DNA of 47,569 nt from Candidatus Wolfebacteria bacterium (GTDB lineage: Bacteria > Patescibacteriota > Minisyncoccia > Phycocordibacterales > NVSU01), in assembly GCA_002401345.1 (NCBI GenBank), contig NVSU01000008.1, positions 1-47,569 on the forward strand. The letters are read 5' to 3'. The translations under genes and the position numbers were made by a program. The notes beneath the pieces are model-generated. The model was not told where the DNA came from. It ran no database searches and saw only the letters and a list, made by a program, of their open reading frames with translations. This document shows, one piece after another, positions 1 to 47,569 of the stretch (its first letter is position 1; each line of letters starts with the position of its first letter).

Positions 1-24
1 CTCTACCAACTGAGCTACAGGCGG
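1..24 (-). tRNA. 5' part of a tRNA, cut by the window edge
   Basis: Read on the minus strand, positions 24 to 1 give a seven-base acceptor strand (CCGCCTG), T8-A9 and a standard D-arm (GCTCAGTTGGTAGAG). The anticodon lies outside the window, so the identity cannot be given. It is the third member of a minus-strand group after tRNA-Cys and tRNA-Leu. Confidence 0.75.
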
Positions 25-53
25 ATATATATCTGATCTTTATTGTTTACTGA

Positions 54-96
54 GTCCCGACGTTTCAGTCGGGACCCCGACCCTATAGCGTCGGGG
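54..96. repeat. two adjacent GC-rich hairpins in a tRNA spacer
   Basis: GTCCCGA at 54-60 pairs with TCGGGAC at 69-75, and CCCCGAC at 75-81 pairs with GTCGGGG at 90-96. These stems are far richer in G+C than the surrounding DNA. They lie between the cut tRNA and the copied 3' end of tRNA-Leu. They could be processing or terminator structures, or parts of the repeat system of this region. Function unknown. Confidence 0.5.
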
Positions 97-114
97 CTAT
101 GGGCGGTACTCATG

Positions 115-230
115 TGCCGGGGAGAGGACTTGGTCACGAATTACTAATTCTCCGCCAGCTGGCGGATCATAAGTATTCTCGACCCCGGCTCGCTATCGCT
201 ACGCGACACAGCTGCGCCTTTCAAGTCCTT
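115..230 (-). repeat. tRNA-associated palindromic repeat, copy A (behind tRNA-Leu)
   Basis: Positions 115-131 duplicate the last 17 bases of tRNA-Leu (285-301). Next comes a 91-bp core (132-222), nearly identical to the core of copy B at 448-538 (four substitutions). The core contains the 16-bp palindrome TCCGCCAGCTGGCGGA (151-166) and a second palindrome GAATTAGTAATTC (minus sense). The far end (221-229) carries the reverse complement of the same tRNA's T-arm, so AGGACTT and AAGTCCT bracket the core as an inverted repeat. No ORF in it looks real. It resembles a REP/MITE-like element with ends matched to its host tRNA. Confidence 0.75.
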
Positions 231-284
231 ACGAAAACCAAGCAGTTGGTTTTCTTCCCCGACATGTTTTCATTTCAGTCCTTG

Positions 285-366
285 TGCCGGGGAGAGGACT
301 TGAACCTCCACGGATTGCTCCACTAGTTCCTAAGACTAGCGCGTCTACCAATTTCGCCACCCCGGC
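285..366 (-). tRNA. tRNA-Leu(TAG)
   Basis: The minus strand folds into a class II tRNA: acceptor GCCGGGG with its perfect partner, D-arm, anticodon stem CTAGT/ACTAG around loop CTTAGGA (anticodon TAG, reading CUN), a long variable arm and a T-arm with loop TTCAAGT. The discriminator base is A and CCA is not encoded. It is downstream of tRNA-Cys, with a repeat element in the spacers on both sides. Confidence 0.96.
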
Positions 367-385
367 ATATTATGTTGTCAATTTG

Positions 386-625
386 TTGTGTACTCCCACA
401 CCACTCGTTCGTCCATTTTGGACTCACTTGAGGCGTGGGCGGGAATCGGTCACGAATTACTAATTCTCCGCCAGCTGGCGGATCATAAGTATTCTCGACC
501 CCGGCTCGCTATCGCTGCGCGATATAGCTGTGCCTTTCGATTCCCGACGTACACAAAGAAGTTTGTGTACTCCCACACCACTCGTTCGTCCATTTTGGAC
601 TCACTTGAGGCGTGGGCGGGAATCG
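386..625 (-). repeat. tRNA-associated palindromic repeat, copy B, between 63-bp direct repeats (behind tRNA-Cys)
   Basis: 386-448 and 563-625 are identical 63-bp direct repeats. Each contains the 3' part of tRNA-Cys from the T-arm onward plus its downstream flank. Between them is the 91-bp core (448-538, palindrome at 467-482) and a hairpin GTACACAAA/TTTGTGTAC (549-571). The core is bracketed by GGGAATCG (441-448) and CGATTCCC (538-545), the T-arm half of tRNA-Cys and its reverse complement. In copy A the corresponding brackets match tRNA-Leu instead, so the ends follow the host tRNA while the core stays constant. Confidence 0.8.
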
Positions 626-679
626 AACCCGCGCATGGCGGTTTTGCAGACCGCAGCGTTACCACTTCGCCACCACGCC
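608..679 (-). tRNA. tRNA-Cys(GCA)
   Basis: The minus strand gives a 72-nt cloverleaf with acceptor GGCGTGG/CCACGCC, anticodon loop CTGCAAA (anticodon GCA) and T-loop TTCGATT. The discriminator is U, as expected for tRNA-Cys. CCA is not encoded. The first 16 bases of the gene are repeated twice more upstream in an 87-bp tandem array. Confidence 0.96.
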
Positions 680-853
680 ATTATATAACATTGTATGAAT
701 CATGCGAGTCCAGTATGGCCTCAGTGTGAACCCTGTCCACCTCTGGTGGGACTTCGCCACCACGCCATTATATAACATTGTATGAATCATGCGAGTCCAG
801 TATGGCCTCAGCATGAACCCTGTCCACCTCTGGTGGGACTTCGCCACCACGCC
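664..853 (-). repeat. 87-bp tandem repeat copying the tRNA-Cys 5' end and its promoter
   Basis: The block beginning ACTTCGCCACCACGCC occurs at 664, 751 and 838, a constant period of 87 bp with only two mismatches between the full units. On the minus strand each unit has a possible -10 (TACAAT) 10 nt before the first 16 nt of tRNA-Cys. In the two upstream copies a short hairpin (CCACC-aga-GGTGG) then replaces the rest of the tRNA. The long minus frame across the array is a repeat artefact. Each upstream unit could make a short RNA that begins like tRNA-Cys. Confidence 0.85.
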
Positions 854-859
854 TATATA

Positions 860-1183
860 TTAGATCTCTTTTGATAATCGGTCAATCAGTTGTCTGTTTT
901 TCTCACCCAAATCAATTTCTAAATCTATAAAAGGAATTATTTTTGTGTCCATTTTTTTCTTCAAGTAATTACGCATGTCAGCACGTTTCCTTTTTACAAA
1001 ATCCAATACAGCTTGCTCTTTATCTTCAGGCAATACCGTAATATAGATTGTAGCATTCTTTAGGTCTTTTGAAACAGTTGCATGGGTAACAGTAATCAGT
1101 GCGGTTCTGTTCGTCTGTGTTTCGATATAGTACGCGGCAAGCTCCTTTATCAAATTTCCTACTTTTTCTTGTCTCGTTGTCAT
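860..1183 (-). CDS. rbfA: ribosome-binding factor A
   Basis: RbfA is a single KH-like-domain protein that binds the 30S subunit and helps mature the 16S rRNA 5' end and central region. The 107-residue length is normal for the family. The signature region VSKDLKNATIYITVLPE (about 37-53) matches the usual 'SpDLk.A.vyvsvlg' strand, and the C-terminal helix-strand ending in IPFIDLEID is also typical. The gene starts one base after the infB stop, so the two are an infB-rbfA operon as in many bacteria, here probably translated together. There is no recognisable Shine-Dalgarno sequence. Confidence 0.93.
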   Translation of the reverse strand: MTTRQEKVGNLIKELAAYYIETQTNRTALITVTHATVSKDLKNATIYITVLPEDKEQAVLDFVKRKRADMRNYLKKKMDTKIIPFIDLEIDLGEKNRQLIDRLSKEI

Positions 1184-1184
1184 A

Positions 1185-2735
1185 TTATTTGGTCACTACT
1201 ATAAATGATTCAAGAACATCCCCCGGTGCAATTTCTGTCTTGGATTGCACCTGCAGTCCTGCCTCACTTCCTTCACTTGCTTCCTTCACTTCGGATTTAG
1301 CTTGTTGGATACCAATAATACGACCGCGATCTAGTTCCGTCTCACGTCTTATAATTTTTACACTAGTTCCTACAGAAAATGTACCTTCAGTTATTCGTAG
1401 TCCAATCACTTGTTTATCTTTCACCTTGCTAAAGAATTTCAAAACTTTTCCCTTACCTTTGATTTCCTCAACTTCCTCACGCGGACGTTTTTTCTCAAGT
1501 TCATCTGCAAGCCATTCTGTTATCTCATATATTACATTGGAAGTTTTTATTGTTACTTTAAATTTTTCATTTACATCTCGAGCAATCGAATCAATAGCTA
1601 CATTGAATCCTATTATAAGAGAATTCTTGTCGGTCGATGCTGATTTTATGTCTGATTCATTAATACTACCTACGCCAGATTTGATTATTTTATATGCAAT
1701 TGTATCTCCTCCCATTTTTTTAACTTCTTTTTCAATGGCTTCAATCGTACCAGATACATCACCTTTAATAACAAGTGGTATATATTTTTTGTTGGGATCG
1801 TTTTTATGAACATCTCTTGCAGCAGATGTATCTTCTCCTGCCTCTCTAAAATGCTCAAGTGCTTTTTTTGCTTCATCGTGTGTCTGAAATGACTCAAATT
1901 TAGCTCCTATTTTGGGTACTCGAGTAAGTCCGGCAAATTTGAGTGAGGTACTAAATCCAATTACCTTTATTGGGGAAGAGAACGTAGCCTCTTCAATAAT
2001 TTCTCCCTTAAAATTTTCAAATATGCGAGTACCTGAATATGCATCATCAACTACGATAAACATGCCTTTTTTTAGTGTTCCGTCTTTGATTACGAGTGAA
2101 GCGGTTATTCCTCTTTGAGTATCGACATCAGACTCGATTACAAAACCTGTGGCATTTGCAGAAGGTTCTCCTTTTAACTCCTCAAGTTCCGCTACAAGAA
2201 GAATAAGATCAATCAATTCATCCACACCCTTGCCAGTTTTTGCTGATATTTCAGCGAAAGGAATTTTTCCTCCAAATCCCTCAAGATAAATCTCTTTCTC
2301 TGCTAAATCACTTTTTGTTTTCTCTACATTTGCATTAGGTTTATCGATCTTATTAATAGCAACTATATACGGTATACCACTTCCTTGAATTGCCTCAAAA
2401 GCTTCTAGTGTCTGTGTTTTGACGCTGTCTTCAGCTGATACGATAAGAATGGCAATGTCAGCAATATATGCACCGCGCTCTCTCATTTGAGTGAATGCTG
2501 CATGACCAGGAGTATCAAGAAATGTAATTTTTTTCTCGGTACCAGAACTTTCTTTGTGAGATACCTCGTACGCTGATATATGTTGTGTGATACCTCCAGC
2601 TTCTCCTTCTACCACATTAGTTTTTCGTATGTAGTCGAGAAGAGATGATTTGCCATGATCAACATGACCCATAACCGCCACAATAGGAGGGCGTTCAATA
2701 GCTGTAGTTTGATTGTGAGTAGTTTTATCAGTCAT
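1185..2735 (-). CDS. infB: translation initiation factor IF-2 (short form)
   Basis: IF-2 is the GTPase that brings initiator tRNA to the 30S subunit and promotes subunit joining. The G1 motif GHVDHGKS is at residues 23-30, the switch I segment GGITQHI at 47-53, G3 DTPGH at 74-78 and G4 NKID at 128-131. The beta-barrel domains and the C-terminal tRNA-binding domain follow. At 516 residues it lacks the long N-terminal region of E. coli IF-2, a reduction common in compact genomes. Only about 17 residues precede the G-domain. It is followed immediately by rbfA. Confidence 0.96.
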   Translation of the reverse strand: MTDKTTHNQTTAIERPPIVAVMGHVDHGKSSLLDYIRKTNVVEGEAGGITQHISAYEVSHKESSGTEKKITFLDTPGHAAFTQMRERGAYIADIAILIVSAEDSVKTQTLEAFEAIQGSGIPYIVAINKIDKPNANVEKTKSDLAEKEIYLEGFGGKIPFAEISAKTGKGVDELIDLILLVAELEELKGEPSANATGFVIESDVDTQRGITASLVIKDGTLKKGMFIVVDDAYSGTRIFENFKGEIIEEATFSSPIKVIGFSTSLKFAGLTRVPKIGAKFESFQTHDEAKKALEHFREAGEDTSAARDVHKNDPNKKYIPLVIKGDVSGTIEAIEKEVKKMGGDTIAYKIIKSGVGSINESDIKSASTDKNSLIIGFNVAIDSIARDVNEKFKVTIKTSNVIYEITEWLADELEKKRPREEVEEIKGKGKVLKFFSKVKDKQVIGLRITEGTFSVGTSVKIIRRETELDRGRIIGIQQAKSEVKEASEGSEAGLQVQSKTEIAPGDVLESFIVVTK

Positions 2736-2761
2736 AATATAAAAGTATGTGTAATCAAGGA

Positions 2762-3217
2762 TTACAGTTGAGCTTTACTTAAAGCCTCATTTTCTTCGTG
2801 AGTGAGTTCAAATTCTGATGCATTCTGTTTTACTGGCTTTGCAAAGATGCTCATACGTTCTCTGGAATACAAACTTGAAATGATTACTCCATCACCATCT
2901 TCATTGACCATTGCAAGTGCAAAACTCTGATTGCTTCCTGAATCTTTAAAAGGATTAAATCGCACTGTTTCGACACCTCGAATACTTTTTTTCAGCCGTT
3001 GATTATGATCCTCAGTTGTTACAAGTATGTCATCACGCGAATTCTGAAGATCTTGAATATCTACATAGAGAGATTCAATCAGGCCTTCCACATTTCCACC
3101 ATTTTTACCCTTGAAGAATTTTTTTAGGCGAAGTTCGGTTCTAATTTGTAGTACAATGAGAATCAGTACAAGAAATGCTAATCCAGCAAGAAATAGTAAT
3201 GTTATATTTATTGTCAT
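2762..3217 (-). CDS. DUF4446-family membrane-anchored protein
   Basis: The protein begins with a single membrane helix (about residues 4-22 from MTINITLLFLAGLAFLVLIL) followed by a basic linker and a soluble domain. That domain has the family-like stretch VRFNPFKDSGSNQSFALAM and then a strand rich in small residues (DGDGVIISSLYSRERMSIFAKP). These features fit DUF4446, whose function is not known. A longer reading would start at 3304, but it would run into the divergent desulfurase gene. The ATG at 3217 gives the normal length of about 151 residues and sits just after a TATTAT box. Confidence 0.75.
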   Translation of the reverse strand: MTINITLLFLAGLAFLVLILIVLQIRTELRLKKFFKGKNGGNVEGLIESLYVDIQDLQNSRDDILVTTEDHNQRLKKSIRGVETVRFNPFKDSGSNQSFALAMVNEDGDGVIISSLYSRERMSIFAKPVKQNASEFELTHEENEALSKAQL

Positions 3218-3228
3218 AGTGACGAATT

Positions 3229-3240
3229 GTATAATATTTG
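3229..3240. promoter_or_regulatory. shared -10 region of two divergent genes
   Basis: TATAAT at 3230-3235 faces the desulfurase gene, whose ATG is at 3264. The overlapping minus-strand TATTAT lies 13 nt before the DUF4446 ATG at 3217. No clear -35 is seen on either side. Confidence 0.45.
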
Positions 3241-3263
3241 TACGTAATTTACAACCATAAAAT

Positions 3264-4466
3264 ATGATAAAAAGCTTTAGATTCCCACAAAAAAGAATAT
3301 ACATGGATCATGCATCTAGTACACCTGTGGATGAACGTGTGCGTCGTAAAATGGATGCACATTACAGATCCTATTATGCAAACCCAAGTTCACTTCATAA
3401 AGAGGGTGTACGAGAAAATGAACTCATTCAGAATGCGAGGGAAACTATAGCTCGTTCAATAAATGCCCACTCCGATGAACTTATTTTTACAAGCGGTGGA
3501 ACCGAGAGCGACAATACGGCTATAAAGGGTCTATTGAATGCAGTAATGGATGAGAAGGATAATAAAAAACTGCACATTGTAACGACTAATATAGAACATG
3601 CTGCAGTTCAAGACACACTTGCACATATGGAACGAGAGGGAGCAGAGGTGACATATGTTCCAGTTAAGAATAATGGAATTGTTGATCCATCTGATATACG
3701 AGATGCATTACAGACAAATACCACACTCGTAGTTGTGATGTATGCAAATAATGAAATTGGAACGATTCAACCTATAAAAGAAATTGCAAAAGTACTGAGA
3801 CAGTATAAAAAACTAAATAGTAGTGCCACTCCATATTTATATGTTGATGCGAGTCAGGCAATTCAATATATAGATATTAATGTGGAGGCATTAGGAGTTG
3901 ACCTACTTTCTTTTGCTGCCTCAAAGATTTACGGACCCAAAGGAATTGGTGCCTTATATAAAAGGAGAGGTGTTCCTCTTGCTTCAATTATGCACGGGGG
4001 TAATCAGGAATTTGGACTTAGACCTGGAACAGAAAATACTGAAGGCATTATTGGTTTTGAAGAGTCGATTAGATTGAATGATAAGATGAAGTTGAGTGAA
4101 TCAACTCGTCTGAAAAAATTACAAGAATATTTTTTGCATGAACTCATACTGAGGTTTGATGAGGTCATTATAAATGGAGACCAACGAGAACGATTGCCAA
4201 ATAACATTAATATTTCATTTCCTGGTATTGAGAGCGAGCGTCTTGTGCTTGAATTTGATGCAAAGGGAATCGCAGTCTCGTCTAAGAGTGCGTGCAAGAG
4301 TGATGAATCAGAACTATCGTATGTCATCAGCGCATTGAGAGAAAATGCAAACATAGAGGAGGGAAGCATTCGTTTTAGTTTAGGGAGATCAACTACAAAA
4401 AAAGATGTATCAAGAGTTTTAAAAATACTTGAACATATCATAATAAAAATACATAGTTGGAAATAG
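3264..4466 (+). CDS. cysteine desulfurase (IscS/NifS class I)
   Basis: This PLP enzyme takes sulfur from cysteine for Fe-S clusters or tRNA thiolation. The PLP-stacking His is H112 (NIEHAAV), Asp is D195 (VDASQ), the Schiff-base Lys is K221 (SKIYGPKGIGALY) and the persulfide Cys is C344 in the loop SSKSACKSD. The His that normally precedes the Lys (SGHK) is Ser220 here, an unusual change. The first ATG is chosen because RIYMDHASSTPV needs residues before M14. The gene is divergent from DUF4446. No scaffold (iscU) or thiolase (mnmA) gene is in view, so the sulfur acceptor is unknown. Confidence 0.92.
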   Translation: MIKSFRFPQKRIYMDHASSTPVDERVRRKMDAHYRSYYANPSSLHKEGVRENELIQNARETIARSINAHSDELIFTSGGTESDNTAIKGLLNAVMDEKDNKKLHIVTTNIEHAAVQDTLAHMEREGAEVTYVPVKNNGIVDPSDIRDALQTNTTLVVVMYANNEIGTIQPIKEIAKVLRQYKKLNSSATPYLYVDASQAIQYIDINVEALGVDLLSFAASKIYGPKGIGALYKRRGVPLASIMHGGNQEFGLRPGTENTEGIIGFEESIRLNDKMKLSESTRLKKLQEYFLHELILRFDEVIINGDQRERLPNNINISFPGIESERLVLEFDAKGIAVSSKSACKSDESELSYVISALRENANIEEGSIRFSLGRSTTKKDVSRVLKILEHIIIKIHSWK

Positions 4467-4500
4467 TTTTACTATACATAATAATGTATACTTTAGTTAT

Positions 4501-4620
4501 ATGGATCCCGTTAAAGATCACAATGATATGTATATGGGAGGAAGAGTAGTAGACAAAATATTTAACAATAATTACGATAGGTATGAGTTACACGGAAATG
4601 TAATCATTTCCTATCTCTAA
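4501..4620 (+). CDS. possible 39-residue peptide, first of a tandem pair
   Basis: An ATG-to-TAA frame of 39 codons (starting MDPVKDHNDMYMGG, ending NVIISYL) lies wholly inside the first 124-bp unit. A TATACT-like box lies just before it (4487-4492). The stop is followed after four bases (CGGG) by the ATG of the second copy. I recognise no family. The protein reading is weak: all differences between the two copies change an amino acid, which argues against selection on protein sequence. The equal lengths and tight gene-like spacing argue for it. Confidence 0.3.
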   Translation: MDPVKDHNDMYMGGRVVDKIFNNNYDRYELHGNVIISYL

Positions 4621-4624
4621 CGGG

Positions 4625-4744
4625 ATGGATCCCGTTAGAGATCACAATGTTATGTATATGGGAGGAAGAGTAGTAGACAAAATAATTAACAATAATGATA
4701 ATAGGAATGAGTTACACGGAAATGTAATCATTTCCTATCTCTAA
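4625..4744 (+). CDS. possible 39-residue peptide, second of a tandem pair
   Basis: This is the twin of the frame at 4501-4620, the same length and with six substitutions (K6R, D9V, F21I, Y25D, D26N, Y28N). It ends with TAA followed by TGGG and the ATG of the protease-like gene at 4749. Its own ATG lies in the right arm of the 30-bp palindrome, so the start could be hidden in an RNA stem. No known family; it may be only a by-product of the repeat. Confidence 0.3.
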   Translation: MDPVRDHNVMYMGGRVVDKIINNNDNRNELHGNVIISYL

Positions 4745-4748
4745 TGGG

Positions 4749-5624
4749 ATGGACATAGAAAAGCTCACAAAAGCTCAACTTATTTTGCTCGTACTGTTGG
4801 TGAGCTTTGTCACTTCGATCGCAACAGGGATAACAACAGTAACGCTAATGAATCAAGCGCCTCCAGAAATAATTCAACCAATTACAAGGGTTGTACAAAA
4901 TACTGTTGAAAAAATCTTACCTTCAGAGGTACGAGAAATTACAACTACCAATACAATAATTATAAAAGAGGAAGATTTAATAATTGAGGCAATAAATGAA
5001 AACCTATCTCATGTAGTTACTATTTATATTAAAGGCGATGATGAGACAGATGATATAGAGAGCGGTACAGGTTTTTTGATTTCTAGTAGGGGTGAGATTG
5101 TTACAAATAAATTTACAGTATCGCAGTCTGGTGAGTATGTCATTAAAATTGATGACACATCATTTGAACTAGAAATTTTAGGTGAAGATGAATATGGATA
5201 TGCGTATCTACAGCCAGTAGAAATTGAAGGAGATCAACCAGTTTTTGCAACTACACTTCAAGCTGCAGAAAGTTCTCTAAATATTGGCCAGAATGTAATA
5301 TCTCTTAGTGGAAATCCTGTGGTAATTACAATAGGTAGGATTGCCGGTTTTGAGAGTACCTCTGTTATTGATGAAGACACAGAAATTGAAACTAAGACTT
5401 TGGAAAAAATTCTTATTACATCCGACGCAAAGAAGACGGTATCAGGCGACCCAGTAATTAATAGTGATGGGGAGTTAGTTGGATTTATATCCGGAGGATC
5501 AGGAGAAATATTTATAGTCCCACTTTCTCTTGTAAATGATTCATTGCAGGGCTTCATAGAAGAGGAAGATACTGCAATAGAGCTCACTGAAGGAGAATTG
5601 ACAAATACTGAAATTATCATATAA
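4749..5624 (+). CDS. membrane-anchored HtrA-like protein with a degenerate catalytic triad
   Basis: An N-terminal membrane helix (about 10-34) is followed by a trypsin-like beta-barrel domain of the HtrA/DegP type: [15 protein letters not shown] at 106-120 and [15 protein letters not shown] at 232-246. Compared with active proteases (TNxHVV, DLAxLK, GNSGGP), the His position is Phe122, the Asp position is Gly150, and only the Ser (S232) remains. It is therefore probably inactive and may bind proteins or peptides. No PDZ domain follows; the tail after about residue 268 is acidic. It precedes clpB by 11 bp, so a link to protein quality control is possible (inference). Confidence 0.72.
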
Positions 5625-5635
5625 TACACACTATA

Positions 5636-8332
5636 ATGTTACCATTTAATCATTTTACAACTAAAGCGAAAGAGGTCATCAAAAAATCACATGAGTTGGC
5701 TATTGAACGCGGTCATAATCATGTAAACACATTTCATCTGCTCACCGCACTTTTACTTCAAGAAGAAAGTATTGTTATTTCTATTGTTGATAAATTGGAA
5801 CCTGAGGTAGATTCAATGCTTCTCACAGACTCTCTTATAGAAAAAATAGAGGCTCCAGAGACTCAAAATGTACTTTCTCCATCGTATCAAATTTATATTA
5901 CTCCTGATTTGGCTCAAGTAATAGATCACTCTAATAAGGTTGCTCAATATTTGAATGATGAATTTGTATCAACTGAACATCTTTTCATTGCGATTCTTGA
6001 TGTACCGGGTGATGCACGTGACCTTATGGCACGTTTCAAAATCGATAAGGATAAGGTATTGAAAGTACTCGAGGAATTACGAACACAGACTGTCACAGAT
6101 GTGGCTGCCCCTAAGAATTTTAGATTACTTGCTAAATATTCTCGCAACCTCACTACACTCGCGCGTGAAGATAAATTAGATCCTGTAATTGGAAGAGATC
6201 AAGAAATCACGAGAATTATGCAGATCTTATCTCGTCGAACAAAAAATAATCCAATATTGATTGGTGAGGCTGGAACAGGAAAAACTGCTGTAGTTGAAGG
6301 TCTTGCACAGAGAATTGTAAAAGGAGAAATTGCTGAATCATTGAAAGATAAGGAACTCATGTCTCTTGATCTTGGTTCATTACTTGCAGGAACCAAGTAC
6401 CGAGGTGAATTTGAAGATCGACTTAAGGGGATCATGAAGGAAGTAGATCGCTCAGAAGGTAAGGTAATTCTCTTTATTGATGAATTACACACAATTGTAG
6501 GTGCCGGAGCAACAGACGGTCAAATGGACGCATCTAACATGTTAAAACCCGCACTAGCCAGAGGAGAGTTACGTGCAATTGGTGCAACGACACTTAAGGA
6601 ATATCAAAAACACATTGAAAAAGATCCTGCACTTGCTCGTCGATTTCAACCGGTATTTGTAAATGAACCGAGTCATGATGATGCAATAGCTATTCTTCGT
6701 GGATTGAAAGAAAAATATGAAATTTATCATGGTGTTCGTATTACTGATGATGCTATTGTGTCGGCAGTAAATCTGAGTACTCGATATATAACAAATAGAT
6801 ATTTACCTGATAAGGCAGTAGATCTTATTGACGAGGCATCTTCATCTCTTAGAATTGCGCTTGATAATAAGCCAGAGGAACTTGAGGCTGCTCATCGTAC
6901 AATAGTTCGATTAGAGATCGAAAAGGAGGCAATGAAGAATGAGATCGATAATAAGTCTGGAGATGTTAAGCAAGCACGAATGAGAATTCGAGCCATAGAA
7001 AAAGAAATTGCTAATCTAAAAGAAAAAACAAAAGAACTAGAACTCAAATGGAAAAATGAAAGGTCCGTATTGACTGACATACGAGCACATAAGAAAGAAT
7101 TGGAGACACTTCGTAATCAAGCTGAAACTGCACAAATGCATGCAGATCTTGGTAAGGCAGCTGAAATTCACTATGGAACCATTCCTAAGCTAGAAAAACA
7201 ATTGAATACTAAAATGACTCGATTAAAGAAATTGCAGAAATCTCGAAGAATTTTGAAAGAAGAGATTACAGGAGAAGATATTGCAGAAGTAGTATCCCGC
7301 TGGACTGGAATTCCACTTGTAAAGATGATAGAAGAGGAGAAAGAGAAACTTAAACGAATGGAAGAAGAGCTTTCAAAGAGAGTGATTGGACAAAAGCATG
7401 CTATACAAATGGTTGCAGACGTAGTGCGTCGTTCTCGAGCAGGGATTTCTGATCCTGATCGACCAATGGGATCTTTTATTTTCCTTGGCCCAACTGGTGT
7501 TGGTAAAACTGAACTTACAAAAGCTCTCGCACAATTTATGTTCAATGATGAACGTGCACTTGTAAGAATTGATATGTCTGAGTACATGGAGAAACATAGT
7601 GTATCCAAACTTATTGGTTCACCTCCTGGATATGTGGGATATGATGAATCAGGTCAACTTACTGAAGCAGTACGACATCGACCATATTCAGTTATTTTGT
7701 TTGATGAAATAGAAAAAGCTCACCCAGAAGTATTCAATATTCTTCTTCAGGTATTGGATGATGGACGTCTTACAGATGCTCAAGGAAGAGTTGTTAACTT
7801 TAAAAACACAATTATTATCCTGACATCAAATATAGGTTCTCAATTTATTCAAAAAATGGAGACTATTGGATTTAATAATAATTCAGATAGAGATGACTAC
7901 AAGCAAATGAAAGTTAAAATTGAAGGAAGTCTAAAAGATCACTTCAGACCTGAATTTTTGAACAGACTAGATGAGACCATTATATTTGATGTACTCCCAG
8001 AAGAATCAATAAGAGAAATTGTGAAGATAAGAATAGAAGTAGCTCGAAAGAGATTACTAGACAAGGGTATTGTACTAGAGGTGTCGGATGAAGCGTTGTC
8101 ATATCTTGCAAAAGAAGGATACAATCCTAGTTTTGGTGCCCGCCCACTTAATCGTCTGATTCAGACGAAGATATTAAATCCTGTTGCGACATATATAATC
8201 TCTAAGAAAACTATTAAAGGAGACTCGGTAAAGGTAACGGTTAAAAATGGGGAACTTCTTATTGAAACAAAAGCGAAGAAGCGAGTTGCAAGTAAAAAGA
8301 AAACTGCGAAGCGATCTCGAGTTGCAGCATAA
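5636..8332 (+). CDS. clpB: ClpB-type AAA+ disaggregase with a ClpC-like ClpP loop
   Basis: This Hsp100 unfoldase has two Clp_N repeats (1-150), AAA domain 1 (Walker A GEAGTGKT 210-217, Walker B FIDE near 280), a long ClpB-type coiled-coil middle domain (about 410-545) and AAA domain 2 (Walker A GPTGVGKT 618-625, RPEFLNR 771-777, GARPLNR 834-840). The middle domain includes [21 protein letters not shown]-like ClpB sequence and is far longer than that of ClpC. Yet IGF occurs at 744-746, the same distance before the FRPEF motif as the VGF ClpP-docking tripeptide of ClpC. The C-terminus is a Lys/Arg-rich tail. TATAAT lies 10 nt before the ATG. Confidence 0.92.
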
Positions 8333-8396
8333 TTCACTTAACTTTTAGGTCTAAATTATATACAATCAATCTACTATCTTAACGGATAGTAGTAAT

Positions 8397-8479
8397 GCGT
8401 CGGTGCCAGAGTGGTCAATTGGAATGGACTGTAAATCCATCGGCTTCGGCCTACGCAGGTTCAAATCCTGCCCGGCGCA
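8397..8479 (+). tRNA. tRNA-Tyr(GTA)
   Basis: An 83-nt class II tRNA with acceptor GCGTCGG/CCGGCGC (one G-U pair), anticodon stem ATGGA/TCCAT around CTGTAAA (anticodon GTA), a variable arm (CGGCTTCGGCC) and T-loop TTCAAAT. The discriminator is A; CCA is not encoded. A perfect terminator-like hairpin follows seven bases later. Confidence 0.96.
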
Positions 8480-8485
8480 CAACAG

Positions 8486-8517
8486 AAAATCCACATAGTT
8501 TTTACTATGTGGATTTT
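8486..8517 (+). terminator. hairpin terminator after tRNA-Tyr
   Basis: A perfect 14-bp stem (AAAATCCACATAGT with ACTATGTGGATTTT) closes a TTTT loop. The descending arm ends in TTTT. The position just behind the tRNA fits intrinsic termination. Confidence 0.75.
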
Positions 8518-8540
8518 GTGTATGTATCGCTAGTGTAAGT

Positions 8541-8663
8541 ATTTGAACCGAAGGCGCACTTTTTTAATGAACTAAGTGACTATAAAAATGTAGCGTTTCG
8601 ACCATCGAGAGAGGCAAATCCTGCCTGTCCGCCCGTAGCTTAAGCGAAGGAGGGCCCGGCGCA
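8541..8663 (+). repeat. tRNA-associated element behind tRNA-Tyr
   Basis: The element starts with ATTTGAACC (8541-8549), the reverse complement of the tRNA-Tyr T-arm segment GGTTCAAAT. It continues with GAAGGCGCA, which resembles the start of the Leu/Cys elements. It ends with a copy of the tRNA 3' end (CAAATCCTGCC at 8615-8625 and CCCGGCGCA at 8655-8663) split by about 29 bp holding CCGCCC...GAAGGAGGG. The architecture is the same as copies A and B although the core differs. No coding potential seen. Confidence 0.6.
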
Positions 8664-8714
8664 AATAAAACAAAAGGCTTAGAAATAAGGTTTTTTTGAA
8701 AGGAAAAAGTAAAA

Positions 8715-8751
8715 TAAAAAAAGCCCGCAACTAACTTGTAGCTACGGGACT
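8715..8751 (-). terminator. terminator of the gene at 8782
   Basis: On the minus strand an imperfect stem with CCCG/CGGG and CTA/TAG pairs (8723-8747) is followed by a run of U (TTTTTTT, 8715-8721). It lies about 30 bp past the stop of the minus-strand gene. Confidence 0.65.
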
Positions 8752-8781
8752 TTAAAATGTTGTTCAATCTGCAGTCTCAGG

Positions 8782-9165
8782 TTAAATTTCCTGTTTAAAA
8801 AATGACCTATCAACGTGGAGTTTCTCAATATAGTTTTTGATAGCAGGAATGAAGGATTCAAAAGAAGAAAGCTCTATTTCGTCTGAGCCATAAAGAATGT
8901 TTTCTTTTCCCTCTCCTCGCCAAAGACATATTAGCAATAATCCATTCCTTAAAATATCTATATGCACAGTGTCACCAAATTCTGATTCACTTGCCAACGA
9001 GTTTATTTCATACAAATCATCAATGATGAATTGAAAAAGAACCTGTCCTTTGTCTTGTTCATCTACCTCTACTACTTTAAACAAAGGACATATTTCTTTC
9101 TTTAGTAAGGTTAAAAAATCTTCTTGCAGTTCAGTAAGATTGAAATTGAAATCTGTAAATTTCAT
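8782..9165 (-). CDS. hypothetical protein, 127 aa
   Basis: I do not recognise this protein. It is acidic and soluble, with no signal peptide or membrane helix. It starts MKFTDFNFNLTELQEDFLTLL and has an aromatic/hydrophobic middle (GLLLICLWRGEGKENILYG) and a helical C-terminus. It has its own terminator and is divergent from the unknown gene at 9283 across a 117-bp spacer. A real gene is likely from the uninterrupted frame, the terminator at the right place and the lack of a better frame on the other strand. Function unknown. Confidence 0.6.
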   Translation of the reverse strand: MKFTDFNFNLTELQEDFLTLLKKEICPLFKVVEVDEQDKGQVLFQFIIDDLYEINSLASESEFGDTVHIDILRNGLLLICLWRGEGKENILYGSDEIELSSFESFIPAIKNYIEKLHVDRSFFKQEI

Positions 9166-9282
9166 ATTGTTTTTTTATAGGGTTCAACATCTAATTTCTA
9201 TGGTTAATATATCAAAACAGGCAACTATTGTCAATCAAGAAATATTGTGGTAAGGTGAGGGTAGAGTGTAAATACTTTGAAA

Positions 9283-9960
9283 ATGAAATATAACGAAATT
9301 ATAAGAGAAAAAATATATGACAATCTTAAGAAAACTGGTTTATTGAATATGATACTTGAGAATAGCCAACATGCTGATATATTCAATAAGAATTTGCCTT
9401 ATACTAGGATCGATACATATGGAGAATTTGGAAAAGATGCAAATTCAATATTTATAATCAATAGTCTTCGAAAAAAGAAAGATGGAGAAATTATTTATAA
9501 TCAACCAGTTTCACTCATGCTTTATAGAATTCTTAAATCAATGGATCAAGTAAAGACATTGATTGAATCTTTATGGTCTGATGAAGTAGAAAAAAATAAA
9601 GAATATCTTGCCAAAGCAAAATTACTTCTTAGAGACCGTGCTAAATTGTCTGGTAGTAAACCGGCTAATAATAAGAATCAAGGTGCTGTACTCGTGCGTA
9701 TTGAAAAAAACGCAGACTATTTAAAAAAAGCTTTAGCAGAATCTATATGGGAGAACATAAGTTATGAAGAAAAAAAAGCCCTGATTCTTGAAACAGTAAA
9801 AGATATGTATAACCATTCAGTGCTTTATAGGTCAGATGGTTGGGTATATAAAGATGTGTTGAAGCGCGTCGAGGAGGGTATAAAGAATGATGAGATAGAT
9901 ATAAAGATAAATCATGGTGACGCTTCGTTAAAAGTGATACCAAAACAACAACGTCGCTAA
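9283..9960 (+). CDS. hypothetical protein, about 225 aa
   Basis: No family recognised. The protein is rich in Lys, Glu and Asn and predicted mostly helical, with no membrane segment. A central stretch (LWSDEVEKNKEYLAKAKLL) looks like a helix pair, and the C-terminus is basic (VIPKQQRR). The frame can be extended to a TTG at 9277, but the ATG at 9283 is preferred because it follows a TAAATA box by eight bases. A terminator hairpin lies at 10051-10079. The neighbours are poorly conserved genes and decayed fragments, so this is accessory DNA. Confidence 0.6.
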   Translation: MKYNEIIREKIYDNLKKTGLLNMILENSQHADIFNKNLPYTRIDTYGEFGKDANSIFIINSLRKKKDGEIIYNQPVSLMLYRILKSMDQVKTLIESLWSDEVEKNKEYLAKAKLLLRDRAKLSGSKPANNKNQGAVLVRIEKNADYLKKALAESIWENISYEEKKALILETVKDMYNHSVLYRSDGWVYKDVLKRVEEGIKNDEIDIKINHGDASLKVIPKQQRR

Positions 9961-10050
9961 TCATATATTAAATTGCTTTCGGGTCCTCAGTACTTCAGTT
10001 AGTTTTTATTATTTAGTACTGGCTCGTGGAGTTGGATTTCTATCCTTTAT

Positions 10051-10079
10051 AAGCCTCACTTCATCGTGAGGCTTTTTTT
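10051..10079 (+). terminator. intrinsic terminator
   Basis: AAGCCTCAC (10051-10059) pairs with GTGAGGCTT (10066-10074), followed by a T run to 10079. It probably ends the transcript of the gene at 9283-9960. Confidence 0.8.
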
Positions 10080-10111
10080 ATTTCCTCATACTTCTTGGTA
10101 TACTTCATGAC

Positions 10112-10246
10112 ATGGAAAACGAATGTATAAATATAGGTATTGCCTTTAAGTTGCCCAAGGAAATAGCTGATAAGGTGATTACATTAAGTAAGGAATTGGC
10201 TCAAGAAGGAGAGACAGTCTTTATTCTCGATAAAGAGAATTTTTAA
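10112..10246 (+). pseudogene. fragment resembling the start of a 2'-5' RNA ligase (LigT-like) protein
   Basis: A 44-codon frame begins MENECINIGIAFKLPKEI, continues with a helix (IADKVITLSKEL) and ends at FILDKENF just before TAA. The start resembles LigT/2H phosphoesterase proteins, where such a strand-helix unit precedes a 'PHITL' catalytic motif. Here the frame stops before that motif, and no second HxT half follows. I read it as the 5' remnant of a broken gene; the assignment to LigT is tentative. Confidence 0.4.
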
Positions 10247-10351
10247 TGTCCAACTGTCTAATTCGTGAGTACCTAAAAGCCATTTATCGATTGCTTTAAT
10301 ATCTAATCTCTGAATAAATTCACTATGAGCGAGAAGCTCAGATTGTTCCAT
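10184..10351 (-). pseudogene. short minus-strand frame, probable gene fragment
   Basis: The 55-codon frame starts MEQSELLAHSEFIQRLDIKA and contains a plausible amphipathic helix and KWLLGTHELDSW. Past about residue 36 it runs antisense into the LigT-like fragment, where its sequence loses protein character. This suggests the true gene was cut near 10246, where the two fragments meet. Family unknown. Confidence 0.3.
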
Positions 10352-10396
10352 AGTATATTCTTATTAAGTAATTTCTGGATTTACTATACCATAGCA

Positions 10397-10504
10397 AAAT
10401 AAAAAAGCCGCTCATACTGAGCGGCTTTAGACTACGGTGTAATCCTTGCAATGTGCTTGTTGTAATAGTTCTCATCATCTGTCACTTCTTTTATAACTTC
10501 AATC
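10397..10504. repeat. copy 1 of a ~106-bp direct repeat flanking the kinase gene
   Basis: This stretch matches 13251-13356 with one substitution and one A-run length difference. It contains the terminator stem GCCGCTCA/TGAGCGGC and the last 23 codons of the AAA-CYTH gene. The intervening ~2.75 kb holds mainly the histidine kinase. It looks like a duplication made when the kinase block moved in. Confidence 0.85.
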
Positions 10505-10548
10505 ATCTGTTCTAAAACTGTCACGTCCAACGCATATAATAAACACAT
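10432..10548 (-). pseudogene. duplicated 3' end of the AAA-CYTH gene
   Basis: The last 23 codons (IEVIKEVTDDENYYNKHIAR...) are the same as the C-terminus of the protein encoded at 13286-14413, except for the final residue (P instead of Q). Upstream of the match the frame continues for 15 unrelated codons to an ATG (MCLLYALDVTVLEQM), so a 38-residue chimeric ORF exists by chance. It lacks the ATPase and most of the CYTH fold and cannot have the parent's activity. Confidence 0.7.
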
Positions 10549-10709
10549 CTCAGTTTATGTGTCCTTTGGAGTCAAATGAAGTGTTTTTTTTGAGCAATAT
10601 TGTGATTGTTTGATATCCCTTAGAAGGAGCAAATGAGAGTTTAATCTTCTAAATGTTTTGCCTAGACAAACACTTGTCACATAGTTCCATAGTTTATATA
10701 ATAAAAAAA
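10549..10709. other. non-coding spacer with no recognised element
   Basis: No convincing ORF or RNA motif is seen here. There is a short inverted repeat ACACAT/ATGTGT (10544-10561) at the left edge and scattered T-runs. Together with the fragments to its left this forms an 838-bp stretch without an intact gene. Confidence 0.5.
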
Positions 10710-10759
10710 GCGTCATAATTGTGATTAACACGAGTTAATGCAGTTGTGGCGTTTTTTTT
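10710..10759. terminator. long hairpin with T-run before the kinase gene
   Basis: GCGTCATAATTGTGATTAAC (10710-10729) and GTTAATGCAGTTGTGGCG (10734-10751) form an imperfect stem around ACGA, followed by eight T. An A-run on the other side makes it potentially bidirectional. It ends 40 bp before the kinase start, with no gene upstream on the plus strand to terminate, so attenuation of kinase expression is possible. Confidence 0.6.
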
Positions 10760-10798
10760 GTAAATTTATTAACAATTGCTTAGGCTTTTAATTGAAAT

Positions 10799-13120
10799 GT
10801 GTTGAAAAATCTAAAAATTGGAACAAAATTAATTATTGGGTTTTTGTTGGTTGCTTTACTGGTTGGGGTTGTTGGATATTTTGGTCTTAAGGCCAGCACT
10901 GATATTGAAAAATCTTTCACAGAAGTCCGAGACCTTGGTCTTCCTGTCATTTCGGTTGTTACTGAGATCAGTAGTTATGCCAAGCGTGCCGAAGGACATC
11001 TCTATCTTTATCTTATGCTTGGGACAATAGAGGATAAGGAAAAGTTTTTTTCCAGAATAGATTCTCTGGATGATCACATTGAATTATTGGTTGAACTTGA
11101 AGAAAAGCAAAAAGAAACACAAGAAGAGAATGAGGAGGAGGAAGCTATTATTAATGAGATGCGATCTGGTAGCAAAGAGATGCGAAGGATTGGTGAAGCA
11201 CTCATTGCGGCAACAGAAGACTTTGAGTTGGAAAGTGGATATGCTGACCCCACGTATCAAGGGATATTTAATGAAATAAATGAGACAACTAGTAAAGTCC
11301 GAAGGCTCGGTGTTCAGTACGCAGAGAGAGAAACTGATAAAATAAATAGACAATCAGCAGTTATCTCAGCATCAGAAGTTCAAAGCTATATTAAAAGAGC
11401 TGAAGGGCACCTCCAGCGATATTTAATTCTCAATACGGAAATAGATAAAGAGAAGTTCTTCAAGAGATACACTTCTTTAGAGGAACACGTTGTTATTCTG
11501 GATAATCGAGTAAAAGACTCCGAGGGTAGAGAACTTGTCGCAGATATAAAGGCTATGCTGCCTTCTTTATTGAGTACGGGCGAGTCACTGATTGCAGCCC
11601 ATGATTCGGCAATAGCCGAAACAGGTACATTCGATCCGAAGAAAGAGCAAGCATCGCTTGTACAACTGAACGACATAGCTTCTTCTATTCGAAAATCGAG
11701 TGTTATGTTAGTGAAGATTGAGTCTCAGTTTGTTGGACGGAGTGAGCAGCTTACAGCTGCTGCGGCAAGAGCCCAACAAACCACGCTAATTACTATTGTA
11801 GTTGCTATGGTGATTGCCTTAAGTCTGGCTGTGATTATTTCCCGCTCCATCTCAAAGCCAATTCAGATTCTTACAGATAAAGCGGGCGCTATCTCAAGAG
11901 GTGACTTGGATATAAAGATTAATCCCGTATTACTCTCAAGGAGAGATGAGACGGGGCAACTTGCCACAGCCTTCAATACAATGACGGATAAATTACAGGA
12001 ATCATATGTAGGTTTAGAAGAAAAAGTTAATAAGATTGATGCCATCCTTCATAGCATCGGTGACGGAGTATTCGTTATTGATCATAAATATGATATCACG
12101 ATGTTTAATAAAGTAGCAGAAGATATATCAGGATTTACTACCAAAGAGGTACTTGGCAAGCGATATGAGAGTATTTTGAAATTTGTTTTTGAAAAAGATG
12201 AAAAAGTTAATGATGTATTCATTAAAAAAGCAATGGAAACTGGTGAGATCAAGAAAATGTCAAATAACACGGTATTGATCAGGAAAGATGGAACTAAAGT
12301 TCCTGTTGCCGACAGTGCAGCACCACTGAAAGATAATACTGGTAAGGTTGTTGGTGTTGTTGTTGTATTTCGTGATGTGACAAAAGAAAGAGAAGTTGAC
12401 CGTGCTAAAACTGAATTTGTTTCTCTTGCTTCTCATCAACTGCGTACCCCTCTTTCAAATATTAATTGGTATACCGAAATGTTGTTGAATAATGAGGTGG
12501 GTGAAAAGAAGGAAGATCAGCAAAAATATCTAAAGAAAATTTATCATAATAATCAACGAATGGTGGAGCTGGTGAACGCACTCTTAAATGTTTCCAGAAT
12601 AGATGTCGGTACACTGATTTTTGATGTGAAACCAGTTGATTTCAAAAAGATCGCTGAGAGCACAGTAGATGAACTTTCCTCACAGATTAACCACAAAAAG
12701 TTAACTCTAAAAAAACATTATGATACGACGCTTCCGACTATTCAGGCTGATCCTGAGGCAGTGCAGATGATTTTTCAGAACCTGCTCTCTAATGCGGTGA
12801 AATATACCCCTTCTGGAGGAACGGTAGCACTCTCTCTTGAAAAGGAAGGACCAGATATTCTTATCACCGTTTCTGATACTGGCTATGGTATAGCAAAAAG
12901 CCAGCACTCCAAAATATTTTCCAAATTATTTCGAGCGTACAATGCCAGAAAGCATGATACAGACGGGAATGGTCTTGGTCTCTATATTGTCAAATCAATT
13001 GTGGAACAAGCAGGAGGAAAGATATGGTTTGAATCAAAAGAAGATAAAGGATCAACGTTTTATGTGAAGATTCCTTTTAAAGGAATGAAAAAGAAAGAAG
13101 GTAGTACTTCGTTTGCTTAA
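10799..13120 (+). CDS. membrane sensor histidine kinase (orphan)
   Basis: The layout is TM1 (about 11-31), an extracytoplasmic all-helical sensor, TM2 (about 329-348), HAMP (about 348-402), PAS (about 410-530), HisKA with phospho-acceptor His546 in SHQLRTPL, and HATPase_c with N-box (QNLLSNAVKY, near 658), DTGYGIA and GNGLGLYIVK. The sensor contains two similar modules (KRAEGHLYLYLMLGT near 61 and KRAEGHLQRYLILNT near 199), so it is an internal duplication. The start is GTG at 10799 or TTG at 10802; no ATG is in frame nearby. No response regulator lies next to it. It sits between two copies of the AAA-CYTH 3' end. Confidence 0.92.
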   Translation: MLKNLKIGTKLIIGFLLVALLVGVVGYFGLKASTDIEKSFTEVRDLGLPVISVVTEISSYAKRAEGHLYLYLMLGTIEDKEKFFSRIDSLDDHIELLVELEEKQKETQEENEEEEAIINEMRSGSKEMRRIGEALIAATEDFELESGYADPTYQGIFNEINETTSKVRRLGVQYAERETDKINRQSAVISASEVQSYIKRAEGHLQRYLILNTEIDKEKFFKRYTSLEEHVVILDNRVKDSEGRELVADIKAMLPSLLSTGESLIAAHDSAIAETGTFDPKKEQASLVQLNDIASSIRKSSVMLVKIESQFVGRSEQLTAAAARAQQTTLITIVVAMVIALSLAVIISRSISKPIQILTDKAGAISRGDLDIKINPVLLSRRDETGQLATAFNTMTDKLQESYVGLEEKVNKIDAILHSIGDGVFVIDHKYDITMFNKVAEDISGFTTKEVLGKRYESILKFVFEKDEKVNDVFIKKAMETGEIKKMSNNTVLIRKDGTKVPVADSAAPLKDNTGKVVGVVVVFRDVTKEREVDRAKTEFVSLASHQLRTPLSNINWYTEMLLNNEVGEKKEDQQKYLKKIYHNNQRMVELVNALLNVSRIDVGTLIFDVKPVDFKKIAESTVDELSSQINHKKLTLKKHYDTTLPTIQADPEAVQMIFQNLLSNAVKYTPSGGTVALSLEKEGPDILITVSDTGYGIAKSQHSKIFSKLFRAYNARKHDTDGNGLGLYIVKSIVEQAGGKIWFESKEDKGSTFYVKIPFKGMKKKEGSTSFA

Positions 13121-13197
13121 TTGAGATGTAAGTAACATAAGGTCGACGTTCATTAATTCAGTTCGAACATTCTCTAGTACCGCGCAGATAAAAAAAG

Positions 13198-13227
13198 GTT
13201 CAGATGCGAAAGCATTTGAGTTTTTTT
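13198..13227 (+). terminator. terminator of the kinase gene
   Basis: TTCAGATGC (13199-13207) pairs with GCATTTGAG (13212-13220), with one G-U pair, around GAAA and is followed by seven T. It lies about 80 bp past the kinase stop. Confidence 0.8.
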
Positions 13228-13250
13228 GTTTTAGTACAGAGAAGAGCGGA

Positions 13251-13356
13251 AATAAAAAAAGCCGCTCATACTGAGCGGCTTTAGACTACTGTGTAATCCT
13301 TGCAATGTGCTTGTTGTAATAGTTCTCATCATCTGTCACTTCTTTTATAACTTCAA
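13251..13356. repeat. copy 2 of a ~106-bp direct repeat flanking the kinase gene
   Basis: This is the native copy: the 3' end of the AAA-CYTH gene with its terminator. The degenerate copy is at 10397-10504. Confidence 0.85.
13253..13281 (-). terminator. terminator of the AAA-CYTH gene
   Basis: GCCGCTCA/TGAGCGGC (13261-13279) with a minus-strand U-run (13254-13260) directly after the stop codon at 13286. Confidence 0.85.
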
Positions 13357-14413
13357 TAAATGAAGGAATTTGAACTGTTTTATTTTCATTTGTAAGTTCA
13401 ATTTCAAGAAGTCCTTGATTCTTCTTAATATGTTGCTTGGGCTCATTAAAGAAATCGAGTTCAAAATATTGCTCTTGCCATATGAAACAACAACGTTTTT
13501 TCTTTATGGTTTCATAATTGGGATCAAGATTTAGAAGATTTATACCAAACATTTCTTCTGAAATTGATCCTTCTTTCTCTATACGTATGCCACTGCGTGT
13601 ACCTGTCTTCACAAAGTTTTTTTGTGTGCGAGTATAGATCCATTCATTGTTTTGACCCCTTTTTCTAATCCTGTCTTCGTCACGTTCATCGTCAACATTT
13701 AGATATGATTGTTCAATATCAATTAATCTATATGTGACAGGGAACTCACTCAATCGTGGCCTTTTGACTAGATATTTATTCTCAATTTCCAGTGGCGCGG
13801 GAATTCCTAATAATGCACAAATCTCTTGTAATGTGCGATTTAATTTCTCTTGGAATCCCGTACTATTGTCTATTACTCGCAAATGAGGATGACCAATCCA
13901 GGCATCAAGTGTTTTTTGATCTAATGCTCGTGCCTGTTCAGGAGATTCCGTTCTATACTTATTATTAGAAAGCGTATAGTGCTCTTCAGCACCTAACGCA
14001 GCTGTTCGAAGATGAATTACTCCTTCATATCGCTCATCTCTTATTTGAGGAATACTCCACCCTTCCTTTTTTATAATTTCATTGAAGGATTTTTCCCCTA
14101 CATATGCCATACTGTCCATCATTCCTCTGTCGCATAAAATAAGTGTTCGTTCGTAATCCATTGCATCTGCGATTTGTCTCCATCTATTCTCTTTCTCAAT
14201 CATATGATGGAGTAGATGCTTCTGAAACTCATCATTATGTAATTTAGTTGAAAAAGGAGTAATGCCACCATTCATGAATTGAGTAGCGACTTCATCAACA
14301 ATTAGTACATTGACGCCGTATTCACTTAATTTTCTCTTGATATAGCTGAGTGCGGAAGTTTTTCCTGCGCTAGGTCCACCCACCAAGGGTACAGATATTA
14401 TTTCTTTTTTCAT
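13286..14413 (-). CDS. AAA-type ATPase fused to a CYTH domain (TTD14-like architecture)
   Basis: Residues 1-200 form a P-loop kinase-like NTPase (AAA_28 type): Walker A GGPSAGKT at 12-19, DEVATQF at 40-46, and LILCDRG at 91-97 as Walker B. Residues 207-375 form a CYTH (triphosphate tunnel) domain with the diagnostic ExExK motif E209-I-E211-N-K213, then rows of charged strands (DRIRKRG, GIRIEKE, LLEIELT). The same pairing is known from the eukaryotic protein TTD14 and bacterial relatives. CYTH domains handle triphosphates or inorganic polyphosphate; the actual substrate here is unknown. It is a single gene with its own terminator. Confidence 0.85.
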   Translation of the reverse strand: MKKEIISVPLVGGPSAGKTSALSYIKRKLSEYGVNVLIVDEVATQFMNGGITPFSTKLHNDEFQKHLLHHMIEKENRWRQIADAMDYERTLILCDRGMMDSMAYVGEKSFNEIIKKEGWSIPQIRDERYEGVIHLRTAALGAEEHYTLSNNKYRTESPEQARALDQKTLDAWIGHPHLRVIDNSTGFQEKLNRTLQEICALLGIPAPLEIENKYLVKRPRLSEFPVTYRLIDIEQSYLNVDDERDEDRIRKRGQNNEWIYTRTQKNFVKTGTRSGIRIEKEGSISEEMFGINLLNLDPNYETIKKKRCCFIWQEQYFELDFFNEPKQHIKKNQGLLEIELTNENKTVQIPSFIEVIKEVTDDENYYNKHIARITQ

Positions 14414-14532
14414 TGGTATATTTTTAAATTACACTTCTGGTTATAGTAAAACACATACTTCACCGATTGCCAAATAGAGCATTATATTGTATATTAAATG
14501 CAGATAAATTAAGTTCCACTAAATTTAATATT

Positions 14533-14973
14533 ATGCTAAATAAATTTCCTATAAATAAGATTACTAAGACTGTACGTGAGCTTATTCGGAATGAAGAATG
14601 TTTTATTGAAGCAAGATTCCTATATATTGATTCTGAAAGTGGGTTAGGTTATGTCGATTTAAATGCGACTGCATTTCCTGGTTGGGATCCGACTGCAAGA
14701 CTTAAAATAATGAAAGTCAAAAGAGGATTCCTTGCATTCGTACATGATCCCTTATTAGATTCTATGTTCTGGAGCTTATGGAAAGCTGAATTTGATAGCT
14801 TGAAAAATTCCCCTGAATCATATGGAGAAATTATAAAATTTTGCATGTTTCATGAGTTAGAGAAAAGCGTCGAGCAACTTGAAAGGGAAAAAGCTGAAGC
14901 TTTACTACATGAAAAATATGAGGATATACGTAAGATCCAAGATGCTATTGATCGCCAAACAAAAAATGAATAA
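14533..14973 (+). CDS. hypothetical protein with a C-terminal UVR-like helix pair
   Basis: The frame opens at a TTG (14467), but the ATG at 14533 gives a more protein-like start (MLNKFPINKITKTVRELI), leaving 146 residues. The middle contains a beta-rich stretch (GLGYVDLNATAFPGWDPTARL). The end (about 115-143) reads LEREKAEALLHEKYEDIRKI with helix-turn-helix spacing, much like the UVR motif of UvrB/UvrC and ClpC regulators such as McsA. UVR motifs mediate protein-protein contacts. The N-terminal part is not recognised. A strong terminator follows eight bases after the stop. Confidence 0.6.
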   Translation: MLNKFPINKITKTVRELIRNEECFIEARFLYIDSESGLGYVDLNATAFPGWDPTARLKIMKVKRGFLAFVHDPLLDSMFWSLWKAEFDSLKNSPESYGEIIKFCMFHELEKSVEQLEREKAEALLHEKYEDIRKIQDAIDRQTKNE

Positions 14974-14980
14974 AATATAT

Positions 14981-15011
14981 AAGATCCGATATAAGTATCG
15001 GATCTTTTTTT
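14981..15011 (+). terminator. intrinsic terminator
   Basis: GATCCGATA (14983-14991) and TATCGGATC (14996-15004) form a perfect 9-bp stem with loop TAAG and a following T-run. Confidence 0.9.
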
Positions 15012-15062
15012 GTACGTATATAGAGTTTGCTTTTTCGGCCGATATTTAGTATTCTCGATTGT

Positions 15063-15221
15063 ATGTCACAAGATAGATTAATAAAATTAACGTGCTCAAA
15101 ATGTAAAAGGGTTAATTACTGGAGCAGTAAGAATAAAAAGCTAGTAGAGAGGAAGATTGAGCTTAAGAAATACTGTAAATGGTGTAAGGCGCAGCAAATT
15201 CATAAGGAAGCGAAAAAGTAA
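15063..15221 (+). CDS. rpmG: 50S ribosomal protein bL33
   Basis: This is a small zinc-ribbon ribosomal protein. From the ATG at 15063 it is 52 residues (MSQDRLIKLTCSKCKRVNYW...), with the two Cys pairs CSKC (11-14) and CKWC (37-40) and the family-typical ELKKYC and HKE near the end. A longer frame starts at 15027 but adds 12 residues not seen in L33. TAGTAT lies about ten bases before the chosen ATG. rpmG next to tRNA-Trp is a common bacterial arrangement (usually followed by secE-nusG, absent here). Confidence 0.93.
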   Translation: MSQDRLIKLTCSKCKRVNYWSSKNKKLVERKIELKKYCKWCKAQQIHKEAKK

Positions 15222-15253
15222 TCTTTCGCAATATTTTTAATTTGATATACTAA

Positions 15254-15283
15254 AAAAGAATTAGCTTCGGCTCATTCTTTTTT
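15254..15283. terminator. bidirectional hairpin terminator
   Basis: An AAAAGAAT-t-AGC arm and a GCT-c-ATTCTTTT arm around a TTCG tetraloop, with A- and T-runs on both sides. It separates rpmG from tRNA-Trp. Confidence 0.75.
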
Positions 15284-15316
15284 ACATTGGGATGATTTGA
15301 TAGCTAAATAATGAAA

Positions 15317-15387
15317 GGGTCTATAGTTTAATGGTAAAATTTCGGTCTCCAAAACCGACGTTCCAGGTTCGAGTCCTGGTGGACCCG
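15317..15387 (+). tRNA. tRNA-Trp(CCA)
   Basis: A 71-nt cloverleaf with acceptor GGGTCTA/TGGACCC, anticodon stem TCGGT/ACCGA around loop CTCCAAA (anticodon CCA) and T-arm CCAGG-TTCGAGT-CCTGG. The discriminator is G, as in bacterial tRNA-Trp. Terminal CCA is not encoded. No T-arm repeat element follows this tRNA. Confidence 0.96.
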
Positions 15388-15408
15388 CACTAAATAACAC
15401 CTCTTTTT

Positions 15409-16332
15409 CTATTTCAAAAAATCTTTAACCAGAGCTTCTATTTTCACTATTTCAGTTGGATTGAACCAATGAATTTTTTTATTGCGTTTAAACCACGTAT
15501 TTTGTCTTCGTGCGTACTGCCATATTGCAGTTGCTAATTGATCTATGAATTCTTCCTCTGTTATTTTCTTTCTCAGATAGAGAGCCATATATTTATACTC
15601 AAGGCCGAGTTCGTCCATTCGCTTCCATGAGAGTCCTCCGCCAGTGGGCGGATTATGAAGTATGCGAGCTTCATCTATCATTCCTCCGCCAGCTGGCGGA
15701 TACATTCTTTTTTTAAGTCTGATTTTTATTTTACTCTTAAGTTCATCGTCACCTATACGAAGACCTATTAGGAGTACATCATATGGACTTTCTTTTTTCT
15801 GACTGGGGACACTTCCAAGTTCAGTCGCAATTTCAATTGCTCGAATTAATCTTCTTTTATTTTTTATATCTACTGTCTGTGAGCGAGATGGATCTATTTT
15901 AATAAGCATGCTGTACAACTCATCAATTGATTTTTCTTCCAACTCTTTTCGCAGTGCTTCATTGGGAGCTACCTCTGGAAAAGTCATATTAGATACAACG
16001 GTATCAATATAGAATCCTGTACCACCCACTAGTATCGGAACATGACCGCGTTCAGTTATCTGCTGTATTTTTTCTTCGGCAAGTTTCTTGTACTCAAACG
16101 CAGTAAATCTTTTTTTTGGATTTTCTACATCAAGGAGATAGTGAGGTACACCCTTCATCTCAGCCCTTGTGATTTTTCCAGTTCCCAGGTCTAATCCTTT
16201 GTATACTTGCCTAGAGTCTGCAGAAATGATCTCCCCGTCAAATGTAAGCGCGATATCAACACCAACATCACTTTTTCCTGTTGCAGTACGACCGAGAATC
16301 ACAATTAATTTAGATTTATTATTAGATGTCAT
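15409..16332 (-). CDS. miaA: tRNA dimethylallyltransferase
   Basis: MiaA adds dimethylallyl to A37 of tRNAs reading UNN codons, such as the Tyr, Trp, Cys and Leu(CAA) tRNAs of this window. The P-loop GRTATGKS is at 14-21, followed by SADSRQVYKGLDLGTGK (38-53), VGGTGFYID (102-110), RRLIRAIE (160-167) and the C-terminal WQYARRQNTWFKR (271-283). Two extra stretches, YPPAGGG (211-217) and NPPTGGG (227-233), interrupt the usually continuous 'GMIDEA...LH-GLSW' region. They are encoded by copies of the palindromic repeat, both in frame, so the protein probably tolerates them as loops. It is divergent from the peroxiredoxin gene. Confidence 0.95.
   Translation of the reverse strand: MTSNNKSKLIVILGRTATGKSDVGVDIALTFDGEIISADSRQVYKGLDLGTGKITRAEMKGVPHYLLDVENPKKRFTAFEYKKLAEEKIQQITERGHVPILVGGTGFYIDTVVSNMTFPEVAPNEALRKELEEKSIDELYSMLIKIDPSRSQTVDIKNKRRLIRAIEIATELGSVPSQKKESPYDVLLIGLRIGDDELKSKIKIRLKKRMYPPAGGGMIDEARILHNPPTGGGLSWKRMDELGLEYKYMALYLRKKITEEEFIDQLATAIWQYARRQNTWFKRNKKIHWFNPTEIVKIEALVKDFLK
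15637..15652. repeat. palindromic repeat inside miaA, copy 1
   Basis: TCCGCCAGTGGGCGGA differs by one base from the 16-bp palindrome at the centre of the tRNA-associated elements. It adds codons for PPTGG in frame. Confidence 0.8.
15685..15700. repeat. palindromic repeat inside miaA, copy 2
   Basis: TCCGCCAGCTGGCGGA is identical to the palindromes at 151-166 and 467-482. It adds codons for PPAGG in frame. Confidence 0.85.
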
Positions 16333-16359
16333 ATGAATATGATACTATAAATATATAAC

Positions 16360-16947
16360 ATGGAAACAGCAGAACACAATTCAATAATGAAAATAGGGGA
16401 TTCTCTTCCTGAGATAAAAATGAAGGCATTTTTTCAGGACAATGAGGTAGATTTTAATACATCTGACTATAAGGGCAAGTGGCTTATATTGTTTTTTTAT
16501 CCAGCCGATTTTACTTTTGTATGTCCAACTGAATTAGAAGAGCTTGCAGATATGTATGATGAATTTACTAAAGAAGGAGCTGAAATAGTAAGTGTGAGTA
16601 CAGATACAGTTTTTGTGCATAAGGCGTGGCACGACACTTCTAAAGCCGTAGGTAAGATTACATTCCCAATGGTTGCTGATCCGACAGGCTCACTCAGTAG
16701 ACTTTTCGGCACATACATTGAAGAAGAGGGACTTTCATTACGGGGAAGTTTTATTATTGATCCAGATGGAATTTTGCGAGCTATGGAAATAAATGACAAT
16801 AGCATCGGTAGAAATGCAAAGGAGCTTCTGAGAAAGTTACAAGCGGCAAAGTTTATTAAGGAACATGAAGGAACGGTATGTCCGGCAGGTTGGAAGCCAG
16901 GAGATGAACCTCTTCATCCAGGAATGGATCTCGTAGGAAAAATATAG
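16360..16947 (+). CDS. ahpC: 2-Cys peroxiredoxin, AhpC/Prx1 type
   Basis: This enzyme reduces hydrogen peroxide and organic peroxides through a thiol cycle. The peroxidatic Cys is C55 in the motif FTFVCPTE, and the resolving Cys is C174 in GTVCPAGWKPG, the arrangement of typical 2-Cys enzymes. The Arg of the active site (R128 in LSLRGSFIID) is present. The length of 195 is normal. A TACTAT box lies 12 nt before the ATG. It is divergent from miaA. No AhpF or thioredoxin reductase gene is in view, so the electron donor is unknown. Confidence 0.93.
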   Translation: METAEHNSIMKIGDSLPEIKMKAFFQDNEVDFNTSDYKGKWLILFFYPADFTFVCPTELEELADMYDEFTKEGAEIVSVSTDTVFVHKAWHDTSKAVGKITFPMVADPTGSLSRLFGTYIEEEGLSLRGSFIIDPDGILRAMEINDNSIGRNAKELLRKLQAAKFIKEHEGTVCPAGWKPGDEPLHPGMDLVGKI

Positions 16948-16955
16948 ATAAAATT

Positions 16956-16980
16956 AAAAACAGCCTATTGGGCTGTTTTT
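16956..16980. terminator. terminator between ahpC and tRNA-Leu
   Basis: AAAAACAGCC and GGCTGTTTTT form a perfect 10-bp stem around TATTG. It can serve ahpC on the plus strand and the tRNA on the minus strand. Confidence 0.9.
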
Positions 16981-16987
16981 AAAAATG

Positions 16988-17069
16988 TGCCGGAGGTGGG
17001 ACTTGAACCCACAAGCCTTGCGGCACGCGATTTTGAGTCGCGCATGTTTACCAATTTCATCACTCCGGC
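16988..17069 (-). tRNA. tRNA-Leu(CAA)
   Basis: An 82-nt class II tRNA on the minus strand: acceptor GCCGGAG/CTCCGGC, anticodon stem CGCGA/TCGCG with loop CTCAAAA (anticodon CAA, reading UUG), variable arm TGCCGCAAGGCTT and T-loop TTCAAGT. The discriminator is A; CCA is not encoded. Confidence 0.96.
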
Positions 17070-17186
17070 ATATTTCAATATTACTTCACATAATGTCAAA
17101 AATCAATTTATCTGCCTCCGGAATAATTTGATTTTATTTTTACCACACGGCAAAGTGTGATAAGATTATCATTATTATACATACAT

Positions 17187-18464
17187 ATGGACTACACACA
17201 CTCACAAAGCAACTCAATATTTTGGATTGATGTGGACAAAATTAAGCCCAATCCATATCAGCCTCGGCGAGAATTCGACCAAGCTCGACTACAGGATCTA
17301 TCTGATTCAATTCGTCAGTATGGTGTACTTCAACCAGTTGTAGTATCTAGAATTGAAGTAGAAAAGGGAGATGGTGGAATAGTCACAGAGTATGAACTCA
17401 TAGCAGGTGAGAGACGTCTACGAGCTTCAAAGTTAGCTGGACTCTCACAGATACCGTCACTTATACGAACTGGCGATGACAGTAGGCTTAAACTTGAAAT
17501 AGCAATTATTGAAAATCTTCAACGAGAGGATTTGAATTCAGCTGACAGAGCAAAAGCATTTGAGAGACTCGCTAAAGAATTTAAATTTACTCATGCGCAA
17601 ATTGCCCAAAAGGTAGGGAAGAGTCGTGAGTACGTCTCTAATACATTGCGTCTCCTTACATTATCTGATGAAATATTAAGTGCATTAAGTCAGGGGAAAA
17701 TTAGTGAAGGCCATACACGTCCAATTATGATGCTTAACGGAAGACCTGAAGAACAGCAAACATTATTTAAGGAAATTTTATTTAGAAAAATAACTGTACG
17801 GGAAGCTGAGCGTATCGCACGTGGGATTGCAACTGATAAAATTAGGAAAAAGGAATTGATGCCTGATCCGCATATAAAGGAAATTCAAAATAAATTTGAA
17901 GAAGCGTTAGGTACTCGAGTTCACATAAATAGAAAAGAGAAGGGAGGGAATATAACCATTGATTATTTTTCATCTGAAGATCTGGAGAAAATTCTTGCAT
18001 TAATCAAAAGTGATGAGAAGAAGAAATCAACAGACATGATAAATAAATACATATCATCGAATGATGAGACTGTTTCAGAAACCCCCATAGATCCAACTCA
18101 ATTGATTGGTGATGAGTTAAATAAAAGTAATGAAGTATCTGACGACCTTCATAGTGATATCACCATTGTCGAGCCGACTCCTGATCCTACCCAAGCAACC
18201 AATGATGAAAGCGTTATAGAAACATCTACAGATACAGATCAATTGATTACTGATGACATAAGTAAAAGTAGCGAGCTATCTGATGACCTTTACAGTGATG
18301 TGTCTAGTGTCGAGCCGTCTCAAGACTCTACTCAACTGACAAATGACGATCTTAATAATGATTTAAACACTAATGCAGACCTACTTGATGATCGCTCAAA
18401 TGATGAAATTGAAAAATCTGAAAAGGATGCAGATTTGTATAACATTCAAAATTTCTCAATCTAG
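17187..18464 (+). CDS. parB: ParB/Spo0J chromosome-partitioning protein with a repetitive acidic tail
   Basis: The N-terminal ParB/CTPase domain starts IDVDKIKPNPYQPRREF and contains the GERRLRAS motif and the ENLQREDL segment. The helix-turn-helix (THAQIAQKVGKSREYVSNTL) reads parS. A normal ParB ends near LEKILALIKSDEKKK; here about 130 more residues follow, very rich in Asp, Ser, Thr and Glu. Two imperfect repeats of about 50 residues stand out (units ending VEPTPDPTQ and VEPSQDSTQ). The ATG at 17187 is preferred over a GTG at 17157 because TATTAT ends eight bases before it. parA is not adjacent. Confidence 0.92.
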   Translation: MDYTHSQSNSIFWIDVDKIKPNPYQPRREFDQARLQDLSDSIRQYGVLQPVVVSRIEVEKGDGGIVTEYELIAGERRLRASKLAGLSQIPSLIRTGDDSRLKLEIAIIENLQREDLNSADRAKAFERLAKEFKFTHAQIAQKVGKSREYVSNTLRLLTLSDEILSALSQGKISEGHTRPIMMLNGRPEEQQTLFKEILFRKITVREAERIARGIATDKIRKKELMPDPHIKEIQNKFEEALGTRVHINRKEKGGNITIDYFSSEDLEKILALIKSDEKKKSTDMINKYISSNDETVSETPIDPTQLIGDELNKSNEVSDDLHSDITIVEPTPDPTQATNDESVIETSTDTDQLITDDISKSSELSDDLYSDVSSVEPSQDSTQLTNDDLNNDLNTNADLLDDRSNDEIEKSEKDADLYNIQNFSI

Positions 18465-19924
18465 CCTTTAAAAAACTTCTTAAAAAGTGAGTTTTCTTGA
18501 AGGTATGCTCGAATATGTTTTTTAGCAAGGCTCGTCTTACTGTAGTCGAGCCATTTATTTGTAGGGTGGGCACTTTTTTTAGTTACTATTTCAACTATAT
18601 CTCCGTTTACTAGCTTCGTGCTCAGAGTGCTCATTTTTCCATTAATCTTTGAACCTGAGACATGATTACCTATATCTGAATGTATTCTATATGCAAAATC
18701 GATAGGTGAGGAACCCTCTGGGATATCAACCACATCTCCTTCAGGAGTAAAGACAAATATTCTATCCCTAAAGAAATCCATTTTGAGATGTTCAAGGAAT
18801 TTGTTTGGTTCAGCAATTCCTTGCTGTAATTCCTTCATCTCTTCAATCCATTCATATGATTTTCCTAATTTTTTTGGATGTGCACTTGACGCACTTTCTT
18901 TGTATGTAAAATGAGCGGCAATTCCATATTCTGCCTCTTGATGCATTTGATTAGTTCGCATCTGAATTTCTGCAATACCTCCATCGCTCGTGAGTACATT
19001 TGTGTGAAGGCTTTGATATCCATTCGGCTTTGGAAATGCGATATAGTCTTTTATTCGACCAGGAAGTGGTCTCCATAATTTATGTACAATACCTAATACT
19101 CTGTAACTATCTTCAATGGTAGGGACTATAACTCGAAGCGCAATAATGTCATCAATTTTTTCAATATCCATATTCTTGCGCTTCAATTTTTGCCATAAAC
19201 TATATTTATGTTTAATTCGCGCATCAATAGTGACATTATTTATGTCGTGTTTAGCTATTTCTTTTGCAAGCGTAGTACGGAGTTTACTTTTAAACTTTTC
19301 ATCAACCTTACTTCTTTGCCTTAGAAGATCTTTAACAAGCTCATATTCTTCAGGAAACACATATGGAAATGCGAGATCTTCTAGTTGAGCTTTTAGTTTA
19401 CCCATACCAAGACGACTAGCGAGTGGGGCATGAATCTCTAGAGTCTCAAGTGCAATACGTCTTTGTTTGTCTGGGCGAACATGTTCAAGTGTTTGCATGT
19501 TGTGCAATCTGTCTGCTAGTTTGATAACGATTACTCGAACATCCTCAGACATTGCTATAAAGAATTTACGAAGACTCTCAACATGTCGTTCTCGTCCTTT
19601 ATATTTTAACGTTCCAAGTTTAGTAACCCCATTAACTAAAAACAATACGCTTTTCCCAAATTTCTTCTCAATATCATCTTCTGTAATATCTGTATCTTCA
19701 ATTGTGTCATGCAGTAGACCTGCTTGAATAGTTTTAATATCCATACCTAATCGTGCAAGATTTTTTCCTACCTCGAATACGTGAACGAAATATGGTTCGC
19801 CGCTATTTCTTTTTTGTTCTCTATGAGCTTCCTCTGCAAATTCATATGCCTGAGTTATCTTTTTCATATCTGCCTCTGTGGGAGTTGTCTTAAAGAGATC
19901 AAATATTTCTTTTACATCTGTCAT
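18461..19924 (-). CDS. rel: RelA/SpoT-type (p)ppGpp synthetase/hydrolase without ACT domain
   Basis: This is the stringent-response enzyme. The HD hydrolase domain shows H48, HD at 72-73, ED at 76-77 and KLADRLHNM (135-143). The synthetase domain shows RIKHKYSLWQKLKRKN and the nucleotide-binding YQSLHTNV and EIQMRT motifs. A TGS domain follows (IFVFTPEGDVVDIPEGSSPIDFAYRIH). Both active sites look intact. At 487 residues it stops right after TGS, so the helical, zinc-finger and ACT domains that sense ribosomes and amino acids in full-length Rel are missing. It is convergent with parB; their stop codons overlap by 4 bp. Confidence 0.92.
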   Translation of the reverse strand: MTDVKEIFDLFKTTPTEADMKKITQAYEFAEEAHREQKRNSGEPYFVHVFEVGKNLARLGMDIKTIQAGLLHDTIEDTDITEDDIEKKFGKSVLFLVNGVTKLGTLKYKGRERHVESLRKFFIAMSEDVRVIVIKLADRLHNMQTLEHVRPDKQRRIALETLEIHAPLASRLGMGKLKAQLEDLAFPYVFPEEYELVKDLLRQRSKVDEKFKSKLRTTLAKEIAKHDINNVTIDARIKHKYSLWQKLKRKNMDIEKIDDIIALRVIVPTIEDSYRVLGIVHKLWRPLPGRIKDYIAFPKPNGYQSLHTNVLTSDGGIAEIQMRTNQMHQEAEYGIAAHFTYKESASSAHPKKLGKSYEWIEEMKELQQGIAEPNKFLEHLKMDFFRDRIFVFTPEGDVVDIPEGSSPIDFAYRIHSDIGNHVSGSKINGKMSTLSTKLVNGDIVEIVTKKSAHPTNKWLDYSKTSLAKKHIRAYLQENSLFKKFFKG

Positions 19925-19977
19925 ATAGGTAGTGTAGACTGAATATACTTAAATGTAAATTATTATGTAGGCAAAAT

Positions 19978-20002
19978 AAAAGTAGGCTATATGCCTACTT
20001 TT
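19978..20002 (-). terminator. terminator of topA
   Basis: AAAAGTAGGC (19978-19987) and GCCTACTTTT (19993-20002) form a 10-bp stem that overlaps the topA stop. A short T-rich stretch follows on the minus strand. Confidence 0.75.
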
Positions 20003-22208
20003 ATGTTTTCTTTTTGAATCCACGTCTCTTTTTTTCTTCTGCAAATATTTCTAATGCTCGTTCATACGTGACTGTATAAGGATCATCGGGTGCCTTAAGC
20101 GAGCGGAAATCCTTCTGATGAACAACGTAGGGCCCAAAGCGTCCAATATTGGCACTTATCATCTCATTAGTGTCTGGATGTGGACCAAGCTCGCGAGGAA
20201 GACTCAAATATTTTACTGCGTCCTCAAGAGTGATGTCTTCTGGATTTATTTCTTTGGGAATACTTGCCATGCGAGGTTTCTTACCTTTTACCTTTTCTCC
20301 AAGCTGTACATACGGACCAAAACGTCCAACTTTTCTATAAATATTTTGTTCAGTATCTGGATGAACTCCAATAGGTTCTTCTTTTCCAATTTCTTTACCT
20401 TCCATAGTCAATGCTCCTTCACAATCTGGATATTTTGCACAACTGAGGAATTTTCCGCCTCGACCAAGTTTGATAACCATTTTTTTCTTACATGTAGGAC
20501 ACTTGAACTTCTTATCTGCATCTCCAAGTGTTGTAAGTTTTGGAATATCTTCTTTAGATGCAACTTGTTTTGCAAATGGTGTATAGAAATCTTTTAATGT
20601 TTTAAGATACTTTCTTTTTCCTTCTGCGACTTCATCAAGTTCTGTTTCCATTTCAGAGGTAAATGAATCACTAATGTAATCAGCGAAGTGTTCCTCAAGG
20701 AATGAACTAACCACATCACCTGTGTCAGTTGGTTTGAGCGACCTGCTTTCTTTATCGACGTATCCACGTTCTGTAATTGTTCGTATTGTCGGAGCATATG
20801 TTGAAGGGCGTCCAATGCCACGTTTTTCAAGCTCTTTAATAAGACCAGCCTCAGAATATCTATTAGGCGGCTGAGTTTGTTTTTCTTCACTTTGAATATC
20901 TTTGAGTTGTATTGAGTCACCAACGTTAAGTTGTGGAAGCTCAACATCTTCACCTCGAGCACCTGTATCCACTGCAAGCCATCCTGGAAATATAATTCGT
21001 GATCCGTTCACAGAAAAATTTGGTATTGCTTGCCCGTTCATCTTTTTTGATGAGGTAGTGGTTCCTTTTTCTACATTTGCAGAAAGTTTTGTTTTGAATA
21101 TTTTTGCCGGACTCATTTGAGAAGATATTGCACGTGACCAGATAAGCGAGTAGAGCTTTTTCTGATCATCACTGCGTCCTCGTATTGGTTGCTTCACATT
21201 TGTTGGTCGCACAGCTTCGTGAGCCTCCTGAGCACTTTTACTCTTAGTTTTATACGTTGTCTCTTGTACGTACTCTTTTCCATATTCATCTTTTACGTAT
21301 GAAAGAATTTGTTTTTGAACTTGTTTTGAAATAGTAGTACTGTCAGTTCTCATATAGGTGATATATCCAGCTTCATAGAGTTTTTGTGCGACCATCATAG
21401 TTCGAGATGGAGAAAAACCAAGTCGTGAGCTTGCAGTTTGCTGAAGCGTTGAAGTGGTAAATGGGGCACGAGCGGAACGCTTTGTTTCACTTTCTTTAAT
21501 ATTCATCACAGACCATGTACCTGCTTTTCCAACCTTCACTATTCGATCAGCTTCCTTTTTTTCTTTAGGCTCTTCGTCACATGTAAGAATAAAAGAAGCT
21601 TTTTTCTTAGCAGAGAACTCTCCTGTAAGCACATAGTAGGTAACTGGATTAAAGGCACGAATTTCTCTTTCACGTTCCATTATAATACGTAGTGCGGGGG
21701 ATTGAACTCTTCCTGCAGAAAGACCATATCGTACCTTTTTCCATATAAGCCCTGAAAGGTCATATCCAAACAATCGATCAAGTACTCTTCGTGCCTCTTG
21801 AGCACTTTTTAGGTTTTCATCTATGAGTCGAGGATGTTTAATAGCCTCTTGAACAGCTTCTTTTGTAATTTCATTGAATACTATTCGTTTTGGATTTTTT
21901 AATTTGAGTGCTTCAGCAAGATGCCATGCAATAGCTTCACCTTCTCGGTCGGGGTCAGTCGCCAACAGTACTTCATCAGCTTTTTTTGCGGCTTCCTTGA
22001 GTTCCTTCACAACTTTTTCTTTACCCTTTGATATTTCGTAATGAGGAATAAAACCACCTTTTATATCGATAGCTTCTTTGTTGCTTTTAGGAAGATCACG
22101 AATATGACCAACACTGGATTTTACTTTGTATCCAGCTCCTAAATATTTTTCAATTGTCTTAGCTTTCGCTGGGGACTCTACAATTAATAATTTACTCATT
22201 GCATTCAT
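20001..22208 (-). CDS. topA: DNA topoisomerase I (type IA)
   Basis: The enzyme relaxes negative supercoils. The Toprim domain starts LLIVESPAKAKTIEKYL and has the metal site DPDREGEA (85-92). The active-site Tyr is Y285 in YITYMRTDST. A Cys4 zinc ribbon follows (CPTCKKK...CAKYPDC, about 565-590), then two glycine-rich C-terminal repeats (GRFGPYVQLG and GRFGPYVVHQ). Starts at 22208 and 22199 (MSKLL) are both possible. A TATAGT box lies four bases before the first ATG and 13 before the second. The upstream gap carries tandem hairpins. Confidence 0.96.
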   Translation of the reverse strand: MNAMSKLLIVESPAKAKTIEKYLGAGYKVKSSVGHIRDLPKSNKEAIDIKGGFIPHYEISKGKEKVVKELKEAAKKADEVLLATDPDREGEAIAWHLAEALKLKNPKRIVFNEITKEAVQEAIKHPRLIDENLKSAQEARRVLDRLFGYDLSGLIWKKVRYGLSAGRVQSPALRIIMEREREIRAFNPVTYYVLTGEFSAKKKASFILTCDEEPKEKKEADRIVKVGKAGTWSVMNIKESETKRSARAPFTTSTLQQTASSRLGFSPSRTMMVAQKLYEAGYITYMRTDSTTISKQVQKQILSYVKDEYGKEYVQETTYKTKSKSAQEAHEAVRPTNVKQPIRGRSDDQKKLYSLIWSRAISSQMSPAKIFKTKLSANVEKGTTTSSKKMNGQAIPNFSVNGSRIIFPGWLAVDTGARGEDVELPQLNVGDSIQLKDIQSEEKQTQPPNRYSEAGLIKELEKRGIGRPSTYAPTIRTITERGYVDKESRSLKPTDTGDVVSSFLEEHFADYISDSFTSEMETELDEVAEGKRKYLKTLKDFYTPFAKQVASKEDIPKLTTLGDADKKFKCPTCKKKMVIKLGRGGKFLSCAKYPDCEGALTMEGKEIGKEEPIGVHPDTEQNIYRKVGRFGPYVQLGEKVKGKKPRMASIPKEINPEDITLEDAVKYLSLPRELGPHPDTNEMISANIGRFGPYVVHQKDFRSLKAPDDPYTVTYERALEIFAEEKKRRGFKKKT

Positions 22209-22221
22209 TAGTACTATATTT

Positions 22222-22380
22222 GCAAATGAGAAGCAAGTAAAAGTTTACTTTTACACTGTTCGAGTGCTGGAAATATATGAGATGTAGTGCTCATATATTT
22301 TCAAATGAGAAGCAAGAGAAAGCTTGCTCTCACAGTGTTCGAATGATGTAAATATATGATACAAAGTATTCATATATAAG
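22222..22380. repeat. tandem 79-bp repeat with a conserved hairpin
   Basis: Copies start near 22223 and 22302 (CAAATGAGAAGCAAG in both). The first forms a perfect 11-bp stem AAATATATGAG/CTCATATATTT (22271-22300). The second keeps the stem although its sequence changed (ATATATGA-TAC with GTATTCATATAT). A smaller hairpin GTAAAA/TTTTAC precedes it in copy 1, where copy 2 has GCAAG/CTTGC. Stem preservation despite change suggests a folded RNA or DNA element upstream of topA. Confidence 0.65.
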
Positions 22381-22430
22381 AATTTATTTTTGCAAATGCC
22401 AAAAATCAATAATTGTAACGAATATGATTT

Positions 22431-22506
22431 TTAAGCACCCCGTGAAATAAAATTTAATTAAATTTTAGTTTTCTTTTTTAAAAGAAAATCATTTCACTGG
22501 GGTTAA
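22431..22506. other. predicted three-way-junction element
   Basis: An outer stem pairs TTAA, CCCC and GTGAAAT (22431-22448) with ATTTCAC, GGGG and TTAA (22491-22506), with a three-base bulge on one side and one base on the other. Inside are two perfect palindromes: AAAATTTAATTAAATTTT (22449-22466) and TTTTCTTTT/AAAAGAAAA (22469-22488). No coding frame of note overlaps. It lies between dprA and topA. It could be a small RNA, a dprA 3' end or a DNA cruciform. Confidence 0.55.
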
Positions 22507-22534
22507 GAAAAATGCATTTGCTCGCGCATTATTT

Positions 22535-23404
22535 TTATAGATTACTTCGAATCTGTCCCATATCTTCTTTTATGAGACCTTTTATTTCCATAATGGATAA
22601 GAGAGAATTTATTTCTGATATAGACTTATCAATATTCTCAATTAGCTCATTCCTAGAGCATGGCTCATGAAGAAAACCAAGTACTTCTTTTTCATCATCT
22701 GAGATAGTTTCAAATAGAGATTCTTGATTCGCGTCCCCTGATTCAGTTTTACTTATATTAAGTGCCTCCAAAAGATCTTCTACTGAAGTTATAGGTGTGG
22801 CACCCAATCGTATAAGCATATGAGGTCCTTTTGATGTAGAAGAGAATATTGATCCTGGAACTGCAAATACATCTCTATTGTAGTCAATCGCGAGACGAGA
22901 GGTAATGAGTGTTCCAGATTTCTGCTCTGCTTCAATAACAAGTACCGCATGAGATATTCCAGCCATAAGTCTATTTCGTTTTGGAAAGCTCCACGTAGTC
23001 GCTTTGAAATCAGGTTCAAACTCCGAAAGCAGACATCCTCCATTCTCGATTATTTTTTCTGCCAATTGTGCATTCATAGCAGGGTAGAGCACATTAGTAT
23101 TTAATCCTGATCCAGGAATAGCAATGGTTTTGAGACCGGCCGTAAGTGCAGCCTTATGTGCAATAGAGTCTATTCCTATGGCAAGACCAGATACTATTAC
23201 AACTGGATATCCCCTAAGTCCTTCTATAAGTCTCTCACAGGCATCTTTTCCATAAGTAGTATATTTTCTTGAGCCCACTACAGACAGATAAATATAATCA
23301 TCAGGTGGCAATGATCCTCGAATATAGAGTTGAGTGGGTGAATCGTTAATTTCCAAAAGTGACTTTGGAAATTCATCATATGAAAGTTTTCGTAGTTCAT
23401 TCAT
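22535..23404 (-). CDS. dprA: DNA-processing protein DprA
   Basis: DprA loads RecA on single-stranded DNA taken up in natural transformation. The Rossmann-like core shows VVGSRKYTTYGKDACERL, IVSGLAIGIDSIAH, GSGLNTNVLYP and SFPKRNRLMAGIS, the last being the best-conserved DprA motif. The C-terminal winged-helix unit (SDDEKEVLGFLHEPCSRNEL onward) is present. The ATG at 23404 is chosen: TATAAT ends seven bases before it. An upstream ATG at 23446 would lie inside the terminator of the next gene. CPR genomes often keep competence genes, consistent with DNA scavenging. Confidence 0.94.
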   Translation of the reverse strand: MNELRKLSYDEFPKSLLEINDSPTQLYIRGSLPPDDYIYLSVVGSRKYTTYGKDACERLIEGLRGYPVVIVSGLAIGIDSIAHKAALTAGLKTIAIPGSGLNTNVLYPAMNAQLAEKIIENGGCLLSEFEPDFKATTWSFPKRNRLMAGISHAVLVIEAEQKSGTLITSRLAIDYNRDVFAVPGSIFSSTSKGPHMLIRLGATPITSVEDLLEALNISKTESGDANQESLFETISDDEKEVLGFLHEPCSRNELIENIDKSISEINSLLSIMEIKGLIKEDMGQIRSNL

Positions 23405-23433
23405 TAGCCTAATTATATCAATTACACAGGCAA

Positions 23434-23463
23434 TAAAAAAACCCACTAGAAAATTCTAGTGGG
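23434..23463 (-). terminator. terminator of the secreted-protein gene
   Basis: CCCACTAGAA (23442-23451) and TTCTAGTGGG (23454-23463) with a U-run (seven A on the plus strand at 23435-23441). Confidence 0.9.
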
Positions 23464-23483
23464 ATACAATGAGCAATTTTTAC

Positions 23484-23960
23484 TCACTTAAAATCTCCAA
23501 TAATGCAACACACAGGCCCTTTATTGTCATAAAAATGAGCATAATATTCAAAATCACCTGGAACCTTAAAATAACCTTCTCCCCACCGAAGTAGAAAATT
23601 TGGAAATTCTTCATTATAGTAATCGTCACCCTTAAAAAAATCTATAGGATAAATCCTATATTTCCCCTTTTGAATAGTATCACCTTCAGCAATCACTAAT
23701 GTACTTATAAGACCTCTGTAATTTGGACTTGTTCCAAAATAACTACCGCTTTTCGTTCCAACAACAATTTCTTCACAATCAATATTTGTAATTCGCCAAT
23801 ATTTAAGACTATCTTTTGCAATAACTTCAACAAGAACTTTTTCACCGTTAAGCTTCTTGGAAGCATAAACGGAATAATCTTTTGCTTGTACTTCCTGGCC
23901 TGAAACAAATATCCCTAAGAATAACATCATTGTGACTACATTATATTTTAGTGTTTTCAT
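23484..23960 (-). CDS. secreted protein of unknown function
   Basis: Residues 1-26 form a classical signal peptide with a basic start, a hydrophobic stretch (VVTMMLFLGIFVSG) and a cleavage site near VQA-KD. The remainder (about 132 residues) is beta-rich with several Tyr and Trp, ending in GPVCCIIGDFK with an adjacent Cys pair. I recognise no family. It is a single gene with its own strong terminator. The signal peptide places it outside the cytoplasmic membrane. Confidence 0.7.
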   Translation of the reverse strand: MKTLKYNVVTMMLFLGIFVSGQEVQAKDYSVYASKKLNGEKVLVEVIAKDSLKYWRITNIDCEEIVVGTKSGSYFGTSPNYRGLISTLVIAEGDTIQKGKYRIYPIDFFKGDDYYNEEFPNFLLRWGEGYFKVPGDFEYYAHFYDNKGPVCCIIGDFK

Positions 23961-23992
23961 TTTGTATAGATTTTTACCCTAGATCGGGTTGT

Positions 23993-24021
23993 TTGACAAA
24001 GAATTTAACCTTTTTAATAAT
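23993..24021 (+). promoter_or_regulatory. possible sigma70-type promoter upstream of serS
   Basis: TTGACA (23993-23998), a 17-bp spacer and AATAAT (24016-24021). A second -10-like TATTAT ends about 12 bases before the serS ATG, so two starts are possible. Confidence 0.45.
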
Positions 24022-24102
24022 AGTATATTATTTTAGTTCTGTCAATTTAAGGAAATATTTATTTAATTTTCCTATATTATTTGCTATTATTACTACTACA
24101 TT

Positions 24103-25365
24103 ATGTTAGACATTAAATTCATAAAAGAAAATCCCGACCTTATTAAAGATGCTGCTCGTAAAAAGCACATTCAATTTGATGTAGATGAACTACTAAAAGT
24201 TGAGGAGCAGAGAGTTGAGCTTCTTCAAGTTGTTGAATCTCATCGCGCAAAACAAAACAAGATTACAGATCAAATTAGTCAAACTACTGATCAGACTGAG
24301 AAACAGAGACTCATCGAAGAAATGCGAACATTTAAGGAGGATGCAAAAAAGAATGAGGAAACTCTTAAGGAAGTAATAAAAGAGTGGCAACTTCTTATGT
24401 TGCATGTTCCCAATATCCCTGATGTATCTGTACCGGAAGGTAAAACAGATGAGGACAATCAAGAGATTCGCAATTGGGGTGAAAAGCCAGAATTTAATTT
24501 TGAACCCAAGGATCATATCGAACTAATGGAGAAACTTGATATGGCAGATTTCGAACGAGGCTCAAAGGTGAGTGGTTTTCGTGGATATTTCTTAAAAAAT
24601 GATGGAGCACTTTTGTCGTTTGCGCTTTGGAACTTCTTTTTAGATAACATTTCAAGGAAGGGATATACTCCTCTCATGGCACCGTCTATTGTAAAAAAAG
24701 AAACCTTAATAGGAACAGGTTTTATTCCACAACACGAAGAAGATCTATATAAAATTAAAGAGGGACATTATTTGTCTGGAACAGGAGAAGTACCAACAAT
24801 GGGATACTTCATGGATGAAGTATTAAAAAAAGAAGACTTACCACAAAAATTTATTACATTTTCTCCATGTTTTCGGGAAGAAGCAGGAAGTCACGGAAGG
24901 GATGTGAAAGGACTTGTACGCGTTCATGAATTCTTTAAATTAGAGCAAGTGATTATATCTGAGGCAGATCATGAGCAAAGTGTTAATTTACATGAAGAGA
25001 TCACCGCCAATGTGGAGGAATTAATGAAGGCTCTAAATATCCCCTATAGAGTTGTAGTCAATGCAGGAGGTGACCTCGGTATAGGACAAGTTAAAAAATA
25101 TGATATAGAGGCATGGGTTCCTTCTCAGAACAAATACAGAGAAACCCACTCAGCTTCATACTTTCATGATTTTCAAACTCGAAGATTAAATATTAGATAT
25201 AAGGATGAGTCTGGAAAAATGCACTATGCTCATTCTCTCAATAATACTGCAGTGGCAACTCCACGATTTCTTGTTGCACTTATAGAAAATAATCAACAAG
25301 AGGATGGTAGTATAAAAATACCTGTAGCTCTTCAAAAATATCTAGGAAAAGACACCATTTCATAG
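24103..25365 (+). CDS. serS: seryl-tRNA synthetase
   Basis: This class II enzyme charges tRNA-Ser. An N-terminal antiparallel coiled coil (about 25-105) that grips the long variable arm of tRNA-Ser is followed by the catalytic domain. Motif 2 reads CFREEAGSHGRDVKGLVRVH (about 256-275) and motif 3 contains TAVATPRFLVALIEN (about 382-396). TGEVPT (about 226-231) binds serine. The length of 420 is normal. It starts the group serS-ftsQ, which ends at the terminator at 26272. Confidence 0.96.
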   Translation: MLDIKFIKENPDLIKDAARKKHIQFDVDELLKVEEQRVELLQVVESHRAKQNKITDQISQTTDQTEKQRLIEEMRTFKEDAKKNEETLKEVIKEWQLLMLHVPNIPDVSVPEGKTDEDNQEIRNWGEKPEFNFEPKDHIELMEKLDMADFERGSKVSGFRGYFLKNDGALLSFALWNFFLDNISRKGYTPLMAPSIVKKETLIGTGFIPQHEEDLYKIKEGHYLSGTGEVPTMGYFMDEVLKKEDLPQKFITFSPCFREEAGSHGRDVKGLVRVHEFFKLEQVIISEADHEQSVNLHEEITANVEELMKALNIPYRVVVNAGGDLGIGQVKKYDIEAWVPSQNKYRETHSASYFHDFQTRRLNIRYKDESGKMHYAHSLNNTAVATPRFLVALIENNQQEDGSIKIPVALQKYLGKDTIS

Positions 25366-25396
25366 TTGATTAATTACGTAACACATATTTTCTATA

Positions 25397-26269
25397 ATGC
25401 GACCAAAAAGAAGAGTCGTTAGATCGTCTCGAGTACAACAGAAGAAGAAACTTAAACTTAAAAGAAGGTCATTGTTTACCTTAGCTATTTTTGTACTTGT
25501 TATAATTGGAGTGTCATTATTATCCAGGATTGATGCATTAACTGTGTCGAACATATCTATTGAAGGGAACGATGTTATTGAGACATCGGTATTAAAAAAT
25601 GAAATTACATCAATTATTTCTGGTTCACACATTATACTGTTCCCAAAGAAGAGTAGTTTCTTTTTGCCAGCAAGAAAGATTAAACGAGATCTTTTGTCAG
25701 AACATACTCGAATAGAAACTATCACTCTAAGTAGGTCTAACTTTCAATCAATAGAACTATCAATCACGGAGAGAAAGGGGGAGTATTTATGGTGTGGAGA
25801 TTTTATTGAAGAAGATGCAACTGCCGAGACATGTTATTACGTTGACGCCCAAGGAACCATCTTTGCAGAGGCTCCTTACTTCTCAGGTCCAATATTCTTT
25901 AAATTTTATACAAATCCCGATGAAACTACAGAAGGTGACCTGCTTGGTTCTAAGGTATTGCCGAGTGAGCTATTTACACAGATTCTCTCTATGAAAGATT
26001 TTCTTACTAATGTGAATATAAAAACTCAGGCAGTATCTGTAACCGAAGATAGATTATATGAACTCTTTATTTCATCTAACGAAGATTCATTGATGCAGTC
26101 TCCCAAAATACTTTTCAATTCAGATAATAATTTTGAAGCTATATTCAATAATTTGGGATCAGCACTGCAAACTGAGCCGTTTGCCACTGACTATAAAGAT
26201 GATCTCAAGGATCTTCTCTATATTGACCTGCGGTTCGACAATAAAGTACTCTATAAATTCGAGTCATAA
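25397..26269 (+). CDS. ftsQ: FtsQ/DivIB-like cell-division protein
   Basis: A very basic cytoplasmic start (MRPKRRVVRSSRVQQKKK) and one membrane helix (about 28-47) are followed by a POTRA-like domain (VSNISIEGNDVIETSVLKNEI, about 51-71). An FtsQ-type segment follows, with ELSITERKGEYLWC matching the usual 'v.I.ERkPvavw'. FtsQ links FtsB/FtsL to the divisome. It lies far from the dcw cluster at 42 kb, behind serS. The family call rests on layout and short motifs. Confidence 0.75.
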   Translation: MRPKRRVVRSSRVQQKKKLKLKRRSLFTLAIFVLVIIGVSLLSRIDALTVSNISIEGNDVIETSVLKNEITSIISGSHIILFPKKSSFFLPARKIKRDLLSEHTRIETITLSRSNFQSIELSITERKGEYLWCGDFIEEDATAETCYYVDAQGTIFAEAPYFSGPIFFKFYTNPDETTEGDLLGSKVLPSELFTQILSMKDFLTNVNIKTQAVSVTEDRLYELFISSNEDSLMQSPKILFNSDNNFEAIFNNLGSALQTEPFATDYKDDLKDLLYIDLRFDNKVLYKFES

Positions 26270-26298
26270 AAAAAAGAAGTGATATAATCACTTCTTTT
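26270..26298. terminator. bidirectional terminator
   Basis: GAAGTGAT (26276-26283) and ATCACTTC (26287-26294) with an A-run before and a T-run after. It serves ftsQ and the convergent gene at 26288. Confidence 0.85.
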
Positions 26299-26701
26299 CT
26301 AGACTTTTTCTTAATTCTTCACTAATACTATGAATTTCTTCATTTCTTTTTTTATGCAGTATCTCCTGCTTATCACTATTCTTTTTCTCATCATGGTATA
26401 TTTTTCTTAATTTTTTTACGCTACCTAGGACCTTCTTTTTTTTATCACTATCAAGTTTTTCTAAATATTTTGAAAATCTTTCACAAGATTCAAAATCTGA
26501 TCTGATTTTTAACCTTGTCTTTTTTGTGTTATCTCTTTCAAGGGGATCCAACACTTCAATACTTTCACTTTTTTTATAATTTGGTGAATAACCAAGAATT
26601 TTCATACCTGAACAAATAATTTTGTCATATGATCCGTCTCCTGAATCATCAGCTACTGTGCCACAAAACCCGCACGTCATTGAATGTAGAAGTAAAGCCA
26701 T
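26288..26701 (-). CDS. hypothetical protein, 137 aa
   Basis: I recognise no family. It begins MALLLHSMTCGFCGTVADD; the CGFC pair suggests a possible metal or disulfide site. The rest is charged and helical, ending in a long Lys/Glu-rich stretch (about 75-137) likely to be a coiled coil. A start at M8 (MTCGFCG) is also possible. Its last codons overlap the terminator stem shared with ftsQ. Confidence 0.5.
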   Translation of the reverse strand: MALLLHSMTCGFCGTVADDSGDGSYDKIICSGMKILGYSPNYKKSESIEVLDPLERDNTKKTRLKIRSDFESCERFSKYLEKLDSDKKKKVLGSVKKLRKIYHDEKKNSDKQEILHKKRNEEIHSISEELRKSLEKK

Positions 26702-26753
26702 AATTATATTTTTATATTAAAAATCTGTGAACTATAGTGTAGTATAAGGACTA

Positions 26754-27761
26754 ATGAATAGAAACGCAAATAAAATAAATATGGGTTTTTGGGAAAAACT
26801 TCCAAGGCATTTTTTTTGCTTGGCACCACTCGCAGACGTAACGGATGCCGCCTTTAGACAAATTATTTCAAAGTACAGTCGACACGGAGAGAAAGACGGA
26901 GGGCCGGATGTATTTTGGACAGAGTTCGTATCTGCGGATGGTCTTGCATCAGCACAAGGTAGAGAAAAACTCGTTATTGATTTAAAATATTCTGAAAATG
27001 AACGACCCATAGTGGCTCAGTTGTTTTCCTCAAAACCAGAAAATATGTTTAAAGCGGCACAACTTGCCAAGGAACTTGGTTTTGATGGCATAGACATTAA
27101 CATGGGATGTCCAGATAGGGCTATTGAGAGACAAGGAACTGGCGCTGCGCATATTAAAGATCCTAAAGTTGCACAAGAGGTGATTCGTGCTGCTCAAGAG
27201 GGGGCTCCAGGTCTACCCATATCTGTTAAGACTCGTACTGGATACAATGTAAATCAAATTGAAACATGGGTGCCATTATTGCTTGAGATGAATATTGCCG
27301 CACTTACAATACATGCTCGTACAAGGAAGGAAATGTCAAAAGTTCCTGCACAGTGGGACACCATAAAAAGAGCAGTTGAAATAAGAAATGAAAGTGGAAA
27401 AAATACGTTGATTATAGGCAACGGTGATGTAAAAGATATAGCTGATGGAATACAAAAAGCGGAAGAAAGCGGTGCTGATGGTGTAATGCTCGGACGTGCC
27501 ATATTTGGAAATCCATGGCTGTTCGATAGAACAAGAGATATAGACTCTATTTCATTAGAGGAAAAGCTTCAAGTCATGGTGGAACATACTAAACTCTTTG
27601 AAACACTTCTTGGGCAGTATAAAAACTTCTCAATTATGAAAAAGCACTATAAGGCATATGTGCAAGGATTTGAAGGTGCAAGGGAATTACGAATGAAGCT
27701 CATGCAGTCAAATTCAACACAAGAAGTAGAGGAAATTGTCTCTAATTTTAAAAGGGAATAG
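26754..27761 (+). CDS. dus: tRNA-dihydrouridine synthase
   Basis: This FMN enzyme reduces uridines in the tRNA D-loop. The barrel opens with LAPLADVTDAAFR (about 23-35), followed by VAQLFSSKPE, DINMGCPDRAIERQGTGAAH with the catalytic Cys (about 115), SVKTRTG, TIHARTRKEM and the phosphate-binding IGNGDVKD and GADGVMLGRAIFGNPW. All key motifs are present. The exact subfamily (A, B or C) is not clear. A TAGTAT/TATAAG region lies within 15 nt of the ATG, so a short or absent leader is likely. Confidence 0.94.
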   Translation: MNRNANKINMGFWEKLPRHFFCLAPLADVTDAAFRQIISKYSRHGEKDGGPDVFWTEFVSADGLASAQGREKLVIDLKYSENERPIVAQLFSSKPENMFKAAQLAKELGFDGIDINMGCPDRAIERQGTGAAHIKDPKVAQEVIRAAQEGAPGLPISVKTRTGYNVNQIETWVPLLLEMNIAALTIHARTRKEMSKVPAQWDTIKRAVEIRNESGKNTLIIGNGDVKDIADGIQKAEESGADGVMLGRAIFGNPWLFDRTRDIDSISLEEKLQVMVEHTKLFETLLGQYKNFSIMKKHYKAYVQGFEGARELRMKLMQSNSTQEVEEIVSNFKRE

Positions 27762-27838
27762 TGACTGTGTACAATGACGTTGTTCAAGGACCTATATTTG
27801 GTATAATTTGTAAACCTAAAATTAATAGTACTACTACT

Positions 27839-27867
27839 TGACATTTTAGGTTATATATGCTATATTA
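27839..27867 (+). promoter_or_regulatory. strong consensus promoter
   Basis: TTGACA (27839-27844), exactly 17 bp, then TATATT (27862-27867). It is the best -35/-10 pair I found in the window and would drive the small Glu/Ala-rich peptide gene with a leader of about 80 nt. Confidence 0.8.
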
Positions 27868-27884
27868 TCTGCATAGGTCGTTTT

Positions 27885-27928
27885 AGTTATAGTAATAGGC
27901 TATATATATTGCCCATAACTATGATTAT
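27885..27928 (+). promoter_or_regulatory. 5'-leader hairpin of the small peptide gene
   Basis: A 17-bp stem (27885-27901 with 27912-27928; two mismatches, two G-U pairs) around a 10-nt A/T loop ends 26 nt before the ATG. It could stabilise the mRNA or regulate it. Confidence 0.5.
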
Positions 27929-27954
27929 TATTAGATTAAGTTTTATAAAAAACT

Positions 27955-28083
27955 ATGGACGATAACACAAACAATGACGTAGCAGCAGAAGAGAAAAAGG
28001 AAGAAGCTGCAGCACCTGCTGAAAATCCAGCAGAAGAGAAAAAGGAAGAAGAAGCTTCTAGTGAAGCTCCAGCTGCTGAATAA
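27955..28083 (+). CDS. 42-residue Glu/Ala/Lys-rich peptide
   Basis: The frame starts MDDNTNNDVAAEEKKEEAA and repeats the phrase PAEEKKEE before ending in EAPAAE. About two thirds of the residues are Glu, Ala or Lys, and there are no aromatic residues. It must be soluble and disordered or helical. A consensus promoter, a structured leader and a perfect terminator directly behind it make it a likely, and possibly highly expressed, gene despite its size. No known family is recognised; a role as a nucleoid- or ribosome-associated peptide would be a guess. Confidence 0.7.
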   Translation: MDDNTNNDVAAEEKKEEAAAPAENPAEEKKEEEASSEAPAAE

Positions 28084-28104
28084 CATTTTCATTAGCTAAG
28101 ATTT

Positions 28105-28136
28105 AAAATCCCCCAGACATATGTCTGGGGGATTTT
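28105..28136 (+). terminator. perfect 16-bp hairpin terminator
   Basis: AAAATCCCCCAGACAT (28105-28120) is followed directly by its exact reverse complement (28121-28136), ending in TTTT. Confidence 0.92.
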
Positions 28137-28176
28137 CGTTTGCTACCACTGTCATGATTTTGATATACTACTAATC

Positions 28177-29220
28177 ATGATACCACTCGCACTCTATAGA
28201 AAATATAGACCAGATACATTCAAGGATATCTTGGGTCAAGATCACATAGTAAAAGTTCTTGAAGGGGCCATCAAAAATAAATCCGTATCTCACGCATATC
28301 TATTTAATGGATCTCGTGGAACGGGGAAGACATCCATTGCACGAATACTTGCGAATGAACTTGGTACTAGCAGTAATGACATTTTTGAAATAGACGCAGC
28401 ATCAAATAGAGGAATCGATGACATACGTGAACTGCGTGAATCAGTTCGTACATTGCCCTTTGATTCAGACTACAAGGTATATATCATTGATGAGGTTCAC
28501 ATGCTTACCAAGGAGGCCTTCAATGCACTACTGAAAACACTTGAGGAACCCCCTGCTCATGTTATTTTTATTTTAGCAACAACAGAACTAGAAAAAATAC
28601 CTGATACTATTATATCTAGATCACAAACATTTACGTTTAATAAACCAACTGAATCAATCTTACGAGAACTGATTAAAGATATTGCAAAAAAAGAAAAATT
28701 TAAAATAGATGATGCAAGTGCCGAACTTATCGCACTGCTTGCTGATCATTCTTTTAGAGATGCCCAGGGAATACTACAAAAAGTAATGAGTGTCTCTGAT
28801 AACAATACACTTGAATCTGAAGAGATCGAACAAGTAACAGGTGCGCCTTCTTCAAAATTAGTCAACGAACTTATCGGATCACTTTCATCAAAAGATATAG
28901 GAAAGGCCCTTTCATTGATTAAAAAAGCAAGCGAACAAAACACAGATATGAAGATATTCCTTAAACTTATACTGTATAAATTTAGAATTTTGCTTTTATT
29001 GAGGTTTGCACCTGACATGAGAAAGGAAATAGAACACCAACTATCAGAAAGTGATGTTAAATTCTTCCAAGAGGTACTCGCAGAGAAAAGTGACTCAATT
29101 TCATCCAAATCTCTACTAGTACTTTTAGAAGCATATCAGCAAATTATGTATTCATTCATACCAGAATTGCCATTAGAGCTTGCGATGATAACAATTTTAG
29201 GGCAAGATAAACAAATGTAA
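28177..29220 (+). CDS. dnaX: DNA polymerase III clamp-loader subunit (gamma/tau), reduced
   Basis: This AAA+ subunit loads the sliding clamp. YRKYRPDTFKDILGQDHIV opens the protein, Walker A GSRGTGKT is at 45-52, and EIDAASNRGIDDIREL (71-86), a DEVHML Walker B and the sensor TTELEKIP follow. Normal DnaX carries a Cys4 zinc module between Walker A and the DAASN motif; here only a few residues (GTSSND) remain, with no Cys. The protein ends at 347 residues, so it also lacks the tau extension that binds polymerase and helicase. TATACT lies seven bases before the ATG. Confidence 0.93.
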   Translation: MIPLALYRKYRPDTFKDILGQDHIVKVLEGAIKNKSVSHAYLFNGSRGTGKTSIARILANELGTSSNDIFEIDAASNRGIDDIRELRESVRTLPFDSDYKVYIIDEVHMLTKEAFNALLKTLEEPPAHVIFILATTELEKIPDTIISRSQTFTFNKPTESILRELIKDIAKKEKFKIDDASAELIALLADHSFRDAQGILQKVMSVSDNNTLESEEIEQVTGAPSSKLVNELIGSLSSKDIGKALSLIKKASEQNTDMKIFLKLILYKFRILLLLRFAPDMRKEIEHQLSESDVKFFQEVLAEKSDSISSKSLLVLLEAYQQIMYSFIPELPLELAMITILGQDKQM

Positions 29221-29246
29221 CCATATACACATTTATTATATAAATA

Positions 29247-29320
29247 TACCGGGTCGTCTAATGGTAGGACACTAGGTTTTGGTCCTAGTAATCGGGGTTC
29301 GAGTCCCTGCCCGGTAGCCA
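29247..29320 (+). tRNA. tRNA-Gln(TTG)
   Basis: Acceptor TACCGGG/CCCGGTA, anticodon stem CTAGG/CCTAG around TTTTGGT (anticodon TTG), T-loop TTCGAGT, discriminator G. Unlike the other complete tRNAs here, CCA is encoded (29318-29320). No T-arm repeat element follows. Confidence 0.95.
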
Positions 29321-29456
29321 CTTAGTGCACGTGACCGTAACTGGTTGTGCGTCAAGACCTTACACATGCCAAAGTGAAGCTATATCTCGATATACGCTTA
29401 TTAATATTGCGTCATAATTTATAACTATAGATTATGAATAGGCAATGTAGCATGCC

Positions 29457-30737
29457 ATGAAGGTACATAAAAAAATATTGATGTTCGGCTGGGAATTTCC
29501 CCCATTCAACAGTGGTGGACTTGGAACAGCGTGTTATGGATTAACAAAAGCTTTGAGTAAGATAGGTACTCAAGTTACTTTTGTGCTGCCACGAAAAATT
29601 GAATCAGAAAAACCACTTGCCCCCTTTATAAAAATGCTTTTTGCTGACAGTGGGTTTTCTGATGACGTAGATTTTTCTAAAATTAGAGCTCTTTCAGGAT
29701 ATATTACAGAAGAAGAATATTCTTTTTTAAGAAAGGGGGGTAAATTATTGGGTGGAATCTACGGGAATAATTTAATTGAGGAAGTTGGATTATATGCATT
29801 GCGCGGTGGAAGTATTGCATTAGTAGAAGATTTTGATGTTATTCACGCCCATGATTGGCTTTCTTTCGGAGCAGGTTTAGAAGCAAAGAGAATCTCTGGA
29901 AAACCACTCATTGTACATATTCATTCAACTGAATTTGATCGCACAGGTGGAAACGGCATTAATCAGCAAGTATATAAAATTGAAAAGCAGGGTATGGAAG
30001 GTGCTGACGTAATAATTACTGTGAGTCAGTTTACTAAGAATATTGTAATGGAGCATTATGGAATACGTGAGGACAAAATTACTGTTGTTCATAATGGTGT
30101 TGAACCTGACACCACAGGAACATCAGATAATAAGTCTGACACTCCTATATACAAATCTCTGCAATATTTTAGAGACAATGGAAAGAAAATTGTACTTTTT
30201 GTTGGACGACTCACTCTTCAAAAAGGAGCAGACTATTTCCTTCAGGCAGCAAAAAAAGTCTTAGAACATGATCCAGACGTGATGTTCATTATTGCTGGAT
30301 CCGGAGACATGGAGACTCAAATTATTCGCCAATCTGCATACTTAGGAATTGGAGACAAAGTCTTATTTGTGGGATTTATACGTGGAAAGGAATTAAATGA
30401 TCTCTATAATGCAGCTGATCTTTATGTATTGCCTTCAGTATCAGAACCATTCGGTATTACTCCTTTAGAAGCACTGATAAATGAGACCCCTGTGTTGATT
30501 TCTAAACAGTCAGGTGTATCTGAAGTGATTTCAAATGCCCTCACAGTTGATTTTTGGGATACTGACGAAATGGCAAATAAGATTATTTCAATACTTTCAT
30601 ATCATGCATTATCAAAACAGTTAACCGAATATGGAAAAGGTGACGCACTAGTACTTACATGGGAAAGTGCGGCGAAGAAATGTACCGAATTATATAGAGA
30701 TACTGATATGAAAGTTAACGAAATAAAATATATGTAG
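29457..30737 (+). CDS. GT4-family glycosyltransferase, glycogen-synthase-like
   Basis: The fold is GT-B. The N-terminal half has FGWEFPPFNSGGLGTACYGL (about 10-29), the acceptor-side loop typical of starch/glycogen synthases, and HAHDWLSFG. The C-terminal half has LFVGRLTLQKGAD, IIAGSGDME and the nucleotide-sugar motif LYVLPSVSEPFGITPLEAL. It is 426 residues, close to short bacterial and archaeal glycogen synthases. As the first gene of a cluster with GH57, GH15, an isomerase and a glucokinase-like ROK protein, its likely job is to build an alpha-1,4-glucan from an NDP-glucose. The exact donor and acceptor cannot be seen. Confidence 0.85.
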   Translation: MKVHKKILMFGWEFPPFNSGGLGTACYGLTKALSKIGTQVTFVLPRKIESEKPLAPFIKMLFADSGFSDDVDFSKIRALSGYITEEEYSFLRKGGKLLGGIYGNNLIEEVGLYALRGGSIALVEDFDVIHAHDWLSFGAGLEAKRISGKPLIVHIHSTEFDRTGGNGINQQVYKIEKQGMEGADVIITVSQFTKNIVMEHYGIREDKITVVHNGVEPDTTGTSDNKSDTPIYKSLQYFRDNGKKIVLFVGRLTLQKGADYFLQAAKKVLEHDPDVMFIIAGSGDMETQIIRQSAYLGIGDKVLFVGFIRGKELNDLYNAADLYVLPSVSEPFGITPLEALINETPVLISKQSGVSEVISNALTVDFWDTDEMANKIISILSYHALSKQLTEYGKGDALVLTWESAAKKCTELYRDTDMKVNEIKYM

Positions 30738-30779
30738 CACATTAAATAATATCATTATTAATAATTATATAGCTCTATT

Positions 30780-31973
30780 ATGTCTCTATCAATTTGTCCA
30801 TATTTTCATGTTCACCAGCCCTTACGTATAAAAAAATACAGCGTATTCGATATTGGTTCTGATCATAATTATTTTAATGATCAAAGTGAAACCGATTTAA
30901 ACAACAAGCGTATACTTGAAAAAGTTGCACGTAAGTCTTATCTTCCCACTAATGCGATACTTCTTGAATTACTCAATACACATCCAGAGTTTAAATTTGC
31001 TTTTTCTTTTTCAGGTCTGCTTCTAGAGCAATTAGAGGAACATTTACCTGAAGTGCTCGATACATTTAAAGAGCTTGTTGCCACTGGAAGAGTTGAAATA
31101 CTTGCTGAAACTTATCACCATTCTCTCGCATTCTTTTATTCTAGAGAAGAATTTGTACAACAAGTTATCATGCACGAAAAAATAATTAAACGTATATTTG
31201 GAGTAGAACCAAAAGTATTGCGAAATACTGAGCTCGCCTACAATAATGAATTGGCACACTGGGCTGAAAAAAATGGATACATAGGAATTTTGGCTGAAGG
31301 ATGGGATCCTATCTTGGAATGGAGAAGTCCGAACTTCGTCTATAGGCCTAAGGGGTGTAATGAAATAAAAGTGCTGTTAAAAAATTATCGTTTGTCTGAT
31401 GACATTGCATTTAGATTCTCAGAACAATCGTGGGCAGGATGGCCACTCGATGCATCTACATTTGCCAACTGGGTTCATGCGTCTCATGGCAATGGACACA
31501 CAGTTAATTTATTTATGGATTATGAAACATTTGGAGAACATCAATGGGAACACACTGGTATTTTTGATTTTCTTAAAGCAATGCCCAGTGAACTTCTAAA
31601 ACATCCTGATACAACATTTAAGACTCCAAGCGAGACTGTTCAAGAATACGATGCAGTTGGAGAAATAGATATTCCTCACATACTTACTTGGGCTGATACG
31701 GAACGCGATCTCTCTGCATGGGTTGGAAATGAAATACAAAATGCATCAATTAAAGAGATTTATGAAATTGAAAAAGATGTATTGGCCTCTGGGGATAATG
31801 ACCTTATCGAGGACTGGCGACGCCTTCAGACATCTGACCATTTTTATTATATGTGTACAAAACACTGGGCTGATGGAGATGTTCATAAGTACTTTAGCCC
31901 CTATGAATCGCCCTATGAAGCATATATAGCTTTCATGAATGCTCTAAATGATTTAAAATTAAGGATACAGTAA
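30780..31973 (+). CDS. GH57 alpha-amylase-like glycoside hydrolase
   Basis: GH57 enzymes cleave or transfer alpha-glucans with retention. Motif 1 is YFHVHQPLR (8-16), motif 2 AETYHHSLAF (109-118), motif 3 RNTELAYNN with the nucleophile E151, and motif 4 FMDYETFGEH with the acid D247. All are present, so activity is expected. At 397 residues it is shorter than the usual GH57 branching enzymes and closer to small amylases. It lies 42 bp behind the glycosyltransferase and 54 bp before the GH15 gene, in one operon. Confidence 0.92.
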   Translation: MSLSICPYFHVHQPLRIKKYSVFDIGSDHNYFNDQSETDLNNKRILEKVARKSYLPTNAILLELLNTHPEFKFAFSFSGLLLEQLEEHLPEVLDTFKELVATGRVEILAETYHHSLAFFYSREEFVQQVIMHEKIIKRIFGVEPKVLRNTELAYNNELAHWAEKNGYIGILAEGWDPILEWRSPNFVYRPKGCNEIKVLLKNYRLSDDIAFRFSEQSWAGWPLDASTFANWVHASHGNGHTVNLFMDYETFGEHQWEHTGIFDFLKAMPSELLKHPDTTFKTPSETVQEYDAVGEIDIPHILTWADTERDLSAWVGNEIQNASIKEIYEIEKDVLASGDNDLIEDWRRLQTSDHFYYMCTKHWADGDVHKYFSPYESPYEAYIAFMNALNDLKLRIQ

Positions 31974-32027
31974 ACTATTGAGTTTTACATTTATTATTAA
32001 CCTGCACTCTGCAGAGAATATTACAAT

Positions 32028-34010
32028 ATGTCGAGAACGCTAATGCTTGGAAATGGGAATATACTTGTAGGCCTGGATAAACGATCACAGGTGCGTGATT
32101 TTTATTTCCCACATGTAGGATTAGAAAATCATATTGGCGGACATTTTATACATCGCGTTGGTATTTGGGTGGATGGTCATTTGCATTGGCTCGATCATCC
32201 TTCATGGGATATTGATATTTCGTGTGCCCAAGATGCATTGACAGGGGAGACACGTGCAATTAACACAGAACTTGGAATAGAACTTTTTTTCACCGATGTT
32301 GTATATAATGAAAAAAATATTTTCATAAGACAAGTTAAGATAAAAAATACGAGATCAGAAAAGCGAGAAATTAAAATCTTTTTTGGACACGAATTTGAAA
32401 TATATGAATCGTTCAGAGGTGACACTGCATACTTTGATCCGCTTAATAATACAGTTGTTCATTATAAAGGTCGTCGAATTTTTCTCATAAATGCATATTC
32501 TAATGACACCCCATTTGATGAATATAGTACGGGTGTATTTAGTAGCGAAGGTAAGGAGGGAACACATCGTGATGCAGAGGATGGAATTTTGAATAAAAAT
32601 CCTATTGAGCATGGTCATGCTGATTCAGTGATCGGTCTCACACTTATACTATCACCGGAAGAAGAGCACACTATACATTACTGGATATGTGTAGGTGAAC
32701 TTATGAAAGAAGTACATGAACTTAATGAATATGTGTTAAGGAAAAAAGCCACTCATTTAATAAAAACTACTCAAGATTTTTGGAAGGCATGGGTAAATAG
32801 GTATAATTTTAATTTTTACAAACTATCAAAAGAGACTGTTCATTTATTCAAAACCTCTCTATTTTATATTCGAGCTCATGCAGATCAAGGTGGCGCCATT
32901 ATTGCATCGGGAGATGCTGAAATATTTCAAGGAGGCAAGGACACGTACGGATACATGTGGCCTCGCGATGCATCATTTGCAGCAACTGCGCTCGATAGAG
33001 TAGGTGACAGAAATGTATCAAAACGTTTTTTTGAATTTTGTGATCACGTAATTACTCCTGATGGATATTTTATGCATAAATATCGAGCTGATGAATCACT
33101 AGGTAGTTCATGGCACCCGTGGATACAAAGAGGTCATATCACACTCCCTATTCAGGAAGATGAAACGGCGGTCGTAATTCATGCGCTCTGGAAACATTAT
33201 TCAGTGTCTCGAGATTTAGAGTTCATTGAAAGTATATATAATTCTGTTATAGAAAAGGCTGCCTTGTTTATGATTGAATACAGGGACAAAAAAACGGGAC
33301 TTCCAAAACCAAGTTATGATCTCTGGGAAGAAAAATTTGGTACTCATACATTTACCGCCTCGACCGTATACGCTGCACTGATTGCTGCTGGTCAATTTGC
33401 AAGTGTGTTAGGGAAAAAAGAAAGTGAGCAGAAATTTGAAATAGCAGCCGAGGAAATCAAACAGGGCATACTACGTCATCTCTACGATGAAGAAACTGGA
33501 ACATTTTATAAAATGATTACAATTGAAGAAGATGGAACCATCATCCCTGACAACACAATTGATATGTCTAGTATTTACGGAGTGTATAATTTTGGAGTCC
33601 TACCTCCTGATGATGAGCGAGTACAAAGAGCTGTAAAGGAAACTGTTAAGTCATTGTCATCACATATACCTATAGATGGTGTTGCTCGATATGAGGGAGA
33701 CACGTATCACGGCGTAAAGGCAGGAGTTCCAAATCCATGGTTCATTACCACACTATGGCTCGCAAAATATCACATTATGATGGCGAAAAATGAAGCCGAT
33801 TTAAAACCTGTGAAAGATATACTACAGTGGGTTACTGAACATGAATTGTCTTCAGGGATTTTGTCAGAACAATTAAACCCCGACACTGGAGCACAGCTTT
33901 CAGTTGCGCCGCTTGTATGGAGTCATGCAGAAGTCGTGTTGACAGTTATCGACTATCTTGAAAAATTGGAGGAATTAGGAATTTGTAAGGCATGTAATCC
34001 TGTTAAATAA
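32028..34010 (+). CDS. GH15 glucoamylase-like glycoside hydrolase
   Basis: GH15 enzymes release glucose from the non-reducing ends of alpha-glucans, inverting the anomer. An N-terminal beta-sandwich (about 1-265) precedes the (alpha/alpha)6 barrel. Barrel motifs include KDTYGYMWPRDASF (304-317), SSWHPWIQRG, the catalytic acid region YDLWEEKFGTHTFT (430-443) and the base region LSEQ near 617. The length of 660 is typical of bacterial and archaeal GH15. There is no signal peptide, so it acts on an internal glucan. Its stop is followed after two bases by the isomerase gene. Confidence 0.93.
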   Translation: MSRTLMLGNGNILVGLDKRSQVRDFYFPHVGLENHIGGHFIHRVGIWVDGHLHWLDHPSWDIDISCAQDALTGETRAINTELGIELFFTDVVYNEKNIFIRQVKIKNTRSEKREIKIFFGHEFEIYESFRGDTAYFDPLNNTVVHYKGRRIFLINAYSNDTPFDEYSTGVFSSEGKEGTHRDAEDGILNKNPIEHGHADSVIGLTLILSPEEEHTIHYWICVGELMKEVHELNEYVLRKKATHLIKTTQDFWKAWVNRYNFNFYKLSKETVHLFKTSLFYIRAHADQGGAIIASGDAEIFQGGKDTYGYMWPRDASFAATALDRVGDRNVSKRFFEFCDHVITPDGYFMHKYRADESLGSSWHPWIQRGHITLPIQEDETAVVIHALWKHYSVSRDLEFIESIYNSVIEKAALFMIEYRDKKTGLPKPSYDLWEEKFGTHTFTASTVYAALIAAGQFASVLGKKESEQKFEIAAEEIKQGILRHLYDEETGTFYKMITIEEDGTIIPDNTIDMSSIYGVYNFGVLPPDDERVQRAVKETVKSLSSHIPIDGVARYEGDTYHGVKAGVPNPWFITTLWLAKYHIMMAKNEADLKPVKDILQWVTEHELSSGILSEQLNPDTGAQLSVAPLVWSHAEVVLTVIDYLEKLEELGICKACNPVK

Positions 34011-34012
34011 TT

Positions 34013-34978
34013 ATGCAAGATGCTCTAAAAAAGTTTGCTGATCAATTTTTATGGAAACCTGAAATTATATATGCTGACGCATTAAAATCACTACAGAGTT
34101 TTGTTGTAGCTGGAATGGGTGGCTCACATTTAGCAGCTGACCTTTTAACAATATATAACCCTGAAATAGATCTTTATATTCACAAGGATTACGGATTACC
34201 TCCTCTATCAGAAGAAAGATTAAAAGAAACTCTTTTGATAGCGAGCTCTTACTCAGGTAATACTGAAGAAGTAATTGACTTCGCACGCAGCGCAATTGAA
34301 AAAAAGTTGCAATTGGTAATTATTACCACAGGTGGAATGCTTCTTGAAATTGCACAGTCAAATAGTATTCCTTATATACAAATACCAGACACAGGAATAC
34401 AACCTAGAAATGCATTGGGGTATTCGTTAATTGCATTAGCTTCTGCTATTGGAGATGCTGCACTTATGGATCAACTCTCCTCACTCGCAACAAGACTTAC
34501 ACCAGAGAAGTTAGAGGAACAAGGGAAGGAATTGGCCACTTCTCTTTTTAATAAGATTCCAATTATTTATTCATCAACTCAAAATGCCCCCATCGCGTAT
34601 AATTGGAAAATAAAGTTCAATGAGACGGGAAAAATTCCTGCGTTCTATAATGTATTTCCAGAGCTCAATCATAATGAAATGGCGGGCTTTGATACAGTAC
34701 CTTCTATAAAGGAATTAGTGGAAAAATTCCATTTTATTTTTCTTAAGGATGCGAGTGATCATTCTAGAATCAGTACACGAATGGAAATATCACAAGCATT
34801 ATTTGAAAGTCGGGGACTGCCTGTACATGTAGTCGAACTACAGGGAGACTCAGTACTTGTAAAAATATTCAACTCGCTTCTTTTGGCCGATTGGATAACA
34901 TATCATACTGCACTCAAGTATGGAGCTGAACCCGAGAAAGTAAAAATTATAGAAGAATTTAAACAGAAAATTAAGTAA
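34013..34978 (+). CDS. bifunctional phosphoglucose/phosphomannose isomerase (SIS fold)
   Basis: Two SIS domains are seen. The first has VVAGMGGSHLAADLL (near 31-45) and the phosphosugar-binding SSYSGNTEEVIDFA (about 78-91). The second has the conserved catalytic segment FPELNHNEMAGFD (about 219-231). This arrangement is typical of the short PGI/PMI enzymes of archaea and some bacteria, which interconvert glucose-6-P or mannose-6-P with fructose-6-P. In this operon it would take the product of the glucokinase into glycolysis. The start is two bases after the GH15 stop. Confidence 0.9.
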   Translation: MQDALKKFADQFLWKPEIIYADALKSLQSFVVAGMGGSHLAADLLTIYNPEIDLYIHKDYGLPPLSEERLKETLLIASSYSGNTEEVIDFARSAIEKKLQLVIITTGGMLLEIAQSNSIPYIQIPDTGIQPRNALGYSLIALASAIGDAALMDQLSSLATRLTPEKLEEQGKELATSLFNKIPIIYSSTQNAPIAYNWKIKFNETGKIPAFYNVFPELNHNEMAGFDTVPSIKELVEKFHFIFLKDASDHSRISTRMEISQALFESRGLPVHVVELQGDSVLVKIFNSLLLADWITYHTALKYGAEPEKVKIIEEFKQKIK

Positions 34979-34991
34979 ATTAAAAGAAAAT

Positions 34992-35810
34992 ATGTATATA
35001 TTATTTGATATAGGGGGGACTACTACACGAATTGCTTCATCAGATGATGGACTCACATTTAATGACCCAATTATAGATGAAACTCCACAAAATTTTGAAG
35101 AGGGAATGGATCTCGTTAAAAATATAATTTCCACACTCACACATGACAAAAAAATCACTTCTATTGCCGGAGGTATCACAGGAGTACTTGATAAGGATGG
35201 AAAAAAATTAGTCACTTCACCTCATTTATCTCAATGGGTAGGGAAACCTCTCCATGAGATTTTAAACAAGATAATAGGTGCTCCAGTGAGTATTAAAAAT
35301 GATACGGCCATGGTAGGTCTTGGTGAGGCTGTTGCTGGCGGAGGGAAAAATCACAACATTGTTGTATACGTTACTGTAAGTACTGGAATTGGTGGAGTTC
35401 GAATTGTAAATGGAAATATAGATATTAGCCATTTTGGCTTTGAGCCTGGACATCATATTGTTGATATAGAAAATATGAAATCATTAGAAGATATTGTGTC
35501 TGGAAGTGCAATTCAGAAAAAAACAGGAAAGCATCCTGGTACCATTGATGACGATGAGTTCTGGGATAAAAAAGCACAACAATTTGCAGTAGGTCTTCAT
35601 AATATAATTGTTCATTGGTCACCAGATATAGTAGTGTTAGGAGGTGCACTTATGATAAAAAAACCAGGAATAGATGTGAAGCAGGTAGAAAAATATCTTA
35701 AAGGCATAATGAAAATTTTTCCCGAAATACCCATTATAAAAGAAGCTGAACTTGGGCACATTGGAGGAATCCATGGTTCACTTGAATATCTTAAGCAACA
35801 AAAGAAATAG
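34992..35810 (+). CDS. ROK-family sugar kinase, glucokinase-like, without zinc motif
   Basis: The ATP-binding phosphate-1 motif LFDIGGTTTR is at 4-13, followed by AGGITGVLD, KNDTAMVGLGEAVAG and VTVSTGIGG. A ROK glucokinase normally continues GHxxVD...CGCGxxGCxE; here GHHIVDIENMKSLEDIVSG keeps the His side but lacks every Cys, so the structural zinc site is gone. Phosphorylation of the glucose released by GH15 and GH57 is the likely role, inferred from the operon. N-acetylmannosamine or fructose kinases share this fold, so the substrate is not certain. Confidence 0.82.
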   Translation: MYILFDIGGTTTRIASSDDGLTFNDPIIDETPQNFEEGMDLVKNIISTLTHDKKITSIAGGITGVLDKDGKKLVTSPHLSQWVGKPLHEILNKIIGAPVSIKNDTAMVGLGEAVAGGGKNHNIVVYVTVSTGIGGVRIVNGNIDISHFGFEPGHHIVDIENMKSLEDIVSGSAIQKKTGKHPGTIDDDEFWDKKAQQFAVGLHNIIVHWSPDIVVLGGALMIKKPGIDVKQVEKYLKGIMKIFPEIPIIKEAELGHIGGIHGSLEYLKQQKK

Positions 35811-35827
35811 TCTTCAATAAAATTAAG

Positions 35828-36679
35828 ATGACATATACAATCAAAAGATTTATTATATCGATTTCATTTCTTTGTTTATTCTTACTGCCATTTATCTCAC
35901 TTCATGCGGCAGGGGAGATCGATAATATAGGTTTTATTCAGAGAAACATCTGGTATTCAAAGGATCCTTTTACCGAAGGTGATTCTATTATGATTTTTAC
36001 AGGACTGTTCAATAGTGGTCCTTCGTCGATATCAGGAACCGTTGAGTTTTTTGATAAGAATATTCTTCTAGGAGATACCGACTTCTCATTTGAAAGTGGC
36101 ACCTCTGGAGTAGTCTCAATTGAATGGAATGTAACATCCGGTGATCATGTCATCTCGGCAAAAATAACCAACTCTAAAATCATTAACGAAAATAATGAAC
36201 TAGAAGATGTCACTGTTCAATTTAATACTTCTGATCAAGACAGATCTTTTGTTTCAAAGAAATTATCAAATGTTGATCTAGATGATCTCATAGGTGAGGA
36301 TCTTTCTGATACCTTTGATACGGTTCAGGATTTTATTGATGAAAATACACCGGATTTTGTAGGTGAAGAAATCGGCACTCGTATAGGCATACTTGATACA
36401 TGGAGACAAAATACTTCCACTTCACTTACTACACAAGCTGATGAAGTCAGTAAAAAAATTGAGCGTCTTAAAAAAGACCCTGAGATATCAGGGGAAGGAC
36501 TGTCTATAAAAGATAAAATAGGATCAAGTAATATTTTACTCAATCCATTTCAATACATAAAACTCTTTATACTAAAAGCGTTATCATTTATTTTCAAATT
36601 TAAACTACTATTCTATGGTCTTATTTTCTTACTTCTACTCTTACTCGCACGATTCATAAAAAGAAGAATGTCTCATTAA
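35828..36679 (+). CDS. membrane-anchored extracellular protein with an Ig-like domain
   Basis: A signal peptide (about 1-28, ending HA-A) precedes a beta-sandwich-like region of about 110 residues (from IDNIGFIQRNIWYSKDPFTEG). Its pattern fits CARDB/Ig-like domains (GLFNSGPSSISGTVEFFD). A helical linker and a C-terminal membrane helix (about 253-275) with a basic tail (RFIKRRMSH) follow. It is therefore anchored with most of its mass outside. It is 18 bp behind the ROK gene and may share its transcript, but a link to glucan metabolism is not obvious. Confidence 0.7.
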   Translation: MTYTIKRFIISISFLCLFLLPFISLHAAGEIDNIGFIQRNIWYSKDPFTEGDSIMIFTGLFNSGPSSISGTVEFFDKNILLGDTDFSFESGTSGVVSIEWNVTSGDHVISAKITNSKIINENNELEDVTVQFNTSDQDRSFVSKKLSNVDLDDLIGEDLSDTFDTVQDFIDENTPDFVGEEIGTRIGILDTWRQNTSTSLTTQADEVSKKIERLKKDPEISGEGLSIKDKIGSSNILLNPFQYIKLFILKALSFIFKFKLLFYGLIFLLLLLLARFIKRRMSH

Positions 36680-36681
36680 AA

Positions 36682-36705
36682 AAAGCCCACTTTAAAGTGG
36701 GCTTT
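36682..36705. terminator. bidirectional terminator between convergent genes
   Basis: AAAGCCCACTTT (36682-36693) is followed directly by its exact reverse complement (36694-36705). It serves the surface-protein gene and rpoD. Confidence 0.88.
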
Positions 36706-37573
36706 AACCTAGAAATCCTCTAAGTAATTGACTTACGCTCAGTCTTTTTAATCTTCTGATACCTTTATCTTTGATTTGTCTGATCCTCTCTCTTGTTAGA
36801 TCATGTTTTTCACCAATCTGCAGGAGAGACATTGATTGTTTGCCATTGAGACCGAAAACAAGTTCAATGACTTCAGCTTCAAGTGGCGGAAGTCTAGAAA
36901 GGACTCTCTTAATCTCTTGTGAAAGTGATTCATTTACTAACTCACCGTCAGTTTTTGGAGATGAAATATCTTCTATAACACCATGCAAATCTTGAGCATC
37001 AAATGATGATTTCAGTAGGGGTGCATCTAATGATGCTGTCCTATGGTCTACACTTATTGTGACATTGATATCTTTTACAGACACTCCTGTCGCCTCAGCA
37101 AGTTCATCATTACTCGGTTCACGCTCAAACTCTTGCTCCAATGCACTAAAACTCTTTTTCATGTTATTAATTGCACCTATCCTATTTAGAGGTAAACGGA
37201 CAACTCTCACTTGTTCAGACAATGCCTTTAAAATAGCTTGTCGTATCCACCACACCGCATAAGAAATAAATTTAAAACCTCTGGTCTCATCAAATCTCTG
37301 TGCGGCCGTTATTAGTCCGAGATTTCCTTCATTTATGAGGTCAGGTAATGAAAGACCTTGATTCTGATATTGCTTCGCAACCGACACAACAAATCGAAGA
37401 TTGGCTTTCGTAAGTTTCCTGAGTGCATCAGTGTCGCCATTTTTAATTTGCTTTGCTAATTCAACCTCTTCTTCAGTTGAAATCAGAGGAATTTTGCTTA
37501 TATCCTGCAAATACGCATCAAAAGACTTAGTCTCCCGTATAGTGATCTGTTTATTTATCTTTAGCTGTTTCAT
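36704..37573 (-). CDS. rpoD: sigma-70 family RNA polymerase sigma factor, RpoD-like
   Basis: Region 1.2 begins SFDAYLQDISKIPLISTEEE (17-36). Region 2 contains LTKANLRFVVSVAKQYQNQG, LSLPDLINEGNLGLITAA and the -10 recognition/melting segment FKFISYAVWWIRQAI (100-114). Region 3 is in the middle, and region 4 ends in a helix-turn-helix (IGEKHDLTRERIRQIKDKG). At 289 residues with no region 1.1 it resembles the short primary sigma of Bacteroidota, including the MKQLKI start. TACAAT lies six bases before its own ATG. As the only sigma gene in view it could be the primary factor, but that cannot be shown from this window. Confidence 0.92.
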   Translation of the reverse strand: MKQLKINKQITIRETKSFDAYLQDISKIPLISTEEEVELAKQIKNGDTDALRKLTKANLRFVVSVAKQYQNQGLSLPDLINEGNLGLITAAQRFDETRGFKFISYAVWWIRQAILKALSEQVRVVRLPLNRIGAINNMKKSFSALEQEFEREPSNDELAEATGVSVKDINVTISVDHRTASLDAPLLKSSFDAQDLHGVIEDISSPKTDGELVNESLSQEIKRVLSRLPPLEAEVIELVFGLNGKQSMSLLQIGEKHDLTRERIRQIKDKGIRRLKRLSVSQLLRGFLG

Positions 37574-37664
37574 TATTCTATTGTATACGTTCTATTCTAA
37601 ACTCATATTTACACAAAAAATACACTTAGTCAAATTCTACTTTTACGTATATAATGTGTACATT

Positions 37665-37925
37665 GTGAGACAAAGAATATTACTCGATATAATTCTACTG
37701 ATAAGCGCAGTTATGTTACCATTTTGGGTGACCTTACTTTTGAGTATTTCTCTTCTTTTTTATTTTGAGAATTATTTCGAAATTTTCTTTATATTTTTTG
37801 TGATCGATATGCTCTATGGAGTACATCATTCAAGTTTCTACAACATCACATTAATAAGTGTGCTCATTGCAACATCTTTTTATCTATTTTCAGTTTCATT
37901 GAAGAAAAAACTGAGGTTTTATTAA
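37665..37925 (+). CDS. small membrane protein in the position of MreD
   Basis: A longer open frame begins antisense to rpoD at 37401, but the likely start is GTG at 37665, nine bases after TATAAT (37650-37655). The resulting 86 residues contain about three membrane helices and end in a basic tail (SLKKKLRFY). It lies directly upstream of PBP2, where mreD is often found in rod-shape operons. MreD is about twice as long, so a shortened MreD is only a suggestion. Confidence 0.55.
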   Translation: MRQRILLDIILLISAVMLPFWVTLLLSISLLFYFENYFEIFFIFFVIDMLYGVHHSSFYNITLISVLIATSFYLFSVSLKKKLRFY

Positions 37926-37933
37926 TCACATGA

Positions 37934-38064
37934 ATCCCGTAGTAGAAAATTAGATCATTATTAAAACTAATACAATATGTATCACATAAGTCGAAAATAT
38001 AAGTCATAAAAAAAATAATGCACGCGCGCTCATTAAAGAGCAATGTCATTTTTCACTACGGGAT
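37934..38064. repeat. long-range inverted repeat reaching the PBP2 start codon
   Basis: ATCCCGTAGT (37934-37943) and ACTACGGGAT (38055-38064) are exact inverted repeats, and the pairing can extend through A-rich/T-rich ends. The right arm contains the first two bases of the PBP2 ATG. The terminal ATCCCGT/ACGGGAT is shared with the twin 124-bp units at 4.5 kb. The interior sequences are unrelated. Confidence 0.65.
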
Positions 38065-39748
38065 GAATATATTTAGAAAAAAAAGAAAATTTACCAGCAA
38101 TGAAATCTTTCCGGATGAAATTTTTCTAGATGCCCAAAATATACCAAATTTCGATACCCAACAACTCGAGGGTAAATTCGAAACTCCAATAACAAAAATG
38201 ACAGTATCGCTTCTTGGAATATTTTTTATACTCATTGCAGTAGCGTTTTCATGGAAACTTGAGCTCACACAGGTAAAAAGAGGAGAAGCCTTTTTCTCTC
38301 AATCTGAAAATAATAGTTTAGAAAAATCTCTAATATTTTCAGAGCGAGGGATAATTTATGACAGAAATGGCCTGGAGCTCGCGTGGAATAGTCAAAATGA
38401 TGAGACAGATGCATTTACAGAACGATCATATACGGAACTCCCTGGATTGGGTCACTTGCTTGGATTCGTCAGTAATCCAGCTACTGATTCGGAAGGGAAT
38501 TATTGGCAAACGACATTTATAGGAAAGGATGGAACAGAGAAACAGTACAATGAACAGCTTGCAGGTACAAATGGATCAAAAATTTTAGAAAGTAACGTAT
38601 TTGGAGAAGTGCAATCGGAAAATGTGATCGTTCAACCAAAAAATGGAGAAAATATTACATTAACAATTGACGCAGAATTGCAAAGTAGTCTGCACGATTT
38701 TATTGGAAAACTCGCACGAAGAAACCCCTTTAAAGGTGGCACAGGAGTCATCATGGATGTTCAGACAGGGGAGATACTTGCACTTACAAGTTATCCAGAA
38801 TATAACCCAGAAATATTGTCTCGTGGTAGTGATAGTGATGCAATCAATGGTTATATACACAATACCCAATTACCATTTTTAAATCGTTCCACTGATGGAC
38901 TCTATACTCCCGGCTCTGTAGTAAAACCATTCATTGCCATTGGTGCATTAAATGAAAAATTGATAACACCTGAGAAAAAAATACTCTCAACAGGGTCAAT
39001 TTCAATTCAGAATCCATACGATCCAGACCTTAAGTCAGTGTTCAAGGACTGGAAAGCACATGGATACGTTGATATGAGGCGTGCACTCGCAGTATCATCA
39101 AACGTATATTTTTATGAAATAGGTGGTGGATATGAAGATCAGTTGGGTCTTGGTATAAAAAATATTGAAAAATATCTTCGATTATTTGGAATGGGAGAAA
39201 AAACTGATATCGATCTCAATAGTGATGCCAAAGGATTGATCCCAAATCCTAAATGGAAAAAAGCTACATTCAATGGTGACCCATGGAGACTAGGAGATAC
39301 ATATAACACAGCAATTGGACAGTATGGCTTTCAGGTAACTCCTGTCCAGATAGTAAGGGCCACTGCAGCATTGGCAAATTCAGGAACACTCCATACACCT
39401 CATTTGGTAGCGAATGATACAACCCACAAAGAAACCACAATACCGATCGACCCTGAGCTCTTCAATGTGGTCCATGAAGGGATGAGACAAGCCGTCACAT
39501 TAGGTACTGCAAAAATTCTCGAAATGCCGTATGTACAAGTTGCAGCTAAAACTGGTACTGCTCAAGTTGGTGTATCCAAGAAATTTGTTAATTCTTGGGT
39601 TACCGGATACTTTCCATACAAAAATCCTCAATATGCGTTCACTGTACTGATGGAGCAGGGATCTGCAAATAATTCAACCGGAGCAGTTTTTGTGATGAAA
39701 GATATGCTTAATTGGATGAATGAAAATACACCAGACTATCTAAATTAA
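38063..39748 (+). CDS. mrdA: penicillin-binding protein 2 (elongation transpeptidase)
   Basis: This enzyme cross-links peptidoglycan during side-wall growth with RodA. A cytoplasmic basic start (MNIFRKKRKF) and one membrane helix (about 47-64) precede the dimerisation/pedestal domain (GIIYDRNG) and the transpeptidase domain. The catalytic triad motifs are S285-V-V-K288 (TPGSVVKPF), S345-S-N347 and K496-T-G. The frame is open from 38018, but the ATG at 38063 gives a normal PBP start. That ATG lies in the right arm of an inverted repeat. Upstream is the small membrane protein. Confidence 0.92.
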   Translation: MNIFRKKRKFTSNEIFPDEIFLDAQNIPNFDTQQLEGKFETPITKMTVSLLGIFFILIAVAFSWKLELTQVKRGEAFFSQSENNSLEKSLIFSERGIIYDRNGLELAWNSQNDETDAFTERSYTELPGLGHLLGFVSNPATDSEGNYWQTTFIGKDGTEKQYNEQLAGTNGSKILESNVFGEVQSENVIVQPKNGENITLTIDAELQSSLHDFIGKLARRNPFKGGTGVIMDVQTGEILALTSYPEYNPEILSRGSDSDAINGYIHNTQLPFLNRSTDGLYTPGSVVKPFIAIGALNEKLITPEKKILSTGSISIQNPYDPDLKSVFKDWKAHGYVDMRRALAVSSNVYFYEIGGGYEDQLGLGIKNIEKYLRLFGMGEKTDIDLNSDAKGLIPNPKWKKATFNGDPWRLGDTYNTAIGQYGFQVTPVQIVRATAALANSGTLHTPHLVANDTTHKETTIPIDPELFNVVHEGMRQAVTLGTAKILEMPYVQVAAKTGTAQVGVSKKFVNSWVTGYFPYKNPQYAFTVLMEQGSANNSTGAVFVMKDMLNWMNENTPDYLN

Positions 39749-39790
39749 GTCTCAATTGACTACATATATAGAAGTGATACAATTATCGCG

Positions 39791-40273
39791 ATGAAAGCTA
39801 ATGCAAATAAAGGAATTGAATATATTACTGCGGAAAAGAAGAGGGAATTAGAAGCAGAAATTAAGGAATTAACTCAAGTAAAAAGAAAAGAAGTTCTTGA
39901 GTCTCTTACGTTTGCAAAATCTCTTGGTGATCTCTCAGAAAATGCTGAATATCATCAGGCACGAGAAGATCAAGCAAAATTAGAAGATAGAATCAACGTA
40001 ATTAAACACATATTAGATACTGCAGTAGTAAAGTCTCACAAAAGTGACTGTGAAGAGGTAGAAGTTGGCTCAACTGTAGTTATCGTTAAACAAGGATCTA
40101 GTGATAAACAAACATATCACATAGTTGGTGCCGAGGAAGCTGATATGGCTGAACGTAAAATATCCAACAAATCTCCATTAGGAGGGGCGCTTTTTGGAAT
40201 GAGAAAAAATGATGCAATATCAGTCAAAAGCCCAAAAGGCAATATTGTCTATAAGATAATCGACGTCACATAA
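39791..40273 (+). CDS. greA: transcription elongation factor GreA
   Basis: GreA rescues stalled RNA polymerase by stimulating transcript cleavage. The N-terminal coiled coil holds the basic-patch region and the tip motif LGDLSENAEYHQAREDQ, with the acidic residues that reach the active site (about 46-62). The C-terminal FKBP-like domain contains VGAEEADMAERKISNKSPLGGALFG. The length of 160 is normal. TACAAT (39778-39783) ends seven bases before the ATG, a clear leaderless candidate. lysS follows after six bases. Confidence 0.96.
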   Translation: MKANANKGIEYITAEKKRELEAEIKELTQVKRKEVLESLTFAKSLGDLSENAEYHQAREDQAKLEDRINVIKHILDTAVVKSHKSDCEEVEVGSTVVIVKQGSSDKQTYHIVGAEEADMAERKISNKSPLGGALFGMRKNDAISVKSPKGNIVYKIIDVT

Positions 40274-40279
40274 ATTCTT

Positions 40280-41758
40280 ATGGCATCATTTGATGAATTA
40301 CGGAATATTAGACTGCAAAAACTTGAGCAGTTAAAAAAAGAGGGTATTAATCCGTATCCTATTATGTCTCACTTCGACGTCTCTCTTGCTGATGTTCGTG
40401 CAAACTTTACGGAATTATCTAAAGAAAATAAACATATTTCACTCGTGGGCCGAATTCTCTCAATTCGTAAACAGGGTAAAATAATATTTTTCAATTTCAA
40501 TGATGGTACAGATACATTCCAGGCACTTTTAAAAAAGGGCGAAGGAGTGAGTGATGAGTATTACGATCTATTTAAAGAGACAATTGATATTGGTGATTTT
40601 GTTGAAGTCAAAGGTTCACTCTTTCTTACAAAGCGAGATGAAAAAACAATTCAAGTTCTCGACTGGAAAATATTATCAAAAAGTCTACGACCACTTCCTG
40701 AAAAGTGGCATGGACTTCAGGATGTCGATGAAAGATTTCGTAGACGATATCTAGATACACTCATGTCTCCGGAAGTAAAGGAGAGATTTGTAACTCGGTC
40801 AAAATTTGTGTCTCATATGCGAACGTATCTTGATGAGAGAGATTTCATGGAAGTAGAAACACCAATTCTTCAACCCTTGGCGGGCGGTGCAAATGCAAAA
40901 CCATTTGTAACGCATCATAATGCGCTTGATATAGAACTATTCCTTCGTATTGCCCCTGAACTGTACCTAAAAGAACTACTTGTCGGAGGATTTACAAAAG
41001 TATACGAAATTGGAAGACTATTTAGAAATGAGGGAATTGACGTAACTCATAACCCAGAGTTCACTACGATAGAGCTCTATGAGGCATACGCACATGCAGC
41101 TACTCATATGGATCTTATAGAAGATTTACTTAAACATGTTGTTGAAAAATCAATTGGATCGTCAAAATTTGAATTTGAAAAAAATACTATAGATATATCG
41201 AAGAAATTTACACGAGTCGGTTTTCTAGACTTGCTCAAAACACACGTTCAGTTAAGTGACCCTATGAATATGCCCATCGAAGACCTATTAAAAAGAGCTC
41301 ATGATCTTGAAATTCACGTAGACAAAACTGATACTCGTCAAAAAATTCTTGATGTAATTTACAAAAAAGCAATTCGTCCTAAATTAATTCAACCAACCTA
41401 TATTGTTGATTACCCTGCAGAATTTTCTCCGCTCGCAAAAAGAAAAGATAATGATCCATCTATGATTGATAGATATCAACTTATTATTGGGGGATTAGAA
41501 GTCCTTAATGCATTCTCTGAGCTTAATGACCCTATTGATCAGGCGAAGCGTTTTGCACAACAAGAAAAAGACAAAAAAGAAGGCGATGAAGAGGCACATC
41601 CAACAGATTATGAATATATAGAAGCTATGGAATATGGAATGCCTCCTGCAGCAGGTATTGGAATGAGTATTGATAGATTGATAATGCTTCTCACTGACAC
41701 ACACAACATTAAGGAAGTAATCCTTTTTCCAACAATGAGACCACGTACTGAAAAATAA
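40280..41758 (+). CDS. lysS: lysyl-tRNA synthetase, class II
   Basis: An N-terminal OB-fold anticodon-binding domain ([20 protein letters not shown], about 54-73) precedes the class II core. Motif 1 is [17 protein letters not shown], motif 2 is [20 protein letters not shown] with [16 protein letters not shown] before it, and motif 3 is [20 protein letters not shown]. The length of 492 is normal. greA-lysS is a common bacterial pair. The gene ends at a strong terminator. Confidence 0.96.
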
Positions 41759-41781
41759 TATTTTCTATCTTATATATAAAA

Positions 41782-41806
41782 GGCCCGTCGTAAGACGGGC
41801 TTTTTT
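41782..41806. terminator. terminator after lysS
   Basis: GCCCGTC (41783-41789) and GACGGGC (41794-41800) around GTAA, with a following T-run. A-rich DNA on the other side lets it serve the convergent gene as well. Confidence 0.92.
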
Positions 41807-42072
41807 TATTTTGAATGATTGAACACTTCGTCCCAACTAGTTGACATGTGAGCATATATTCCTGGTGCCAATAAGCAAAGTGGTACAGTAAAGTCTTCTT
41901 TTTGGATCTCAACAATCGCTATGTCATCGAGGTTTTTTGGAAAACCCTCCATTACTACTTTCTTTTGTTCTTCTGCATCCTCTTTTTTGACATAAATTCT
42001 AAATCCAGGACCAGTGATACTTACGTAAGATGATTGTAATGAATTAATTATGTCTGTAGTCATATCTTCCAT
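41806..42072 (-). CDS. hypothetical protein, 88 aa
   Basis: I recognise no family. It starts MEDMTTDIINSLQSSYVSITGPGFRIYV and shows an alpha-beta pattern with no membrane segment. M4 is an alternative start. It uses the terminator it shares with lysS and is divergent from the dcw cluster, whose MraZ boxes lie just upstream of its start. Small size and lack of known relatives leave some doubt. Confidence 0.55.
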   Translation of the reverse strand: MEDMTTDIINSLQSSYVSITGPGFRIYVKKEDAEEQKKVVMEGFPKNLDDIAIVEIQKEDFTVPLCLLAPGIYAHMSTSWDEVFNHSK

Positions 42073-42150
42073 TTTTTATATATATTTAATGTGCGTGTCT
42101 AGAATTGATCATACAATAATAAATATATAATGTCTAGCATTAAAACTATA

Positions 42151-42236
42151 TGGCGTTGAAAATAATAATGTGGATAACCTATTTGTAGAGTGGGGTATAG
42201 TGGTTTATAATATATATCGAGTGGGATATTGTGGGA
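42151..42236 (+). promoter_or_regulatory. MraZ operator: phased TGG-type boxes
   Basis: TGGGA at 42222 and TGGGA at 42232 have the five-base spacing of known MraZ boxes. A second pair, TGGGG at 42191 and TGGTT at 42201, has the same phase, and weaker TGGCG (42151) and TGGAT (42171) lie whole turns further up. A GATAAT -10 candidate (42244-42249) follows. MraZ is known to repress its own dcw operon through such repeats, so autoregulation is likely. Confidence 0.75.
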
Positions 42237-42260
42237 TTTAGTAGATAATAAATATTACTT

Positions 42261-42314
42261 ATGAAAAAAATCAAAGGAATGTTTGATAACCCTCTTATTA
42301 TTGGAGGTTGCTAA
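42261..42314 (+). CDS. possible 17-residue leader peptide of the dcw operon
   Basis: ATG-to-TAA frame MKKIKGMFDNPLIIGGC lies 11 bases after the GATAAT box and before the strong hairpin at 42326-42378. The placement resembles a leader peptide, but such a short frame can arise by chance and no run of a single amino acid suggests classic attenuation. Confidence 0.3.
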   Translation: MKKIKGMFDNPLIIGGC

Positions 42315-42325
42315 TAGTTTTCATT

Positions 42326-42378
42326 TTAGCTTATGATTCAACTCTCTTACTCTTAAGAGAGTTGAGATGATCAGCTAA
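42326..42378 (+). promoter_or_regulatory. strong leader hairpin before mraZ
   Basis: TCAACTCTCTTA (42338-42349) and TAAGAGAGTTGA (42354-42365) form a perfect 12-bp stem around CTCT. An outer TTAGCT/AGCTAA (42326-42331, 42373-42378) can extend it. No T-run follows, so it is not a simple terminator. It ends 16 bases before the mraZ ATG. Confidence 0.7.
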
Positions 42379-42394
42379 TATCACTAAAAATATT

Positions 42395-42829
42395 ATGCTT
42401 ATCGGAGAATACAATCACACACTTGATAACAAAAACCGGATTTCACTTCCAGTAAAATTTAGAAAGGAATTGGGAAAGAAAATTGTTATCACACCAGGCC
42501 TTGATAATTGTTTGTTTGTATTTACACATGTCGAGTGGAAGAAAATTTCTGAACGACTTTCTCAATCATCATTACTTCAATCAGACACACGAAGTTTTAG
42601 TCGATTTATGTTTGGAGGAGCAGTACAGATAGATGTTGATTCGATTGGAAGAATTCTTATACCAGATTTTCTCAGAGACAGATCGAATTTAAAAAACAAG
42701 GTAAGTATGATTGGAGTTCAAAATAGAGTAGAAATCTGGAATGATAAGGCGTGGACAATATACAAGAAATCGATTGAAAAGAAAGCAGACGAACTTGCAG
42801 AAAAATTAGGTAGTGTAGGTGTACTTTAA
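42395..42829 (+). CDS. mraZ: transcriptional regulator MraZ
   Basis: MraZ is a DNA-binding protein made of two AbrB/SpoVT-like swapped hairpins that forms a ring. The first unit reads MLIGEYNHTLDNKNRISLPVK (1-21) and the second QIDVDSIGRILIPDFLRD (about 76-93), both matching the family's 'D.KGRi.lP' pattern. The length of 144 is normal. It heads the dcw cluster and, by analogy with studied MraZ proteins, represses it through the phased boxes at 42191-42236. Confidence 0.95.
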   Translation: MLIGEYNHTLDNKNRISLPVKFRKELGKKIVITPGLDNCLFVFTHVEWKKISERLSQSSLLQSDTRSFSRFMFGGAVQIDVDSIGRILIPDFLRDRSNLKNKVSMIGVQNRVEIWNDKAWTIYKKSIEKKADELAEKLGSVGVL

Positions 42830-42833
42830 TGAC

Positions 42834-43724
42834 ATGAAACACATACCAGTTCTTTTACACGAATCGATAGAGGGATTACACATTCAAGAGAATGATGTGA
42901 TTGTTGATGCAACACTCGGACTAGGAGGGCACAGCAGTGAAATATGCTCGCAGACAAAAAATAATATTCATATTATAGGAATTGATCAAGACACTAATGC
43001 ACTTGAGCATGCAAAAACAGTACTCACTCAGGAGAATTGTAAGACTACGTTTCTATTAGGTAATTTCAGAGACATTGATGTTCATTTACAGAATTCTGGT
43101 GCAGAAAAAATAGATGGACTTCTGGTAGACCTCGGTATAAGTTCGTATCAATTGGACTCTTCAGGAAGAGGGTTCACCTTTAATAAAGATGAGCCGCTAC
43201 TCATGACTATGGATGAATCAAACGAAGTACTTACCGCCGAATATATAGTGAATAAGTGGAGTGAAGAGACATTATCAGACATTCTGCATGGATTTGGCGA
43301 AGAGAGGTATTCACGTCGAATAGCCAAACACATTGTCGAGAAGCGAAAAGAAAAACCTATATCAACAACATTTGAATTGGTAGAAATAATTAGGAAAGCA
43401 GTGCCATGGATATATACGAAGAACAAAACCCACTTTGCAACACGAACATTTCAAGCACTACGAATCGCAGTAAATGATGAACTAGGTGCACTGAAAGATG
43501 TTCTCGAAAAAGGATACGATCATTTAAATGCAGGCGGAAGAATGGTAGTTATATCATTTCATAGCCTTGAAGACAGAATAGTAAAGAGATTTTTTAGAGC
43601 AAAAGAAACAGAAGGTGAAGCACATCGCATTAACAAGAAACCGATCACTCCCTCTGAAGATGAGCTACATTCAAACCCTCGATCACGTAGTGCCAAATTA
43701 CGAATATTAGAAAAGAATACATAA
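42834..43724 (+). CDS. rsmH: 16S rRNA (cytosine-1402 N4) methyltransferase
   Basis: RsmH methylates C1402 in the decoding centre of 16S rRNA. It shows HIPVLLHESIEGL, the SAM-binding VDATLGLGGHS (about 24-34), DGLLVDLGISSYQLD, RGFTFNKDEPLLMTMD, RTFQALRIAVNDEL and VISFHSLEDRIVK. The frame opens at a GTG (42819) overlapping mraZ, but the ATG at 42834, five bases after the mraZ stop, gives the usual MKHIPVL start. Part of the dcw operon. Confidence 0.96.
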   Translation: MKHIPVLLHESIEGLHIQENDVIVDATLGLGGHSSEICSQTKNNIHIIGIDQDTNALEHAKTVLTQENCKTTFLLGNFRDIDVHLQNSGAEKIDGLLVDLGISSYQLDSSGRGFTFNKDEPLLMTMDESNEVLTAEYIVNKWSEETLSDILHGFGEERYSRRIAKHIVEKRKEKPISTTFELVEIIRKAVPWIYTKNKTHFATRTFQALRIAVNDELGALKDVLEKGYDHLNAGGRMVVISFHSLEDRIVKRFFRAKETEGEAHRINKKPITPSEDELHSNPRSRSAKLRILEKNT

Positions 43725-43728
43725 CATA

Positions 43729-44073
43729 ATGAGAACACACACAATAAAAACAACTACACTCAAAATAAACCTCACTCAATTTAAGAAGAGGTTGTTTATT
43801 GTGTTATCATTTTTTGTCGTACTGTTTGCCGTAACATATATGTTTCTTATTGCAAGTTCTGTAGGAAATATTGTTGAACGAAAAAATTTGGAAAATGAAG
43901 TACGATCTATAACTTCAACAATAGGAGAACTCGAACTTGAATATTTATCAATAACTAACACAATAGATATAAAATACGCCAAAACACTTGGATTCGTAGA
44001 GCCAAGTAGCACATACTACGCATCTCGTGCTACACTAGTGAGAAATAACGAATTTATTATAAATGAACTCTAA
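43729..44073 (+). CDS. ftsL: FtsL-like division protein
   Basis: The protein has a short basic cytoplasmic start, one membrane helix (about 22-43) and an extracellular coiled coil (about 44-80, VERKNLENEVRSITSTIGEL). This is the form of FtsL/DivIC proteins. Sequence identity in this family is low, so the call depends on the form and on the position between rsmH and ftsI, where ftsL is normally found. It overlaps the start of ftsI by 11 bp. Confidence 0.72.
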   Translation: MRTHTIKTTTLKINLTQFKKRLFIVLSFFVVLFAVTYMFLIASSVGNIVERKNLENEVRSITSTIGELELEYLSITNTIDIKYAKTLGFVEPSSTYYASRATLVRNNEFIINEL

Positions 44074-45775
44074 TTTCTTATCTCGAATACGATTTTTCTC
44101 GGTTTTTATATTTCTATTTGCTGGAGTCCTCATAACAAAATTATTCTTCGTGCAAGTAGTTCATAGTGCTTCGTATGCAGAACGTGCAGATGGGCAATAC
44201 GCAACACCTTCTTCAGATATATTTGATAGAGGGTCTATTTTTTTTAAAACCAAAGACGGCAATTTAGTCTCAGCAGCAACTATTAAGGCGGGATTTAAAG
44301 TCGCTATTCATCCGAATAAAATCTCGGACCCTCAGGCACTCTATGAAGAATTAAATAAAATAATAGAACTAGATGAAGAAACATTTCTTAAAAGAGCATC
44401 TAAAAAAAATGATCCATATGAGGAAGTTGCAACTAAAATATCAAAAATTGATGCTGATACCATAGATGAACAAAATTTAACCGGAGTGTCGATTTTCAAA
44501 CAAAAGTGGCGATTCTATCCAGGGGAATCACTTGCGTCAAACTCACTAGGATTTGTTGCCTTCAATGATGACGATCTCTCAGGGAGATATGGACTTGAAC
44601 GTTTCTATAACGATGTACTAGGACGTGCGTCTGAGGAACTTTATGTAAACTTTTTTGCAGAAATTTTTACCAATCTAAACTCAGTCATCTTTAATGACGA
44701 TGAGCGAGATGGAGATATAATCACAACAATCGAACCTTCTGTTCAAAGTTTTCTAGAAACTACTCTTTTTGACTTGAAAGATAAATGGGGTTCTGAGTCT
44801 GCAGGAGGAATTATCATTAATCCCACAACCGGCGCAATTTATGCAATGGCCAATGTTCCAAATTTTGATCTGAACAATTTCTCTGATGTAAGTTCATCTA
44901 AAATATTTACAAATCCGCTTGTTGAAAATGTATTTGAGTATGGATCTATTATCAAACCACTCGTAATGGCTGCTGGACTCGATGCGGGCGTTATTACCAG
45001 TGAGACTGAGTATTTTGATAAAGGATTTGTCGTCGTTGAGGACAGCACAATCAATAACTTTGATAAAAAGGGGAGAGGGCTAGTAACTATGCAAGATGTA
45101 TTGAATCAGTCTCTTAACACTGGATCTGTATTTGTTATGAATAAGCTTGGAAGAACTGATTTTAAAAAGTACCTGTTGTCATATGGAATTGGAGAGAAAA
45201 CTGGCATAGATCTACCAAGTGAGACATCTGGACTGGTGAGCAATCTCAATAGCAAAAGAGACATCGAATACGCAACCGCATCATTTGGACAAGGTATCGC
45301 ACTTACACCAGTTGAGGCCGTCAGAGCCTTCTCAGTACTTGCCAATGGCGGAAAACTTATCACTCCTCACCTTGTTGAGAAAATTGACTACAGAGGAGGT
45401 GGCACCAAAGAACTTACATATGATACAGAGCCTGTACAGGTCATAAAACCCGAAACCTCAGAGGAGATCAGCAGAATGCTTGCAACAGTGGCTGATATAT
45501 CTCTACCTAACAAAGATACGCATCTTAGTCGATATAATGTTGCAGTAAAAACTGGTACTGCTCAAATTGCAAATCTCAATGAGGGTGGATATTATGATGA
45601 TCGGCACCTGCATTCATTATTTGGATATTTCCCTGCCTATAATCCAGAATTTTTAGTATTATTATATAATGTATATCCAAAGAATGTTCGTTATTCTGTA
45701 CAGACACTTGGAGATCCATTTCTTGAGACCACTAGGTTTCTTTTGAATTATTACAACGTAGCACCTGACCGATAA
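44063..45775 (+). CDS. ftsI: FtsI/PBP3-type septal transpeptidase
   Basis: One membrane helix (about 11-30) is followed by the pedestal domain (DIFDRGSIFF, 52-61) and the transpeptidase domain. Active-site motifs are S295-I-I-K298 (EYGSIIKPL), S350-L-N352 and K496-T-G. The pedestal's usual 'RG.I.DRnG' is somewhat divergent (RGSIFFKTKDG). The C-terminal PASTA domains found in many Gram-positive relatives are absent. It acts in septal wall synthesis with FtsW, which is not in view. The gene overlaps ftsL and precedes murF by 15 bp. Confidence 0.93.
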   Translation: MNSNFLSRIRFFSVFIFLFAGVLITKLFFVQVVHSASYAERADGQYATPSSDIFDRGSIFFKTKDGNLVSAATIKAGFKVAIHPNKISDPQALYEELNKIIELDEETFLKRASKKNDPYEEVATKISKIDADTIDEQNLTGVSIFKQKWRFYPGESLASNSLGFVAFNDDDLSGRYGLERFYNDVLGRASEELYVNFFAEIFTNLNSVIFNDDERDGDIITTIEPSVQSFLETTLFDLKDKWGSESAGGIIINPTTGAIYAMANVPNFDLNNFSDVSSSKIFTNPLVENVFEYGSIIKPLVMAAGLDAGVITSETEYFDKGFVVVEDSTINNFDKKGRGLVTMQDVLNQSLNTGSVFVMNKLGRTDFKKYLLSYGIGEKTGIDLPSETSGLVSNLNSKRDIEYATASFGQGIALTPVEAVRAFSVLANGGKLITPHLVEKIDYRGGGTKELTYDTEPVQVIKPETSEEISRMLATVADISLPNKDTHLSRYNVAVKTGTAQIANLNEGGYYDDRHLHSLFGYFPAYNPEFLVLLYNVYPKNVRYSVQTLGDPFLETTRFLLNYYNVAPDR

Positions 45776-45790
45776 TACTCACACATAATC

Positions 45791-47077
45791 ATGATTCATT
45801 TTCTTAAAAAAATAATATTATTCCTTCTTGAACTGGAAGCAAAACTTGTATTGAAAAAATATAAGCCGATAATAGTAACTATCACTGGAAGTGTGGGGAA
45901 GACCTCTACTAAGGACGCACTCTATGCAATGCTTTCTAAATTTTATTATGTACGTAAGAATATAAAAACACCTGATAATAGAATTGGATTTCCTCTCACT
46001 ATTCTCGGATCTCCTAATGGAGGAACAAACCCTATAATTTGGATTAAGACCCTACTTAAAGGCCTCTCACTTATTCTTCAGGATCATACGTATCCACATT
46101 TACTCATTCTCGAGACTGTAGTTAAAGAACCTGGTCATATAGATTCATTGTTGAGCTGGCTCTATTCAGATATTGTCGTCATTACTCCATTTGGTTCCAC
46201 TCCTCCTCATATTGAATTCTTTGACTCAAGGGAGCATCTTATTCATGAGAAAACAAAAATACTCTCCACATTGGCGCCCTCAGGAATTCTTATATTAAAT
46301 ACAGACGACGAAGCAATAAGAAATTTGCAACATGTTCCAAAGGTGAGAACATTTAATTTTGGATTTAATGAAAACTCAATGATTCAAGCTTCGCATGAGC
46401 ACATTCTCTATGATGACAATAAAAGGCTAAAAGGAATTCAATTTAAGATTAATTACGACGGCAATAGTCTTCCAATTCCTATAGAAGGATCATTTGGTAA
46501 AAATCTTATTTATGCAGTACTCGCATCAGTAGTCGTTGCACGAGAAATGAATCTCAACATGATTACTGCATTCGAATCGCTCAAGCACTATCCCACACCA
46601 CCGGGACGTATGAAATTGCTTGCTGGAGTAAAATCTTCATCAATAATTGATGATACGTATAATTCATCACCAGCAGCAACTACACTCGCAATTGAAACAT
46701 TAAAAGCTATTGAAACTAAAGGTAGAAAAATTCTTGTACTTGGCGATATGATGGATCTTGGAACACAATCACAGGAAGAACACAAAAAAATTGGAACATT
46801 AGCAGCTGGTGTAGCAGATATATTAATTACAGTAGGTATTCGCGCACGACTAATAGCCGAGGGTGCACTCAATAGCGAAATGGATGAGAATACCATATTT
46901 CAATATGAAAGTGCTCAAAACGCAGGTAAATTTCTTGAACAAGAAATAAAAGAAAATGATGTGATCCTGGTAAAAGGATCACAATTAATGAGAATGGAGA
47001 GAACAGTGGAGGAGGTCATGAATAATCCGACCCAAAAGAAAATGTTGCTCGTGAGACAGGGAAGTGAATGGATATAA
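45791..47077 (+). CDS. murF: MurF-like UDP-MurNAc-tripeptide D-Ala-D-Ala ligase
   Basis: This Mur ligase adds D-Ala-D-Ala to the wall precursor. The P-loop is ITGSVGKTSTKDAL (31-44). The central domain has LILETVVKEPGHID, TPFGSTPPHIEFFDSREHL, the carbamylated-Lys region and ILNTDDE. The C-terminal domain has the MurF-type IIDDTYNSSPAATTLAIETL (from residue 279) and LVLGDMMDLG. An N-terminal helix replaces the usual UDP-binding domain of MurF, which is reduced here, so a related Mur ligase role cannot be fully excluded. It ends the dcw group at a terminator. Confidence 0.87.
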   Translation: MIHFLKKIILFLLELEAKLVLKKYKPIIVTITGSVGKTSTKDALYAMLSKFYYVRKNIKTPDNRIGFPLTILGSPNGGTNPIIWIKTLLKGLSLILQDHTYPHLLILETVVKEPGHIDSLLSWLYSDIVVITPFGSTPPHIEFFDSREHLIHEKTKILSTLAPSGILILNTDDEAIRNLQHVPKVRTFNFGFNENSMIQASHEHILYDDNKRLKGIQFKINYDGNSLPIPIEGSFGKNLIYAVLASVVVAREMNLNMITAFESLKHYPTPPGRMKLLAGVKSSSIIDDTYNSSPAATTLAIETLKAIETKGRKILVLGDMMDLGTQSQEEHKKIGTLAAGVADILITVGIRARLIAEGALNSEMDENTIFQYESAQNAGKFLEQEIKENDVILVKGSQLMRMERTVEEVMNNPTQKKMLLVRQGSEWI

Positions 47078-47106
47078 AAAAACCGCTCATACCTTTGAGC
47101 GGTTTT
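47074..47106. terminator. terminator after murF
   Basis: AAAACCGCTCA (47079-47089) and TGAGCGGTTTT (47096-47106) with A- and T-rich flanks. It can act in both directions, for murF and the gene at 47115. Confidence 0.9.
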
Positions 47107-47114
47107 AAATTTAA

Positions 47115-47417
47115 TTACGCACTTCTGAGTTCTATATACTGTTCGATTTCTCCCTGCGTTGCAATTTTATCAATAAAATCTTCGACATTGGTCTCATTGA
47201 CTTGAATAGGCAATCCCTTATGCGCCCTTTCATTGATATCCCAGTCACTACAGTCTCCAAAATATCTTACAGTTTTACATTCTAGACCCTCTTTCTTTGC
47301 ATAGAATGATGCTGTAGAATCTATTCCTACATACCAATATTTACCATTCGGTAAGGTAATCTCACATGCTAAATCTTTTTTTGTACTCTCGTCACCCCCT
47401 TTAGTTACTTCTATCAT
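47115..47417 (-). CDS. hypothetical protein, 100 aa
   Basis: I recognise no family. It starts MIEVTKGGDESTKKDLAC and contains a strand-rich middle with three Cys (LACEI, LECKT, FGDCSDWD), and an acidic helical C-terminus. No signal peptide or membrane segment. It shares the terminator with murF. The divergent plus-strand gene starts 130 bp away. Confidence 0.55.
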   Translation of the reverse strand: MIEVTKGGDESTKKDLACEITLPNGKYWYVGIDSTASFYAKKEGLECKTVRYFGDCSDWDINERAHKGLPIQVNETNVEDFIDKIATQGEIEQYIELRSA

Positions 47418-47499
47418 ATTTTAAATTTTAAATGTTCAATGAGTTAACTAATATATGTATACAAAAATTGAGGCTGAATTAACACCTGAAACGCACACA

Positions 47500-47546
47500 C
47501 CCGTGGTGTAGAATAGTTTTGTTAACAACTAATCAAATACCACGGG
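47500..47546 (+). promoter_or_regulatory. hairpin and possible promoter before the last gene
   Basis: CCCGTGGT (47500-47507) and ACCACGGG (47539-47546) form an 8-bp stem ending one base before an ATG. The loop contains the palindrome TTGTTAACAA and an extended -10-like TGTAGAAT. It could be an operator or an RNA stem near the start. Confidence 0.5.
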
Positions 47547-47547
47547 C

Positions 47548-47569
47548 ATGTCTACACATATTAAACGAG
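47548..47569 (+). CDS. start of a gene cut by the window end
   Basis: ATG followed by codons for STHIKR. It is supported only by the promoter-like TAGAAT upstream and the stem that ends one base before the ATG. The product cannot be named. Confidence 0.3.

Follow-up and report, generated by a model that had tools for sequence, protein, structure and literature searches.

A putative mobile DNA core behind tRNA genes of Patescibacteria, bracketed by forward and reversed copies of the tRNA end it follows

Organization of the tRNA-Leu and tRNA-Cys loci

The window analysed here is a stretch of 47,569 nucleotides of a Candidatus Wolfebacteria bacterium (assembly GCA_002401345.1, contig NVSU01000008.1, positions 1 to 47,569), which begins in a cluster of tRNA genes on the minus strand. 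Two of these genes, tRNA-Leu(TAG) and tRNA-Cys(GCA), are each followed on their 3' side by a copy of the same core of 91 bp (132-222 and 448-538), with four differences between the two copies (96% identity). Read on the tRNA strand, both units have the same order (Table 1): the tRNA, ending in A1 (from C56 of the T-loop to the end of the gene); a trailer; a short reverse complement of the acceptor strand (P0'); a hairpin with a CTKC loop and different arms in each unit (H0); GT; A', the reverse complement of the T-arm 3' half; the core, which starts with GAAAGG and ends with GTGAC; and A2, a second copy of the tRNA 3' end.

Table 1. Position of the features described in the window (coordinates of the whole stretch)
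Position	Strand	Feature	Basis
284-366	-	tRNA-Leu(TAG), target gene	ARAGORN; Rfam tRNA
283-302	-	A1, T-arm 3' half and acceptor 3' strand of tRNA-Leu	direct repeat of 20 bp with 113-132
257-264	-	P0', approximate reverse complement of the acceptor 3' strand (TGTCGGGG)	sequence; same element in Cys, Phe, Val and other units
233-254	-	H0 hairpin GAAAACCAA-CTGC-TTGGTTTTC	sequence; same loop with different arms in other units
222-229	-	A', AGGACTTG, reverse complement of the tRNA-Leu T-arm 3' half	sequence; comparison of A' with tRNAs
133-221	-	Core (predicted P2 and P3 hairpins), Leu copy	core alignment, covariance model, covariation, folding
113-132	-	A2, second copy of the tRNA-Leu 3' end, directly after the core	direct repeat with 283-302
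607-679	-	tRNA-Cys(GCA), target gene	ARAGORN; Rfam tRNA
607-625	-	A1, T-arm 3' half and acceptor 3' strand of tRNA-Cys	start of a direct repeat of 63 bp (563-625)
572-579	-	P0', GGTGTGGG, pairs with the acceptor 3' strand CCCACGCC	sequence
549-570	-	H0 hairpin GTACACAAA-CTTC-TTTGTGTAC	sequence
538-546	-	A', CGGGAATCG, reverse complement of the tRNA-Cys T-arm 3' half	sequence; comparison of A' with tRNAs
449-537	-	Core (predicted P2 and P3 hairpins), Cys copy	core alignment
386-448	-	A2, second copy of the tRNA-Cys 3' end plus 44 bp of trailer	direct repeat with 563-625; comparison of A1 and A2
664-865		5' part of tRNA-Cys (GGCGTGGTGGCGAAGT) with 71 bp of spacer, in tandem upstream of the gene	repeat search
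40-110		Double palindrome TAGCCCCGACG..GTCGGGGTCCCGAC..GTCGGGA	sequence
15684-15701		Palindrome TCCGCCAGCTGGCGGA	sequence
4501-4748		Tandem duplication of 124 bp (94%)	repeat search
10396-10503 and 13250-13357		Dispersed repeat of 108 bp (97%)	repeat search

The initial annotation had described the shared core with its four differences, the direct copies of the tRNA 3' ends and the reverse-complement T-arm pieces, and this description proved to be real, although the direct copy at tRNA-Leu is 20 bp long rather than the 17 bp that had been claimed (the 63 bp at tRNA-Cys were confirmed). It had overlooked the H0 hairpins and the P0' elements, as well as three further copies in the same genome.

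The 5' side of tRNA-Cys shows a counterpart of this duplication of tRNA ends, since the 5' part of the gene and its spacer are repeated with a period of 87 bp in two full copies and a partial third. The double palindrome at 40-110 is also found elsewhere in this genome (hereafter G000; contigs are numbered C1, C2 and so on) at C16:135688, C13:27117, C3:11705, C4:41319 and C23:2934. It sits 5' of tRNAs (Lys, Thr) with a copy of the tRNA 5' end before it, inside an apparent tRNA-Arg-like D-arm, and just before a sequence that looks like the RNase P RNA gene; it resembles a REP doublet of the RAYT type.

Distribution in the genome and in the phylum

Two further close copies of the core were found in this genome behind tRNA-Gly(TCC) and tRNA-Gly(GCC), and a fifth, divergent copy lies behind tRNA-Thr. 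All five are on the tRNA strand, 3' of the tRNA, with ends matching that tRNA. The palindrome TCCGCCAGCTGGCGGA looked at first like part of the element; however it occurs at about 20 or more places in the genome independently of the core (e.g. C16:7137-7227 and C13:24377-24513), and it forms the tip of P3 only in the four close copies of this genome.

A scan of positions 1-1500 of the window against Rfam 15 returned only the two tRNAs above threshold, and the exact core pattern was not found in the genomic contigs searched outside this genome. A consensus pattern retrieved named relatives, including Parcubacteria bacterium LiPW_30, a Candidatus Yonathbacteria MAG and a Ca. Paceibacterota MAG, while none was found in viral contigs. 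We built a covariance model from 11 units, which found matches in 296 of 397 genomes of the same GTDB order (151 of 179 genera) and, more sparsely, in 37 of 380 genomes of a phylum-wide sample, including other classes. It should be noted that occupancy and the element-rich and element-poor labels used below rest on MAGs and on a search that scored only the best 9-10 candidates per genome. Of 10 loci outside the order that were scanned for tRNAs, 9 follow a tRNA or tmRNA on the same strand, and further places fetched from those genomes also lie by tRNAs.

Target rule

We read 134 units in full. Of these, 96 lie within 150 bp 3' of a tRNA on the same strand, 17 lie 150-600 bp away (second units of tandem arrays or long spacers), 10 follow a T-arm-like sequence that was not called by ARAGORN (tmRNA 3' ends, tRNAs that look split by a group I intron, and one protein gene), 4 are at contig edges, and for 7 no tRNA was seen. 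In total, 123 of 134 units (92%) lie just 3' of a tRNA, tmRNA or T-arm-like site on the same strand, while with about 45 tRNAs per 0.8 Mb genome we infer that chance would give about 0.4%. The core is found behind many isotypes. The protein case (locus L093, genome G289) looks like the 3' end of gatB, judging by eye from the translation: the site GGTTCGGCAAACCC has T-arm shape, 46 bp of coding sequence are duplicated, and A' is GTTTGCCG(AA), matching this non-tRNA target. As targets include tmRNA genes and this site, the rule is the shape of a T-arm and not the presence of a tRNA transcript.

Other, unrelated cores (core II, GGAGGCCCCACATTTTGG..; core III, CAGGAAGGGGGTCGGGG..) show the same layout of A1, A', core and A2. 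They lie in this genome between tRNA-Gly(TCC) and the unit described here (locus L031, contig C1), and behind tRNA-Leu(TAA) (loci L166, L168 and L173), so that several core families may share the rule. In a subclass of units (L084 units 2-3, L063 unit 2, L085 unit 2, L080 unit 2, and L128) A' is complementary to the CACAAA stretch at the tRNA acceptor end instead of the T-arm.

Correspondence between the ends and the adjacent tRNA

In order to evaluate whether the ends are tailored to the tRNA, we compared the 9 nt of A' with the T-arms of the 96 units close to a tRNA. A' differs from the reverse complement of its own tRNA's T-arm by 0 or 1 positions in 79 of 96 units (82%), against 11% when it is paired with the tRNAs of other units, so the correspondence is not due to chance. 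At positions where A1 and A2 differ, A' follows A1 108 times, A2 17 times and neither 12 times; A' therefore tracks the working tRNA, while A2 drifts. In several genomes A2 reads CRAGA.. where the tRNA reads CRATTC.., and the same change recurs at different tRNAs (loci L082, L060, L049, L051, L084, L085, L122, L080 and L155). We also considered that each unit might be a decayed tRNA duplicate, but this idea was dropped because A' pairs also with T-loop bases that are unpaired in tRNA.

The initial annotation had named two conditions that would count against it, namely that most copies elsewhere lie away from tRNA genes or have ends unrelated to a T-arm; both were examined across the order, and neither holds.

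In 12 of 46 units with a well-kept A2, the identity between A1 and A2 runs at least 4 nt beyond the tRNA, against about 2% in a shuffled null, suggesting that A1 or A2 is a local copy rather than an import.

Probable mobility and INDEPENDENCE of core from ends

In one genus (g55) the orthologous tRNA-Cys gene is empty in genomes G283, G361 and G326, carries the same unit in G054 and G260, a different unit in G391 and an inverted subclass in G168. In G054 the A2 copy continues into the same flank as the empty site of G283 (TCAAGAAACAATTAAATA), so the insertion lies between A1 and A2.

Core sequence does not follow tRNA identity. Across genomes, the median identity of cores at the same isoacceptor is 0.636, against 0.629 at different isoacceptors. 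The tRNA-Thr core of G000 is 87% identical to a tRNA-Ala core in another family, but only about 57-60% to the other four copies of its own genome. Four cores of G000 and three cores of genome G156 are 83-96% alike at different tRNAs; the three of G156, at Val, Tyr and Met, are 91-93% alike with entirely different trailers. In another genus (genomes G197 and G038), cores 96% identical sit at tRNA-Arg and tRNA-Lys. The core therefore moves or is exchanged between tRNAs, while A, A', trailer and H0 belong to the site.

These data bear on two alternative readings. In the first, the whole unit (A1, trailer, A' and core) would be a circle-borne cassette, with A'-core-A as its attC-like folded site, inserted in the T-loop by a tyrosine recombinase, so that each cassette would carry its own tRNA 3' end. 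It is in agreement with A' following A1, the start of its own unit, rather than A2, which it explains as well as our model does, and with the tandem arrays of different units found behind one tRNA. Moreover, insertion in the T-loop of tRNA and tmRNA is known for integrases, as for phage Ms6, which uses the tRNA-Ala T-loop (PMC1762012), and attC sites are folded single strands (PMC2727003). However, it predicts that trailers and A travel with cores, whereas near-identical cores sit at different tRNAs with entirely different trailers and A in G156 and G000, the trend being that trailers are not co-inherited with cores in recent transfers. The duplication running past the gene end and the indifference of the core to the isoacceptor also speak against it, and we consider it unlikely, although it remains the strongest of the alternatives. 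In the second reading, old units would sit permanently at each tRNA, with cores homogenized by gene conversion and ends kept complementary by templated (quasi-palindrome) correction, without any transposition. The similarity of cores within G000 and within G156 agrees with it, and templated correction would explain both the near-perfect Watson-Crick helices and the tracking of A1 by A'. It is weakened by divergent cores coexisting in one genome (G217, G205, G039 and the Thr copy of G000), by the resemblance of this Thr copy to a tRNA-Ala copy of another family, and by the existence of empty and re-occupied sites, and it seems improbable.

Predicted structure

A'-core-A is predicted to fold as a three-way junction, with P1 formed by A' and A, and the hairpins P2 and P3 inside the core. 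Over 114 units, 93.4% of cells are paired, 847 cells are double-changed against 235 in shuffles, and the covariation score is 0.54 against 0.17, while slid versions of the structure collapse. Part of this signal lies in P1, which varies with the tRNA, but P2 and P3 show it too; since the alignment was fitted to the model, these figures lean towards it. Both DNA and RNA parameters give this fold (z from -3.3 to -5.3), hence a DNA form is an inference. Two features favor it: G.T pairs make up 1.8% of cells in the variable helices, against 4.2-5.3% in tRNA stems of the same genomes, and P2 loops are mostly of 3 nt, often C-GNA-G, which are unusually stable in DNA. This is suggestive of single-stranded DNA, but not a proof.

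It is also possible that the unit is a functional RNA, that is, a structured 3' trailer of tRNA transcripts (tRNA-like or antisense to the T-arm) controlling tRNA processing, maintained by selection and inherited vertically. The strong covariation, the conserved internal-loop sequences, the location close to tRNAs on the same strand, A' being antisense to the tRNA 3' half, and the RNA folding z-scores of -4.7 to -5.3 agree with this hypothesis. On the other hand, presence and absence within one genus, the arbitrary choice of tRNA between genomes, the insertion at a gatB-like coding sequence, terminator-like hairpins between tRNA and unit, the few wobble pairs, core similarity not following tRNA identity and the absence of an Rfam match in positions 1-1500 of the window all weaken it, and we regard it as doubtful.

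Search for a mobilizing enzyme

The search for an enzyme associated with the units, by integrase and Y1 linkage, gave no partner. Phage_integrase (PF00589) was present in 24 of 25 genomes regardless of unit number, mostly as a single Xer-like hit in both element-rich and element-poor genomes, and was not found in the rich genome G391; in these genomes tyrosine recombinases do not appear to track the element. Y1_Tnp was found in 11 of 12 rich and 4 of 13 poor genomes, where the label "poor" is approximate, meaning no match in a search that scored only nine candidates per genome. However, no unit lies within 1.5 kb of any of 20 Y1 loci, which carry their own, different palindromes, and the rich genome G217 has no Y1. 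A mechanism of the RAYT/REP type, or of other HUH-mobilized palindromes, in which a Y1 transposase would move the core as single-stranded DNA with A' as a guide for the target, would agree with the uneven presence of Y1_Tnp and with the signature of single-stranded DNA hairpins; guide-target pairing occurs in IS608. Given the lack of linkage, and since IS200/IS605 elements are not known to make a target duplication, we consider this the least likely of the alternatives.

We also looked upstream of solo units for an autonomous version. A solo unit (L185, genome G025, contig C13) lies at the edge of a run of large same-strand ORFs over about 13 kb which resemble restriction/defence genes (helicase-like and DNA methyltransferase-like, judged by eye), and another unit (L187, genome G372, contig C1) lies inside an island behind tRNA-Ala with a serine recombinase-like ORF, but no consistent gene emerged. 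Units may mark the ends of larger islands.

Proposed model

The explanation that we favor, with a probability of roughly 0.6, is a non-autonomous mobile DNA element of Patescibacteria that targets the T-arm (GGTTCRA..) of tRNA, tmRNA and T-arm-like sites. In this view the moving part would be only the core (GAA-AGG..P2..P3..GTGAC), folding as single-stranded DNA. On insertion at TTC|RA in the T-loop, the 3' part of the target (A) would end up on both sides of the core, with A1 next to the 5' body of the gene, which keeps the gene intact, and A2 after the core, while A' would be formed directly before the core, so that A'-core-A closes into one hairpin. A recombinase or transposase acting in trans on the folded single strand would join the GTGAC end of the core to A in the T-loop; the free TTC end would be extended over A, giving A1, and turn back to copy A, giving A', before meeting the core.

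Our analysis demonstrates the anatomy of the units, their site and orientation, the target rule, the duplication and the mirror copy, the tracking of A1 by A', the independence of the core from tRNA identity, the presence or absence of units at orthologous sites, the covariation and the under-use of wobble pairs. By contrast, single-stranded DNA as the active form, an unknown enzyme acting in trans, and the regeneration of A' and A1 by copying of the target (snap-back or template-switch synthesis from the cut T-loop end) are inferred from sequence alone, with no excision or insertion yet seen experimentally. Snap-back copying does not by itself explain the H0 hairpin at a fixed place inside the reverse-complement arm, and a slow process of templated correction of near-palindromes could also keep A' matched to A1.

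The interpretation proposed in the initial annotation, an element acquiring or copying tRNA 3' sequence, for example by priming on tRNA or template switching, rather than by simple integration, is thus supported only in part. A fixed core with target-specific ends is the rule across the order, the ends must be re-made or exchanged, and duplication past the tRNA suggests local copying. However, nothing shows priming on tRNA or reverse transcription, the pairing pattern points to single-stranded DNA rather than RNA, and it is not shown that integration is not simple, since an unknown recombinase could do the insertion step.

We consider it about as likely as not that these units represent a phylum-wide class of minimal mobile DNA that keeps only a structured core and rebuilds both of its ends from every new target by local forward and reverse copying of the T-arm end, driven by a not yet known enzyme acting on folded single-stranded DNA. 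The family would be among the most widespread repeat families in Patescibacteria; it sits at essential genes and shows a rule, a fixed core with ends mirrored from each target, that none of the known recombination systems considered here produces. The question of what inserts DNA at T-arms and writes a reverse copy of the target next to it thus becomes testable; if an enzyme exists, it could be a programmable or shape-targeted inserter. The units also matter for annotation, since they create tRNA fragments and repeats at which contigs may end.

Comparison with known systems

No description of these units was found in the open-access literature, subscription papers and preprints being outside the search, and each known family considered here fails at least one tested defining feature or could not be fully tested. 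On this basis we regard the element as categorically new, leaving the enzyme open. In transposons and MITEs the terminal inverted repeats belong to the element and are constant, while here A' and A change with the target.

tRNA-targeting integrative elements and satellites (T-loop class integrases, tycheposon-like islands) share with our units the insertion in the T-loop of tRNA and tmRNA genes, the duplication of the gene 3' end on both sides and the occasional use of a protein gene. Here, however, the moving part is about 90 bp without genes, carries no fixed att core, occurs at many isotypes, and has a reverse complement of the target at its 5' end; an element-borne attP specific to one tRNA and inherited with the element is not observed, as near-identical cores sit at different tRNAs.

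Integron attC sites and cassettes are similar in being recognized by shape, as a folded hairpin with unpaired bases and variable sequence, in having cassette-specific complementary ends, and in forming tandem arrays; a folded site with complementary ends is also found here, its single-stranded DNA form being inferred. The differences are that the target is T-arms genome-wide, that the predicted fold is a three-way junction and that there is no cassette ORF; no integron integrase was seen, the search being limited to the general PF00589 family.

REP/RAYT palindromes and IS200/IS605 elements are short single-stranded DNA hairpins moved in trans, with some targeting by base pairing. In our units the target is duplicated, the ends are target-specific, and no linkage with Y1 genes was found at the 20 loci examined, whereas REP palindromes flank or sit near their Y1 transposase gene.

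SINE-like or retron/retrozyme retroelements have in common with the units an association with tRNA sequence and a structured core, but here the tRNA part comes from the local target, the insertion is at the gene itself, and the pairing pattern points to DNA.
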